NCBI GenBank assembly: GCA_032358255.1
Contig: JAULBX010009991.1
Span: 62,001-126,000 of the forward strand
Source: Heterotrichella gracilis
Taxonomy: Eukaryota > Sar > Xanthophyceae > Tribonematales > Xanthonemataceae
Direction of reading: 5' to 3'
Length of the DNA: 64,000 nucleotides
The position numbers were made by a program, and so were the translations under genes. The notes below the pieces were generated by a model that worked only from the letters and a program-made list of their open reading frames with translations, searched no databases and was not told the origin of the DNA. Each line of letters opens with the position of its first letter. Positions within the stretch are counted from its first letter, which is position 1. Of the stretch, positions 1 to 64,000 are shown one piece after another.

Positions 1-1690
1 TTGACCATTGTAATGCCATGTCAGTTGCACTGCACACTGTGTCCTATCAGCAGGTGGTTGGCGTGGATAGTGCGCTAAAACCCTTGTGCGCCACCCACTG
101 GCACTGGGCGCCATCCATTGAAGCCAGGAACCCATTGGTGAAATAGTTCACCAAGCTGAACCCTGAACGGTGCAAGGAAACACAAGGTGGGTTTTGAAGT
201 CCATCTGGGCACCACCTTTGAGGGTTTCTAGGTTGCAGGTAAGATAATATATGACCCAAAACAGGTGTGTAAGGGGGCCTATTTGCATGCATAGAAACAC
301 AGAGGTTCACCGACCGACTGACCACGACGGCTGCAGCGTTTGGATAAACGCTAAACGCGTCGGTGTGCACATGGCCCGAAGTTGACACTAAAAGTTATAC
401 CGAGCAGCTGGTGCCATATTGCTTCCACACCCGAAACCATTCTTGCAAACGCTGCAGTGGTGGTGAGCATCTCTCCTGTTGTAGAAACCAAATTTGCGGT
501 TCCGGACATCGTCACTACTGGTGCATGCAGCCCATGGTTGGAGGAGGTTGGCTCACAGCCCTTGTGAATATGACGGGGTGACAGGTCAAAGGGCTGGAGT
601 TGGTGCCTGGACAGGTATTGGCACCCTGCACCCTTGAAAGACCAGATGCGTGTGTGCACAGGACGACGTGTTGCATGCTCCCCCTAAACACTGTACTGCC
701 TTAGTCTCCGGTTTGCTGTCCTTGGCGATCAAGGCGGTCTGTATCTGTGTGGTGTGGCCTCGGGTTTGCTACCTGTGTTCGTGTCTCGTGGAACCTGCCG
801 AGCATTTGCCTTGATTGGCAACCGGTGTTCTGAGCCATGGCCCGAGCAGCCACACTTCCGTGGGTGTGATGGACACAGCAGTCTTTCGACCGCTTTTATG
901 TGCATGAAATGTGCCAGTACCTTTACCAAGGCTTACTTTCGGTCATCTTGTGAACAGTTTTGAGCTTTCTCTGCCCAGCTCCCCCCTAGCTTCTAGAAAT
1001 ACGAGCTTGATCACTTAGCGCGTGAAATGGCTTGATGGGCTGCAAACACTTTGCGCAACCACGCGGTTGGCTGTTCACGAACTTTCTATGGGCTTGTTGT
1101 TTTTGCTGAAGTGCTGTTGCCGATGAGGCCTTCACTGCCTATATTCATCTTGAATTTATCACTGCTCAAGAAGTTTCTTTCTTGTAGCTGATAGTCCAGC
1201 TGTTCAGCTTCCAGTTTGTTGCACTGCGAGGTATTCTTTGTGTCTTTAGGTGTGCTTGTGATAGAGTGCTACTGCTCAACTTGGTTCGACTTGCCATCTG
1301 TTAACAGCTGTCATGGTATTGTGCCACCTGTTGCAGATCACCAGTTGTGGGGTGGGCAAGCCTGTGTATCGGCTCTTCTGATGTCAAGCCCCATTGCCGG
1401 CCGGCCCTTCCTGATGACAAGCTGAGCAGGTACTGATTTGAGCAGCATTAGCAAAACAGCTTCCCTTGCACCAAGCCAATGGGCTGCATCGTTACCTGGG
1501 GGCAAACATCTACCTGCACCCATCCGCAACTGCCAATGTATGTACCACAAGCTCGCCATACTGCTTCATAAAATGCGCCCTCACTTGACCAACTCTTGCT
1601 CTGCAACCCCACCACCCCAATGCTTCCCTTGCAGTTAATTAGGAGCCACCCGCGCAACTTCCCCAACAGCCAGCGCTGCTGCCTGGCAGC
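1..1690. other. Intergenic/upstream region, no gene seen
   Basis: No open frame in this stretch resembles a known protein or joins by splice sites into a longer frame. The last 60 bases before position 1691 are C-rich and probably form the 5' leader of the following gene. The window could begin inside the untranslated flank of a neighbouring gene. Confidence 0.5.
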
Positions 1691-4600
1691 ATGGCAGCTG
1701 GCGCCTTTCTGGAGGACATTGCACTGGACCACGAGGACCCCAGCATAGTGGACCACCTGCTCCACCCGCGGGATGCGTACCACCAGCGCACCAGCCCACG
1801 GGGCATCCTCAAGGAGCAGGCCTGCGCCCTGGGCCGGCCCGCAGACAACACCACCCCGCGCAAGAGCGTGCGCATCAACACGCCCGAGCTGGACGCGGGG
1901 TTTGGGTCGCCGAATCGGCTGCGCATACAGACGCAGCGCCCGGTGGCCCTCGCAGACCTCAAGCCCACAGTGTCTGCTTTTGAGGAGGAGAGCCGCAAGG
2001 GCGCCAAGCCCTCCCAGCTGTCGTGGCGGATGACGCCAAGGGAGCTGTCAAAGTTCAAGCGGTCGGGGGAGTATCAAAAGGTGCCCACGCCCTGGCTGCA
2101 GGGCATCCCCATGGATGTGCAGTCTAAGAAGATGCAGGGGGCGAAGAAGACGGTGCTGGAGGCACCCACGCCCCGTGGGCATATACAGCCCACTCCCTTT
2201 GTGTGAGTACTGCTGGCCACTGCTCTGACATTGCCCTCTTCACCAGTGCATGCGCTGCTACTTGAGGTATTAGTCTGTTGCAATATGGTACACAGGGTCA
2301 GTGGTGGAGCCATGCTGCAGTTTGGTTTTTATGGTGTGCACCGTACTTGCATGCTGTGCTGCACCTTTGCTGCATCATTCCTGACCATACTGCACTTACT
2401 GAATACACCCGACGCTCCTTGCTGAGTCCCATCTGGGTGCACTGCTACAGGCCCCCAAAGCCCAAGCACTTCCCCGACCCCGGCGCACCTCTCCCCAACC
2501 CACGCAGCCCCGACCGCATGCCGCCGCGCGCACGCGCCGCGTCTCTGGAGCCATCCGCGTACCGCCAGGTCTCGCCGCCCTCCTCTGTGCCCACCCAACC
2601 ACAGCCGCACTGGAGCCCCACCCCGCAACCCGCCGCGCCACCACGCGCAGCCTCCCGCTCCCGCTCACCAATGGCCACCTCTCAAGTGCGCGCAATCGCC
2701 GTCACCACCCATTCGCCGTTCGAGGACACCAACAAGAACAACACTGCGTCCCTGGACGCGGCGTTCATGGCGCCGTTGGAACCAGATACAGGGCTGGGCA
2801 TGCGCATTACCCGGCCCCGCAGCCCCTTCCAGGGCGAGGGCTCAGACTCTGACGGGCTGGAGGGGCTGCGCAGCCCGCTCAAAAAGCCTGCGCTGCTTGT
2901 GGCGGCTTCGCCCAGCCCGCCCTCGCCCCCCGCGCCTGTGGCTGCCGAGGCGGAGTTCCCTGGCCTGCCTCGTTACGAGGATGCAGCGGACGACGCGGAG
3001 CCCTTGCTGCAGCAGGGCGCCAGCGACAGCACGCGCATGTCGCTAGACTATGGAACTTCAGACCCTGCCCCCGCGCCCACGCCCAGCCCACCCCCCACAG
3101 CAGTTGCGCCCAAGGTTGTGGCCATCGGGGAGGAGCCTTCGCCTGTGGCGCAGCCTCCTCTGCCCCCGCGCCCATTGCTCACGCTGGACACCAACCTCCC
3201 GCCGGGCCTGGACGCGCCCACCTCTCTGGGCTCGCAGAACTCCTTCCCGCCCTTATTCAGGCTGGAGTCTGAGGAAGAGCGCACGCTGGTGAACGAGGCG
3301 GCGTCGCTCTCATGCATGGGCGACTTGGGGCCTGCACCTGCAGCGCGCCAACCCTCGCCCATGCAGGTGGAGGTGGAGGATGCTCAGCCTGCTGACGTGG
3401 ACATTGGCCTGGCGTTTGTGGACCGAGAGGCGGATGAGGTGCAGGCTGCGCCTGGGTTTGTGGTCAGGAAGCATGTGCATGCGGAGCCTGAGCCTGAGGA
3501 TGTGGACCCGGTGCAGCCTGAGGAAGTGACAGTTAGGACCGAGGCTGAAATCATGGAGGTATGTGCGAACACTGCATTATTGTACCTAGTGGGTCTTCCA
3601 TTGCCATGCAACGATGTTCTGTGGGGTGCATTGCGTGAAGCTCTCAGTGTGGCATTGCATGCCATGCACTGTTTGGTCAGCCAAATTTGCATGTGATCCA
3701 TGCCAATACCTTCAATTAGGCAGCACGTAGGCAGCACGATTTCAACACCCAGCCCTTCATTTGCACTCTGGAGATGCACCAACCTACCCATTGAACCCAC
3801 CCCTGGTTGCCCAACATCTACAAATGTCACACGCCCACTTGCAGCCCTTGCAAACAGCAAAATGCAAGCAGCAGGCCGCTGCCACAGTACCAGGCCTCCA
3901 ACAATCCCCCATATGTTGCCCCCCAGCTATACGCATCACACACTCATTTGCACCCCTTGCAAGTAGCCAACATCCCCACCCCTTGTGCCCTGCCGCAGTA
4001 CCTGGCCTCCAACCAAGCTTTCCTGCGCAACACCATTGACAAGCTGTATGGTGCTGGGGCGCCCAAGGAGGCTGCACCCGCACAGCCCCTATGGACACCG
4101 CCCCGCGCACCGGTACAAGTCAAGGGTGCTCCCAAGGTGAGCAAGCTGGCTGGGGATAGATTTGATTTCAAACACACAGCTGTTGGTAATTTTTTCTTAG
4201 AGCTGTTGTGAAATTGTCATGATGTATTTTGCATTCATCTAAATGGTGGCTTTCAATCCCCAGGTCAAACTGCAACCTGCACCGCCTGGCTGGAGAAATT
4301 CCTTCTTGCCACCTCTTGGCGCACCCTTGCATCCCATCTAGGCTAGAGCTCAATCCCATGTGTAAGCATATTCCATGTCTCATGCTGTTCCACTATTTGA
4401 GCCTGCCGCTCACCCTCCATCTGGGCCCCCCGTGCCCCAGACCACCACCCCCAAGCCCTTCCGCCTGCTCACTGAGGAGCGCGCCGCCTACTGGGCCACC
4501 AAGGAGGACAGGCGCACCACAGACGAGCGACGCAATGCACAGGTGAGGCGCCACGCACTGGGGTCCCCTAACAGGCTTGCTGTGGCTTATGGTGTGTGCA

Positions 4601-4926
4601 CGCGGCACAAGGTGTAGCATGATTCTTGTTTATTGTACCACCACCAACAATGGGCACGCTGTGCACCTGGGCCGGCATTTCACGCGGGTTGCACGCAGTC
4701 CCTCACTATTGAGTGCAGCATGTACAGCCCCTCTAGCGTGTTTCCCCCCAACCCAGGTGGCTTGTAGCGCAGCAAGGGTTTAGCCTCTTGCCTTCCTTGT
4801 GCTTACTTTCCTCCCTGTTTTCTCCAGGCTTTGGAGGAGGGTTCAATCCTCAAGGCCATGCTGCAAATGAATCGCAAGCGGCTGCAGGACATCCTCGCTA
4901 AGTTTGAGAGCCAGTCAGCGTCTTGA
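1691..4926 (+). CDS. Proline-rich protein of unknown function, possible TPX2-like C-terminal motif
   Basis: Five exons join in phase: 1691-2202, 2451-3558, 3999-4136, 4441-4542 and 4828-4926, giving 652 codons from the ATG at 1691 to the TGA at 4924-4926. Residues about 170-540 are rich in Pro, Ala, Ser and acidic residues and are probably disordered. The basic first exon contains phospho-type motifs such as RTSPRG and NTTPRKS. The C-terminal 70 residues are charged and helical, with a segment KPFRLLTEERAAYW that recalls the PF.L.TE.R pattern of TPX2 microtubule-binding repeats; this is a weak resemblance only. Splice sites are canonical GT-AG. Part of the third exon's acceptor region is duplicated in the preceding intron (3828-3911). 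The gene model is likely real because all five phases agree; the function is unknown. Confidence 0.7.
3828..4018. repeat. Tandem duplicate of intron end plus exon 3 start
   Basis: Two diverged units, 3828-3911 and 3936-4018, each carry a run resembling CACTTGCAxCCCTTGCAA followed by a splice-acceptor-like CAG, TACC and GGCCTCCAAC. The second unit is the real acceptor and start of exon 3 (3999). The first has decayed (CCACAG|TACCAGG instead of CCGCAG|TACCTGG) and could act as a cryptic acceptor. Confidence 0.7.
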
Positions 4927-7900
4927 CACAGCACGCGCTGTCCTGCTCCCACGGCTTGCAAGTGACGCTGCCATGGATTGAGGACATGCGCGACGGTGCT
5001 GCCAGTTTTAGGGCATCGCGCATGTGTTGTATGAAAGCTTGGTTGCCAATGGGGTCACAGGTGGACATGGCGCCAGGGGCAACTAGGTTGCCTAGTAGTT
5101 ATGTAGAATAAGAGGGAACTCTACCACAGAAGGCTGTCCTCTAATTCTTCCATGTTCTTTTATTGTTACAGTGTGTGGGTGTCTTGGGGCTTTGAGCACC
5201 CGAATGTATGTGCTGCACTCCCTCAGCAATGAATTTCTGAGAAGGTGATGCTGTTTTCATGCTGAGCGTTTTGCGCGACACGTGTCACAACCGCAAAGTA
5301 GGTATCCTTGGAGTGTGCATTTTTTACCAGCCGGCACAATAGTTTCCCAGGTTTCCCAGTGTTGAAAGAAAAGAAAACGAACTTTATGTATAAAGCTTTG
5401 TTGCCCTGTTCCATATTCCCAATGCCTTGTGCAAAATGAACACTGGTCGTCCGAGTGTGTGTATCACTTTTTCCACATAGAGGAGCGTTTGGCGCACCAA
5501 GGCTGCAATTGAATCGGTAACTGAGACAGTTTAGAAAGGTATACCCGGTATGTTCACAGTTCTATTTCAATGCGCACTTTGTATTCCTTAGCAAGAACAT
5601 TGTTGTATTTTCTGCTAGCAGGTAAGGTGTGGTGTGCCCCGCAACCCTAGTTTCAGTCGAGGCACTAGACAATTCTTTATCCCTTTTGCCTTCCACATCT
5701 TGCTTGCTCGTGTGTGTTTTGATCGCTTTACACACAAGGGGTTTGCAGCAAGTTTACTGTCAGCCACGACGCTAAGCAGTGGCCACATTATATGCACTGT
5801 GCACCCTAACACCTCCACAGGCAGATGCAATTGGCCTTGCAAAGCACTTCCAGTAATAAGAGACCTACTGGCTCTCTGGTGTTCAAACCACTTGCCAGGG
5901 TACTGTGCGCCGGCGCCTGAAAAGCACTGCCTGCCTGCTGTGCACAGGACAGGACATTGGTATGGAGACCCAATTGTGGCACTGTCTCAACTGCACTGAG
6001 CCTGCTGCACCAAGTTGCCATGGTGGGCAAGGCTGGTTGCCATGGGACACGCTGATGGATAACAAGCAGCCCCCAAAATAGCACCGCATGGATTGCAGCT
6101 GTGTTGGAACCAAGGCAGCAGCTGAACCTTCCACCGAGTTGCCCTCCTGTGGCCGCATGCCGGTACCAATGCCGGTACACCTTTTCATCTGTGTGACATC
6201 ACTTTGCAAAGGCAGAATGCTTTGCTAGCCGTCTCGCGCTTCCAGTCATTCTCCAACCCGGACCGTGCCGTTCAACTGTTAACTGTAGCAGCTGTTCACG
6301 GTACCACAAGAGTCAGCAAAGCAGTACACTGGGTTTGGGCGCGCAGTTTAGACGCGGCGCGATGGACCAGGCGACACGTGGTGTCATTGACATCACACGT
6401 CCACCTGAATCCGGCCGAGATCCGGGCGCGCGGATCGCGGGTGGTTTACCCCCCCCAGTAATCGAGCCGACATATCTAGCAGTAAGGAAGGATGTGGGTG
6501 CCCATTTCGACAGCAACAGCAAGACTTTGGGGATCCCAGACTGTAAGCTTCCCCTTCACCCAGTGAAAAGTAACAACATTGTGGGATGATAACATGCCGA
6601 ATCGTCCCCACTTGCCAGAAGAAAATACAACCCACAACAAAATGTTGGATTGGCGTATTTGTACCACCTGTATCTGTCCTCTGAGCTGGCTGGTCCGCCG
6701 GAAATGTCCGGAATTGGCGCAGTCCTCGCGGACTCCCGCTCAAAACCTAGTAGCTGCCATTTGGTGTGGCCAGCTGCAAAAAAAAAGGTCTGCGTTGTGA
6801 AGTTGCTGTGCCTGTTTGTGGGTCTGAAGTTCTCTATGAAGGTGCATGCGATATCACCTCACGCTGCTTTGTAAGTTGCAACAAACGTTCCTGATAACCC
6901 ACATACTTCCAGGACTATTGTCTGTCCTCACGCTTGTATATGCAACGCCCTGTGCTCTATTCTGCGGCAGCGAAGGGATTGTTGCGTGGATCCTTCTTAC
7001 GTTGAAGTGGCCCTTTCCAGGGTCCTTCCTTTTGTACCGTGTCTGGCTGTTGCTCTGTCTTTAGCAGTAATGGCGGTCTTTCCCCGCGTGCGATAAGGAG
7101 AGCTGCTCGCTGGGGATTTGTCCTGGTTCTACAGCCCACACGCAATTTTCTGCCTAGGCATCTGTTGGAGCAACCATCTAGAGAGGTGGTATACGGACGA
7201 CAATCCGACCTTCATCCTTAACACTTTCACAAGGTACGGGCATTGCGGAGCGCGGAACAACTGGGAGTTGCACTGCACATGGGAGTGGTCATCCCCTGTA
7301 CCATTCGTACCCAACGCTCGGGCGCATGACAGGGCATCGAAGTCCTTGGCGTGCAAGTTCTTTGTGACTCAATGTCGTGTCGTTGCTACCGTGCGTGGCT
7401 TGTTGTGAAGTACGCTGTTTAGTACGAGGGCGCAGTGTTGTCGGTCAACCTGGTGATGTCATGCATATACTCCCGCCAAACCCGTTCAATCCAGCATATG
7501 TACAGCTGGCTGTTTCGTGCCAGATCGTGCGCCGTTACGACTAAACAACTGACGGCTGCCTAGCTTACGCTTGATTGTTGGCACAACCTTTCTCACTTCC
7601 TCGAGTGAGCCACATTAAATGTGCCAAGGTGGGCAGTGCATGTTCTGCACGCGGACTGGTATGCACATGAGCAGAGTTTTGATCCAACTCTTCACAAGCG
7701 CCTCTGCACCGCTTGGGTGGCAGCTTTTAATCTTTGTGCCTTTGCACTGTGCGTTTCAAAGGTTCAGTTGCAGTGTCTATGTGGACAAATGCACCGGGGC
7801 TGTTCGCGCACCCAGGCTGTACGCACCATGCGCACCGTGAAACCATGATTGAAAGTGCGTGTAAGCGGGCAATGCTCAATGTTACCTGCACTCGTCGAAC

Positions 7901-8213
7901 TTGTGGGTTGCCGATTGTGCAGCCGCGGCGGTTGTGAGCACATTGTGCAGTGTTCTGTCTCCGGAACATGTTTCTGGCAGGCTGGACCCCGCCATTTCTT
8001 ACTGGCAATTGTAACCACGTTGTTACGTCGACCCGTCGCTTCGTTGCTTGCCGTAGTGCTTTGCCTTGTGTATGGTGTGCTCCTGGTTGTCGACACTGCG
8101 AGCTCGCGGGCTGTGGCCCACAATATGTCCCTCCAAACCCTCCTTGCCCCAACCTTGACAGTGTCAGTTCCTTTGCAATGCCTCTGAGCTGACACCCGCC
8201 TCACCTTGTGCAG
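4927..8213. other. 3.3 kb without a recognisable gene
   Basis: This stretch should hold the 5' exons of the retinoblastoma-related gene that follows, but I could not find sequence resembling the RB N-terminal domain in any frame. Open frames are short and show no familiar motif. It may contain long introns, a promoter and decayed sequence. Confidence 0.5.
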
Positions 8214-10159
8214 GTGTTCCTGCCCGGTACCTTGGTGAGAGCACCAGTGAGACGATGCCTTGCGTAGCCATGCTTACTATCAGCAGCACCCAACGGTGCA
8301 CCAACCTCTCCATTGGCGAGCCAAGCAGCCAGCTTCCCAGGCAACCGGTGAGCTTGCACTCCTTGCTTTGGACCAACAACCTTCCTGCTTGCTGCATGCT
8401 TGCTTCAGGCCAGACCTGCATTTTACCCGCTATTCTGCAACCAGCACCAGACTCAGTGCTGACCCATGCCCACCACCACCCGCAGGAGGCCCCATGCACC
8501 TCTGGCCGCTCAAACCTCCTCAAGTTTGCTGGGCCCTTCAAGGCCCAGGCGATCGAGCAAGACATACGGCGCTACACCGAGGCAGTGTTTGCAGCGCACT
8601 TTCTGGACCTCCAGGCAGTCGCCGGCGCGCTCAGCGACGAGTGCGCCACCCTCTTCTACCGGACCCTAGATAGGGTATTGAGCAGCGAGGGCAAGCAGCA
8701 CGGGCTCCAGAGCGCCCGCGCCCTGCTCAACAGCGCCACCTTCTGCCCCTCCCTGGCGGCATGCTGCTGCATTGTGGTGCTTGCTGGAGCTGAGCAGGTG
8801 AGCGTTCGCAGCCACACGCACACCCTGCCAGAATTCCATGCAGTTGATCACTGGCCATGCGAGTAGTTGTGTAAGCTGCCTGCCCATGGGTAGAGCCATA
8901 TCCCATCCACACCTTCTCACTCCGCATCTCCCCTTCTGGTCCAGGCCAACCCCACGCCCAGCGACGTCATGTCCGCCCTGGCCATCCACCCCTTTGACGT
9001 GTGCAAGGTGGTGGACGCATTCGTGGTGCACGCGCCGCAGCTCACCAGGGAGACCCGAACCCTCCTCATGCAGCTCCAGCACTCAGTCCTCTCCCACGCA
9101 GCCTGGCAGGAGGGCTCCACCCTCCACACCCTCATCCGCATAGCCACACCCACACCCAACCAGGGCTCAGCACCCTCCCAGCTGCATGCGCGGGTGGTCC
9201 TGTGCGGCGTGCTGGCCAAAACCGCCAAGCTGGCGGCGCACAGGCTGGGCCAGCTGTGTGCTGCGCTGCCATTGGGCGATGCGCAGCGCATGCAGCTGCT
9301 GCGCCACAGCCAGGTGGTGATGGGCGAGGTGCTGTTCAACCACAAGCAGCTGCTGTTCAACAGGCACCTGGAGCAGGTGCTGGTGTGCGCACTGTACTGC
9401 GTGGCACAGGTAGGCTCAATACCATGCCGCATCAATACCAGTGCCGCTGCACTGCGCCCGCCAATTGCTTTTTGCCCCATGGTTTCTGCTTGGCTCATCC
9501 ACCACTGTTTTTTGCCTAGGGTACATTTGCCAGTGTGCGTGGTACATCTGATCATGTCCCCCCGTCCACATCCGCTGTCCATCATCCGCCGTGCCATGCA
9601 TTGACGCCATTATCCCCCCTTCCTACAGGCGAGTGGCATCTCCACCCTGTCCATCAAATCCCTCATGGCCACCTACGCCTCCCTACCGGGCAAGGCCCAC
9701 AGCGACGCCCTCCTCACCACCGCCATCCACCAGCACCCAACCACCCGGGCTGTGGAGAGCTACGGCAGCCTCAGCCAGTTCTACACCCTGGTGTTTGCGC
9801 CAGCTGTGCAAGGTGTGGCAGCCAGGGTAACAGCCACTCCACTGCCTGCCGCCGAGCCAGCCCAACCCGCGCCACCCAGGGCACCCGCCAGCAGGGCGCC
9901 ACGTGGCGTGAGCTTGGTGGTGCTCAAGCCAGGACAGCAGTTTCTGGGGAAGCGCTCGTTTGCTCCTCGGGCAGGTGCCCCCATGCCTGGCAATGGTGCT
10001 GTTGACATGGAGGTTTCCGCAGCCGATGATGCAGAGAGCACCCTGTCGTGCCCCTCAAAGCGCGCACGGATGAGCCCCATGCAGATCTTGGGGATGCAGC
10101 CTAGGCAGCCGCCATCCCCAAGCGCATCGGGGATGACAATTGGCAGGTCGTACTCGTGA
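8214..10159 (+). CDS. RBR: Retinoblastoma-related pocket protein, 3' exons (A and B pocket boxes)
   Basis: Nuclear pocket protein family that binds E2F/DP and represses S-phase genes (MAT3 in Chlamydomonas, RBR1 in plants). Four exons join in phase: 8214-8347, 8486-8797, 8945-9409 and 9629-10159 (TGA), about 479 codons. Pocket A is covered by exons 1-2: RRYTEAVFAAHF, DECATLFYRTLDRVLSSE and LLNSATFCPSLAACC match the RB A box. Pocket B is in exons 3-4: LLFNRHLEQVLVCALYCVAQ, STLSIKSLMATYASLP and the closing FYTLVFAPAV. The C-tail contains VLKPGQQFLGKRSF and KRARMSP, a possible CDK/NLS region. The acceptor at 8213 implies upstream exons, but no N-terminal RB domain is visible; a truncated form starting at ATG 8255 is possible. 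Possible polyadenylation signals AATAAA lie at 10234 and 10355. Family assignment is firm; the 5' end is not. Confidence 0.88.
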
Positions 10160-13066
10160 CGCGTCATGCACATGTGGCGGTTCAGGAGACTAAAGAGGTT
10201 TGGATGGATGTATGAAGATGATGTCAGAAAACGAATAAACCATCAAACAAAGTGTAGATACTGGTTGCATTTTGGGTGGTGCTTTCAATGTGCTTTCTAA
10301 TTTCTGCTTGCACGCTGGGATATTGCCCAAGCTGCAAGTTGCTACTGTATTCTCAATAAAGACAGCCCACAGCGCTGTCGGGACCGTTTGCTAAAGTTCA
10401 TTCAGCCCGTTTACCCTTACCTTATTACATGTCTGACAATGTCCAATACCAACGGACACGCTTCTGTTTTCTCACCAGCCTGGCATGGCCCGGCCCCTGG
10501 TGGCTAATATAGTTTTGTTCAACAGCCTGCTAATAGTTCTTTTCAATAGCCGCCTGGTTCAGATTGTGCAACTGGTTTCCAGCATTTTTCAACTGGTTTA
10601 CCGCTGGCAAAGGAGTCATCAGCCCGAGTGGGCTAGCTTCAGTAGCTCCATTCATGATGATTCTGTAGTTTCAACTCAATGGGTGCCTGCCAATACAGAT
10701 TCCCATGTCGTTGAGTTGCGCACATAGAATGCTATCCTAAGAAGTTTTAGTACCAACTAGCGGGCACTGCGGTCATCCCTCTGACCTCCAAACGTGGTGT
10801 GCTGCAGGAGTTGTCCCCTGCCTTTTACGTTAGAAACAATACATATGATTAACCCAATACCAATTTTACGCCCATACGTATGAACATAGCTATTTAGGGT
10901 TTTCAGCGTGGCACCTTTTTACTATCGGGTCACCGCTATATTTGCAAATTTACCGCAGTGTGTTACTTACTCCTTAGCCTTTTGGGAAACGCCTGCAGGC
11001 ATGCTACTACGTATCATAAGTGCCAGTATAGCCCTACATCTATTTCCTCGTGTATTGATTTCCTCCTGTGTTTAGCTTGCAGATATCGTATACAATACGA
11101 TAATTTCACTAAAAATTTAGTGTGAATTGTAAGTTTAAAAGTTCAGTACTCACCTTCAGAGATGAATTCTTGTCAAGCGTCAATGACATGTTATGTGATG
11201 GTTGCTGGCCGCTGCCGCAGCGGACCCTGCCAGGGTAACAAGGTGAATAATCATGGTGACAGGGTAATTGTTGGTGACAAAGCTTCCGAAGCTTTTAAAC
11301 CGAAAATCGCACGTGCACAAACGCATTGGCACAAACTGCCGCTGTGCCACGCCGTCGGGGCCCTGTATGTGTCTGTCTACTTCAAGTGGAATATTTGCCA
11401 TATCACAATTAGTCAAGACCCTGGCGTCACCGGGATGTCCCTCCTTGTCCCTGCCAGGTTCTACGGCTGCAAACCTCAGAAGGGAAAAGCATGATGATAT
11501 TTTCACAGAAAGAAAGAGAGAAACAAAAAGCCCACACACGTCAGCACACCACAATCAGCACTGTTGAAAACACAGACCGGGCAGCAACCAGTGGAACATG
11601 GCGTGGGAAACAAGGGCATAGCACCTAAGCATAGTCCCACAGACTGTACAAGGAAATAAATAGGTGCCATTTCCAAAGGTAAAGGTGGCACTGCCTCCAG
11701 AGTCTGGAGGATCAACTTGTAACAGCAGGCGCATAGAGCTAGCAGAAACCATTGTTGTCAACCTCACACTTGAGAGTGCTTGTCCACGCCTTCAGTAAGC
11801 AGGTTTGCAAGCGCAAAAATCGGTGCAATATGTATGTGATAAGGGTACGTGCAAACTTGCAGCTGCGGAGAGGATTCCGTGGATGCCAGCGCTGGAGACG
11901 GCACCAGGCACCAGCAGCTGCCTCAGAAGAAGAAAGTGCCGGTCCAGCTCGCAACCGCATTGAACAGCAACGTTTTGCAGTTCCCGCGGACTGGACGTTT
12001 AAATTGAGCAAAAGAGCATGTCGTGGCAGGTTTGCGTGTGTTGGTTGCAGATGCAAAGCCGCCATTTGCCGGGTCGCATCCCTTCGGCATGCTTGACTTC
12101 GTTGGGCATATGCATGCAGTATGCATGCACCACAAGGCGGTGTGTTCCACCGGTTATGCGTCTACAAATGCAGTTAACGCGATATTGGAACCTTTGCGTG
12201 AACACATGCATGATTAAAGTCACCAGTAGATGCCGAGAACAGTGCATCTGACGCTGCTCTTACCCGTTGTCTAGCGCACTACACGGGCGTTGCCGAACGT
12301 GCCGAGTAGTCACACGCGTAAACGTCCGTCTATCGACAGATTCGAAAGTATATAAAAGCAACGTGCTCTTTTACGCCAAAAATATATGTGTGCGGGCGTT
12401 GTAGACTCCATTAAACTAGAAAACAGTGCAGCTCAGGAGCCAGTGTCGTGCGCACCCGATAGGAAACCCATTGCAACAGGCCTGCTTGTTAACTTGCTTC
12501 GCCGACGCGTCCTGGGACTTCGTTGCACTTTTCAACACACTTCACCAGCCTACCTGTCCAAAATACCCGTCCAATAACCACAGGTATGGTCGCTGGTCCC
12601 ACTCTGCAGTGATGCACTTGTGCCCAGTCCGCTCAAGTGCCCAGTAGGCCAAGCGTTTTGGCGGACTTGTAAGCCCACATCACCCTACTGGCTAGCTCTA
12701 GGTTGTATTGAACCCTCTACCCCAAACCTTAAACCCGAGACCGCTCCGGAAAATGTCCACCAGCATCAGAGTATTCACAGTCCGCGAGTCCGCAATGGGA
12801 TGTGATCTAGCACCATCCTGGCCAGGGCACTCTTTGCAGCTGCTGTAACAATAAAAGTTCCCTCATACACGGTTGCAAGAACTCTTATCACCACCCACAA
12901 CCCCACCCACAACCCTGCTTTCTCTGTGCCCCATGCCCCATTTGCTCGAGCCACCGGGGTGCTCCACCGGCCTGTCCCATAGCCTCCCAACAACCTCACA
13001 CTGTGCGCACAGGTTTTGTGGGGTGCTGCTTGCACAGTATACGTACTGTGACTGTTTGAGCGCGCA
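10160..13066. other. Intergenic region, 2.9 kb, no gene seen
   Basis: After the RBR stop there are AATAAA hexamers (10234-10239, 10355-10360). From about 10740 to 11160 the DNA is AT-rich. No frame shows family resemblance or phase-compatible splicing. A strong TATA-like site at 12349-12358 may mark a promoter. Confidence 0.5.
12349..12358 (+). promoter_or_regulatory. TATA box-like element
   Basis: The sequence TATATAAAAG is a near-consensus TATA box. It lies about 37 bases before an ATG opening a 63-codon frame (12386-12577) and about 700 bases before the predicted start of the lectin-like gene at 13067. Either a long 5' leader or a small separate transcript could start here. Confidence 0.35.
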
Positions 13067-15914
13067 ATGGTGACCAAGTCGGCCTCCTATCTTCCCCCAG
13101 TACACCAGGTGGGGCTAGCTGTAGCGCTGCAGCTGTTCCTCACCTTGCTGGGGGCGCACTTTGAGCCTTGCGTGGGGCAGGGCTACGAGACAATCGCCCG
13201 CCTCGACGAGATGTACAACTTTGCCTGTGGTACATTCCAATGCAACTGACAAATGGCCAGTTTAAACCCTCAAGCGCTGCAGCACTCACTTCTGTGCAGG
13301 CATGGCAGTGCCAGAAGAACCATCGTTACAGCAGACATCTAGTGGGTAGCCAGCTCCTCCGTTGCAGCACGCTTGTAGCTTTCATGCCTCAGAAGCTACG
13401 AGCCATACCAACACCAATAACCCTTTTCACTTGGACGCTTGCACAGGGATGCAGCAGCAGCCCCTGGAGCTGTGGCAGTCAAGCCGTAGGGATCCCGAAG
13501 GAGGTGCGGCAGAGCGCGCTGCAGACTGGAGCTGTGACACCTGCTCAGCCACACAGATCAGCGGGCCACAGTACCTCATGGTCTACCTGGGGGTGAGTTG
13601 GCCCGGGAGGTTTGAAAACCCTAGTAGGGTTTACGCATGGTTTACGCTGGTTTGCAGCAACCCTGCCCGGAACTGAGTCTATGTGTGGCCATTACCAGAG
13701 GAGGAATGTTGCTGTGGTCATTGAGGAGGAATGTTGCTGTGAGCATTGCTGTATACTTGTTACCTGCAGCCCACACCAGTCACAGGCTCTTGAATGATTG
13801 CGGCAGGTACCTTTCTGGGTAGTATGTGACACCCCGTTTTGAGGTGCAGGGCGTGGCCAGTGTGCGTGGTGTGCGCCTGCTGAGTGGCGGTCTAGCACAG
13901 GCTGTTATCCACGTTGGCGATGATGGTGCAAGGGGTGGGATAGGCAACCCAGTGTGTGCACAGGTAAGAATCGCTCCTACTTGATGATGGGATACATTCT
14001 TAAGAGCTTGTCTCTGTTTGGTGAGACCGCCAAGGCTAATAAGGTAGTTGACCAAGGTGACCATATGGGGTAAAACAGTGGGGCAATCTTATCGACCTAA
14101 GTTGCTGCTGAGGCCCCCCATCTGATATTTCCTATGCTGCAGCGTGCGTATCCTCCTAAACTCCTCTACTGCTAATCCTCCTGTAGAGCGTGTTCAACAA
14201 GGCTGCGTACTACTGCACCTGTGATTACCTTTTTTGTGTACTGCTGTTTGCAGGGCGTGACTATCAGCGCAGGCGAAAGTGCCTACATCCCCTGCACTGC
14301 CGTTACCACTGGCACCTTCCTCACCCTGGCCACACCCAGTTATGGCGTCTCTGTGTGCGACCTGCTCATTGACATGGAGATGCTGCCTGAAGAGGCAAGG
14401 ATGGCTCGCAAGTCCGCACTTGGCTTGGGCCAAACGGCCTACTGCTCAAGGGACAACGGGGAGCTTGTTCCTTGCGAGCCTGCTGGTGCGCCACACTACA
14501 CCCTAGCTAGCTATAGGGTACTGTATCACTACGGAAGTGCTCATTCAAGTACCTTCCCGTTAGTTTCATTGAAAAACAAATCGATTTAAACTACAAATTT
14601 TTGTAATTAAGCAATACAATTTACAATATGCCCAATGCAGGCTCATGGAGCGGTGCCCTAGACAGCTTCATCAGCATCATGGAGCAGATCGTTGCAAGAA
14701 TGGGGCAAATGTCGCTCACCGATGCCAGTTTCACCCACCAGCCAGAGGCACAAGGGATTGATGCTCCTGAAAAGCATGGCACCAGCCAGGCTGCGCGCAG
14801 GATGCTGCTGGCGCCATCAGGTGGTTCTGATTCATTCACCAATCACCCCCTGCCAGCTGCCGCCAGCGCGCAGCCCAGCACAGCGTCCGTTGAAGGCCAC
14901 GCGGGGTCCCGTCGGATGCTGCTGAATCAGACGGCGCCTGATGACTCTCAACCATCAGACGAGGCCTTCATTGATCGCCGTGCCCATGCTGGCTTCAGCA
15001 CCCAAAACCGCACCACTACAATGACCCTCGCAGGCAGCAGCACCCGTGTGACTCTGACGGGGCTTGACATGGACAACGGCATCTTGAGCCTGACCGCGGA
15101 CCCTGCTGCGGAGGTGGAACTCATGGAGGCTGCTGCTGACGGCAGGCTGATGGCCAGCTTTGAAGCCATGGGCATGCTGGCGGTGCCTACAGGGCTCACC
15201 CTCAATGGCCAGGTGGGGTTTGGGGTTTAGGGTTTTAAGGTTTAGGGTATTTAGGTCGTCCTTAAAGGCCAGGTGGGGGTTTAGGGTATAGGGGATAAGG
15301 CTAACCCCGAACGGCCAGGTGGGATTGGGCAGTGCAGGCGATGCCTGCTAGTGAGTGCTGCCTACAAGATGCATTGCTGGTTGCTGCGCAGCATTTATGG
15401 AGGGTATATTACTTTTTGCTATCTCCCTATTACCAAGCACCTCTTGCACCTGGAACTGAATTTCAGGAGGCCTTGCCGCAGGATGCCATTGTTCAATATA
15501 AGGTCCCTCAGCGGCTGCTCTGCATGGGACATGTCACAGTGGCGCCCAAGCGGCATTATGGCCAGCAACAAACTATCATTTGGTGGCGCCACAGCTCTCA
15601 CAATCTGCCTCACCGCATTGCAGGGTGTGCCATTCATGCTGACCGCAACCCAGGTGGACGGGCAGGGCTCCACCACCCCCAAGCACTCCCCGCCGCCACC
15701 AGCAGCCTGGCAGCAACCAAGCCGCGCACGCACCGTTGATGACGGCACCATCGTACACAGCGCGGCGCACTACGCAGGGCCCAATGAGTATGCGGATGCC
15801 CTGACCAAGCCAAGCAACAAGGAGGTGGCGGGCGGTCTTGTTTTCGTTGGCTTGGTTGCACTCCTAGGGCTCTACTGCATGGCTGTGACTGCACTGCTGG
15901 CCTCCTGTCGTTGA
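13067..15914 (+). CDS. Secreted/membrane protein with F-type-lectin-like domain
   Basis: Proposed exons 13067-13229, 13447-13592, 13850-13963, 14254-14485, 14641-15212 and 15624-15914 join in phase to 505 codons. The N-terminus is basic then hydrophobic (VGLAVALQLFLTLLGAHF), like a signal peptide. Residues about 60-230 carry YLMVYLGGVASVRGVRLLS, NPVCAQ, GESAYIPCTA and YGVSVCDLLIDME; the order (beta strand, NP-C, G-Y-x-x-C, L-C-x-x-x-I) resembles fucolectin/F5-8C-type carbohydrate-binding domains, an inference without alignment. The middle has two RRMLL motifs, a pattern frequent in algal extracellular proteins. The end is a single membrane helix (GGLVFVGLVALLGLYCMAV) with a short tail, so a type I surface protein is likely. 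The donor of exon 5 uses AG|GTGGGG and is copied twice downstream. Exon 4's GTGCGC donor at 14486 is chosen because only it keeps phase. Confidence 0.5.
15203..15332. repeat. Triplicated exon end/donor with TTTAGGG motifs
   Basis: GGCCAGGTGGG occurs three times (near 15207, 15269 and 15313). The first is the true end of exon 5 plus its GT donor; the other two lie in the intron. TTTAGGG-type motifs (GGTTTAGGGTTTTAAGG and similar) sit between the copies, at 15222-15290. Confidence 0.65.
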
Positions 15915-16945
15915 GCCCTGATGACCTGATGCCAATCTGTCGCTCTGAGTCGCAGTGGACTCCAGTAGTACTGCCATTGAGCAGCTCTGGCAGAGCTGCT
16001 CAGTGTTGCTGGACTGTTGGACGTAGTGGGTATAACAGAAAAGATGATAAATTATTATAATCATTCACGCAGCCGCTGGACAGTGTCCTTAGGCTACAGG
16101 TTTTTTCAAAGATGTAGGTTTTTGTTGCTGCAGCAGCTGCTGCTGTCACAGCAGCTGATTGTCATACCCACAGCGGGTATGACAATCAGCGGCAGATTTT
16201 TGTCACAGGTGTCATTTTTTTCTCCGGAAGATGTCTTGAATTCAGACTTCCAAAAGTTTTGCACCCCCGCCGAGGATTCCTATGGCATGGCCATAAGGAC
16301 CATGCCGTCAACGTATGTCTTGTACCGCTGTCTTTTTCTGTTGCTTGTGGCCTGTGGCACCCAATTCGGTGTCATTCCATTCCATTTATCTTCAGCAGGC
16401 AGAGCCCTGAGGATAAAGCTAATTAGTTATATCTTAGAGAAATTAGATAGAAAAACATTTCAACTCTACGAATGAATCATCAGAACAAACTGTAAATGTA
16501 TCAAGCGGCGTTTATTATCTTAAGGCTCAGCCCACTTTCTTCTCCCTGAAAACAACGCTGATAATACATCCAGGATCTTGTGCGCAGGGTTTCATATGTA
16601 CTGTCACAGCACAGTGCCACCTCCTACTCTCCTTAGTAAGCGATGCCAATACAGCACCTACACAGCTTGAGGCGGTGGGATAGCGCTCGAGCTAATGTTA
16701 ATAAACGGTGTTACTGCTGCATAACCATCTACACATATTTAGCGTCTATCACCTGACATGAAGGGGATTTTTTACCTACTACCCGTCCAAGTAAGTGAAC
16801 GATGATCACTGACCCGTGGGCGCGCCTCAGCCTGCGGCAGCATTACTATGGGCATTGTGACTCGAATGTCACATAAGTGATTAGCCAAACCCTCAACCCT
16901 AAGCCCTAAAGCGCACACATTCAACACATACAGGACAATTCCTGA
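15915..16945. other. Convergent intergenic region
   Basis: This 1 kb stretch separates the 3' ends of the lectin-like gene (+) and SMG8 (-). It is AT-rich around 16380-16520 and holds a perfect inverted repeat at 16155-16189 and CCCTAA-type motifs near 16890. A 152-codon frame (16017-16475) has no recognisable features. Confidence 0.5.
16155..16189. repeat. Perfect inverted repeat, 15-bp arms
   Basis: CTGATTGTCATACCC, a 5-base loop, then its exact reverse complement GGGTATGACAATCAG. It lies between two convergent 3' ends and could form an RNA hairpin in either transcript or be the relic of a foldback element. Confidence 0.85.
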
Positions 16946-19900
16946 TTAGCCATCAGGAGACAGCATGCTCCCTCCCCGCAGCACTGCCTGCAGTTGCCCA
17001 ACCCTGCTAGGGTGCAGTGGCAGGAGGTTTGAGCTGCCAGGGGGCCACGGCACTCCAAACATGAAGGGGAGGCACACCACACAGAGTGACGCGGGTGGCA
17101 GAATGTGCTTGCGTGCGCCGCTGAACTGGGCCCTGAAGGCTTGCGGCTGATTGGAGCCCGTAGGCAAGGCACCCTGCACAATGCGCACGGAGTTATTGGT
17201 GGGCCGACGTGTCTCAATTGGCAATGCTGCAGCACGATGGATGCACCTGAGAATATTACGTAATACCAATTGTAATCTATATCTTGGTATTTTGAAATTA
17301 GAATCTAAACCTCGGAATTTTGAAATTTATAATGTTTTTGATATTTCTACTTGTTTGATGAACAACCCAATGATCACTCAACTGGTGCATAGCGAGTATA
17401 CCTGGAAGATGACATCAGCGCGTGTTGCCAGCGGCACCTCCTGGTGCGGTGTGACCACATACATGCGCCGCAGCTGTGCAGGCACTGCTGTGGAACCAGC
17501 GCCCTGCTCCTGATTGGTAACGCCCTTGCGGGCACCCCGGTCAGGCCCTGGTGCACTGCCGCCTGCCTAAAACAAAACCAAAACCAGTTTAACGCCCATT
17601 GTGCATGTGTCCTGAACGTGGCAGCGACCAACTCAGCCCTAAACCCTAAGCAGCACAGAGTGTTCCAACATGCACGATTCGTGGCAGCTGCTGTCAGGCT
17701 GATGACTATGGGTGGGTCGCAGCCCATGATAAGGGCCATGGGCACATGCCTTGCTAACCAACCACAGCTTTGGATACCCCTGGGAAGGACAACACACCAC
17801 GCATGCAATGCCCTACAGTGATTGCCGTGCACATGCTTAAACCAGTGAAAGGCTTTGATGGGGCTAAGGGTCAGACCTGCGTTGCGGGTGCGGGTGCTGC
17901 TGCCAGGGTAATGACCATAGGCAGGTCCCGGCTCATCATGAGGCGCGCAGGGCCATAAGTGCCAAGCGCTTGCAGTTCGCGGGGGGTGATGCCCAGCTGG
18001 TGGGGTGATAGCAGCACGCGCCGGCCTGTGCATGCGCAGTCAGTTCAAGGATTAACAATGGACACGTAAGGTTTTTGCTTGCCCAACACAAGCACACCAA
18101 CTTTAAAAGGGGGATCCCCACTGCGCGTCACGTTTGACCGGCATGCATTTCTTCAGATGACTAGATATGGTCACTATGTGCATGGTTGCTTGCCCAGACT
18201 TTGTACTGCAACGCATTGGTGAAACGCTAGGGGCGCGTGGGGCTGTGATAGCAGTACATATTCTGGTGTGCGCAGTATGTAAACGCAGCCCCCACACAGC
18301 TCAAAGATTTGTTTTTTATTTTACTTGCCCAAAGGGCAGCGACTGATAATTACTCTGTGAATGAACAGGGCAAGGATGCCATCTGCATTATACCTGCTGC
18401 TGTCTCATACTCGAAGCCGATGTAGAGGGTGACCTCCTCGCCTTGTATACCCCCATGGCTGCCACCAGCCTTGCTCATAGACACTGCATCCTGCCTGCTT
18501 CCCTTAGCCCCACGCTTGGTGCTGCGGGACCCCTTTCCCATTGCCTGCATACCACAGCATCCTGTAGTGTCACACAGCAATGCTGATGTATAGCAGCATA
18601 AATTAATGGGGTTGAGCAGAAATCAAGAATGAATACCGTTTCCATTCAGGTGTATGAGCGTCCATTACTATATATTGGCATAAATGTAGTATAATTGCAG
18701 CTGTAAATTGCCACAAACGTACAACAAGAAAGCGTTTGCTTGAATGACCTTGTTATTGTCGGGGAGAGATGCTACGTACCGGTTGTTGTTGAGCTGTATC
18801 CTCCAGGGGGACAGCATGCCCTGGCCAGTACTTCTGCACGCGCTCAAGCAGGGCGGCTTTCGAGATGGTAGGGCATGAGTCTGCCTGCTCTGCATCAGGC
18901 TGGCTTGCATCCTCAGTGGCAGCTAGAGGAGGGAATTCTGAGTTGCTTAGGTCCGAAGACGCTGACGGGACCTGAAGGCAGGAACAAACGCCAGGGTTTC
19001 AACACATCTTTCAGCAAACATGCTAAACAAGTACATGGTCTGTGCTGTGCGGTCAGCCAATAGATGTCAACATAACCTGCTCCGCGGGAGCCAGGGGGGG
19101 CGTGCCGTGCGAGGTATCTTCAGGTTTCATGCACTAGGGATACAAATCGGTACGTTGGATCCCAGGGATGATCCACAAGGGGACGCAATAATCAAGAAAC
19201 CGCTACTCAGGAAAATCGCGGTGTTAATTGTGGTTAACTTTGCTATTCTGTGCCGTAGCCTTTCAGGCTAGCGGCCGCCGGTGCCCGCCGCCCGCTCGCC
19301 TAATACGGCACGCCAAAAAGCACTGCTTGGTATTGAACATGCCTTATGTCTTGTGGCTCATTTTGCTAAGGCTGTATTACCAACAAGAGTAAGCAGATGA
19401 CTTTGCCGTACCTTGATGGTCAAGCGATGGAGTTTGCATGCAGAGGCGTCAAAGCCCTGCTGCTGCAACCCAAGCTGGGGATCGTACATGCTGGAAGGGC
19501 CCAGAACGTGCACCCACAGCCAATCAGGAAGCTCTACCCCATGCTTGTCTGGCCCAACAGCCAGCTCCACCACCACAGGAAGTGAATGTGTGGACTGTGG
19601 TCGAGCAACTGCACCCTGCAGGCAGGCCTGGTTGAAGCGGGAATTGGCTTCCTCAAAGCTGAATGGGTCTGGCCTCCAGTCCTGCATCAAGCCACTTGAG
19701 CTCGCATGAAGATACTCAACCCCACTGCTGTGAGACATCTCATGCATCTCCTCCCTTGCCTCGTCTGAGCCAGCAGGTTGCTGATTGGCTATAGATTCTG
19801 CATGGAAGCCTGCTGCAGATGCTGCAGTGGCTGCATGGCTGGCGTCGCTGCCATGGACAGGGAGGATGCAGGGGCGACCAGTCAAGCTAGTGGACTCGCA

Positions 19901-22820
19901 CTGTTGCCGCCCTGCAACAACTCAAGGAAATCATCAGCACAGTCTGCGTATTGGCCCACCACCGTGAAAATATCGATGCCAGAAGCAATCAGTGTCAGCA
20001 TTTTTTTATAAAGCAATACCTGCCAGCCAGTAACTGTTGCATTCTGTCACCACCGACTCCTTAAAAGGAGGTCCTGCAGGCCCCCTGGAAAGGCTCTTGA
20101 AAGTGGCCAGTGCGCTCTGCAAGGCCTCTTCATGGCTGACCCTCCGGTACACTTCTGGAACCTCTCTCACATACTGACTGTGGGCTGCTGCTGCAGCACG
20201 CTTGCACTTGTTCACGGAAAATTGCGACAAGACATCGTCACAGGTGGTCAACCATTGCAGGGCAGCAGAAAGTTCTGGAACATGCCCTTCCCTGCCCTCC
20301 AAAGCGGTTCCTCCCCTTTGCAACAGGAAAACAAAAATCCTGTCAAATAAGGATCTCACGTGCGTCTTGAAGCATAGTACCCAGCCTGTCTACTCTTGTG
20401 CTTCAAATTTTCAAGTTGGGAGCAACCATGCATGGCCATCCGCTTGGCTAGTTTGCAGCAGACAAAACCATTACTGTACCTGGGAGAGGAAATTGTCAGC
20501 AATTCTAGGTGCTTATCAGGCTCCTCCAATGCAGCTGTTGTTTCAAGGAATGCTGTCAATAACAACATGCTACCATGCTTCCACTGCAACAGAGTAGGCA
20601 GCACACCAGCCCTGTCACCTGAATGTGAGCACGCAACTCAGCATTGTTCATAATTACAGGCAATACAGCAATTGTACGCACACATAGACAGCACCACCCA
20701 ACTTGGTGCCAGCATACAGGCACAACATATACCTGTTCACAACTATAACCATTCACCATGCACAGCCTTACTAGACTGCAGTCTAAGGTTGCTTGCCTGC
20801 TAATTGAGCTGCCAGGGAGGCAGTCTGCAGAGTGCTGACTTGCAGCCAAAACTGTTGCGACAGCACCTCCAATGGAGGCAGAGCTGTGCTTTGAACTGGC
20901 GGAGCCCATGTTGGGTTCCTGCCGCATTCGAAAGCCCATTGCAGCTTCAAAGATGTGAAGCAGGATATGCGAGGCACTACAATGGCAGCCCTGTACATTG
21001 ACGGACACGTTCGCTTTTTCCAATGATCTTTCAGACAGGAAACTCACAATCAATGCAGTCACCCAAATCACACCAATAACCTATCGGCAATGACAGCATG
21101 CTCAGCAATAGTTTGGGGTGGCATGTGGCGAGTGCAGGTGCAAGAGCCCGTTGTAATCCACTGCCATTCACAGGTGTGAGGGTGGGTGCGGACAGTACAA
21201 GTGACCTACTTATTGGCAATAAGTGGTCATTTGTACTGTCCGCATCTTCTCTCACACACCTGTGAATTGCAGTGATAACATTGGCCTTTCATCTGCACAC
21301 GCCACATGCTACGCCGCCCCATTGCTGGACATGCTTGCTTTGTTGCTATCCAAAACCAGCTGCTGCGAACGCATCTTTACCTACTGCTGCTCAGTGTGAA
21401 GAGTGCAGATGAGCTTTGATCAGCCGCCAGCACCCTACAGGTCTTGATCAGGCTCCGCACATGGGGCTCCAGCTGCTGCTGTCTATGATCCAGACCCTTG
21501 CATATATCTGCAAAGCTGGTACTGCCCACAGTGATGGAGTCATCCTGCAGCAGGGATGAGAATCATGCAGCAGGGATCAGCACCATGCGGCAGGGAGCAT
21601 CATGCGGCAGGGAGCATCATGCATCAGGGATCGGCATCATGCTGCAGGGATCAGCATCATGCAGCAGGGATCAGCTTTATGCAGCAGGAATCAGCTCATG
21701 CTTTTGTTCCATCCGCTGTAGCACGATCCACCGCGTGCTTTGGATCGACCATACAGCACCTGTAAGCATATCCACAGTTGCAACATGCAAAAAACAACCC
21801 CTTAAGCCCATCGTTACCTGGAAGATGAATGTCATATGTGGGACGCACCCTCCTGGGTGCAGTGACTGATTTGCACTAGATGTCCCACCTTCCACAGGCT
21901 TATCCGCTGGCTGCAATGCCTGCTGCAAGGCTGCTGCTGCCTGCACCTTTGCCGCCTGTGGTTGCACGATGACACAGGGTTTGTTGACAGAACCATAGTC
22001 ACACTTAATAGTTTTGGCACAGCAACCATCAATATGAGACTGCGATGATTGTAGACACCAACCAGAGGCCAGATCAGCGGCGCTGCAGGCAGCGTACCTG
22101 TGCGGCCCTGAGCTTGTGTAGCAGGTCAATCGGAAACCTCAAGCTTGGTTGGATGTACAATATGGTGTGACAGACCAGGTGTACATACAGCAGCACCTTC
22201 TGGAGTTCACCCGCTCTGCCTCCTTCAAAGGCGTTGAGGCCAACAGCGATCTCTAGAAAGATTACCCTGGCGTGCAGAACCATGCACAACAGGCTCAGCA
22301 CTAGCATAACAGATATGTTGGGGACACGAGCCACGCACTTGACTTACCTGCCGTTGGGGTCGTATCTTGCAGCAACAGCCTTGTGCAGTCTGCTGAGTTC
22401 CTGGACACACATGCAGCAAAGTTGCGAGTCAACCACTACAGCCCAAATGGGTACATCTCAAGTGGGTACAACTCTGATGGGAGTGTGAGCATCCCTGGGG
22501 GTTTGGGGTTGTTGCAAGACCCGCAACTGCTTTCATTGTGGCTGTGAAAGGAACCTCAGTCAGCAACACAATGCTGACTGGGCAGGAGCCACTTGGTATC
22601 TCACCTTGACCAAACCAGTCGCCACGTGATTGTTTTCAAAGGTGAAGCACTGCCCGAGTTGATCCACAAGTTGACTAGTCTGCTCTAAAGTGTCGCCTGT
22701 ATATGTGGTGAACAAGGGTCACATCAGTACTGATACACCATGCCCAACTGTGCAAGAGCCCAGCAAAAGACGTCGCTCACCAATTACTGCAGCGACTACA
22801 ACTTCAGCGTCATTCTGCAT
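16946..22820 (-). CDS. SMG8: SMG8, nonsense-mediated mRNA decay factor
   Basis: SMG8 forms a complex with SMG9 that binds and restrains the kinase SMG1, which phosphorylates UPF1. Fifteen exons (high to low): 22820-22781, 22696-22605, 22400-22348, 22266-22098, 21955-21818, 21544-21381, 20990-20840, 20583-20480, 20339-20020, 19911-19412, 18971-18780, 18544-18394, 18025-17877, 17509-17402 and 17125-16946; phases agree throughout, 836 codons. The start MQNDAEVVVAAVIG matches the family's VVG opening. Other family marks are LLYVHLVCHTILYIQPSLRF, LEPHVRSLIKTCRVL, AGRQQCESTSLTGRPC, YIGFEYE, VLLSPHQLG, QLRRMYVVTPHQEVPLA and CLPFMFGVPW. The length is shorter than in animals (about 990). The usual ECP-GHRF after YIGFE is replaced by ETAAGRRV, so conserved Cys/His are absent. 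The small exon 7-8 region is the least certain part. The gene is transcribed divergently from XPO4. Confidence 0.92.
17684..17760. repeat. Decayed copy of SMG8 exon 13 end
   Basis: Read on the minus strand this stretch resembles the 3' half of exon 13 (17877-17960): ATGGCCCT, ATGGGC, CGACC, ATAGTCAT and CTGACAGCAGC align with ATGGCCCT, ATGAGC, GGACC, ATGGTCAT and CTGGCAGCAGC. It lies in the intron that follows exon 13. Confidence 0.55.
21159..21274. mobile_element. Foldback/MITE-like element in SMG8 intron 6
   Basis: The arms, about 48 bp, begin CACTGCCATTCACAGGTGTG and end with the reverse complement CACACCTGTGAATTGCAGTG. They also share TGCGGACAGTACAA/TTGTACTGTCCGCA, with a small inner inverted repeat ACTTATTG/CAATAAGT at the centre. 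No coding capacity. It resembles a miniature inverted-repeat transposable element; no clear target-site duplication is seen. Confidence 0.75.
21545..21705. repeat. Minisatellite at SMG8 exon 6 acceptor
   Basis: About nine irregular units of 15-18 bp built on ATCATGCAGCAGGGATCAGC. The first unit supplies the CAG acceptor of exon 6 (minus strand, exon starts at 21544), so the array consists of repeated acceptor-like CTGCTGCAT motifs running upstream into intron 5. Confidence 0.8.
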
Positions 22821-23501
22821 CACTAGCTAACCTTTTGGAATAACGGTTTCGTGTACGTGCAGGGAGAGTTGCTCTAAATAAAGAATCCCGTTTGCATGCG
22901 GGATGCATGCGGACCACTCGGGAGTTCTGCTAGGTGCTAGGACCCTCGACCTTCGAGGGTAAGTACGATGAGAAGTTGGATCGCAGGTCGGATCGATGTT
23001 GCTTCTTTACTGCGTGCCAATCTGAACGGCAACTCTATATGCATGCATTATGGCGGCAGGCAAGCGAGTGTCTCTTCGCCCAGCAAAAACTTGTGCTGCA
23101 CCAAGACCCATTGCCACCCAGGGGCAGTGCATTCTAGTACGTGGTACATATTGGCGGTCGATAGGAAAGAGTAGTTTGTTCCTTTCTGTCACCTGAAGGT
23201 AGCTGGTGGATGACGGCGTCCTTATCCCCCGCCGGTCTCCACATGCATGGCAATACAGGTCAGCATGGTCCGTCTTGTCGGTAGGCAACCGCAGCGGCTG
23301 AAAAGTGTTGCCCACGCTGCCTAATCACTCTGCCAAGTGCTCGTATTGTCTCCTCTATACTTTGCCGCCTGGGCAGCGCGTGGAAAGCGGAAGTAACTAG
23401 TTCCGAAAGGGGTTCATAGACGCCAAATGGAGCCCAAAAAACTTCCAATGTCGACACCAGCTTTAGAGCCGTAGCGGGCACCCAGCTCTTGTGAAGAGAC
23501 C
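22821..23501. promoter_or_regulatory. Divergent SMG8/XPO4 promoter region
   Basis: 681 bases lie between the SMG8 start (22820, minus) and the XPO4 start (23502, plus). It contains an ATGCATGCAT run near 23039. No TATA box with good spacing is obvious on either side, so a shared bidirectional promoter is an inference from geometry. Confidence 0.4.
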
Positions 23502-26500
23502 ATGGAGAATGTGTTGCATGTTGTTGAGCAAGCCTGCCAGGAGTTTCAGGTGCGTACTGGGCGATGACAACGGTGGGCATTCGCTGGGGTGGGTGCCTCG
23601 GGTATGGTGGGCACCCAGGCTTTGTGGACACTAGGTGCATTCTAGCGGTCCCTGATATCGTATATGTTGTTCGTAGAACCCACTAACGCGGAGCAAAGCG
23701 GAAGCCACGCTGCTTGACTTCCGGCATTCAGCCAACCCGCTGCCTGCATGCCAATACATACTGGAGCAGTCGAGCTGTGACCAAGCCAAGTTCCACGCAG
23801 CAACAACCCTGCGGGAGTACGCTGTTCGGAGCTGGAGCATCCTCTCAGTGGAGACCCGCAACTCGCTGCGGAGCTACCTCCTACAGTACATACTCCAGTA
23901 AGTCAACCCCTCGTCCTGGCCAGATCAAAAGCATGGCTCAGGGTTTGCGGCACCTTAGCTCTGTCCTGGCAGCTCTTACACCATCTTTGAGTGGGTTTCC
24001 TCCTGAAGTCCCTGTAGCGAGGGCAGCCAATGTGGCTGCTCCTTGCCTGGTCAGTTCAAGCCAAGTCTTGGCCCTGATCTGCACCATGCTCCTCCTGCAC
24101 AACATAGAGTTGCTCTCGTCCCTTTGACTCCTACGCAATGTCCCTGTATACCCAATGCGCACCTGTCTTGAAGCGTGGACTGATATCCTTACGCCCTGGT
24201 TTGTGCGCAGCCATGCCGCGCCCACATACAACGTTGTCCAGAGCCAGCTCATGGGGGCGCTGGCTGCCGTGGTCAAGCGCGGCTGGACAGACACAGGGGC
24301 GGAGGACAAGCAGCAGTTCTTCCAGGTGAGGCAGCAGTCAACCACAGTCCCAGCTATGCACGGAAGCACTTCTTTGGATACAGTTGCCCACATGCAACTG
24401 GACGAGTGGTGCTACGGGCCGCGGGAATGAAAGAAGGCATTTTTTTCCATTTCAACCGTCACAACCACACAGTCACGGCGCTCCCAAAAACCATGAAAAT
24501 ATCTTGGAGTTGGGTGGGCGCCTTCCCAGGGCACGCCCAATTCTCAGATGGATGGGCATCAGTGCCTTTCAACAAGCCCACTATGCTCAGTAAAGCGAAC
24601 CCATTGGCTGCAGGAAGTTGAAGGGCGCGCCAGCTCTAGCGGGAACGCCGTTGCGCGCAAGGTTGGCATCCAGGTGCTGGAGGCTGTGGTCACCGAGTTC
24701 TCGCCTTCCACTGCCAGCCCCATGGGCCTGAGCTGGGACTACCACGAGAAATGCAGGTCCTCACTTGAGGTGCGGGCTGCTCCGCCCTCTGTTATAAGCT
24801 GTTAGTTAGTTAGTTACATAATTACATGCATCAGCAATACAGCCAGATGCCGATGGTTTTAATTACCTCACATATATGTTTGGAATTTTCTTGATGGTTT
24901 TTTAACTGTGTACCACATTGCAGAGTTGACACACATCAAACGTTCTGTTACCTTGCAACATTCAGAAGGAGCTCACGTATGCACCCCACCCCCTGCAGAA
25001 GGATTACCTGCAGCAGTTCTTCATCCATGCGGTCAACATCGCACGGGAGGCGGCGCCGGCGGCCCCCTTGGGCGGCGATGGCGGTGTGTGTCTGGCCTGC
25101 ATCACGCTCATGTGCGCCATTCTCAGCTGGGATTTCAGGAAGACGCTGGGTGTGAACGGCTTTGGCGTGGAGTCCATGCGGCCCATCAACGACGTGCTGC
25201 AGGCGAGTGGGGGTTTTATTGCTCTTATAATGTGGGGCACGTAGGTTAATACATGCGAGTGTTGCCTTGTAAATTTACAGCTGTCTTTACTTGCAAATTC
25301 TCTGATATGTACACAATTAAGGGCACTTCTTTCTTTAAAGAGGGGGGATTGTCTACTGGAAAAAGCGTCAACTGTTAAAGTTTACGAAAATGTCGTTGCA
25401 CGTGCATCACCAACACCACATCACGCGCAGGTGAAACCTCCTGCCAGCTGGCAGCCTGTGCTGCTCGCTCCCGAGGCGGTGTCTTGGCTGGTTGAGCTGC
25501 TGCACACCATGCGCCACACGGGGGAGACAAGCGGCCCCCTGGCTGAGCAGGCGCGGCAGCTGCTGGTGCTGCTGTGCTCAGTTGGGGGTGACATCTTCCC
25601 TAAGGAGTCGCCAGGTACATAAATAGAAGGATAAAACATACAGTACATGTTATATGAAAATTAAATGTGGTGATATTGTTTTGACTTTATCTAGCTTTCA
25701 ACGTTTTATTTGTCATTGTAATGATGATGAGAAAGCCATGGGATTGTTAGCAGGCTCCCCCCTTAATCCCACATCGCCACCTCCAATCCCCCACAGGTGA
25801 CCGCAGCCAGCTGGGCCTTCCCATAGGCGGAAGCCGCAAGGCAGCCTACCTGCGCCGCCTCCTGCAGGGCATGTGGCCCTGGATCAGCCCCCCTGACGCC
25901 GCGGTCCACCGCGCCGCCGCCGCAGACGAATCGGAGCTTCTGAGTGGGTGCCGAGCCATCGCCGCGGCCGCGCCGGTGCACCGCGCCAGGGGGTTTGAGC
26001 TGGCGGCGGAGGGCGGCGAGGTGGCGGGGGCGGGGGGTGCGGGGGTGTTGGAGACTCTGTCGCGGCTCACGTGCGCGTGTTTGAGCGGCGGGGGCGTGGC
26101 GGAGGAGTCGGAGGGCAGCTGGGTGTCGGATGCGACCAGCATGCTGATCGAGGTGCGAGAAGGAGAAGGGATTGGGGTTTAGGGTTCGGGGATTGGGCTG
26201 GCTGCCAGGAATTCACATACTTGCGCATTCACTGAACCCTAAGCATCAAGTTTAACATATTACCTGTGGTCATTGCCTTGTGGCCTGGGATAAACCTGCT
26301 GTCCCCAGAGCACAATAAATTATTAATGGTCTGTACTGTAAACAGGCACCTGTTGGATCATTGAAGCTTCTGTCCCCAAGAAACTCTAAACCCTAAACCC
26401 TATATCAAAATATACCCTAAACCCTGAACCTGCACTCGCTGCCTGCAGGCCTGGGTGGAGCTGCTCTCCCCAGAGAATCCTTTGGCAGCGGACGGGTCCC

Positions 26501-29500
26501 TGGCCACCATCCCCGGGGCTGCCATACATGGGGCTGCGAATGTGTTCACTGCACTGGTGGAGGCATCGTTGCGGGATGCGGCACAGGGCGCCTTCCAGGT
26601 GGGGGGTTTATGTATGAGTTCAGGGGGGTAATGGTGTACTTTTAGAAGGTGGGGCTACTATTGGTGTTGATTTTGTTGTAGTCAGATGTAGTTATGATTG
26701 TGACTGTGAATATGACTTTTATAATTGTGACTGTGAATATGACTGTTTTTTGGATGTATGGACATCTTATGGGATGTCATGGTGCTTTCATATCCCACAA
26801 TGTATAAATGCCGCAGTGTATGAATAATGATTGAATAAGATGTGATTTAATTGTAATTATGACTTTTATTGGCATGTATCAAGTATATCTGTGGCTGCAA
26901 TAGGAAGCAGAGACCGCCGACTACGAGGCTGCCGCCGACGCCACCAGGGAGGAGCGATACACGGAAGGGGCGCTACTGGGGAGGGCGGCCCCCTTGTCTG
27001 TGGTGCCCATGCTGGCCTCGCTCATCCACGAGCGGCAACACCACCTACTGCACTGCTCTACATCAGGTGGGTGATCTTGCAACTGCGTGTAAGTAAGTAA
27101 TGACCGCTGATTAAGGTGTGCAAGTGCAAGTGAACGGGGAAAGCAGAGGGGCAAAACAGGTTGGCAAACATTTGTGTACTTGTCCCTATTGGGATGCATC
27201 CACATACGGGAAATCTGCCGTAAATGCACCTGGAACACTTCTCAAGCAGCTGCTGGGTGCACGCCCTCGTGTAAACCCACCGCCTGTACTGCGCGGCATC
27301 CATTCTACCCACTGGCGCATCCCCACCGGTGCTCAAAACCCAAACCCTTCACCGCGCGGCGCAGGGGGCGACCCCACCGTCGCCCTCGAAGAGCTGTGCT
27401 GGCTGCTGCGCATGGCGGGACACGTGATCGCTGACGGGGGCGAGGGGGAGTTCCCGCTGGTGCCCCTTTCCATTGCTGCCGCGTGCACGGAGGCTGCTGC
27501 GCAGGGCCTTCCTGACCCGGTCGTCACGCTGTCAAATTGCATACTGGGGGTGGCAGGTATGGATTGGCATTGGAATCTGTTGCATGAGGAAACTGCCAAG
27601 CGCGCGCCTCACCCTCCTCGCTCTTATGGTGGTCAGCTTGCATTTCATGGAGGCAGAGCTGTGGGTGGGTAAACCATAACCTACAACCTAAACCCCCCAC
27701 AGACCCCTAAACTCTGAATGCCCGCAGGCATATGCCTCAATTCACACGCCCTGATTGGGGCCAGCCTGCGCCTCATGGAGGCGCTGTGTGGGCCCTAAAA
27801 CCTAATCCCAAAACCCTAATCTTAAACCCTAATATCCGCAGGCATGTGCCTCAACCCGCACGCGCTCACCGTGGTCAGCCCCCGTCTCATGGAGGCCGCT
27901 GTGTGGGCTGTGGCGCTGTGGGCCGACACCTACCTCCTGCCAGAGCAAGAGGTGTCGCAGGCGGTGCTTGCGGCGTATGCACTGGAGGGCGGCGGCCTGC
28001 AGGTCAGTAGCTACATGTTAGTTTAGAATCTTTCCTCAAGAACTCATAGGAACAAGCAGTACCACGGACTCATCACCACTCACTTGCCAATGTCGATCAT
28101 TGTGCTCCATCTTCAAGGGTAACAAGGAAGGTTGACTCATTCATGTGGTGCTAGGTAATAAGTCAAGGTGGCCGAAAATAGAAAGCAATGCCATTTATTT
28201 ACGATGTTGTTCTTTTTTGCTGCAGGTGCTGGACAACGTTGTCAAGGTGGCAAACGTGTCCCTGGTGGGATTTGCAGGGGAGGTCGACCTGCATGCTGTG
28301 TTGTGTCAGCGACTGATACCAACGCTGGTGCGGCGCCGCACGCGCTGCAAGGTAAGGCTGACTGCATCGCGGCATTGTCATGCCACTGGCTGGCCATCCG
28401 TGGATGGCAATTTGCTCCCATTTGAACCGCCACCATTTCAAATAAACCTTCCAGTCAACCAAGCAGCGCTGACGGTGCTAAATAACTAAAGAAACCTGAG
28501 ACAAAATGTGTAAACCAATGCCATTTCCCCTATTCCCAGGTGCTTGTGGAGCTTGACTCGTGGCGCCAGCTGGCAGCTGCCTACGCCACTCGACAGGACG
28601 CCATATGGAAACACCTTGACCACAGGGCCTTGTAAAGCTCATTCATTGGCCAGGATGTGCCGCGCTGGCGGTGCTAATAAATGAAACAAACCAGTGACAA
28701 AAGAGTACTAAACCAATCCATTCCCCCGATTGCCAGGTGCTTGTGGATTTGGACTCGTGGCGCCAGCTGGCAGCTGCCTTTGCCACTCAGCAGGACGCCA
28801 TCAAAGCCCTGCCAGAACACCTACACCGGGCGGTGGCGCGTTCGCTGACTGCTGCTGCTGCTGGGTGCAAGGACGCGGAGGCGGTGCGCCAGTACGTGTC
28901 GGCTCTGGCGGGCACTGCGGCAGGTATGGCTGGGAGTGGAGTGGATGCTGTGGTGGTGGGAATATAAGCAAGGGTGTGGGGTGTGGCCACCGAGGGCCCA
29001 GACTCGAACGTGCTGTGATTACTCGCTTCATGTTTAGACAATGAGAAAAGGGGTTTTCTTTAAATTTGCAGGTGATCTCATCACCCTGGCCGGGCGCCTC
29101 GACCTGGACGCCATCGCGCCCCGACCCGACATCATGCACCACGTGTGCTGCCTGCTGGAATCATTCCGTGGGATGGCCAAGGGCACACAGCCGCGCACGC
29201 AGCCCGCGCTGTACGACGTGCTATCCGCCCTCATGGCCCGCCTGCTGCGGCTGCAGGTGAGGGTATTAGGGCGTAGGAGAAGTAGGACGCAGAAACTGGG
29301 CTCTAGATAGTAGTGTATATGGTGTGGGGAGTAGGGTGGTGATTCCACAGATCTCGTGGAACAGTATGGCAGTTTGACAAGTGTGCAGGCGCGCACGCAC
29401 CCCCCGCTGTATGACGTGCTATCCGCCCTCATGGGCCGCCTGCTGCGCCTGCAGGTAGGTGTAAGCGTAGGAGTAATTGTAGGCCGCAGAAGCTGGGCTC

Positions 29501-32288
29501 TAGATAGAGTGAATGGTATGGGATGTGAGGATGTGGGACGGCGATTTCTTAAATCTTGCCACATAGGAACAGTGTTGTTTCATGCAACACCAGAAACCCT
29601 AAACCTTCATTCCTTCGCAGGCCGCGTACCGCGCGCACCCGCACTTTGACCAGCCTCATCCTCAAGCTAAACCCTAAGCACAAATGCACCACCACCAACC
29701 CTAAACCCTAAATCCTGATCCCTTTGCAGGCCGCGTACCGCGCGCACCCGCACGTGACCTGCCTCATCCTCAAGCTTGCTGGTGACATTGTGGAGGGCCA
29801 TGTGTCGTACCTGTCGGCGCCCGCTGCGCAGGGCCTGTGCCACTGGGTTCTGGAGCTGCTGCAGCTGTATGCAAAGTACAACATGGGGCTGGTGTCGGTG
29901 CAGGTGCGACGAATTGGCAACACACTCCAATTTGGAAAATGGAAATTGTTTGGTTTAAAAGTTGTTTTCTATGGGAGGTTTTCAGTGAAAAAGGCGACTG
30001 GTTTTCCTACTGATGGCACCAGAGCTGCTGCGGCTATATGGCGTGGCAGTGGCTTTGCAAGGGTTGGTGAGGGTTTGGCAATTTGGCATAGCGCGTCGTC
30101 GACAACAGTCCCCCGCCCGCAGGCCGCCAAGTCCCTCCAAGCCGAGCGCCAGGACGAGATGTACCGTGACCTGCGAGCGCTGCTCAAGCTGCTGACGCAC
30201 CTCACGCAGCGCGACCTGGTGGATTTTGGCAGCGAGAGCGTGAGCGGGCAGGCGGCGGCGGTGGATGTGGCGGAGGTATGGGCAACTCTCCTGCGGGCAT
30301 GTTGTGGTGTTGGCTATGCACGTCCCTTATATGCACCTCTGCCTGCCACCCCGTCAATTTTGTTCTTCAAATGGCGCGCATACAGGGTGTAGGCTAGCAT
30401 CATACTACTGAAATCGGTAAAATTGAGCATCGTCATTTTGTTGCAGCTCATCCTCCTCTCCCTTGACATCCTCACCCCCCTGGACCTGCGCAACTACCCA
30501 AAGCTGTGCCATTTGATTCATTATCACAAGTAGGGATACACCATTATTACGATCCATTTATATTTTTTATCCTTTCCTTTACCCTTATCCCCCGCCTGCC
30601 GCAGGCCATCTTCCTGTCCCTTGACATCCTCATCCCCCTCATCTCAATGGACCTGCTCAAGTTCCCCAAGCTGTGCCGCCTCTACTTCACGCTACTGGCA
30701 TACATGCTGGAGGTAAGGTCAGGCAGGGAGTAAGGGCGATCTTCAGCCCTGTGACGTTCTGAAACTTCTCCTGAAGCTGTACCAACTGCACTCCTAACCT
30801 GTCACTGTACATGCTAAGGCAAGAGACGATTGTAATCAGCCTTTGGGGGATGCTTGCACCAACCCTACCCTGCAGGGTGCCCTTTGTGAATTGGCTTTCA
30901 AGACCGTATCTGTTGCTGCTTTGCAAATGTATTCCAACCGGGTTCCACCTCTGTATTGCGCTGTGCCGTTCTCATATCTACCTCTGTTTTCCTGCTGTTT
31001 TGCAGGTGTATTCCGACCGGGTTGCGCAGCTGCCCCCGCAGCAGTTTGCCAGCCTCATGGGCACCCTGGAGTTTGGCATTAGCAGCAGCGAGGGGGACGT
31101 GGTGCAGGACTCCTTGGAGGCGCTGGCCTGCATCGCAAAGCACCAGTTTGAGGCGGGGCAGCACGGCGCGCCAGGGCTAGGGGCACACAATGCGCCAGGT
31201 GCGGTGTGGGAGGGGACGGGCTCTACCCGGGGTGGGAAAAATAGTGCGAATATGATAAGCAGCAGTGTCTAAGCAGCTCGAGGTTAGCTTGAACGGCAGC
31301 AAGAGGAAGTGGTGCAGGAGAAGTCAGAGGCGCTGGCGTCTCATCGCAAAGTACCGATTTGAGGCAGGGCAGCGTGGCGCGCAAGTTTAATTTCAGGAAA
31401 TAGACTTATCTTTTCAAATGTCCAATCTTAGTACATATTGCATTTATTATGCCGCAGGCCCCAGTGGTCGCACCTGCCTTAGCCTCTTCATGCAAGCGCT
31501 GCTGCAGCTGGCACAAGTACAAACCCTGTAAAGTGTTTGATGAACTACCTAAATTGCATGTGTCATGCTGCAGGCCCTGAAGGCCGTACTTGCCTTTGCC
31601 TCTTCATGCAGGCGCTGCTGCACAAGCACATATACAGTTCCAAACCTTAAATTTTTCAATTTATTACATAAATTTGCATTCATTTTGCTGCAGGCCCCGA
31701 CGGCCGCACCTGCCTCAGCCGCTTCATGCAGGCGCTGCTGCAGCGGGCGCTGTTTGAGGATTCACAGGGGGAGTGGCTGGATGCAGCAGCGGATGCGCTG
31801 CTTCCCCTCATGCTGTGCGAGCCGCATGCGTTCCAGCAAATAGGTGTGTCCTGCGCCCTGCAACCATTTCCACGTTGCTACCATGTGTTGATGTTGAGCG
31901 ATGTATGTTCTGCTGGGTCAGGTAAGCGCTCGTACTGAACTTATGCTAAAAATAAAATAGAGCATCCTATATAAACAACTGCTTCGATGCAGGTGAGCCC
32001 TCCCTGCTGGGGCCTGCAACGTGACCAGTAACATGGGAAATAAATCCAAAAAACACACCAACAATACCCTAGGATACACTGAAAGTAAGCGTTCCTTGCC
32101 ATGCAGGCGAGAGCCTCCTGGCTGGGCAGCAGGACGAGGTGCTGCGCGCCACCCTCATGCGCGCCCTCACTGAGCTGACGGCGGCCAACGGCATCACGTC
32201 GTCGCTGGACCGCGCCAACCGCCGCCGCTTCCGCACCAACATGCAGCGCTTCATCACCGACGTGCGCAGCGTGGTGCGGGTGCGCTAG
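23502..32288 (+). CDS. XPO4: Exportin-4 (importin-beta family nuclear transport receptor)
   Basis: RanGTP-dependent nuclear export receptor; in animals it carries eIF5A and Smad3. Twenty exons: 23502-23549, 23677-23897, 24211-24325, 24614-24769, 24999-25202, 25431-25614, 25797-26152, 26449-26598, 26904-27066, 27365-27556, 27842-28002, 28226-28351, 28737-28923, 29072-29256, 29730-29903, 30123-30275, 30605-30712, 31006-31198, 31694-31843 and 32107-32288. All phases agree, 1135 codons, the normal length for XPO4. Diagnostic segments are AATTLREYAVRSWSIL (importin-beta N-terminal), VTEFSPSTASPMGLSWDYHE, DIVEGHVSYL and the C-terminal SSLDRANRRRFRTNMQRFI. Start chosen: ATG 23502 opens a 16-codon first exon ending in AG|GTGCGT. 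Intron 5 uses a GC donor (25203). Introns 10, 12, 14 and 16-19 hold decayed copies of flanking exon edges; one (29389-29454) could be an extra in-frame exon. Confidence 0.95.
26380..26432. repeat. CCCTAAA motif cluster in XPO4 intron 7
   Basis: Contains ACTCTAAACCCTAAACCCT and ATACCCTAAACCCTGAACC within 50 bases. It is directly followed by the acceptor of exon 8, and another TTTAGGG lies at 26177. Short interstitial telomere-type motif. Confidence 0.75.
27606..27795 (+). repeat. Two decayed copies of XPO4 exon 11 start
   Basis: Copy A (about 27606-27671) and copy B (27723-27795, including a CGCAG acceptor) both resemble exon 11 from 27842 onward; shared blocks are GCATxTGCCTCAA, GTGGTCAGC, CTCATGGAGGC and GCTGTGTGGG. 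Copy B still reads open for about 23 codons. They lie in intron 10 with CCCTAA-type motifs between them. Confidence 0.75.
28463..28830 (+). repeat. ~190-bp tandem duplication spanning XPO4 intron 12/exon 13
   Basis: The first unit (28463-28640) carries intron tail, CCCAG acceptor and the first 80 bases of an exon 13 copy (VLVELDSWRQLAAAYATRQD); the second unit (from about 28655) is the real acceptor and exon 13 (VLVDLDSWRQLAAAFATQQD). The first copy runs into a stop and has no donor, so it is a dead exon fragment. Confidence 0.85.
29193..29513 (+). repeat. ~198-bp tandem duplication of XPO4 exon 14 end and donor
   Basis: The 3' part of exon 14 with its donor and about 50 bases of intron (29193-29311) is repeated at 29391-29513; GACGTGCTATCCGCCCTCAT and GGGCTCTAGATAG are shared. 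The copy has gained an upstream GTGCAG and keeps a CAG|GTAGGT donor. Confidence 0.9.
29389..29454 (+). other. Candidate cassette exon 14b of XPO4
   Basis: Sixty-six bases, bounded by TGTGCAG acceptor and CAG|GTAGGT donor, reading in phase 0 with both neighbours as ARTHPPLYDVLSALMGRLLR plus LQ. Inclusion would add 22 residues repeating the helix at the end of exon 14. Whether it is spliced in cannot be told from DNA alone. Confidence 0.4.
29594..29775 (+). repeat. ~106-bp tandem duplication at XPO4 exon 15 acceptor
   Basis: AAACCCTAAA, a CTTTGCAG/CTTCGCAG acceptor and GCCGCGTACCGCGCGCACCC occur at 29594-29669 and again at 29700-29775. The second is the real exon 15 start (29730). The first runs into CCTCAAGCTAAACCC and has no donor. 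Confidence 0.88.
30436..30683 (+). repeat. Duplicate of XPO4 exon 17
   Basis: 30447-30529 reads LILLSLDILTPLDLRNYPKL after a TTGCAG acceptor; the real exon 17 (30605) reads AIFLSLDILIPL and FPKLCRLY. Shared DNA: TCCCTTGACATCCTCA and AAGCTGTGCC. The upstream copy is 83 bases to its possible donor, so using it instead would shift the frame. Confidence 0.85.
30919..31033 (+). repeat. Decayed copy of XPO4 exon 18 start
   Basis: TTTGCAAATGTATTCCAACC at about 30920 mirrors TTTGCAGGTGTATTCCGACC at 31000, where the real acceptor lies; GGGTT follows both. The copy has lost its AG acceptor. Confidence 0.75.
31304..31752 (+). repeat. Copies of XPO4 exon 18 middle and exon 19 start
   Basis: 31304-31384 repeats exon 18 (GTGGTGCAGGA, GAGGCGCTGGC, TTTGAGGC, GGGCAGC). 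31449-31520 and 31569-31632 repeat the acceptor and start of exon 19 (31694): CAGGCCC, GGxCGxACxTGCCT and CTTCATGCA, GCGCTGCTGCA. All lie in intron 18; exon 19 edges are thus present three times in tandem. Confidence 0.82.
31986..32150 (+). repeat. Decayed copy of XPO4 exon 20 start
   Basis: ATGCAGGTGAGCCCTCCCTG at about 31988 resembles ATGCAGGCGAGAGCCTCCTG at 32101, followed by CTGGGGCCTGCAACGTGA versus CTGGGCAGCAGGACGAGG. Located in intron 19. Confidence 0.7.
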
Positions 32289-34381
32289 CACCTGGGTAGA
32301 TGCGTTGGGGCAGCCAGAGTGACGCTCACCACACTTTGAGGGCTATGGCGGCACCCCTCCAGGTGGCGGCGCAAGGCAGCACGTTGTCACGACACTCGAG
32401 ATTCTCACGACTCTAGGCATTGGTAGCCAGCAGCAGCGGGGGGATTGCCCAATGCCAGGGAAGATGCAGCGAGGGCTGTGTGATTGTTGACAGTGCCTGG
32501 TTCAATACCCTCCCGATAGAACGGTCTCAAGGGATGCAGGGGTCACAACTTAGTTGGAGACCAGGTTGCATTGTTGGCACAAGTTGCAGCCATCCTCTGG
32601 CACAGGTGTGTGTGGGTGTGGCCAACAACAAGTGCGTTGATTTTCCTTGCCCTTACCGTTGCCAACAAGGTATATGTGTTGGGAGTGCGTTGTGCATTCA
32701 TGCTGTATCCCATTGCTAGATTGTAGGATAGCCTAGTTGGCAATATTTACGCAGTCTGTGCTTTGCACACAGACCACCATTTTTAGTCATCCATCCTGCA
32801 CGCTAGCATTTTTTCGCCTGCATTACCTTGCAGATATCGCCCACCCCGCAATCAGTCATTATGGTTGGGCGTTGGTTACGCTCCTCTTGACAGTCTTTTA
32901 TCGCAGCCGTTTTCAATTTTCATCGATCAGCGTGATCAGCAGCGAGTGTATTTTGGCAGGTCAGCCCAAAATACTTGGCATGGCTCTGTGGCACAAAATT
33001 CTAGAAATTCAAGAGCATGCCTCGCCCGTTTTCTTGTTTGTCGGCGATATGCGCAAACCACTCCGAGTTGATAAGTTGAGTTGTCCACAGCTATTTGTGT
33101 ACTTTCTAGTTGTAAGGCCAGACTCTAGGCTAGTGACCTTGTGCACCAACTAGTGGTTTGGCACTGACTGACTACTGGTGGGGTTATTGCATTTTAGAAG
33201 GCAATATGCAGCCGCTGTGCCCTCTGCCGTGGTGGGCTGTTGAACTTTAACTTCCAGAGCCTTTGTCAGGGGCAAACTCTAGAATCTGAGAAGTGAAGTG
33301 TGAGCAGCAGCAGCCATGCATCATGATTGCAATGTGAGAAGGCAGTGCCAACAACCTAATATGGGCAACTGCATCCTTGAAGGCATTGCCAAGGAGCATA
33401 CCATGGCAATTGCGCCACAATGTGGTGCTTCAGAACCCCCACCAGTGGTACTCTCAGGCCAGCATTCTTTGGTGTCATGCAGGGCCCAGTTTGAGTATTT
33501 TAATTTTAATTAATTGGCCATTGCTGGCTTTGACATGGGCAAACCCATCACTCACCCAAGCGTGTGAAACCCTATACCCTAAAATGCAATGTACGTCATT
33601 TGCCCAACCTTATCCTGTCTCTTCCCGCCAAGCCAAAGCAGTGCCTCTGCGTAGCTTGAACTCCAAGACTCCAAAGAAGCCAAGCTACCCCGTTATTCTA
33701 GCTCTTTACTTGGTCCCTTCGGTCTCTTTCTTACGCACTTCTCTCAATTGCTTTGTCCCCACTTTGACATATGCATGCATGCATCTTTGTGACGCGCGTG
33801 CAACGCCGTTGGTACTACATCTCGTGCGAGTCTTGGCAGTTTAAAGCGCGCAAAGTGTCTGAATAACCTGCTTCACCAAACATGTGGGTTCTGCGCCCCA
33901 CAAGCGCAACGATCTGCCCGCACCATGTGAGGACTGCATTCAGCCGAGGGCAGTGTCGCTGCGTACCGGTTCCTCTTCAGGGCAAGAAACAGCCTTTGGG
34001 CTTACAGGGTGGGTTGCACTGCCGTGCCGAGCCGTTAAACGCATGGTCTCCTTCATGCTCAGTGCCATCCCCACTGAAGCAGACATGGGCGGGCTTCTTG
34101 TTGCCTGCCCTGGGGGAACACACTTCTGCCACTGTCCAACCTTTGCTGTCACACAAAAGCGTTCAAGGAGCCACACAGTATTCTCTGTTCCTCTGTCTGC
34201 ATCACGATCGCGCACAGTACAGTCTGCGCCACATAATGGAGGTGTGCCTAACTGACACTACAGCCCACAAAGACAATTCACTCAAGCACTTTCCCCGCTG
34301 CCTGCAAGATATCCCAACATGCCACCCTGTGACGACCTGCACGTTCGCCCGTTCTCACACACTCTCGCTCCCACTCAACAG
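32289..34381. other. Region without a resolved gene
   Basis: After the XPO4 stop comes about 2.1 kb where the 5' exon(s) of the next gene should lie. An acceptor at 34381 requires at least one upstream exon ending in phase 1, which I could not choose. A 204-codon frame at 33882-34496 overlaps the next gene in another frame and shows no features. An ATGCATGCATGCAT run is at 33771-33784. Confidence 0.45.
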
Positions 34382-37300
34382 GCGCCACAACCCACCAATG
34401 GGGGCGCAAGGACCACAGCCTTTGTCGGTGGCAGGCCACGTGGCGCACACTAGCAACAAGGGTAGCGCAAGGCGCCACCAGCCCAACCCCTGTTGATCTA
34501 GTTGTGTTCAAAGCCCTTGGCACCTGGATATCTCCAAGAAGTGGAGAGCAACCCCCAGACAGCACACATTTGAGGGAAGCAAGTGAACAGTTGGTCAGCT
34601 TGCTCTGCAGGAGTGTGAGTGTGAGCGGGCAGGTTTCTCAGCCGTGGGTGAACCCAAAACGCACAAAAGGGACTGTCGCGGTTCCAACAGCGAGCGCTGC
34701 TACACTGATATGTGAAACCCTGGCGAGGGTGCTGAGCACCAGTGAAAGCAGCGGCTCCTCCAGAGAAGGGGATGCATTAGAAGTGAAGGATATGGGAAGG
34801 ACGGGAGGGGCATTGGTCGACAGTGCTGCGGCTGCAGAGTTTGCAGCATGCGTTCTAGCGGCGGCAGAATTTCGGCAAACAGCGCTGCCGCCGGGCATGC
34901 TCACCGCACTTGGGTCACTGCTGGCACAAGGGGAACAATCTTACGAGAAGTTGAAAGAGATTGTGGGCTCGCCCCCACAGGTGGGTGGATGGCCATTTGT
35001 CACCTTGCGGGACCACATCACGATTGCTTCAGTGCTTGACTTCATGTATATCTGTCCTGTCATAATATTGCACCGACGGCTGCATGCATGCAGCAATGCA
35101 TGCATGTTGCCCGCGAATAAAATGCTTGTTCATTACATCACACTCCCAACCGAACGCCTCAAAATACGCCCATCCTGCCGCTGCAGGGATGCTCTTTGGC
35201 CACTGATTGGCTGCCACCTGGTTTCCTGCTTGCCTTTGTTACCCGCAGCAGCGAAGAGCAGGACCACGGGTTTGCCATGGGCTTGGCGATGCAGATCAAG
35301 GAGAGGGACTTTGAGCGCGGGGTGGAGGCAATGTACCAGGTATGGGCACATGTGAGTGGGCAGCGCACGTGAATGCTGCAGGTGGGGTGGATGATGGCAC
35401 ACATCAAATGCACACTCTTGCCATTGCGGCATGCTTCATACCAGAACAGCATGGATCCAGGTTATGCAAAGAAGACTCCCTCTGCATCCCATGGACATCC
35501 CGTGTGCATGTAGGTCAACGACTGAATGTGACTGTGAGCCAGTATGCCCTTTCTGGCAGGTGTTTGACTCGGCAGGCATGCACGAGGCTGCCACCAGGCT
35601 GTTGGTAGAGGCGCTGGCGGCTGCACTGCAAACTAGCGACTGGTTTGAGACCGGACTTGCGGCCAAGGTGGGTGGATTTGCACTAGGGGCTGTCATGCAG
35701 CATACCACCGTGGCGCTCACTGTGGGTCACTGCTTTGGATTGTATGTACAGGGTTTACTGCAGGATGTTGTGGTAGGCAGTGGCACAGAAGGGCAGCGTT
35801 TGAGCGAATAAGTGTTGGTGGTTGGCAATTAGGGATAGGTACAGTGTGACACAACACGCACATGGGTAGCCAGAATCTTGAACACAACCTCCAGAGCCTG
35901 TTTATTTTCTAGCTTGTGGGAACCTGGAGTCCTGCCCTCAACCACCACCCTGCGCATAGTCACCGCTTCACCCAATTCCCAGTATGTTGGATACCTGTGC
36001 ACAAAGGTTTCATTTCACGTGTCAGATGTCCACGAGTTCCCCTGCACGCATGTTTCACATTTCAGATGTCTGGATGCCCCTGACCACAAGACTCCCACAT
36101 AACACATATCGCTGTATTCCTGCAGCTGTCTGGAGAGCTGCTGCAGATGCGCCACCTGGTGACCATTGAGGGGCCCAGCGAGGAGGTCACTCGGGCCCTC
36201 AAGATCATGGTCCTGCAAAACAAGCTTGCCCTCAGAACCATTGATGTCAGGTGCGCCTGCAAGTAAGCTATTCAAAGTATTGTGGCGGAAGAATCTGGCT
36301 TGTATTGTTGGACGCACGGAGCATTGGGCATCAGAAGATGTGCATACCTTGTAGCTGCACCCATGTGCAGCATGAATGCAACTTCCAGGTATTCTTTGAG
36401 GTTAATATGCGAATTTAACCACTATCGTGATGAAATAATTGAACCACAGTCAAATAGCTACTCTACCAACAGTATGTGATCAAATCTACCCCCCCTCTGC
36501 TTTAGCAACCTGCAGACCTCCATGCCTGCCAGTGTACCTGTTGTGCCTGGCTGTCACCTGTGGGCATTTTCTGCTTCCTTTCTTTTTACTGGTGAGTCAG
36601 CAACATGTTGTACCCCTGCCTCGCAGTGCCCTCCTCCTGGCTGCCCAGCTGGCAGACCTGGAGAGCATCGAGCGGGGGGACATGGGCAACGTGGTGTCCA
36701 TGTCTCACCACACGCTGGCAACATTCATAGGTAACAATGGCATACACTCCAATCTTTCTCATTTTTGCGTCTCTACATACCCCTGTCCGTATCTGGCAGT
36801 TGTTGCTTTGTTGGGTTGCTTACTCCTATCCCGTTCTGTTTGGTGCTGCACATGGTATATGTGTCTCATCACACCTTGGCAACCATCCCAGGGGATACGC
36901 TCGTGCGGGTGCTGGATAGGGACTGCCCGCTGCAAGACCCGGTGGAGTTCCACCAGGCAATGGAGCTGTCGCTTAAGTTGCATGATGTGGCGCTGCTGCA
37001 AGTGGTGCGTTCTGATAGTCAATTGAATCCTTTTTCTTGCATTTTTATTGTATTTTGGGGTAAATATTGCATGTTTATAGTATTGCATTATTCAGGTCAT
37101 GCATGCTGCTCTCATATATTTGCATATGTTAAATTTGCATTTTCTTTTGGGAGTTTGTATGGTCAGCAATGCTGACAAATTGTGCGAATTGCACATGATT
37201 CCAACTGGGTGCTGACATGTTGTTGGCATCAAACGTAGTTTCACACTCTGTACAATATCAGGTAGGCTGCTCCTGTGCCGGCGTCTGGCATATATACACA

Positions 37301-37803
37301 TGCCCATATGTTGAATGGGCATGCAGCATCTGATCATGTACTCTGGGCAGGAATCCTTCATACTGCGCACATTAAGTAGCTGGATGCACAATTCATGTGG
37401 TTTGGTGGTTAAGATTTTGCCACAGCTCCACACTGTTTGTACCACTCATCTGCACTTCACCTTATGGAGACAATGCGGCAGGAATTCCCCCTCCTCAGGA
37501 TGTGGCAAGTGCCGCACTGCAGCATACACACCATTATGCCTGCTCAGTTGACTACGCGTGCCCCCAATGCAGGTGTGCTCCCAAATGCAGCAGCAATGTG
37601 GGGCAGGGTGGATGCGCAGCATACCCATGCCCACCGTGTTCAGCATCTGTGACCAGTGGAATGGCCTGCGCTTCACCTCCACTGAGAGGAGCGCGCTCAT
37701 TGAGCTCATTGATGCTGCTGAGGAGCTGGCCACGGATCACTTTGCTGAGCAAATGGAGCGGAAAGTGGCCAGCGATGCGGGGCTGATGCAGCGTGGCAGC
37801 TGA
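34382..37803 (+). CDS. Unrecognised helical protein, 5' end missing
   Basis: Seven exons join in phase: 34382-34980, 35187-35339, 35560-35667, 36126-36250, 36627-36730, 36892-37004 and 37573-37803 (TGA), about 477 codons. I do not recognise the family. The protein looks soluble and mostly alpha-helical (EASEQLVSLLCRSV, EAATRLLVEALAAAL, EEVTRALKIMVLQNKLAL, ALIELIDAAEELATDHFAEQ), with no signal peptide or membrane helix and no obvious metal or nucleotide motif. Consistent phase across six introns and amphipathic exon products argue that it is real. The intron between 36730 and 36892 is flanked by near-identical sequence and looks duplication-born. The start lies upstream of 34382 and is not found. 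Confidence 0.6.
36697..36892 (+). repeat. Duplicated exon end flanking an intron
   Basis: TGTCTCACCACACGCTGGCA then ACATTCATAG|GTAAC at the end of the exon (36730) is echoed by TGTCTCATCACACCTTGGCA then ACCATCCCAG|GGGATA at the end of the intron (36891). The intron's donor and acceptor thus lie at matching places in two copies of one sequence. Confidence 0.85.
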
Positions 37804-38787
37804 GGTGGTGGGTGGGCGACATTTGGGCGGGGTGAGCTTGGGTGGGGGGTGATGGCCACATGGGTCCATGCCACTGAAAGGAGTGTGCTGGGATAATTGC
37901 ATTGACTTGGCTGAGATGCTGGCGATGGATTACTGGTCTGAGCAAGTGGGGGGCAAGTGATGCGGGGCTGATGAAAGCTTGGGAGGTGATCCGCTCACGT
38001 GGTGCAGCACAACAAGGATAGGGCTGGTTGCGGTATGGGTGTGGTGGGGGTGTGTACTTACATGGGTTCATTGACATGGGCTCATACCTGAGGCGGCGCC
38101 ATACCTAGTCTGTGCGGTGGGTCTGGTACTGTTGGTAAGGCGTTGACGTTTCCGTATTGAACTCTCGGCATTGCGAGGACTTGGTTATTGTCGAAATTTA
38201 CGTTTGCACATGACGCACAATACCCTGTTATTCTTTTGTCTCCTGCAGGACAGCCATACCGCTGCCTGCTTGAACCCACCGGTACGTACTGTACAGTACA
38301 TGCCCAATTCGTGTGCATGTTGCCGCAAGCCATGTGCATATGGGTGTGTGACAGCTGGCAGTGGTCAGCTGTGGCACCTGTTGGTTGTGTCAAACTCACT
38401 ATGCGGATGTGAACTCGGTAACACGCGGTTTCTTTGCTAAGCATTCTATCCACTGCAGGTGGCCTGGCCTCGCTGTGGTTAGGGTTTAGTCCTAAACCCT
38501 AGGGTTCACGTGGGTATCCCTCCCGCAAAATATTTCGCTTGTTATTCGCCCACGAAACCCCTGCGTAGAAGCGAAGAGTTATCGGGCAAGGTTGGTCTGT
38601 AAACGCACCAACCTTTTGCCTTACGAAGCAGACCACCTCCAGTCGCACACCGCACCACCCCCGTCACCCCCCGAGTGCCCCATCCCGTTTGCTAGCGGGG
38701 CTGCATGCCGGAACACCAATGCGTTCTTGGCAAACCCTGTCACCCGGTCACGAGATTACGCGAGGTTAAAACGTCCGCGCACAGACG
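37804..38787. other. Intergenic region, about 1 kb
   Basis: G-rich after the preceding stop (37804-38080), then unremarkable. A head-to-head TTTAGGG/CCCTAAA motif lies at 38477-38505. No gene seen; the last 200 bases are C-rich and may be the Yippee promoter and leader. Confidence 0.5.
38477..38505. repeat. Head-to-head telomere-type motif
   Basis: GGTTAGGGTTTAGTCCTAAA then CCCTAGGG: TTTAGGG units on one side and CCTAAACCC on the other, inverted around a short centre. Confidence 0.75.
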
Positions 38788-39713
38788 ATGGGTCGGCTTC
38801 ACCTAGAGTTTCTTGAGGGCCGCATATACAGCTGCAAGTGCTGCAAGAGCCATTTGGCCACTGCCGAGGAGCTGGTGTCCCGAAAGTAAGTTAAGGGCTC
38901 CAAACCTCCGGATAAAGGTATCGGCGTTCGGCTAGTGTGGTTGACGCAGTGCGTATGCTCTGCGAGACAGTACAAAGTAGCTAGGTCCGCACCAACTCGG
39001 TGAAGCGCTGCCGCGAGGTACGCGCTTGCATATAGGTAGCTGGTTTGGGTAGCTATTTGTGAGGCACGAGAGGCCGGGCAGCTCCGTTTGAGGCACGGGC
39101 CACAATCACCACACGCGTCAACAACGCTACTGGGTTGCCCTCTTTTTAGCTACCTTTGTGTCTGTTTTTTTACACCAGTCTGCGCATCCTTTGCTGTGGG
39201 GTGGATCTCTCCAGCGAGTATTTTGGTGAAAGGGTTTGTGGGTGGTAAGAATACCCTGCTGGTGCAGTTTCCACTCACGGCATGGCAAGGCCTATCTGTT
39301 CAGCACCGCCATAAACGTGTGCCTGGGGCCGTGCGAGGAGAGGCTGATGACGACTGGGCAGCATTCAGTGGCGGACCTCTATTGCTCGGCTTGCATGCAG
39401 GTATTGAAACCACCCCTGCTTAAGCTTGGTTGCAAGCCAATCCCACCCACTGGGAACGCTGCATGGTTGCCGTACGCTCCCACTGTGTCAAGCACACCTG
39501 CAACCAAATACTGTCGTGTTGAAACCGGGTTGCTTTGCACTGCAGCTCGTGGGCTGGAAGTATCTTGCAGCGTCAGAGAAGAGTCAGCAGTACAAGGTGG
39601 GGAAGGTCGTCCTGGAGAGGGTGAAACTGAGAGACGTCACAGAGCCAAGGTTTGGGTATTACCTTGCCACTTCGGTCAACGACAGTGAGTCCGACGACGA
39701 AGTGTGTGTATAA
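38788..39713 (+). CDS. Yippee-like zinc-binding protein
   Basis: Small, highly conserved eukaryotic protein with a zinc-binding Yippee (Mis18/cereblon-type) fold; the cellular role in algae is unclear. Three exons, 38788-38885, 39268-39400 and 39546-39713, join in phase to 132 codons. The family pattern is complete: [19 protein letters not shown] at the start, zinc ligands C16/C19 and C72/C75 (two CxxC), RHGKAYLF, the [13 protein letters not shown] block, then [21 protein letters not shown]. The length is typical (110-130) with an acidic tail SESDDEVCV. The donor of exon 1 is read as AAA|GTAAGT, which restores Asn33. No anomalies. Confidence 0.97.
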
Positions 39714-40517
39714 AACTGCTGCTGCTTCTGGGCGCCCACCTATTAGGGTTTTTCAGGGTGTTCTCCCTCCAGCTGAGTGGACCCACAAGGACCCAATGTG
39801 CGGGCGTCAAGGGGTTATCCCATTGTAACCCCCGAATTTTGGTGTCTACTTTTGCCACAGCCTTTAGCTTTGTGGACTCTGTATAATATGCGTCAGTCAA
39901 TGTGTATGATAAACCTTAGTTTGGCATCTTTGCTACCACTGTACAGGGATTTTTTGCAGACCGGGGCAAACTGGCAGTCAACCCTGTTAGGCACTCCATA
40001 CTGTTTGCAGGTAGTGTGTATGCGTACAGGCTGTTCCTTGCTTTCGCTTTTTCTCCTCAATTATGGCAGCTTAACGCCGCGCACTTGCGCATGTTCTCGT
40101 GGGCCTGTTTCTGTACCAATACTGCCGGAATACGTGGAGTTTGTGCCAAGCTACAGAGCACAATTGCCTGTGCACCCCTCTATTTTACTCCATGCAGCAG
40201 CGGCAGCAGCTTCTGTAACCATATCTGGGCATGCAGTGCCACTGCAGAAGTGGGGAACATCCTTGCTCTGGGGAGCAAACACCTGTTTAAATAGCAACCA
40301 AATAAATTCTGGCAAGGTGGTGGCCCACAAAGTGTTCTCGTGGTGCCGTGGTTTGAACTCCAGAGTGTCTCGTGGTCTACAACCCCTGGAAACCAGGCAG
40401 TACTCGTCCAGTGAAAATTTTGCCTAGCTCTTGCCACATATAAAAGCTGCCTATTGTCGGATTGGTCACACTATCTGTACAGGCAACGTTCGCCGACTTT
40501 GAAAAATTGTGTACACA
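39714..40517. other. Intergenic region with promoter of the HMA gene
   Basis: About 800 bases between Yippee and the HMA gene. A 217-codon open frame (39777-40427) begins with GTG, not ATG, and looks fortuitous. A TATA box lies at 40439-40445. Confidence 0.5.
40439..40445 (+). promoter_or_regulatory. TATA box of the HMA-domain gene
   Basis: TATAAAA within CCACATATAAAAGCTGCC, 73 bases before the predicted ATG at 40518. Position and match fit a core promoter. Confidence 0.6.
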
Positions 40518-41395
40518 ATGCTCGCAACTATGAACCAAGTCGCCAAGCCAAGCTGCTGCACACCCGTAGCTGGCATGGCCAGTGCTGCCAGGCCACTCAC
40601 ACCAGCGATGGCTGCAAGGCCTTCTACCAGCGGACAACGCATCGCCGCCGGACCTCGCCAGGCCTCGCAACCTGCTCAAACACGTCTGAGGAGGTGCAGG
40701 AGCTCCAGCCTCAGGGCTGGTCGCTTTGTGTTCAGCTCCAGTGATGGTATGCAATCATGCATGCATGCATCGACCATATAGCACATGCAAAGACCCATCT
40801 GGTTGCAAATCGAAGGAGAACTGCAATGCCCTTCTTTGTTTTTCATGTAGGTTTAGTTTTTGTGAGCCCGCAGGCTTTCAACTCGTCTTGCACAAGCACA
40901 ACCTCACGCCTATGAACCCAGTGTTACCAAAATGACCTATGCCTGAAGGAAAACGATGCCTGTTGTTCTGCAGCTGAAGACATGGAGATTGAAGTAGACG
41001 TCACTGGCCTTGCCTGTGACGGTTGTAGTGCACGGGTCACAGAAGCGCTCCAGGTAGGGGGCAGCAGAAGCAAACGCACTACCTACTTGTTTGCAAGTGA
41101 ACGCATATACCAGTATGCTAAAAATGTAAGTGATAACGCCCCTGGCATATTTCTCCTTCACATGTGAACCACTTCCTTTTGTTCTTGTCATGACTGCACG
41201 GTTTCAGCCATCCTGAGGGGGTGTGTGGTGGCTGTGCAGGAGCTGAAGCAGGTGAAGACCGTGGAAGTATCGCACGAAACAGGAAAGGCAATTATTGGCA
41301 TCGAGGCCGAGACGCAGATGGAGGCTCTGGAGTTCCTACCAAAGATCGTGGAAACAATCACAAAGCTGGGCTATGGGGCCACACCTGCATTATAG
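40518..41395 (+). CDS. Plastid-targeted heavy-metal-associated (HMA) domain protein, copper-chaperone-like
   Basis: Three exons, 40518-40746, 40974-41053 and 41240-41395, join in phase to 154 codons. Residues 1-75 are rich in Ala, Ser, Arg and Gln and almost without acidic residues, like a chloroplast transit peptide. Residues 77-154 are one HMA fold: EIEVDVTGLACDGCSARV contains the metal-binding pair C91/C94, followed by the expected VKTVEVSHETGKAIIG strand and TKLGYGATPAL end. The common Met before the first Cys is Ala here (GLACDGC rather than GMTCxxC). Likely a stromal Cu(I) or other soft-metal carrier delivering to P-type ATPases or a plastid enzyme; the metal and partner are inferred from the family. 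A TATA box lies at 40439. Confidence 0.9.
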
Positions 41396-42348
41396 CTCCC
41401 ACACGACTGCACCCCATGGCAAGCGTTTTAGTTATGGCTTTAATTAAGCCAGGCTGGCCCAAGTCAGAGCCAAAGGGGAAGTGTTGTCTTGGCAGGTAGT
41501 GTAGACCAAGAAGCTATTTGCACTTTACTGCGGTATACGCATGGCGCTGTCACAGTTTGCAGTGTCCTTGAAAGTGCACTCCAGTTCCAGCAGCAGTGCT
41601 CAACTTGAAGGACAGCTGGGATCCATTCAGTTTGCCTGACAACCAACGTGGCACAAAATAATTTTTACAGGTTATGGTTTGAGCTTGGCAATTGATTTTG
41701 GTAGATGTATGCTGTAGAGTACTGGTAGAGTTCCCTGCCAGTCGTCACACGATGTAATGCCAGTGCTTTTACCGACACATCGACTTCATCACAGCCGGTT
41801 TCGGACCCTGTGCAGACCCTGTGTGTCTGTCATATGAGGTGACCTGCAAGCTTCAAGAGCAACCTGTGCAGCTGGGAGGTTAATAAACGCTGTGCTGGGC
41901 TGGGCTGTCAAGAATGAACATGTTACAGAGAATGCTGGATGGCTAGTGATCATGTATTTGTGGCGTTTGATTGCCAAATGCAGTAGGGACTGCCAGTGGG
42001 AGTAAGTTGGGAAATACAAAATTGTGGCAAAAGAAACAAGGAAAGAATGGAATATGGAAGCAATAATCAACATATATTGTCCATCGCAAAATATTCCATA
42101 CGATACAAACTCTGACAGTCACCACCCTCCAGAGCCCATCATTGAAAAACCTACAGCGCAACAATTGAGAAGGCAGAATGTGTTGTATGCCATTGGCACC
42201 ATTGTTGGCACATGACATGCTCTTCAGCTAGGCTCTAACCTGTGGGTGCAATGCAATCACTTGCAGACCCGCAGAGGCTGTCCATTGTGCCCACAAAGGA
42301 TTTTGCACCATATATACGCCATGCGGCGTATGCACCCAGCACGCGCCT
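41396..42348. other. Convergent intergenic region
   Basis: About 950 bases between the 3' ends of the HMA gene (+) and the 5-phosphatase gene (-). No gene-like frame. AT-rich part 41985-42115. Confidence 0.5.
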
Positions 42349-45300
42349 TCAAAAGACCTCCTTGTCAACGGCCAAAAACACAGCAATAAACTCTGTCCGC
42401 CTCACACTGATCGCAGAGATATCTTCGGCCATCCTCTGGATATCTGTCACATTCTCAGGCTTCAAATCCCCTGAGTACCAGTGAACACACGTATCAGCCA
42501 TACATGTTCAAGAACAGGCTGCGTATTTATCTGCATATTTTGTGGGATGCAGTTGGTGCTAGCCGCAGGATGCGCGTTGGTCCAGGGAGAGGATTAGCGA
42601 TGAGCTGAAATCTCACCCTTGATTGTGAAGCTTTGCGGCATGACAGGGAACCAGACTTCTGCCAGCAGCGCTGCCAAGGCTGACTCAGTCAGGCCATTGG
42701 ATGCCCTGATGGCTGGCTGCAGCGCCTCGCGCACCAGGCTGATGATGTGCCTGAACACTGCCCACTCCACAGGACTCATGACATCCGCCAGAAGAGAGGA
42801 AGCAGCGGTAACCTACAACACATTCAGCTTGCTCAGCTTGGATGCCGGTGGTGTGCAAGTCATTGCCGTGCCAGCAAGGGTGAAACCAAATGCCAATCTA
42901 GAAACCCATCAGGGGTTCATTCAAACGCCAATTTGGAACCCCATCAGGGGTTAATTCAAACGCCAATTTAGGAACCCTGATGCATGAACAAAGCATCTGC
43001 ATCCAAGCTAAACCCTAACCTCTAAACCCTAAACATTGCTGTGCACTCAGCCCCACCGTTGGCAAGCAGACGTCGCAGAACTGCGCCACTGCGTTTGGCA
43101 TGAACGAGGTTGGCAGGGATATGAAGAAGGCCAGCAGCGTGGCGGTCACGTCGTGCACAGTGGCCTCTGCAGGGATGGCCAGGTCCCGGTCCAGCGCATA
43201 GCGGATTGCGCTGATGGCTGCTGTGGCGCGGTGCCGGGGGTTGGTCGGGTCGGCGCAATAGGCCATGGCCTGGTCTGCACTGCTCACAAACAGCCCCGGC
43301 GTATGTAGGTTGTCATCGGCTCGAAGGTGATCAGTCAGCTTCCTGCAGCAGCAACCAGTTGCGTATTGCTTGCATTGTTTCAAGTTACTGTGTACAGCCA
43401 TGTACACCCTTTGCGTTACGGCATGCAGTTTGCAGCACATCATTACCTCAGCTCGGGTGGTACTAGCTGTATGATTGATGGCGAGTCGTTTCGTCGCACT
43501 GCCAGACGTGCCCCGGATGCCCCGTTGGATGCTGCAGCGACACCATCTTGCCATTGCACCCTCCTATCGCCATTGCCTGCAAACACCATGAGTTCCATCA
43601 AAGATTTGTGGTACCTGGTACATCACTGCACCGAAGGGCACGTGGCCACAAGCTACACAGGTTGTTTCCCTCCAAGAAGCAAGCAAGACGACAATGTTAA
43701 CGGTCTGTTGAGGCTGCAATATTGCAAATAGTTTGTGGTCAATACTTCACATCACACAGCAATGTGGCCCTCACCTGATGCAGTAGATGCATCCATGTGC
43801 GATGCAAGCCGCTCTGCGTCTTCCTCAACTGGTGAATGGGCATCCAGGTTGTGGGCCTCAGCTTCCCTCCTGCGGTGCTCGTCTGGAGACAGAAACCCTG
43901 CAAGGCACATGCACAACATAGACACTACTTCCATGAATACACAGAGGACATGGGGTCCATGTCTGTTAGGGTAAGGTGGTCATCGGGAGCTGCATACAGA
44001 CAGCCATTTACCTCCAGGGCTGTCAGCTAGGGAGGAGGTGGGGCTGTAGAAGTCTGCAATGTTGCCCAGCTCAGAGGGCTCAGCGCACTTTGCCTTGATG
44101 CGAGGCGGGGTTTTCAGCAGCGGCCCAGAGAAGCTGCTTGTGCGCAGCGTCACTGGCTCCTCCCCCGCATCATCTGGAGAGATCAGTGGCCTGCATGGCA
44201 TAGGCCCTGCCTTGAAGTGCTGCTCGCCATGGCCACACACGCTTGCATTTCACCTATGCTTGCCATGCAGTAACTACCACGCGCTTATATTTTAACACAT
44301 GCTTGCCATGGCCTCACATGCTTACCATGCAATACTTACCAAAATTCTTTATAACTTCACCACAAGGTTGCCATGCCCAATGCGCTGCCTAGCGTTACAG
44401 CTCAATCCCCAGTGAACAGCCAGCCTAGCTGCTGCAAGGTAGCAGATGCGCATGGTGCAGAAAGGGCACGCCCAGTACACCTTTCCACTGCACTGGCTGG
44501 ACAGCAATGCCAATACCCACCTTGGAAGGCTGTTGAGCACTTGCAGGCTGACCCCAAAGCATGATGGCTGGTACTTCCCAGTGATGGTCAGGAAGATGTC
44601 GTTGCCATTCTGGATGCGAAGCACAAGGATGGCCTCCAGCTGGCCATTGCCCTCAGCCACTATTGCCTCAGCTGAGCCGTGGGGGCCACCTTGCACTAGT
44701 ACTGACACGTTGAAGTCTATTGCCCCCCCAGCCTCCAGTACCCCCTGCAAAAGGAAGCCAAAGAATGATGCAACCTGGTGATACCTAGCATGCATTTATT
44801 GCAAGCATATGTGGCATTTTATTCGTCAAGTGTCTGCTGCAGGCACATGGACAATGGCTGCGCTCACAGGAGGTTATAATGCAACACGGCAGCCAGAGCA
44901 TAGTGCAAGAGGCTAAGCGGTTGATGGTACGCACCCCTTCAGGGTCCACAGCTGCCCACTTTGGCGCCGCGCGTGACTCATGCGAGCCCCGGTCCCCAAA
45001 CATGGCGGCAGGCAGCGGCATGAACTGGAAGTTTGCAACCGCTGAGCTGGTGTTGCGCAGGACCAGGGACATTTCCTTCCTCCTGCGCGCCATTAAGCAA
45101 CTGCTTACCATATGTTGCCCAGTGTGACGCATTACATGGCAGCAGCAACCACAAAATAAACTTGAATTCAAATAGCCTAGCCCCTTTGTTGAGTCATAAG
45201 CCAGTGGCAGCTCACAAGTGCACATGCATGGGCTCACCTGCAGTAGTACACCACTCCGCAGTCAACCACGGGCGGGTCAAGCTCGCAGTGTGGGATGGAG

Positions 45301-48300
45301 GACATTTCCAGGGCATCTGCAATGCGCCGAGCTGCATCAATTGCGGCCTCAACGCGCTCTCGCACGTACTCTTTCACCTGCACATGCAATGGCCATCATC
45401 GCCCATTCTACCAAGACTTGATGGGCTTTGAACTTGCAAATGAAATAGCTGTGCAAGCTCTGCAGGGAGCTCACCGAAAGTTGAAACACAGAATACACTG
45501 GCATATGGTCAGAGATGGTCAGCTCCGCGCTGTTGTACACAAACTGCTGTATGCCATTGGGCGAGCTACTCCGGAACAAAATCCTGTCTGTCCAGGCAGG
45601 TTTCCTGGTCTTCTCTACCATCGGCTGCTTTCCAGCGGGGCTGTCAGACATCGTCACAGCGTTTGGGCTCTTGATAAAGTTCTCAACAGCTGATGAGTCA
45701 TTCAAGCCAGCCAGATCCGACATCGATGAACCAGACACGCTGATGGAGTCATCATCGTCCCCTGCATGACCAACAATTGTATAGGTGCCACATCCCCAAC
45801 AGGGTTTAGGATGACTGTGGGCAGCATGATACACAGCAATTGGACAGCATGCATGCTACGCAGGAGGACCACACCACCCATTATGCACCCACATGGCACC
45901 AGTAACTGCAGCCCCCCTGCTTCCATGAGAAATGTTTTGTGTGGTATCAATAGTGGTCCATATGCTAGGAGCACCTACCCAGGTATTGCAGCGTTCCTCG
46001 TTTGATCTTGAAAGTGGGTGCAAAGGTGATGCGCCCCTCCATCCAGCCATCAAAGGCCCGTCCAGCTCTCCGCATGACAGTCAGCTCCTCGCTGTCTATC
46101 AGCCTGTCAAAGCTCCTATTGCGCACCGCCAGCCGCACCTCGGCATCCGTCAGGCCTATGCGGTAGTTGAGGTCGCCCATCCACACAACAACATCGTGGT
46201 CCAGGAGGCGGCTGCTGTTCCAGTTCCCCCTCTGTTTCACCAGCTCCGCCACCTAAAAAATAGTTTAAATTATTTTATTATACATGCTAATTTGTTTTAG
46301 GTTGAAATTGTTTTACATCATCTCATTTATAATTCATTTCACATAATTACCAACTCCGCCACCACTTGATGCCCGTGAGATGAAGGATATGCATCATGGA
46401 CATGATGGCACGCTAACATCTTGAACATGTGCATATCCACTGCCAAGGCTACCATTTGCCATGTTCAGCTCACCTTGCTGATACCAGGCATGGGCTGATA
46501 CCCTGCATTGGGGTTCTGGGCCATTTGGGCCAGCTCCGTATCCGCTGGGAACTGCAGCCTCCTGATGATTTCGGTGTAATCGTAGTTGCGCTTCAGCTCA
46601 TCGCCCTCGCTCTCCCCAGATGACAAGTGCGCGCAAACAAAAGCGACGCCAGTGTCGTAAACCCGCATCCGCATGGCGACACAACCTGCTCACGAGAACA
46701 AGTGGTAGCTTATGCTGCGCTATAATAGCAGAGAATATATATGTGGTCACAGTAACAACGATACTGCATATGGTCACATGTCGCGAATGCATGAAGTGTG
46801 CCCCAGGCGCCCATTATGGCTTAGGCATAATTCCAACAAGTACTGCGGGTTGCACTTGCAAGCCCATCACAATGGGCTTTGCTGCAAAGGCACCATGGCG
46901 TGCAGGCCATTACCTTTGTTGCCAAAATAGCCCAACATTCCAGTGGCCACGGTTGTGACCTGAACGCCCCTGATGAAGGGCACCTTGCTGCGCTTGGCCC
47001 AGATTGTCAAATACAATCCAACCATTTGCTTTGCTGCCACCTGCATGAAAGCATGATGCATTTTGCAGTGAGTACAGCATGCTCCTAAAGGAACCTGGTT
47101 CATCAACATGCACACCCCACAGTGCAAAATGCGCAGTACCTGGATGTATTCTTCATTTTGCTTGTTAGCCATCTCGCCCAGTGCAGCAGACGAGGCAATG
47201 GTATGGCCTGCAGGAGGATGAAATAAACAAATTACACCAGACTGCACGTCATAAATAGGATACTGGGTTCACAAATTGGCAAGGAAAGCCTTACCTTGGT
47301 CACCACTGACACCAGAGCTTCCCACCTCCAACCTGCAAAAAAAAAGGCACCGATAAGGCACAGTTGATGCCAATTAATGGACAGCGCTGGGACACACATG
47401 CAACCTCAAAATTTCCACTTTATTTCCATACCTTTTTTTGTTCAAGGTTGAGCTCAGTATCCTGTCCCAGCGCGCTGCGCCTTCCAGTGCGCCCCCTGCA
47501 TGACGCAGGGTCTGTGAGCCCCCTGGTGGGTACCAAAGCAACACGTACATCTTTCACCTGGTCACGTACCCATGACGACATTCCTGGCGTCCAATGGCAC
47601 CACTTCCTGTAGCGACACTGCCACAATGTCTGGGTCGTGGTCCACTTGTAACCATGGGGAAAGGTCTGTATCCTCGGGTGGCTTCCTGCCATTGACATTG
47701 TATGTGCAACACTGCAACAACAGACGGGATGTCAGTGCTATCATCAGGAGTGCACTGTCAAATACAGGCCAGAATAAAGTGGGCCAACAACGCACCAGGA
47801 GCTTAACGTCATGGGTTTCGAGGTAGTCCTCTTCTGGTATCCGCAAAAACTGTTCTGTGACAGATGAGCTGCGAGCTCTGGCAACCAGGTGCTGCAGCAC
47901 TGGGTCCAAGTCTTGTCCAACCTCTGCATGGTGCAAGATGTTTTGTGTGTCCACACTGCTCTATGTGCTCTTAATCAGACAGCAGTGTGACTGCAACGCT
48001 AGAGGTTTTACCTGTACTAGAGGACTGGGAGTCTTGAGCTGCGAGGTTGAATGGCTTTTCTACCACGGTCTCTGCAGATAACAGGCTTGATTGCATAATA
48101 GTGTCAAACTGTCTTTGACCCACAACTGAGCGAGCTCTTCCACGACCTACCTGGAAAGTTGCTTCTGCTGGCAGAGGCAGATCCCGTCCTGGCGTTGATA
48201 GCGTCTTTGGTGAAAGACACTGCTCTAGAGACACCATCTTTGAGCTGCAACACAGCATCTTTCAGCTGTATATATGTGGTCCCAGGCAAGGGTTTGCAAC

Positions 48301-48396
48301 GTCCTGTCCACCTCTGGTGCATACACGACCAATGCATCAATATTGCAAAGTGCTTACCACGTCAGTATTCTTCAAATACCCGAATAGCGAAGACAT
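42349..48396 (-). CDS. OCRL/INPP5B-like inositol polyphosphate 5-phosphatase with ASH and RhoGAP domains
   Basis: Removes the 5-phosphate of PI(4,5)P2 and related lipids at endosomal, Golgi or ciliary membranes. Exons (high to low): 48396-48358, 48265-48151, 48071-48012, 47923-47796, 47711-47566, 47332-47295, 47207-47140, 47040-46914, 46685-46474, 46252-45979, 45761-45475, 45377-45238, 45082-44935, 44744-44521, 44190-44012, 43897-43775, one unresolved, 43342-43057, 42812-42617 and 42470-42349; roughly 970 codons plus the missing exon. Phosphatase motifs: CTYNVNG, SLQEVVPL, GYFGNKG, FVCAHLSSG, MGDLNYRIG, ITFAPTFKI, KPAWTDRILF and TISDHMPVYS. The ASH part has NDIFLTITGKYQPSCFGVSL; the RhoGAP-like part has DHLRADDNLHTPGLF and LLAFFISLPTSFMP. 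The arginine finger expected after GLF is absent (GLFVSS), as in inactive OCRL GAP domains. Start: ATG 48396 opens SSLFGYLKNTD. Confidence 0.92.
42893..42985. repeat. Three tandem ~32-bp repeats in 5-phosphatase intron
   Basis: Units of the form GCCAATxTxGxAACCCATCA then GGGGTTxATTCAAAC occur three times, the last incomplete. Intronic. CCCTAA-type motifs follow at 43010-43032, directly before the RhoGAP exon. Confidence 0.8.
46259..46364. repeat. Short copy of a 5-phosphatase exon edge in the intron
   Basis: CCAACTCCGCCACC at about 46350 repeats CCAGCTCCGCCACC, the first bases (minus strand) of the exon beginning at 46252. About 100 bases of AT-rich intron separate them. Too short to be sure, but it follows the pattern of the other genes. 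Confidence 0.4.
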
Positions 48397-49473
48397 TTTC
48401 CTTGTCCTTGCTCTGGTCCAAGCTTGCCCACTACAAACACTCGACTGGCAGGCAGGACCTGCCCAGAGTGGGCAGTGGATACCAACCCACTTACTTATAT
48501 TGCTGGTAAATACGGTTGCATGCTAAAAAAGACCACAGTGAAGGCGATAAAACGGGCTGTGCAACTTGACAGCACTGGTCACGCTACTATTAAGTCCACG
48601 CGCTTCGCTGACTGCTGAAAAGTGTGCCATGTCCATCGGTCCACCAGTCAAGAGGAGCCCGCAAGCGACAGTAGCTGTTGTATTATCGACAGTGAGTTAC
48701 TCAAGTCCCACTTGAGAACATCCGTTCGTGCTTGACAGCATATACAAGTATGGAAGTCGTCAACTATTGCAATTGTTCAAGTCGTGCAACATCGAGACGG
48801 GATAATAAAAGGAAAACAGTTTATTTTTTAAATATCAAATAAAATTAAATATTAAAGGCCCACCTCTACCTGCTTCTACACCGTCTAATTTGGTGTGCAA
48901 TAATCGTTTGCAGCTTGTCGCATAGGTCCTACAGGGCCTACAGCAGCAGGCCCCGGCAATTTTGCAAATGAAGGACAGTCGTGTAAGTCGTGTAATTTTC
49001 GGGGAGAAAATCCATAAGGGACAACCCTACACCACGCCCATGGAAAGGAAAGAAAAGAAAACAGAACCCAAAGGCATAATAAGGCAGCATAGCAACTACA
49101 TATAGCCCACAAGACAATACAATCAGGGAACTTGTCCCTCTTGGGGGAGGGAGCTATGGCAGTGGAGGGAACAGTGGAGAAACTGAGAGGGAAGAGAGAA
49201 TGACCACGTGGGTTGGCAGAAGCAGGGGGTGAGGGAACCGGTGGGGACGCCACACTGAGATGGGAGGACGAAGAAAGTCAGGGGAATTGACGGCGGGAGA
49301 GGACATGCAGGGAGCAGTACTGATAAACTGGACCATTATTGAGATAGAAACAGAAGAATGAACTGGGACACAGCGGGACGAAAACACAGTACGGCGCGAA
49401 TGAAGTCCATGGCTGTAGCAAATGCATGTGCTGGTTCCCAAACGCAGCACCATCACAGTGTGCTGCACCAGGA
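48397..49473. other. Intergenic region upstream of the 5-phosphatase gene
   Basis: Holds the promoter of the 5-phosphatase gene and the 3' flank of the O-fucosyltransferase-like gene. AT-rich at 48800-48860, purine-rich from 49020 to 49420 (GGAGGGAG-type runs). No gene seen. Confidence 0.5.
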
Positions 49474-50854
49474 TTAGTTACACGTCGCAGGGGAGGCAGG
49501 CAAGGTTGGACAAGGTGGATTCAGGTAAAACGCCCGCTTTCCTAGCACCGACAAGTTGTCAACTAGCTCCTCGGAAAAGGTGGAGTACCTGTTCCCATAG
49601 AAACTGTCAGAGTGCAAGCCTATCAAATAGTCCATAAAAGCAAATGTGGAAGGCGTGTCCAACAGGGACACCGGCATCTGCGCATGCCACAGCTGCTCGC
49701 GGTCAATGCACCTGTATCGGGAACAAAGTATTGGCATGTACTTTAGTTGTGCGCCAGACAAAACGAAAAGAAACGAGCTTTCCCGCAACCCAAACTCTTC
49801 CTTCAACAGCTGGGTTGTTTTGCTATCTGGGATGAAGCACTGTGTGCCATTTTTGTCTCGGTTCCAGTGAGGGCACGATTCTCTGAAATCTCTTTCGATC
49901 CGCACGTGCACTGCTGCGTAGCTGTCTATCCCTAGCTTGCGCTGCATGACGTTCAATACATCCTGCACATGCTGCTCAAAATGCTCGGATGGTACCAGGA
50001 AACTCACAATGCGCCGTTTTGCTGAATTGTCCAGACTCAACTGCTCACGCATATTGAAAGTGGCTTGGTCAAGCAGGCATACGATGCCAAATGCGCTTGC
50101 CCACAGTTGCATAAGCTCCATCGTGGGTGCCTGGGCTTGCCGAAAGACAGACTGAAGCTGATGTGTGCATTGTGGCAAGAGGCTTGATGGTATGGGTGAG
50201 AGCGTCACCCGAAATCCCTCTTGTGCTGCCAGCTGGTGCAGTGGCGCAACTTGATAGAAGTATGATGTGTTCACGTACTGTGTTGTCCCGTACATCAAGT
50301 TGTTGTATTCCAGTCGCCACTGAGGCAGGATGAGGGTGAGGTTGAGCTTGGCTGCCAGTGCGAGTCCGTTGATCAGGCACTGGCGCTGATTGTTCAGCCC
50401 TGACACCATACCTGTGCCAACAGTCAGGGGCGTATGTAATAAAGTGGTGCAGTGAATATGTAGTGACGTGGGGACTGAGCACTGGAGTGACAGGCCACAA
50501 CCCACAACATACGCTGTGGAAGGGCGCACCTATGACAAGGTATGGTCCACTTATGAGGTCCTCATGGCGTGCACTGCTGTCGGTGGGGACTGCTGCCCTG
50601 TGGCCCCTCAATCCCGCAGAGGCTGCGATAAAAAGACAGGGACTATGTGTTAGCCTCCCACTCAAAAGACTGCAACCTTGAAGTGCTTCTAGTGCCAGCT
50701 AACCCAAGTCTCAAAACGTTGCCCAATACAGGAAGAGCATATCAAGGCGCTTACCGTGCCAGGCAAACCAGTGAGTGGCCACCAAACACAGACAAGCTAC
50801 TAGCTTCGGTATCCACGTTCCAGCTCCACACTGCCACAGCGACCTTGGCGGCAT
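49474..50854 (-). CDS. O-fucosyltransferase family protein, Golgi type II membrane
   Basis: Three exons, 50854-50755, 50622-50530 and 50411-49474, join in phase to 376 codons. The N-terminus MPPRSLWQCGAGTWIPKL runs into a hydrophobic stretch (residues about 14-31) acting as signal anchor. The GDP-fucose protein O-fucosyltransferase-like fold begins at GPYLVIGMVSGLNNQRQ, the typical GGLNNQR loop, followed by GLALAAKLNLTLILPQW. AAVHVRIERDF corresponds to the HxRxExD-type nucleotide-sugar loop, and FMDYLIGLHSDSFYGNRYST to the conserved C-terminal block. Probably a Golgi glycosyltransferase acting on protein or cell-wall glycans; the real donor and acceptor are unknown. Shorter than many plant members (about 500), mainly in the N-terminal stem. 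Confidence 0.85.
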
Positions 50855-51656
50855 TGTGTGAGTGCCCACTATGTGAGCGGACACTTTCGACTGCAAAGCA
50901 CAGCAAATGTATGCTGTGTCCGTTCACATCTTCACGAGGATGGCTTTTGAAGTGTCCAGTATTGCAATAAACTTTTCAATAAGCAGTCTAACTGAGCTTC
51001 TTATCCATACAAGGTGGCCTAAGGTGGCCCAGCGGTTCAAACTGGTAGCCTGCTTTTGAATTTCGAACGCAATCAAACTTGGACAGGTCTTTCAGATACT
51101 GGAGCTGCGGATATGAACCTGAGCCAGAGGCTTGCTTACGCCCAACGGCTGCCTTACTGCAGACGACACAAGCCCCGTCCGCATGTATATGTGCACTCTA
51201 CAATGCATGCATGCATGATTTTTGTTGTCAACACACACTGGGACGCCCAAAACCCCAAAACGCGACCTTACATCGACAAACGGTTTAAAACAACAGGTAA
51301 GCCCATCAACGTCAATAAACCGGTGGTAACGCACCTTGTATGGGTTGCACCGTTTGGTAAACCTCCAAGAATTGCTGCTCAACTGCCTGCCAGTCACATT
51401 GCAAGTTGGAGAGCCGCAACTACATACCCTCCCATGGCTGCTTGCTGTCTGCCAGTCCCTTCATACGCTTGTTGCAGTCTCCCGTAGCTGCTTGCTGTCT
51501 TCGTGTGCTGAGTACCTCCAAAGGCTTTGGCAAACCTGGATTTGGTGACAACTTGTCCACTGACAAGGTGCCAGCGTTCTATGCCAGCAGAACCTGAGCA
51601 GCTGCCACTCAATCTCGGCACTGCAACGAAACCTGTCCTCCACTGCAGCGGAGGCC
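50855..51656. other. Intergenic region with dispersed repeat
   Basis: Upstream of the O-fucosyltransferase-like start. Contains AATAAA near 50967, and the first copy of a dispersed repeat (51086-51258) that recurs at 53380-53535. Confidence 0.5.
51086..51258 (+). repeat. Dispersed repeat, copy 1
   Basis: Shares GGAGCTGCGGxTATGA, CGGCTGCCTTACTGCAGxCG, CAATGCATGCATGCATG and CGACGCCCAAAA-type blocks in the same order and strand with copy 2 at 53380-53535. No coding capacity. Confidence 0.8.
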
Positions 51657-52467
51657 ATGGATGAAGGGTTGACGGGTGCACTTCTGGAGCACATTGCAGC
51701 GCAGTTTAGCAAGGACACACCTAGTGAAGCTGTTGCCAAGATCAAAGCAAGCCTTCAGTCGGTTCGAGAAACAAATTCAGCAAGCCCTGCAGCAGACACC
51801 TACAAGACTGCTTCAGCTAGCTGCCCGTGAGTTGGTGAGAGTCAACAGGAGTGAGCTGAAGGAGATCCTCATAACCTTGGCCTGCTGACAGACGATGAGG
51901 TGTATGGATACCCAAATAAGCGGAAGTCTTGGACAGCAATCGAAGCAGTTATGGTGGACCACAAAGAAGAGGTCAGCCTTTGAAAGTTCTAGCCTTGCTC
52001 CTGCACTGCGTGGGTCTGCCTCTCGTCTTACCGTCCTGTTACGCTCTGCTAACTGTCAGTTTGACTTGCAGATTCTGCAGGTACCAGGGGTAACACCTGC
52101 GTGGCTGAGTGCCATCCTGGCAGTTAGTAAATACGTGCAAGGTCTGAGCGATCCTGTCAATGCTTTCACGCCAGAGGAATTGGCTGAGGCTGTGGTATTG
52201 AACCCTGGCCCACTACCTGATACCGAGCTACAGATTCTTTTCGAATTTAAGCACAATTGCAGTGCAGCTGAGTATCTGGTGCACGAGGCTGAGTTGCGCA
52301 ACGGGGTCCCTTGTAAGCAAGCCCTGAAAGGTGTGGGTTTGGGTGGTTAAGAATGTTTCTTCTTCCTGGCTTTGATACAGACAGACTTGTGCTGTGCAGG
52401 TGCCTGTCTCATGTGTAATTGGGCTTTGTCACCTTTCTTTTACGTTGCAGGGGGGATTCCAGGCTAG
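51657..52467 (+). CDS. Doubtful gene, unrecognised product
   Basis: Best supported part is 52072-52330, between a TTGCAG acceptor and AAAG|GTGTGG donor, reading ILQVPGVTPAWLSAILAVSK then FTPEELAEAVVLNPGPL and NCSAAEYLVHEAEL; the next exon (52451) would add four residues and stop at 52465-52467. Upstream, an ATG at 51657 opens MDEGLTGALLEHIAAQFSKD, and 51870-51971 reads LGLLTDDEVYGYPNKRKSW, but I could not join these in one frame. No family is recognised. It could be a lineage-specific gene, or a decayed one. Confidence 0.35.
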
Positions 52468-53836
52468 GAGCTCAGTCACCAGGTGCAAGAGAGCAGATCA
52501 GAGCGGGTGCAACAGTGTGGCCCACCAGGGTGAGGCTTTATATACTCTAGCTAGCAGCAGCATTTTGTGGTGGGGGCGTGTGCGGCAGCATGTTAGCGAC
52601 GGCAGCTGCCCAGTCAGTAGCATCACCCTAACTTCTAGTGCTTTACCCTTCAGGTGTCCCAGGCCATTCTGGACAGGCACATTCACCAGGCAGCCACCAA
52701 CAGCCTTGCCACCCACCAATATCTGACTGTTCACCACCCAACCTGATTATCACAGCACCACTGGCGCTGGGATTCACACCACCTACACCCCCCACCCACC
52801 AGCTGCCACGGAAACCATCAACGCCAGCCCGCCACCTGGCAACAGCGATTGAGCTCCTTCAGTGCCAGCCAACCAGAGGGGAGAGACCAGTCCGGCTTTT
52901 CCAGTGAGTGCGGTGGTGTTGCCGCTGGTGGCGGGTGGAGCATGTGCGGCCGCGGTGGTGGCCGGTGGACGCAATTGCAACAAGGAGTAACAACAGAAGG
53001 AGCAGCAGCAGTACTGAGCGCTGCTCGTGATGCCGTGCAGTCAGGAGAGGGGGGTTAGGCACATTTGCCATGCGCATGAGGTCCCAGCTTGTACAATAAA
53101 GTGATCAGGAAGTGCTGTGCAGCAGGAAGCCCCACCCTTTAACCATTCTCACCAGCATTGACTTCCATGCAGCTAATTCACAGTGCGTCCAGTTGCCATC
53201 CAGCCATGATTTTTGTTAAGATGAAACACTCCGCGGTACTCAGTCAGGACTGTACATTGTGATAGTGCCATCTTACCTTTAGTAAGGTGTCAAGCCACTG
53301 GGTACACAGGGTTTGAGCTGAGTGCTGGCAGTGTCACATGTCTGGTATGGAGTTGTGAATGCAATAAACAATGACACGGATCTTACAGAAACGGAGCTGC
53401 GGGTATGACCATAGGCGTGCGAACGCCCGGCGGCTGCCTTACTGCAGGCGACACCAACCCTGTCGGCATATATATGCTCAATGCATGCATGCATGTGGAA
53501 CGGCCCGGTATGTTCAGGAGATACTGCGACGCCCAAAAGTTCATTCGGTTTCAGATATCGACACATGCGTTATAAATGTTTGCTCATCATTGTCAAGATA
53601 AATATCAGTGAGTTTCAAGCAACTATACTAGCCATGCAGTAACCTCCCGTTGGCATTCTTGAAGGCAAAGGGTTATGCATGAAGGTGCACCGGTGCCTTC
53701 TTGAAAATCACTTACAACCAGCCACGCCCTCTTCAGACGCGTAGAGTATGCATATGAATTACAAGACTGCGGTGGCCGTGGGTACTCACTGAACTCCGGA
53801 GACATGCCGCTGTAGACATGCCGGGACTGCAGTAAC
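52468..53836. other. Intergenic region before the GT77-like gene
   Basis: A C-rich then G-rich stretch at 52750-53060 (low complexity, including GGxGGC and CAGCAG runs), AATAAA near 53095, and copy 2 of the dispersed repeat. No convincing gene. Confidence 0.5.
53380..53535 (+). repeat. Dispersed repeat, copy 2
   Basis: Direct-orientation partner of 51086-51258, 2.3 kb away. It ends about 300 bases before the ATG of the GT77-like gene. Clear base changes and small indels between copies indicate an old family, not a recent duplication. Confidence 0.8.
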
Positions 53837-56800
53837 ATGACGGGTCATGTCCGGAACCGAGGGTTACCGCTATGGGCTGAGATATTCTGCAAGGTGTCTA
53901 TTGCTGTTTTCATATTCATATTGCTGGATGCCCTGGTCCGGACCCAGCGATTAAGGCGAATAACTACCGTTCGCGTGTCTATTCGGGGGGTGTATGGAAG
54001 GCAAGGTTTGAACACCGATAGCACCACAGCACAAGGCAACGGGATCCATGTCGCAGCACCTAGGACAACAATACTCATTCTCAATCCAGCGTTTGGCCCA
54101 GAAGCTTCCGCTGTGAAGGTGGGCACGGGGACATGTTGTAATGTACAATGCCCTTCAAACTCCTGGTCAGTCATGACTAGCTACAGTAGGCTGTGCACAA
54201 TCAGTCGTTGCCCAGTGTATCGTACATTTCACTCTCAAAACTTTTCTCTCACACAGTTGTGCCAGGATGCTTAGTGACTTGCTGCTGTGCAGGAGCTGCT
54301 GACTGCAGAGTTTTCCAGTTCTTGTGAGGCGTTCACCAACGCTGGTAAAAAAGGCAAGGCACAGCCGTCCTGCTGTGGTGTATGGGAACAATCACAAAGC
54401 AGCTTATTGGATGAAAATGGAGCAAGAACCTCCTACTTCAGCTCCATCACAGTGTTGCAGATGCCCCCTGTGTCCAGCGCTACAGGGCAATGTGCCTATG
54501 AGGAGCAACAGCAACTCTTCCCCAAGAGGAGTTTTATGCACCACGAGACAGCCTTCAACCGTTGTAGATTAGTCATCGCAATATTGAAGAAGGAACCTGG
54601 GGGGTATGATGTGTGGCCGAGTCCGCACACAGGTGAGGGAATGAACGCAAGGCTGGCAAGTTGAATACCCAATCCGAATATGCATGTCCCATGATGAGTA
54701 GGGCCACCCTGGGTTTGTGACCAAAGATGAGAAATTCAGATGAGATAGTGAAGAATATGAAGTCCTAACAAGGATGGCTGACGCATTGCGTGCCATGTAC
54801 TGCAGTTGAGTCAGAGCAAACAGCGGCGCTGCACGTCACGTCTGAATCCTTGGAGGCGTGTATAGCTACAAGGCTTCCTATCGCGAGTATGGACTGCTTT
54901 CAGAGTTTATCTTTGGAAGCAAGTAACAAAACCATCCATGCAGCTGTGGAACAATTGAAACTCGAGGCGCCTCCATTGAGGTAATCCACCCATTCTGCCG
55001 TATGAAAGACTCCCCCCTTTGATGAGAGCGTGCACAGGTGGTTTACATACTGCGCATCACCTTTTCTTGCTGGGAACGGCATGTTTGTAATAACCAACTG
55101 ACATTGCCGCCATTTCAAACTGCTCTTGCATTTGCCGCGCAACTTTGCTTTAAAATTGAAACAACGGCTGATCGCAATCCAAGCTGGTGTGGGAAAAGAG
55201 CATTTTCTCTTCCGTACATATTGCTGTCATTTTACATCTTAGGGATGCCATGCCACATGAAACTATTTAGTAGGCTAGCCACCTGTAGGACATATTCAGA
55301 TTGATTTATGCATGGACAATTACAGGGATTTGGACGTTGACCTCCTGCTTCTGAACGGATCCTCTGTCCCATCACTGAGAGTGAAAGTCATCCACATGGT
55401 GCCAGACAACAGGGAGCTCCTGGCAGGCCTTGTGGATAACACGTTTCAGCAGCATTATGTGGTTCCACGGGCACAGCAACACATCCACCAACAGTATGCT
55501 GGAGATCCTGTTGGTACCAGAAAGGACGCCAGCTCTGCTGCAGATGCCTCCAATGTCTTTTGCAATGTAGCAGCACCACATACAGCCAGGGTCCCCCCTG
55601 ACCCATATGCAAATATGCCGGATGAAGTCCAAGCACTGCTATCAGGCCGCATGGCAGCCGTCCAGAGGTATGTGTATGTCATCAACCCTGCCCACTCTCT
55701 CTGCCCGTGCATCAGCTGCTCACCACATCATGGCTGTAATACTTGATCCTTGTCCTCCTTTTATATTGATGGGTGTTCACACAGTTGCTGCCATCTTTTT
55801 GCGCAAACAATTGTGGAGATAAATGAAAAAATACTTTCGGTGTGAATTACATTACATATATTGGCAAAATTGTAACATTCATTTCAATCATGCAAAGTAC
55901 GTACGCTGACCTTTGGTCAAATCTACGCAGTCACAGTATGCAGGTTGATGCGACTGGCATTGCATCCATGCAGCCCAAAACTGTGTGCGCATGATGCAGG
56001 GTGATGACTAGCATGGTTGCCTGGCGGTGGTTCATACTGCAAAAGATTGTGGCACCACAGCATGATGTTGCTCATCTGTCGCTTGATGGAGACATGCGTG
56101 AATCCATTGATTCCTTGTTATCTGATGGCTTCCCTAATTTGCCCATGGTGACTGAGAAGCAGCCCATAACTTTGCATAAGGTAGGTCTACCTAAAATATA
56201 ACTAGGACCTTTCTCAATGTTTGCGTTCAGCTTGTACACATGCCATCATGTACATATGTATGCGCAAAGTTGTTTCCTTGTGCAATTACTCATCGTTATC
56301 ATCTTTCTGCAGGTCCTACAACGTCACAGTTGTGCCTTGAAGTGGCTTCTCTTGAACAATCAGTCCTCAATTCACATGATTCGACGTGAATGGGAGCAGT
56401 TTAAAGTGTAAGTGGCCACAAATGCATACGTATGTACGCATGCGATCCAGTGCACAATGTTCTGCAAATGACACCACCCTCAACCACTCCTGCAAATTTT
56501 CCTGCAGAGTTTTGGTAACACTGCATATGTGTTCTGCTTCAGGCTACTGGCATACCAGCTGGGGGATTATGCAGCGGAGTTTGCGACACATTTCCCTGGA
56601 TTTATGCCCCACTTTTCAGCCCACTCTGCACCAGATGCACAGTCGTTATCAGCGTACACTGGCGAGGACTTGCTGTGGCCTCCGCACAATGTGGTTGCAC
56701 AGATTGCAAAGCAGGACACAATCATCTTTGTGCAAATCAACTGCGGGTTCCTGGACTTTGCCATGAACCTGCAGTTCAGCTTTGACAATCTGAACATCAC

Positions 56801-57473
56801 CAACTATGTTTTCATGGCGGAGGATGAGACAGCCTATGCCTATTTGAACCAAGCATCTCCAGGGCATGTTGTCCTCCTGCCTCCATCGTTTGTGTCCAGC
56901 GGGAAAGCAATGGACTTTGGCAGCGATGAGTACAAGGCCAAGATGGTGCGCAGGCCCTTCTACTTCAAGGGCTTCCTCAAGCAGGGCTACAACGTTCTGT
57001 TTGTCGACGTGGACACCGCATTCCTGAGGAACCCCTGGGAGCACATGCCTGTACGCGATTACAGCATCATCACCCAGCTAGATGGCCCAGATGCAAGCTA
57101 TGGAGCGTGCGGTTGCTACATCTACCTCCCCGGCAACATCGACAGCGTGAGGATGGTGACCATGTGGGTGCAGTTCCAGCTGGACAGCCACGAGCTCAAT
57201 GACCAGCAGTGCGTGCACCAGGTCTCGTCCTACCTGGCCAACCAAACAGACTGGTTCACTGGCTACACGCTGCCTACTGAGCAGTTCCCATCAGGGTATC
57301 ACCTTGTGGTCAATGACCCTGCTGAGTATGTGTCGCGCAACAATCCGGTATGGCTGCATGCCAATTTTGTCATTGGGCATGAGAAGAAGGTTGACCAGAT
57401 GAAAGCGGCTGGGGTTTGGGGGGTGAACACAACTGAAGCACCATTGCATCTGCCTGTATGCGACCTTCGGTGA
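53837..57473 (+). CDS. Nucleotide-diphospho-sugar transferase, GT77-like, type II membrane
   Basis: Seven exons, 53837-54118, 54293-54344, 54806-54980, 55326-55667, 56000-56180, 56313-56407 and 56543-57473, join in phase to 685 codons. Residues 19-34 (KVSIAVFIFILLDALV) form a signal anchor typical of Golgi glycosyltransferases. The catalytic domain is in the last exon: INCGFLDFAMNL, then VLFVDVDTAFLRNP with the DxD metal/nucleotide-sugar motif near residue 529, ACGCYIYLPGN and LNDQQCVHQV, the order seen in the PF03407 family that includes plant arabinosyl-, xylosyl- and galactosyltransferases. The stem (residues 35-375) shows no known domain. Probably builds cell-wall or glycoprotein glycans; the sugar is not predictable. 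Copy 2 of the dispersed repeat lies upstream. Confidence 0.88.
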
Positions 57474-58985
57474 AGTCAACTGAACTATGCCCTAGTGCAA
57501 TTCATTGATGACATTCAAACCCGCATAATCAGTAGAGCTGTTTTTAGAATTATAATATTAATAACCTAGAAGCACTGCGACGCATTCACTGTGAGCTCAA
57601 GCTATAGATTTCAATGATTTGCTCTTGACTTTCTTCATCACAGATAGTATTAGCCTAAGGGCGTCAAAACCACAGTGGCTGACTTTGATGCATTATAATA
57701 AAAGCCATGTGCACCTTTGAGGCTGGTCCAGTTGCTGTAGCAGTGCCTGCAGATCATCATGGCGCTCAGCCCAGTGTGACATTTTCACTTAACGAGCCTG
57801 TCAGGCTGGCAGCTAGCAGCACGGCAGTGCCCCCAAAAGCGACCAATCATTCTCATGCATTGCCCGGCATATGCACGCCGTCAGCTGTATACGCAAGTTT
57901 TCTTGCAAGTGACAATGTTGGGGCAGCCATAGCAGGCATAGCTGTTGCGCAATCTTTTTGACTCGATGTTCTTCAGATTGCTGTTAATTGCTGAAGTTAC
58001 ACTGTCACTGCACCCTTGCGTCGGAATGAAACATAATAGACAATCCTCAATATACAATAGCCTAAAGCAATGCCCCTCTTACTGTCAGCAGGCTACTAAG
58101 CGACTGCCCAATTAGCAAATTATTTCCGTCAGGGCAGCCATATCACATCTACATGCGCAATGGTATCTGCATGCTGTATGCGCTGCATTATGACCTGACA
58201 TAGCCATGGATTGCACGGTTTCAGTGAACATAAACCGCATCTCCCCATCCCCAACTGTGCAAGAGTGGTTCAGCCAGCGGCTGCCTGCCCACAATGACTG
58301 GCAGGGTTGAAGCATATCACATGCATCACAAAGCGGCAAAACATACCTGTGCAGGAAAACTGCTGCACAAACTCTCTAAAAACGGTCACCATCCCAGCCA
58401 ACTTTGTTGATTCACAGCCTACATAAAAACCCTAACACAAATTACTCTCACCGTTTCCATTAAAGTCTGTGCTACTGCCCTGACCAGGCGATTCTACCAT
58501 CTGCGCAATCGTACATCTTGAAGCCCGTAGTCAACAGATCGTTCACGCCATGCCCCAACACATTCCAGGACGTGGCTTGGTCAAAAGACAAGCACCTGTT
58601 GCCTGTCTACCCACCGCCCCTGTTGCTCCCCTGCTCAAAAGCCCCTTCCCCCTCCCCTCCCCCCGACAATGCGTTTTTGCCCCACATTGTTCCACCAACC
58701 CACGTGGCCCCAATCCCTGCGCTACCCTGCGCAGGCCCATCGTCCCTCTCCCCACCAGCTGTCCCACACTGCCCTAACCTGCACGCCGCCGCCTACACCA
58801 AATCCCCGCCACTGGTTCGCCATGCACAGCAAGACCATCAGCTCCAGATCCGTAGCAAGGATAGCATACCAGGTAGTGGCTGCGCTGCCTGCCATTGCTT
58901 GGCAGCTTATAACACCGCCATGACGTCCTTTGGCCTGCCCCTGCTAAAAGTGCTTAAAAACACCGCCATGACGTCCCTTAGCAGC
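57474..58985. other. Convergent intergenic region
   Basis: About 1.5 kb between the GT77-like gene (+) and DXS (-) 3' ends. An 84-codon frame (57707-57961) is probably chance. C-rich at 58590-58810. Ends with extra copies of the DXS stop-codon region (58911-58983). Confidence 0.5.
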
Positions 58986-59021
58986 TTAAAACACCGCCAT
59001 GACGTCCTTTGGCCTGCCCAT
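58911..59021. repeat. Triplicated DXS 3' end
   Basis: AACACCGCCATGACGTCC with CTTTGGCCTGCCC occurs at 58911-58941 and 58990-59021, and a shorter form (ending CCCTTAGC) at 58960-58983. The copy at 58990 contains the last DXS codons on the minus strand ([10 protein letters not shown], stop at 58986); the others lie downstream, in the 3' untranslated region. GCAGCTTA precedes two of them. Confidence 0.85.
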
Positions 59022-62000
59022 TGTGGTCAGCGCTGTGGCCACAATGTGCGACGCGCTAAGCCCCGCCTCTGCCAGCTGCTCCTTCTGGGTGCCGTGCTCG
59101 ATGAAGCGGTCAGGCAGGGTCATGGGCCGGAACTTGAGGCCGCCGTCCAATAGGCCCTCCAAGGCAAGGAACTGCAGCGGCAATGGGCGCAGTTCAGCAC
59201 AGAGGTCATTACAGCCACCGGAAAACCGGGGCAACATGCAGTGCAGCCACAGCCCTGAACGAGCTTGCGCTACTTGCTCCTGTTCTAGCAATGCGTGACG
59301 AAGGTGCCCACCACGTACCACTGCATTGCTGCGCACAGCAGAGCTGATCTAGGTGCAAGCTGTGAGTGGCTTCACCCCCCCCCCTTGCAGGCTGCGAATC
59401 CCCCTTGCCTGTCCCACGCTAAACCAGCAGCCGCGTGAACAATGCCTGCCCTCCGCAACCAGCCATTGTGCACACACACCTACCTTTGGGCCCCCACTAT
59501 ACCAGCCATACCCAACAAAGTTCGAAATGAATGTCCCCATACAAGCTTTACAGAAGTATCCATGATATAATGCAACTTTATTTTCTTTCCATTATACACT
59601 TTCCATTTTTACACATGCTAAACGGTGACTGACTTCCCAAACAGCATGAATCCTCCAACCCGCCGCCGCACCTGCATGACGTGCGCTGCAAAGCCGCCCA
59701 CAGACCCCTCCTCCACAGTGATGACCACCGGGTGCTCCTTGGCTAGCCGCCGCACAAGCTGCGTGTCAAGGGGCTTGCAGAAGCGCGCGTCCGCCACCGT
59801 CACCGACACGCCCTGCGCCGCCAGCAGGTCGGCCGCCAGCAGGCAGTCGTTGACCATGGTGCCGTAGCCCAGCAGGCACACGTCCTTGCCGCCGCGCAGC
59901 ACCACGCCCTTGCCCACCTGGTGCAATAAAGTAACATATTACTTGCAGGTTATGCAAACGTAACAAAGTCAAATGATTTGCAGATTTACTGTTCTTGTAC
60001 AACATGAGGGCGCAGGAGGAGGAGGGACATGCAGCAAAACAGGCATGCATACATTGCTGCCTGGACAGTGCTTGTGCAAAAATCAAGGGTTTTGTGTGGA
60101 ACCCCACATGCCCTCACTTCCAGGGCTTGCAGATAGCCCTGCCATACCACCACAAAACAGACACAGTACACACACCACTTCTTGCCCCACTACCCACCTC
60201 CAGCGCCACGCCCTTAAGGCTCGACGAAATCCCCGCGGCAGCCAGGTCCGCCCCGATGCCATTGCCCCTGGGGAACCGGAAGCAGCTCGGCCGGTCATCG
60301 ATGGCCACCGCTGTGGCCACCATGTTGATGAGCTCCGCCTCGTTGGATGGCGCCATGACCACCATGTTGGGGATGCACCCCATGAAGGCAATGTCAAACG
60401 CGCCGCAGTGCGTCGCGCCGTCGGCGCCCACCAGGCCGCCGCGGTCCATGGCAAAGCGCACTGCAGGAAATTATGTAAGGGTTTAAAGATTGCATGCAGA
60501 CGCCGGGCTTCCACAGGTCTATGTTCAATTGCAGGGGTAAGATCCTCGTTGAGTGCCGCCATCGCCACCATGTTGGGGATGCATCCCATTCAGGCGATGT
60601 CAAATGCACCCAGGTTCAGGGTTTAGGGTTCCCAAACCCAAGCCCTCTGCACACGCTGGCCTATACACTCATCCACCCAGCCGATTTTGGCCATGTCATG
60701 CACCCTCTTGTGCCATCACTGGCTAGGCGTCCACCACAGGTAGAAATGCTGCACATGCTCTGCATGTTGATGCAGCTGCCCACCCAACTGGCTTTCCCTA
60801 AAATGGCCCGTGCGCTGTTTAGATTTCAGGGTTCAGCTGCTCTCCCTAAACCCTAACCAGTATGGCTTGGTTTGCCACCCACCCACCCACCTGGCAGGTT
60901 TTGCAGCGCCACGTCATGCACCACCTGGTCGTAGCCGCGCTGCAGGAAGGTGGAGTAGATGGCCACCATGGGCACCAGGCCTTCGCAGGCCAGCCCAGCA
61001 GCAAACGTGACCGCGTGCTGCTCAGCAATGCCCACGTCGAAGGTGCGCTCCGGGAAGCGCTTCTCAAAGCGGTTCATGCCGGTGCCGCCGCCCATGGCCG
61101 CGTGGATGCCCATCACCCGGCTGTCCCGCTCCGCCTCGGCCACCAGCGCGTCGGCAAAGTACTCGGTGTAGGACTTGGACTGCAGGGGGGCAGGGTTGGG
61201 GTTCAGGATTGTGGAGCGTGGTGGTAGAATATACAGCCTCGGCCACCAGCGCATCAGCAAAATGAAATGAAGTCGCAACCCAATTGTGCATGCAGTGCTT
61301 GTGGTGCACACCCTTCCTCCAAACTGCATGCAGTGTGGGTGGGTGTACGCAGGCGACGCACTGAGGCGCTACTGCAACTGTGTGCACACGCGCCGCGCAG
61401 TTCAGAGCCCAGGCGTGTGCCGCATGAAGTCAACAGGCGCTGGCCGCCCTGAAGTGTGCAGGTAAGGCGCACGCACCTTGGTCTTGGGCTTGATCTGCGT
61501 GCCGGTGCGGGGGTCGTACTTTGTGACCCCGTGCATCTTGTCGGATGCGCTCTCAGCCGCCGGGTAGCCCCGCCCCTTCTCAGTCACCACGTGGATGAGC
61601 ACAGGGCCAACAGTCTCGGTGGTCTTCACCTCTGCAGGTGCACCAAGACACGTGTCGCACGGACGACACTCACCAGGATACCAGGTAAACATGGCACGTT
61701 CCCTATTGGGTTTTCATCCCAAAGCTTGTCCATTAACACATATGCAAGCATAAGGCCCACAGATTGCACACAAAGTGCGTGTGATCAACCAAATAAAGTG
61801 TAAGGTGCAGTGCAGTGCAGTGAAATCACTAGCTGTTCCAAGGAGTAGCCAGCTTGACGCCGCATGCTGCACATGCCATGCCACAGTGGGCCTGAGGTCA
61901 CAACCCCCCGGCACTGACCTTGCAGCACGTCCACCAGGTCCTTGAGGTTGTGCCCATCCACGGGCCCAATGTAGTACAGCCCCAGCTCCTCAAACAGCGT

Positions 62001-63773
62001 GGACCCCGAGCCCGAGATCATGCCGCGCGCATACTCATCCACCTTGGCGGTGGCCTTTTGGATGGGCTCGGGCAGCTGCTTGGTGACCCCCTTGGCGATC
62101 TCCCGCAGCTCGCGCAGAGGCTTGTTGGCCTGGAGCCGCGCCAGGGCGCTGGAGAGGGCGCCCACCGGGTCCTGGTTCTTGCCGTTGTATTGCGTGGGCA
62201 GGGAGACCTGGAGGGGCAGGGTTTTCAGATTTCAGGGAACGGGGAGCGCATGGCTGGCTGGTCAACTGGCTGTGTTGCTGGAATGCAGGCAATCAACTTT
62301 CAGATTGCATTGTTTTTGCCATTGTATTGCCTGGAAGGAGGGACCTGGAGGGACAATCTGAGAATCAGACATGCCAGGTTCCAGACTACGATCATCGCAC
62401 ACAGTAGTGTAACCAGTGCCAGAATACTCCAAAGTTCCTTGGCGCCTCTTGTTGCAGTGATGCTTGCTGAGCTGGCTCCAATGCTGAGATACAGGTATGG
62501 GAACTAAACTATACGAAACTGCCCACGTTCAGACCATAGGCACCCCGTAGGTTTGGGCCCAGTTCCAGCGCCGTGTCCAAACAGTTCCGCCTCACCTGCT
62601 GGTTGTCATTGAGGATGACGATCATATTCTTGTCCAGGAAGCCTGCGTGGTTCATGGCCTCGTACGCCATGCCGCCCGTGATGGCCCCGTCGCCAATCAC
62701 CGACACCACGTGGTTCTTCTTGTTCTGTGCGCACATGCATATACAAAAAGGTTCAGAACAGGGCCCCAGGCGATGGCCCAAAACCAGATAATCAGAAAGC
62801 TGCATACAGAAAGGTGCATTTGGGATGGTATACGTGCCTTTTGGTCTCGGCCCACAGCCATGCCAAGCCCCGCAGAGATGGAGGTGGAGCTATGGCCCGC
62901 ACCAAAGGGATCAAACTCGCTCTCCCCCCGGTTGGTGAAGCCTGCACACACCAAACCCGTTAAAGATCTAACCTGCACCCTCCAGTGCAAGCGCAAGTAG
63001 GTAGTATTGGCGATGCGGTTGTGGGTGCCCACAATATGGGGGGTGGCGTGCTGTACCTGACAAGCCGCCATTCTGGCGGATCCCTGCCATCCCTGCCCTC
63101 CTGCCAGTCAGGATCTTGTGGATGTACGCTTGGTGGCCCACGTCCCAGATGATTTTGTCCTCTGGCGTGGTGAACACATAGTGCAGGGCCACTGACAGCT
63201 CCACAACCCCCAGGCTGGCCCCCAGGTGCCCCCCAGTTTTTGACACTGTGTGCACCACATCTGCCCTCAGCTCCTTGCACAACTGGCGCAGCTGAGGAAT
63301 GTTGAAGTTCTTGAGATGCACTGGGTAGTTGACTGTGTCGAGGAGTGGGGTTGGGGGCCCCTGCTCATCCCACTCCTCAATCTCATCCATGGACAGCTTG
63401 TCCCAGTCTTCATTGTACCCAGTGCTGACCCCGGTGGATTGGGAGCTGGGGCGCTGCGTTAGGCGAACGGAACGGCTGCGCTGTTTGTGGCTGGCTGGCT
63501 TTGGGAGGGAGCACAGCTTGGGTGTCAACCCTGCAGCCAAGGGCATGAGTGGTATATATACCGACACCTGAGCTTGAACAGCTCAATCGAACACATTGGC
63601 GCCGCAACTGTAACATGAGTATAGCGCCATACCTGAAGGAGAAGCCTTGGCCTCTTTCATGCCCTGCAGAACCCACAAAACGTTGAGAGTAAGCAAAAAG
63701 TGTAACTAGTGAGTGGCATGCAGTAGTGCCAATGTGCACTCACCGCACGGTCCAACAGCGCCGAGGTTTGCAT
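58986..63773 (-). CDS. DXS: 1-deoxy-D-xylulose-5-phosphate synthase (plastid MEP pathway)
   Basis: Thiamine-diphosphate enzyme joining pyruvate and glyceraldehyde-3-phosphate, the first and often rate-limiting step of plastid isoprenoid synthesis (carotenoids, chlorophyll side chain). Eleven exons (high to low): 63773-63744, 63663-63633, 63530-63057, 62941-62838, 62724-62596, 62207-61919, 61631-61477, 61179-60891, 60460-60198, 59917-59672 and 59171-58986; phases agree, 731 codons, normal length. The first 50 residues are Ser/Arg/Lys-rich, as a transit peptide. Key motifs: [33 protein letters not shown], the ThDP site [35 protein letters not shown] with the catalytic Glu, [18 protein letters not shown] and the end LPDRFIEHG. 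Intron 4 has a GC donor. Introns 5, 7 and 8 contain copies of the following exon's first bases. Confidence 0.97.
60339..60613 (-). repeat. Copy of DXS exon 9 segment in intron 8
   Basis: 60540-60613 repeats 60339-60415: CACCATGTTGGGGATGCA, CCCAT, AGGC(A/G)ATGTCAAA and GCxCC blocks align with few changes. On the coding strand the copy is upstream of the true exon (60460-60198). Followed by GGTTTAGGGTT at 60618. Confidence 0.85.
61131..61266 (-). repeat. Copy of DXS exon 8 start in intron 7
   Basis: CCTCGGCCACCAGCGCATCA then GCAAAATGAA at 61232-61266 repeats CCTCGGCCACCAGCGCGTCG then GCAAAGTACT at 61135-61165 (codes [10 protein letters not shown]). The copy lies upstream of the exon on the coding strand. 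Confidence 0.85.
62172..62350 (-). repeat. Copy of DXS exon 6 start and acceptor in intron 5
   Basis: 62308-62354 (TTTTTGCCATTGTATTGCCT then GGAAGGAGGGACCTGGAGGG) repeats 62176-62216 (TTCTTGCCGTTGTATTGCGT then GGGCAGGGAGACCTGGAGGG), which is the exon 6 start (QYNGKN) plus its CAG acceptor. Confidence 0.88.
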
Positions 63774-64000
63774 GGTGCCGCACGTTATGTGAGCCATATC
63801 TGCATGCAGCTACAATGCGCCAGTGGTGACAACAATCCACACCACACAGCTTTGCACAAAGTGGCCCCCAAGTTGCCAAGTGCAGCCCAGATCAGGAAGG
63901 ATTCCTGGTGCTCAGTTCTAACGAACCACACACAAAATGCGCTTGACACACCGTGCAATGCGTCCAGTGGAGTGCTCAAAAGTAGCGTTGTGTCAAGGCT
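63774..64000. other. DXS upstream flank
   Basis: 227 bases upstream of the DXS ATG. No TATA box is evident; the promoter may extend beyond the window. No other feature seen. Confidence 0.4.

Follow-up and report, generated by a model that had tools for sequence, protein, structure and literature searches.

The origin of intron sequence is an open question, as is the persistence of long introns in some compact genomes. Both are raised by the exportin-4 gene (XPO4) of Heterotrichella gracilis, which lies in a 64-kb stretch of DNA (the window, meaning that whole stretch) and several introns of which carry decayed copies of the edges of neighbouring exons. What kind of process puts such copies there, and is it a matter of this gene or of the genome? 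In many cases the exon-edge copies are accompanied by a scrap of telomere repeat, and the combination suggests that breakage at exon edges, patched with telomere DNA, is what makes introns longer.

Results

Exon-edge copies in the introns of XPO4

The hand-rebuilt model of XPO4 has a coding sequence of 3408 nt (1135 aa, no internal stop), with AG at all 19 acceptors and, among the donors, 18 GT and one GC; phmmer with its translation retrieved Exportin-4 (PDB 5dlq, E = 1.2e-86). Each of the 19 introns was compared with its upstream and its downstream exon, which makes 38 tests, each set against 1000 dinucleotide shuffles. The original prediction had placed 11 copies in introns 10-19 and had named similarity above that of shuffled sequence as a check on them. 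Nine of these copies are solid by this measure, with scores of 35-108 against 26-33 for the best of 1000 shuffles, and all but two of them are acceptor-side copies (Table 1). The acceptor-side copy of exon 18 is marginal, and the copy of exon 20 in intron 19 fails, being at chance relative to shuffles (p = 0.54). In introns 1-9, the shuffle test of each neighbouring exon found no strong exon copy. Weak matches were seen between intron 7 and exon 8 (p = 0.002), between intron 3 and exon 3 (p = 0.038) and between intron 15 and exon 15 (19 nt, score 28 against 27 for the best shuffle); these, and another in intron 11, are either short or no larger than may turn up among 38 tests. Telomere-like fillers stand in introns 10 and 14, and the other introns of XPO4 with such events have none or one telomeric word. 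In the exon 15 event, telomeric words are also present to the left of the exon copy (29594-29605), that is, on both sides of it.

Table 1. Features of the XPO4 gene in the window (positions are those of the whole stretch; X, duplicated segment; F, filler)
Feature	Position	Strand	Basis	Exon portion of the copy (identity)
XPO4 (exportin-4) gene, 20 coding exons	23502..32288	+	hand-built gene model and PDB 5dlq match	
Telomere-like tract in intron 7	26386..26425	+	weak flank similarity, score 30	
Exon 11 start, decayed copy 1 (X)	27606..27665	+	72% identity, shuffle test	
Telomere-like filler (F), exon 11 copy 1 to copy 2	27687..27712	+	flank repeat score 35	
Exon 11 start, decayed copy 2 (X)	27728..27793	+	80% identity, shuffle test	
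Telomere-like filler (F), exon 11 copy 2 to functional exon 11 acceptor	27793..27832	+	flank repeat score 70	
Intron 12 3' end and exon 13 start, copy	28463..28604	+	repeat scan, shuffle test	28540-28604 (89%)
Exon 14 end, donor and intron 14 start, copy	29386..29522	+	repeat scan, shuffle test	29386-29454, donor side (91%)
Intron 14 3' end and exon 15 start, copy	29594..29668	+	repeat scan, base-by-base reading, shuffle test	29621-29668 (96%)
Telomere-like filler, exon 15 copy to functional exon 15	29667..29712	+	flank repeat score 87	
Exon 17 start with acceptor, copy	30443..30510	+	repeat scan, shuffle test	30449-30510 (89%)
Exon 18 start, possible 17-nt copy (marginal)	30928..30944	+	score 29 against best shuffle 28	
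Exon 18 3' part, donor side, copy inside intron 18	31277..31385	+	77% identity, shuffle test	
Exon 19 start with acceptor, copy 1	31437..31512	+	repeat scan, shuffle test	31458-31512 (85%)
Exon 19 start with acceptor, copy 2	31553..31622	+	repeat scan, shuffle test	31574-31622 (86%)

Exon-edge copies beyond XPO4

Of the 15 local repeat matches that reach a score of 45 within the 64-kb window, 10 fall in XPO4. From the assembly (68.5 Mb, 903 contigs) a sample of 27 pieces, each of 10 kb, was taken, including two from the contig that holds the window; a bacterial stretch (L009) and an all-N locus were dropped from the sample counts, and the remainder together with the window gave 26 sequences totalling 314 kb, or 0.46% of the assembly of this one genome. 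Gene models outside XPO4 came from a small HMM gene finder, which was first trained on XPO4 and afterwards on its own predictions; it gave 62 genes with about 410 introns in these sequences. A Pfam scan of five predicted proteins gave domains in four (6PF2K with histidine phosphatase; AAA ATPase; MFS; WD40) and none in the fifth. The plastid RuBisCO family, looked for as a help in placing the organism, gave no match.

At a score of at least 45 and an offset of up to 1000, the 26 sequences contain 146 direct local repeats and only 4 inverted ones, and inverted or template-switch copying was rejected on this count. Base composition alone was rejected as well: 98 matches scoring at least 40 were obtained, against none in each of 5 block shuffles, in a set that included the bacterial and the all-N sequence. 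Merging of overlapping matches (offset up to 600) left 95 clusters, among which 59 pair an exon with a noncoding copy, 22 are exonic in both copies, 11 are confined to introns and 3 are intergenic. The exon-copy class is defined by at least 12 nt of exon sequence paired with a noncoding copy and excludes the 22 clusters exonic on both sides; its noncoding copy is intronic in 54 cases and outside any predicted gene in 5. The exon-edge events have offsets of 65-272 nt, and the duplicated segment X measures 27-136 nt in young events. Their distribution is uneven, such pairs being present in 16 of the 26 sequences. Counts of merged clusters per predicted gene are 13 in L031, 8 in L026 and in L032, and 7 in L015 and in XPO4; the latter is among the dense genes and neither the densest nor unique, four other predicted genes having at least its cluster count. 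The gene of L021, which with L026 and L031 counts among the hot ones, is PFKFB-like.

An earlier set comprised 301 introns, and 12% of these contain a copy (score 38) of one of their adjacent exons; the share is at most 0.03% when the comparison is with exons from other genes and 0.44% when it is with non-adjacent exons of the intron's own gene. The median length was 398.5 nt for the introns with a copy and 275 nt for those without.

Decay of the copies and lengthening of existing introns

The 59 exon-copy pairs range in identity from 68 to 96%, and duplication has therefore recurred over time. Over 54 of these pairs, mismatches at codon positions 1, 2 and 3 amount to 0.110, 0.109 and 0.211, and 33 of the 39 indels in the exon parts are not multiples of 3. 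This pattern fits one copy in free neutral decay paired with a constrained exon undergoing synonymous change; the copies, as a class, are therefore not functional alternative exons, and the pattern lacks the coding constraint on both copies that tandem or mutually exclusive exons would show.

Birth of an intron from a duplicated proto-splice site would make the surroundings of donor and acceptor match in register, at an offset equal to the intron length. None of 108 alignment blocks scoring at least 40 is in register, and ungapped in-register identity is at background level for 408 introns; this origin was rejected. The highest value of the 408 belongs to intron 36731-36891 of the window, where the end of the upstream exon resembles the intron's own 3' end (46% ungapped), which makes it a weak candidate for intron birth. 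With no in-register duplication, it is therefore existing introns that lengthen, by and large.

Telomeric repeat between the copies

Seven contigs (C70, C140, C526, C609, C717, C770, C824) have (CCCTAAA)n arrays that begin within their first 7 bases; CCCTAAA/TTTAGGG is therefore the organism's own telomere repeat. With overlaps included, exact matches to the 16-mer CCCTAAACCCTAAACC number 3052, against 1 for the reversed control. Introns carry 10.4 telomeric heptamers per kb (6.28 in the CCCTAAA and 4.13 in the TTTAGGG sense), whereas intergenic DNA has 2.4 and exons have 1.0 per kb, and no 7-mer is more frequent in introns than AAACCCT. Among the 20 circular classes that share this composition, the telomere class has 799 occurrences in introns, the runner-up 141 and the median class 69. 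Telomere-like tracts of at least 12 nt number 125 (median length 18 nt), and 120 of them have full flanks (5 do not): 104 are intronic (0.78/kb), 10 intergenic (0.10/kb) and 6 exonic.

Base-by-base reading of 22 of the youngest pairs showed in many of them the form X - F - X', two copies of the segment with a filler F between them. The filler of L030 consists of three telomere units, and those of L013, L021, L022, L023 and L024 contain one or more units, with variants; the remaining fillers read are simple repeats or unclassified. One array, at 7155-7357 of L021, repeats X and F together. A gap, part of which may be decayed duplicated intron, separates the aligned copies in 80 of the 95 clusters, and its median is 51 nt in young exon-edge events.

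A telomeric 7-mer is present in 22 of 54 fillers, against 7.3 expected from length-matched random intron segments (maximum 14 in 200 draws). The telomere link was found and mostly tested on the same data; nearest to a hold-out are the fillers of the 40 events outside the base-by-base reading, the XPO4 members of which had been read beforehand, and here 14 of 40 have a telomeric heptamer against 5.9 expected (p = 0.002). Among 49 events, the discordant ones comprise 12 with telomeric words only between the copies and 3 of the opposite kind (p = 0.035), and 11 of the 49 outside segments contain such words. With 32 of 54 fillers lacking an exact heptamer, and some being other simple repeats of GGT and CCATT type, telomerase cannot be the sole source.

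The association was also approached from the tracts, in a search that started from them and not from the repeats, and that therefore removes one bias. Direct repeats within 200 nt of a tract (score at least 36, telomere words masked) flank 45 of the 104 intronic tracts, against 5.4% of 1500 control intron positions, leaving 59 of 104 without a flanking repeat at this score. Removal of four hot loci still left 26 of 69 flanked. Elsewhere, 2 of 6 exonic tracts and 1 of 10 intergenic ones are flanked, the latter against 0.9% of 1500 controls.

Position of the events relative to exons and splice sites

If X were placed uniformly, 31% of events would touch an exon by at least 12 nt, 37% would be confined to introns and 32% would be intergenic. 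Of the 38 clusters with 85% identity or more, 6 are exonic in both copies and were left out of the placement test; the other 32 divide into 25 exon, 6 intron-only and 1 intergenic clusters, against 10.0, 11.9 and 10.1 expected (chi-square 34, p = 5e-8). The exon class is thus in 5-fold excess over intron-only events and in 25-fold excess over intergenic ones, figures that would include a bias of a factor probably under two, as noncoding pairs should decay in both copies and exon pairs mainly in one. An exon boundary falls within the exonic copy in 19 of 25 young events and in 47 of 59 of all ages, against 49% of random exon-overlapping placements, an excess that is expected if insertions internal to exons are purged.

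Telomeric tracts of at least 7 nt cluster around splice sites, with 186 of 339 within 60 nt of one against 133.7 expected (maximum 167 in 1000 repositionings). Up to 60 nt from an acceptor, the CCCTAAA orientation prevails by 65 to 18 (p = 2e-7), whereas near donors the two orientations are equal (58 C against 62 G, p = 0.78). We read this as insertion either way, followed by selection where a pyrimidine tract is needed.

Discussion

The structure of these events is well supported: the X - F - X' anatomy, the telomeric content of many fillers, the bias towards introns and exons, the neutral decay, the direct orientation and the lack of signs of intron birth. The original prediction proposed that introns of this lineage may grow by local tandem duplication across splice sites, in a process whose graded decay made it look recurrent. 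Lengthening by local duplication across splice sites is supported, as a genome-wide phenomenon and not as a peculiarity of XPO4, and recurrence agrees with the graded identities of the copies aligned with their exons (68-96% over 59 pairs). The term tandem duplication is incomplete in that young pairs are built as X - filler - X', and the telomeric component (22 of 54 fillers with telomere repeat against 7.3 expected) had been missed.

We give a probability of roughly 55% to the reading that introns grow by repeated local X - F - X' insertions, through breaks at exon edges, fill-in and, often, telomerase; the break, the fill-in, the action of telomerase and the choice of splice site are what we infer from the structure. 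Such an event would begin with a staggered break leaving single-stranded ends at or near an exon edge, and fill-in of the overhangs would then copy X to both sides. In small tandem duplications made by overhang fill-in, the copies are described as abutting. Before joining, telomerase or the capture of a telomere fragment would often add telomeric repeats to one end, and X - F - X' would be sealed by end joining. Splicing could then use the copy attached to the rest of the exon, which is possible because X carries the splice site, so that the frame would stay intact and the other copy would pass with F into the intron. The intron-side copy would finally decay neutrally. Telomerase RNA-binding (PF12009) and Ku (PF02735) domains are present in the assembly. 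The preference for exons over introns and intergenic DNA is not accounted for by the break model alone. It is possible that breaks begin in exons and that the survivors of selection are those in which X reaches a splice site.

In a stronger version, telomerase would be a main driver of intron lengthening in this lineage: transcribed exon edges would break and be healed by telomere addition and fill-in, and the CCCTAAA tract would supply a pyrimidine tract, possibly also a branch point, which would make the duplicated splice site functional from the start. We hold this version only tentatively and would sooner bet against it.

Other explanations have to be weighed against breaks patched with telomere DNA. 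Plain local tandem duplication, by paired nicks, slippage or template switching, would treat the telomeric tracts as older sites, fragile or prone to slippage, that provoked it. Direct orientation and short units fit this explanation (146 against 4 matches; offsets of 65-272 nt), as do the 32 of 54 fillers without an exact telomeric word and the array of L021 (7155-7357) in which X is repeated with F, and apparent filler may partly be duplicated intron decayed past recognition. Vaughn and Bennetzen reportedly described insertions in rice in 2014, and Schiml is said to have dealt with paired nicks in Arabidopsis in 2016. However, a filler within the duplicated unit should flank X on both sides, and the discordant events stand at 12 with words only between the copies versus 3; the roughly 4-fold higher frequency of telomeric words in introns, relative to intergenic DNA, is also left unexplained. 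We consider plain duplication unlikely, without taking its chance as negligible. Captured DNA would mean that broken telomere fragments or a telomere-associated retroelement are joined at breaks in place of telomerase synthesis. Capture is an alternative named in the mammalian work (PMC2246262) and agrees with fillers that vary and are sometimes non-telomeric and of low complexity. The shortness of the tracts (median 18 nt) speaks against it, as does the fact that, among the fillers listed, no shared non-telomeric body was seen by eye, and we regard capture as distinctly improbable.

The preference for CCCTAAA within 60 nt of acceptors (65 to 18, p = 2e-7) might reflect convergent selection for splicing, with CCCTAAA-like words acting as branch points and pyrimidine tracts, in which case the repeats would be coincidental. 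Yet the orientations are equal near donors (58 C, 62 G, p = 0.78) and direct repeats flank 45 of 104 intron tracts; selection can filter orientation, but it cannot make duplications, and this explanation has very little probability in our view. Some copies might be taken for functional alternative or mutually exclusive exons, as their frames are in part open and the gene finder once called 27728-27787 and 29389-29454 exons, and one of them again in the next run; mismatches at codon positions 1 and 2 that are half those at position 3, and frame shifts by 33 of 39 indels, make this scarcely believable. Nor do we see much chance at all for an assembly artefact or fused haplotypes. The assembly is a draft of 903 contigs, with at least one bacterial sequence in the stretches read, but the copies differ from their exons by 4-32% in a graded manner, short units with telomeric filler recur, exon-edge pairs are present in 16 of 26 sequences, and fused haplotypes would duplicate longer stretches.

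Several known systems resemble these events in part. In mammals, telomerase inserts telomeric repeats where chromosomes break, and the target site is duplicated in some cases (Nergadze et al. 2007, PMC2246262); break-site duplication is given for 6 of 130 rodent and 4 of 25 primate interstitial telomeric loci (PMC2246262, Table 1). Like those loci, the tracts described here lie inside chromosomes and are short stretches of the telomere repeat of the species itself, with flank duplications of the break-repair type (45/104 against 5.4%). Unlike them (PMC2246262), they are intronic in 104 of 120 cases, with 45 of the 104 flanked by repeats; exon edges are often part of these repeats, and introns become longer as a result. 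Fill-in of 3' overhangs by CST-guided Pol alpha-primase, followed by end joining, produces small tandem duplications (Schimmel et al. 2021, PMC8355091), which share with ours the short, direct and local character (146 direct against 4 inverted; offsets of 65-272 nt) and, on our reading, the filled-in overhangs; the complex at work there, CST, is telomere-associated. In contrast to these duplications (PMC8355091), ours often have telomeric filler between the copies, are fixed in introns and are biased towards exons.

In Arabidopsis and rice, action of telomerase on free 3' ends in transcribed DNA has been proposed for telo boxes (Gaspin et al. 2010, PMC3022908), which resemble our case in that AAACCCTA words are dispersed in genes. 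Introns are not enriched there and 5' UTRs are, the density in introns and in the genome being 150.7 and 155.2/Mb in Arabidopsis and 72 and 81.1/Mb in rice (PMC3022908). The same 8-mer reaches 1471/Mb in the introns studied here (196 in 133 kb), 340 in intergenic DNA and 154 in exons, counted on both strands, which may differ from the strand counting of that paper. Flanking duplications at telo boxes are not mentioned in the passages considered (PMC3022908). Duplication-made introns (Lehmann et al. 2010, PMC2891723; potato RdRp, PMC4974935) likewise show local exon duplication altering intron content, but give in-register copies at both intron ends (PMC2891723), of which none was found here. 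Introners also add intron sequence genome-wide, with target-site duplication (PMC9860276); that duplication is of 3-9 bp, whereas X in our young events is of 27-136 nt and the fillers read are telomeric, simple or unclassified. The intron and repeat passages of the Coccomyxa genome paper (PMC3446292) do not mention such exon copies. In searches of the open PMC literature, which leaves subscription journals mostly outside, titles and abstract openings gave no description of telomere-filled exon-edge duplications in introns.

To conclude, the duplicated units, the filler and the decay are all readable in this genome, and break repair as a source of intron DNA thus becomes directly testable. Instances of the X - F - X' signature can be tallied, the exon serves to date each of them, and strains can be compared. 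A link between the machinery of telomere ends and gene structure would follow, and if telomerase is a main driver, the introns of this lineage would be largely a fossil record of telomere-patched breaks.

Repeated exon edges and tandem repeats

At positions 1498-2258 of L015, a 10-kb sample stretch of the same assembly, several copies of an exon edge with the sequence VASHTIGGLHAVV form an array, with CCCTAAA-rich spacers between them. The copies lie at offsets of about 112 and about 241, and the array seems to be an amplification of one unit composed of a duplicated exon edge and its filler. At positions 7155-7357 of another sample stretch, L021, an exon end with its donor is present three times with telomere-like spacers in between, perhaps through a single insertion that was then followed by plain tandem duplication. 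Tandem repeats are also found in and near XPO4.

Tandem repeats in and near the exportin-4 gene (window positions)
Position	Unit	Copies	Location
26692-26744	27 bp	2	XPO4 intron 8
21541-21701	20 bp	~8	upstream of XPO4

Sequence composition of the assembly

Genome-wide, (ATGC)4 had 644 matches (two strands, overlaps counted) versus 1 for the reversed control; TGCATGC-type words rank as top 7-mers of intergenic DNA and are among the top 7-mers in introns. Judged from its sequence, the 10-kb stretch L009, read from the 894-kb contig C1, is bacterial DNA (GC 35%, long ORFs without introns), Bacteroidota-like by eye, and its source is a companion bacterium present in the assembly.

Candidate intron birth

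The 3' end of the intron at window 36731-36891 is similar to the end of the exon that directly precedes this intron. This intron is the best in-register candidate, for either intron birth or acceptor copying.
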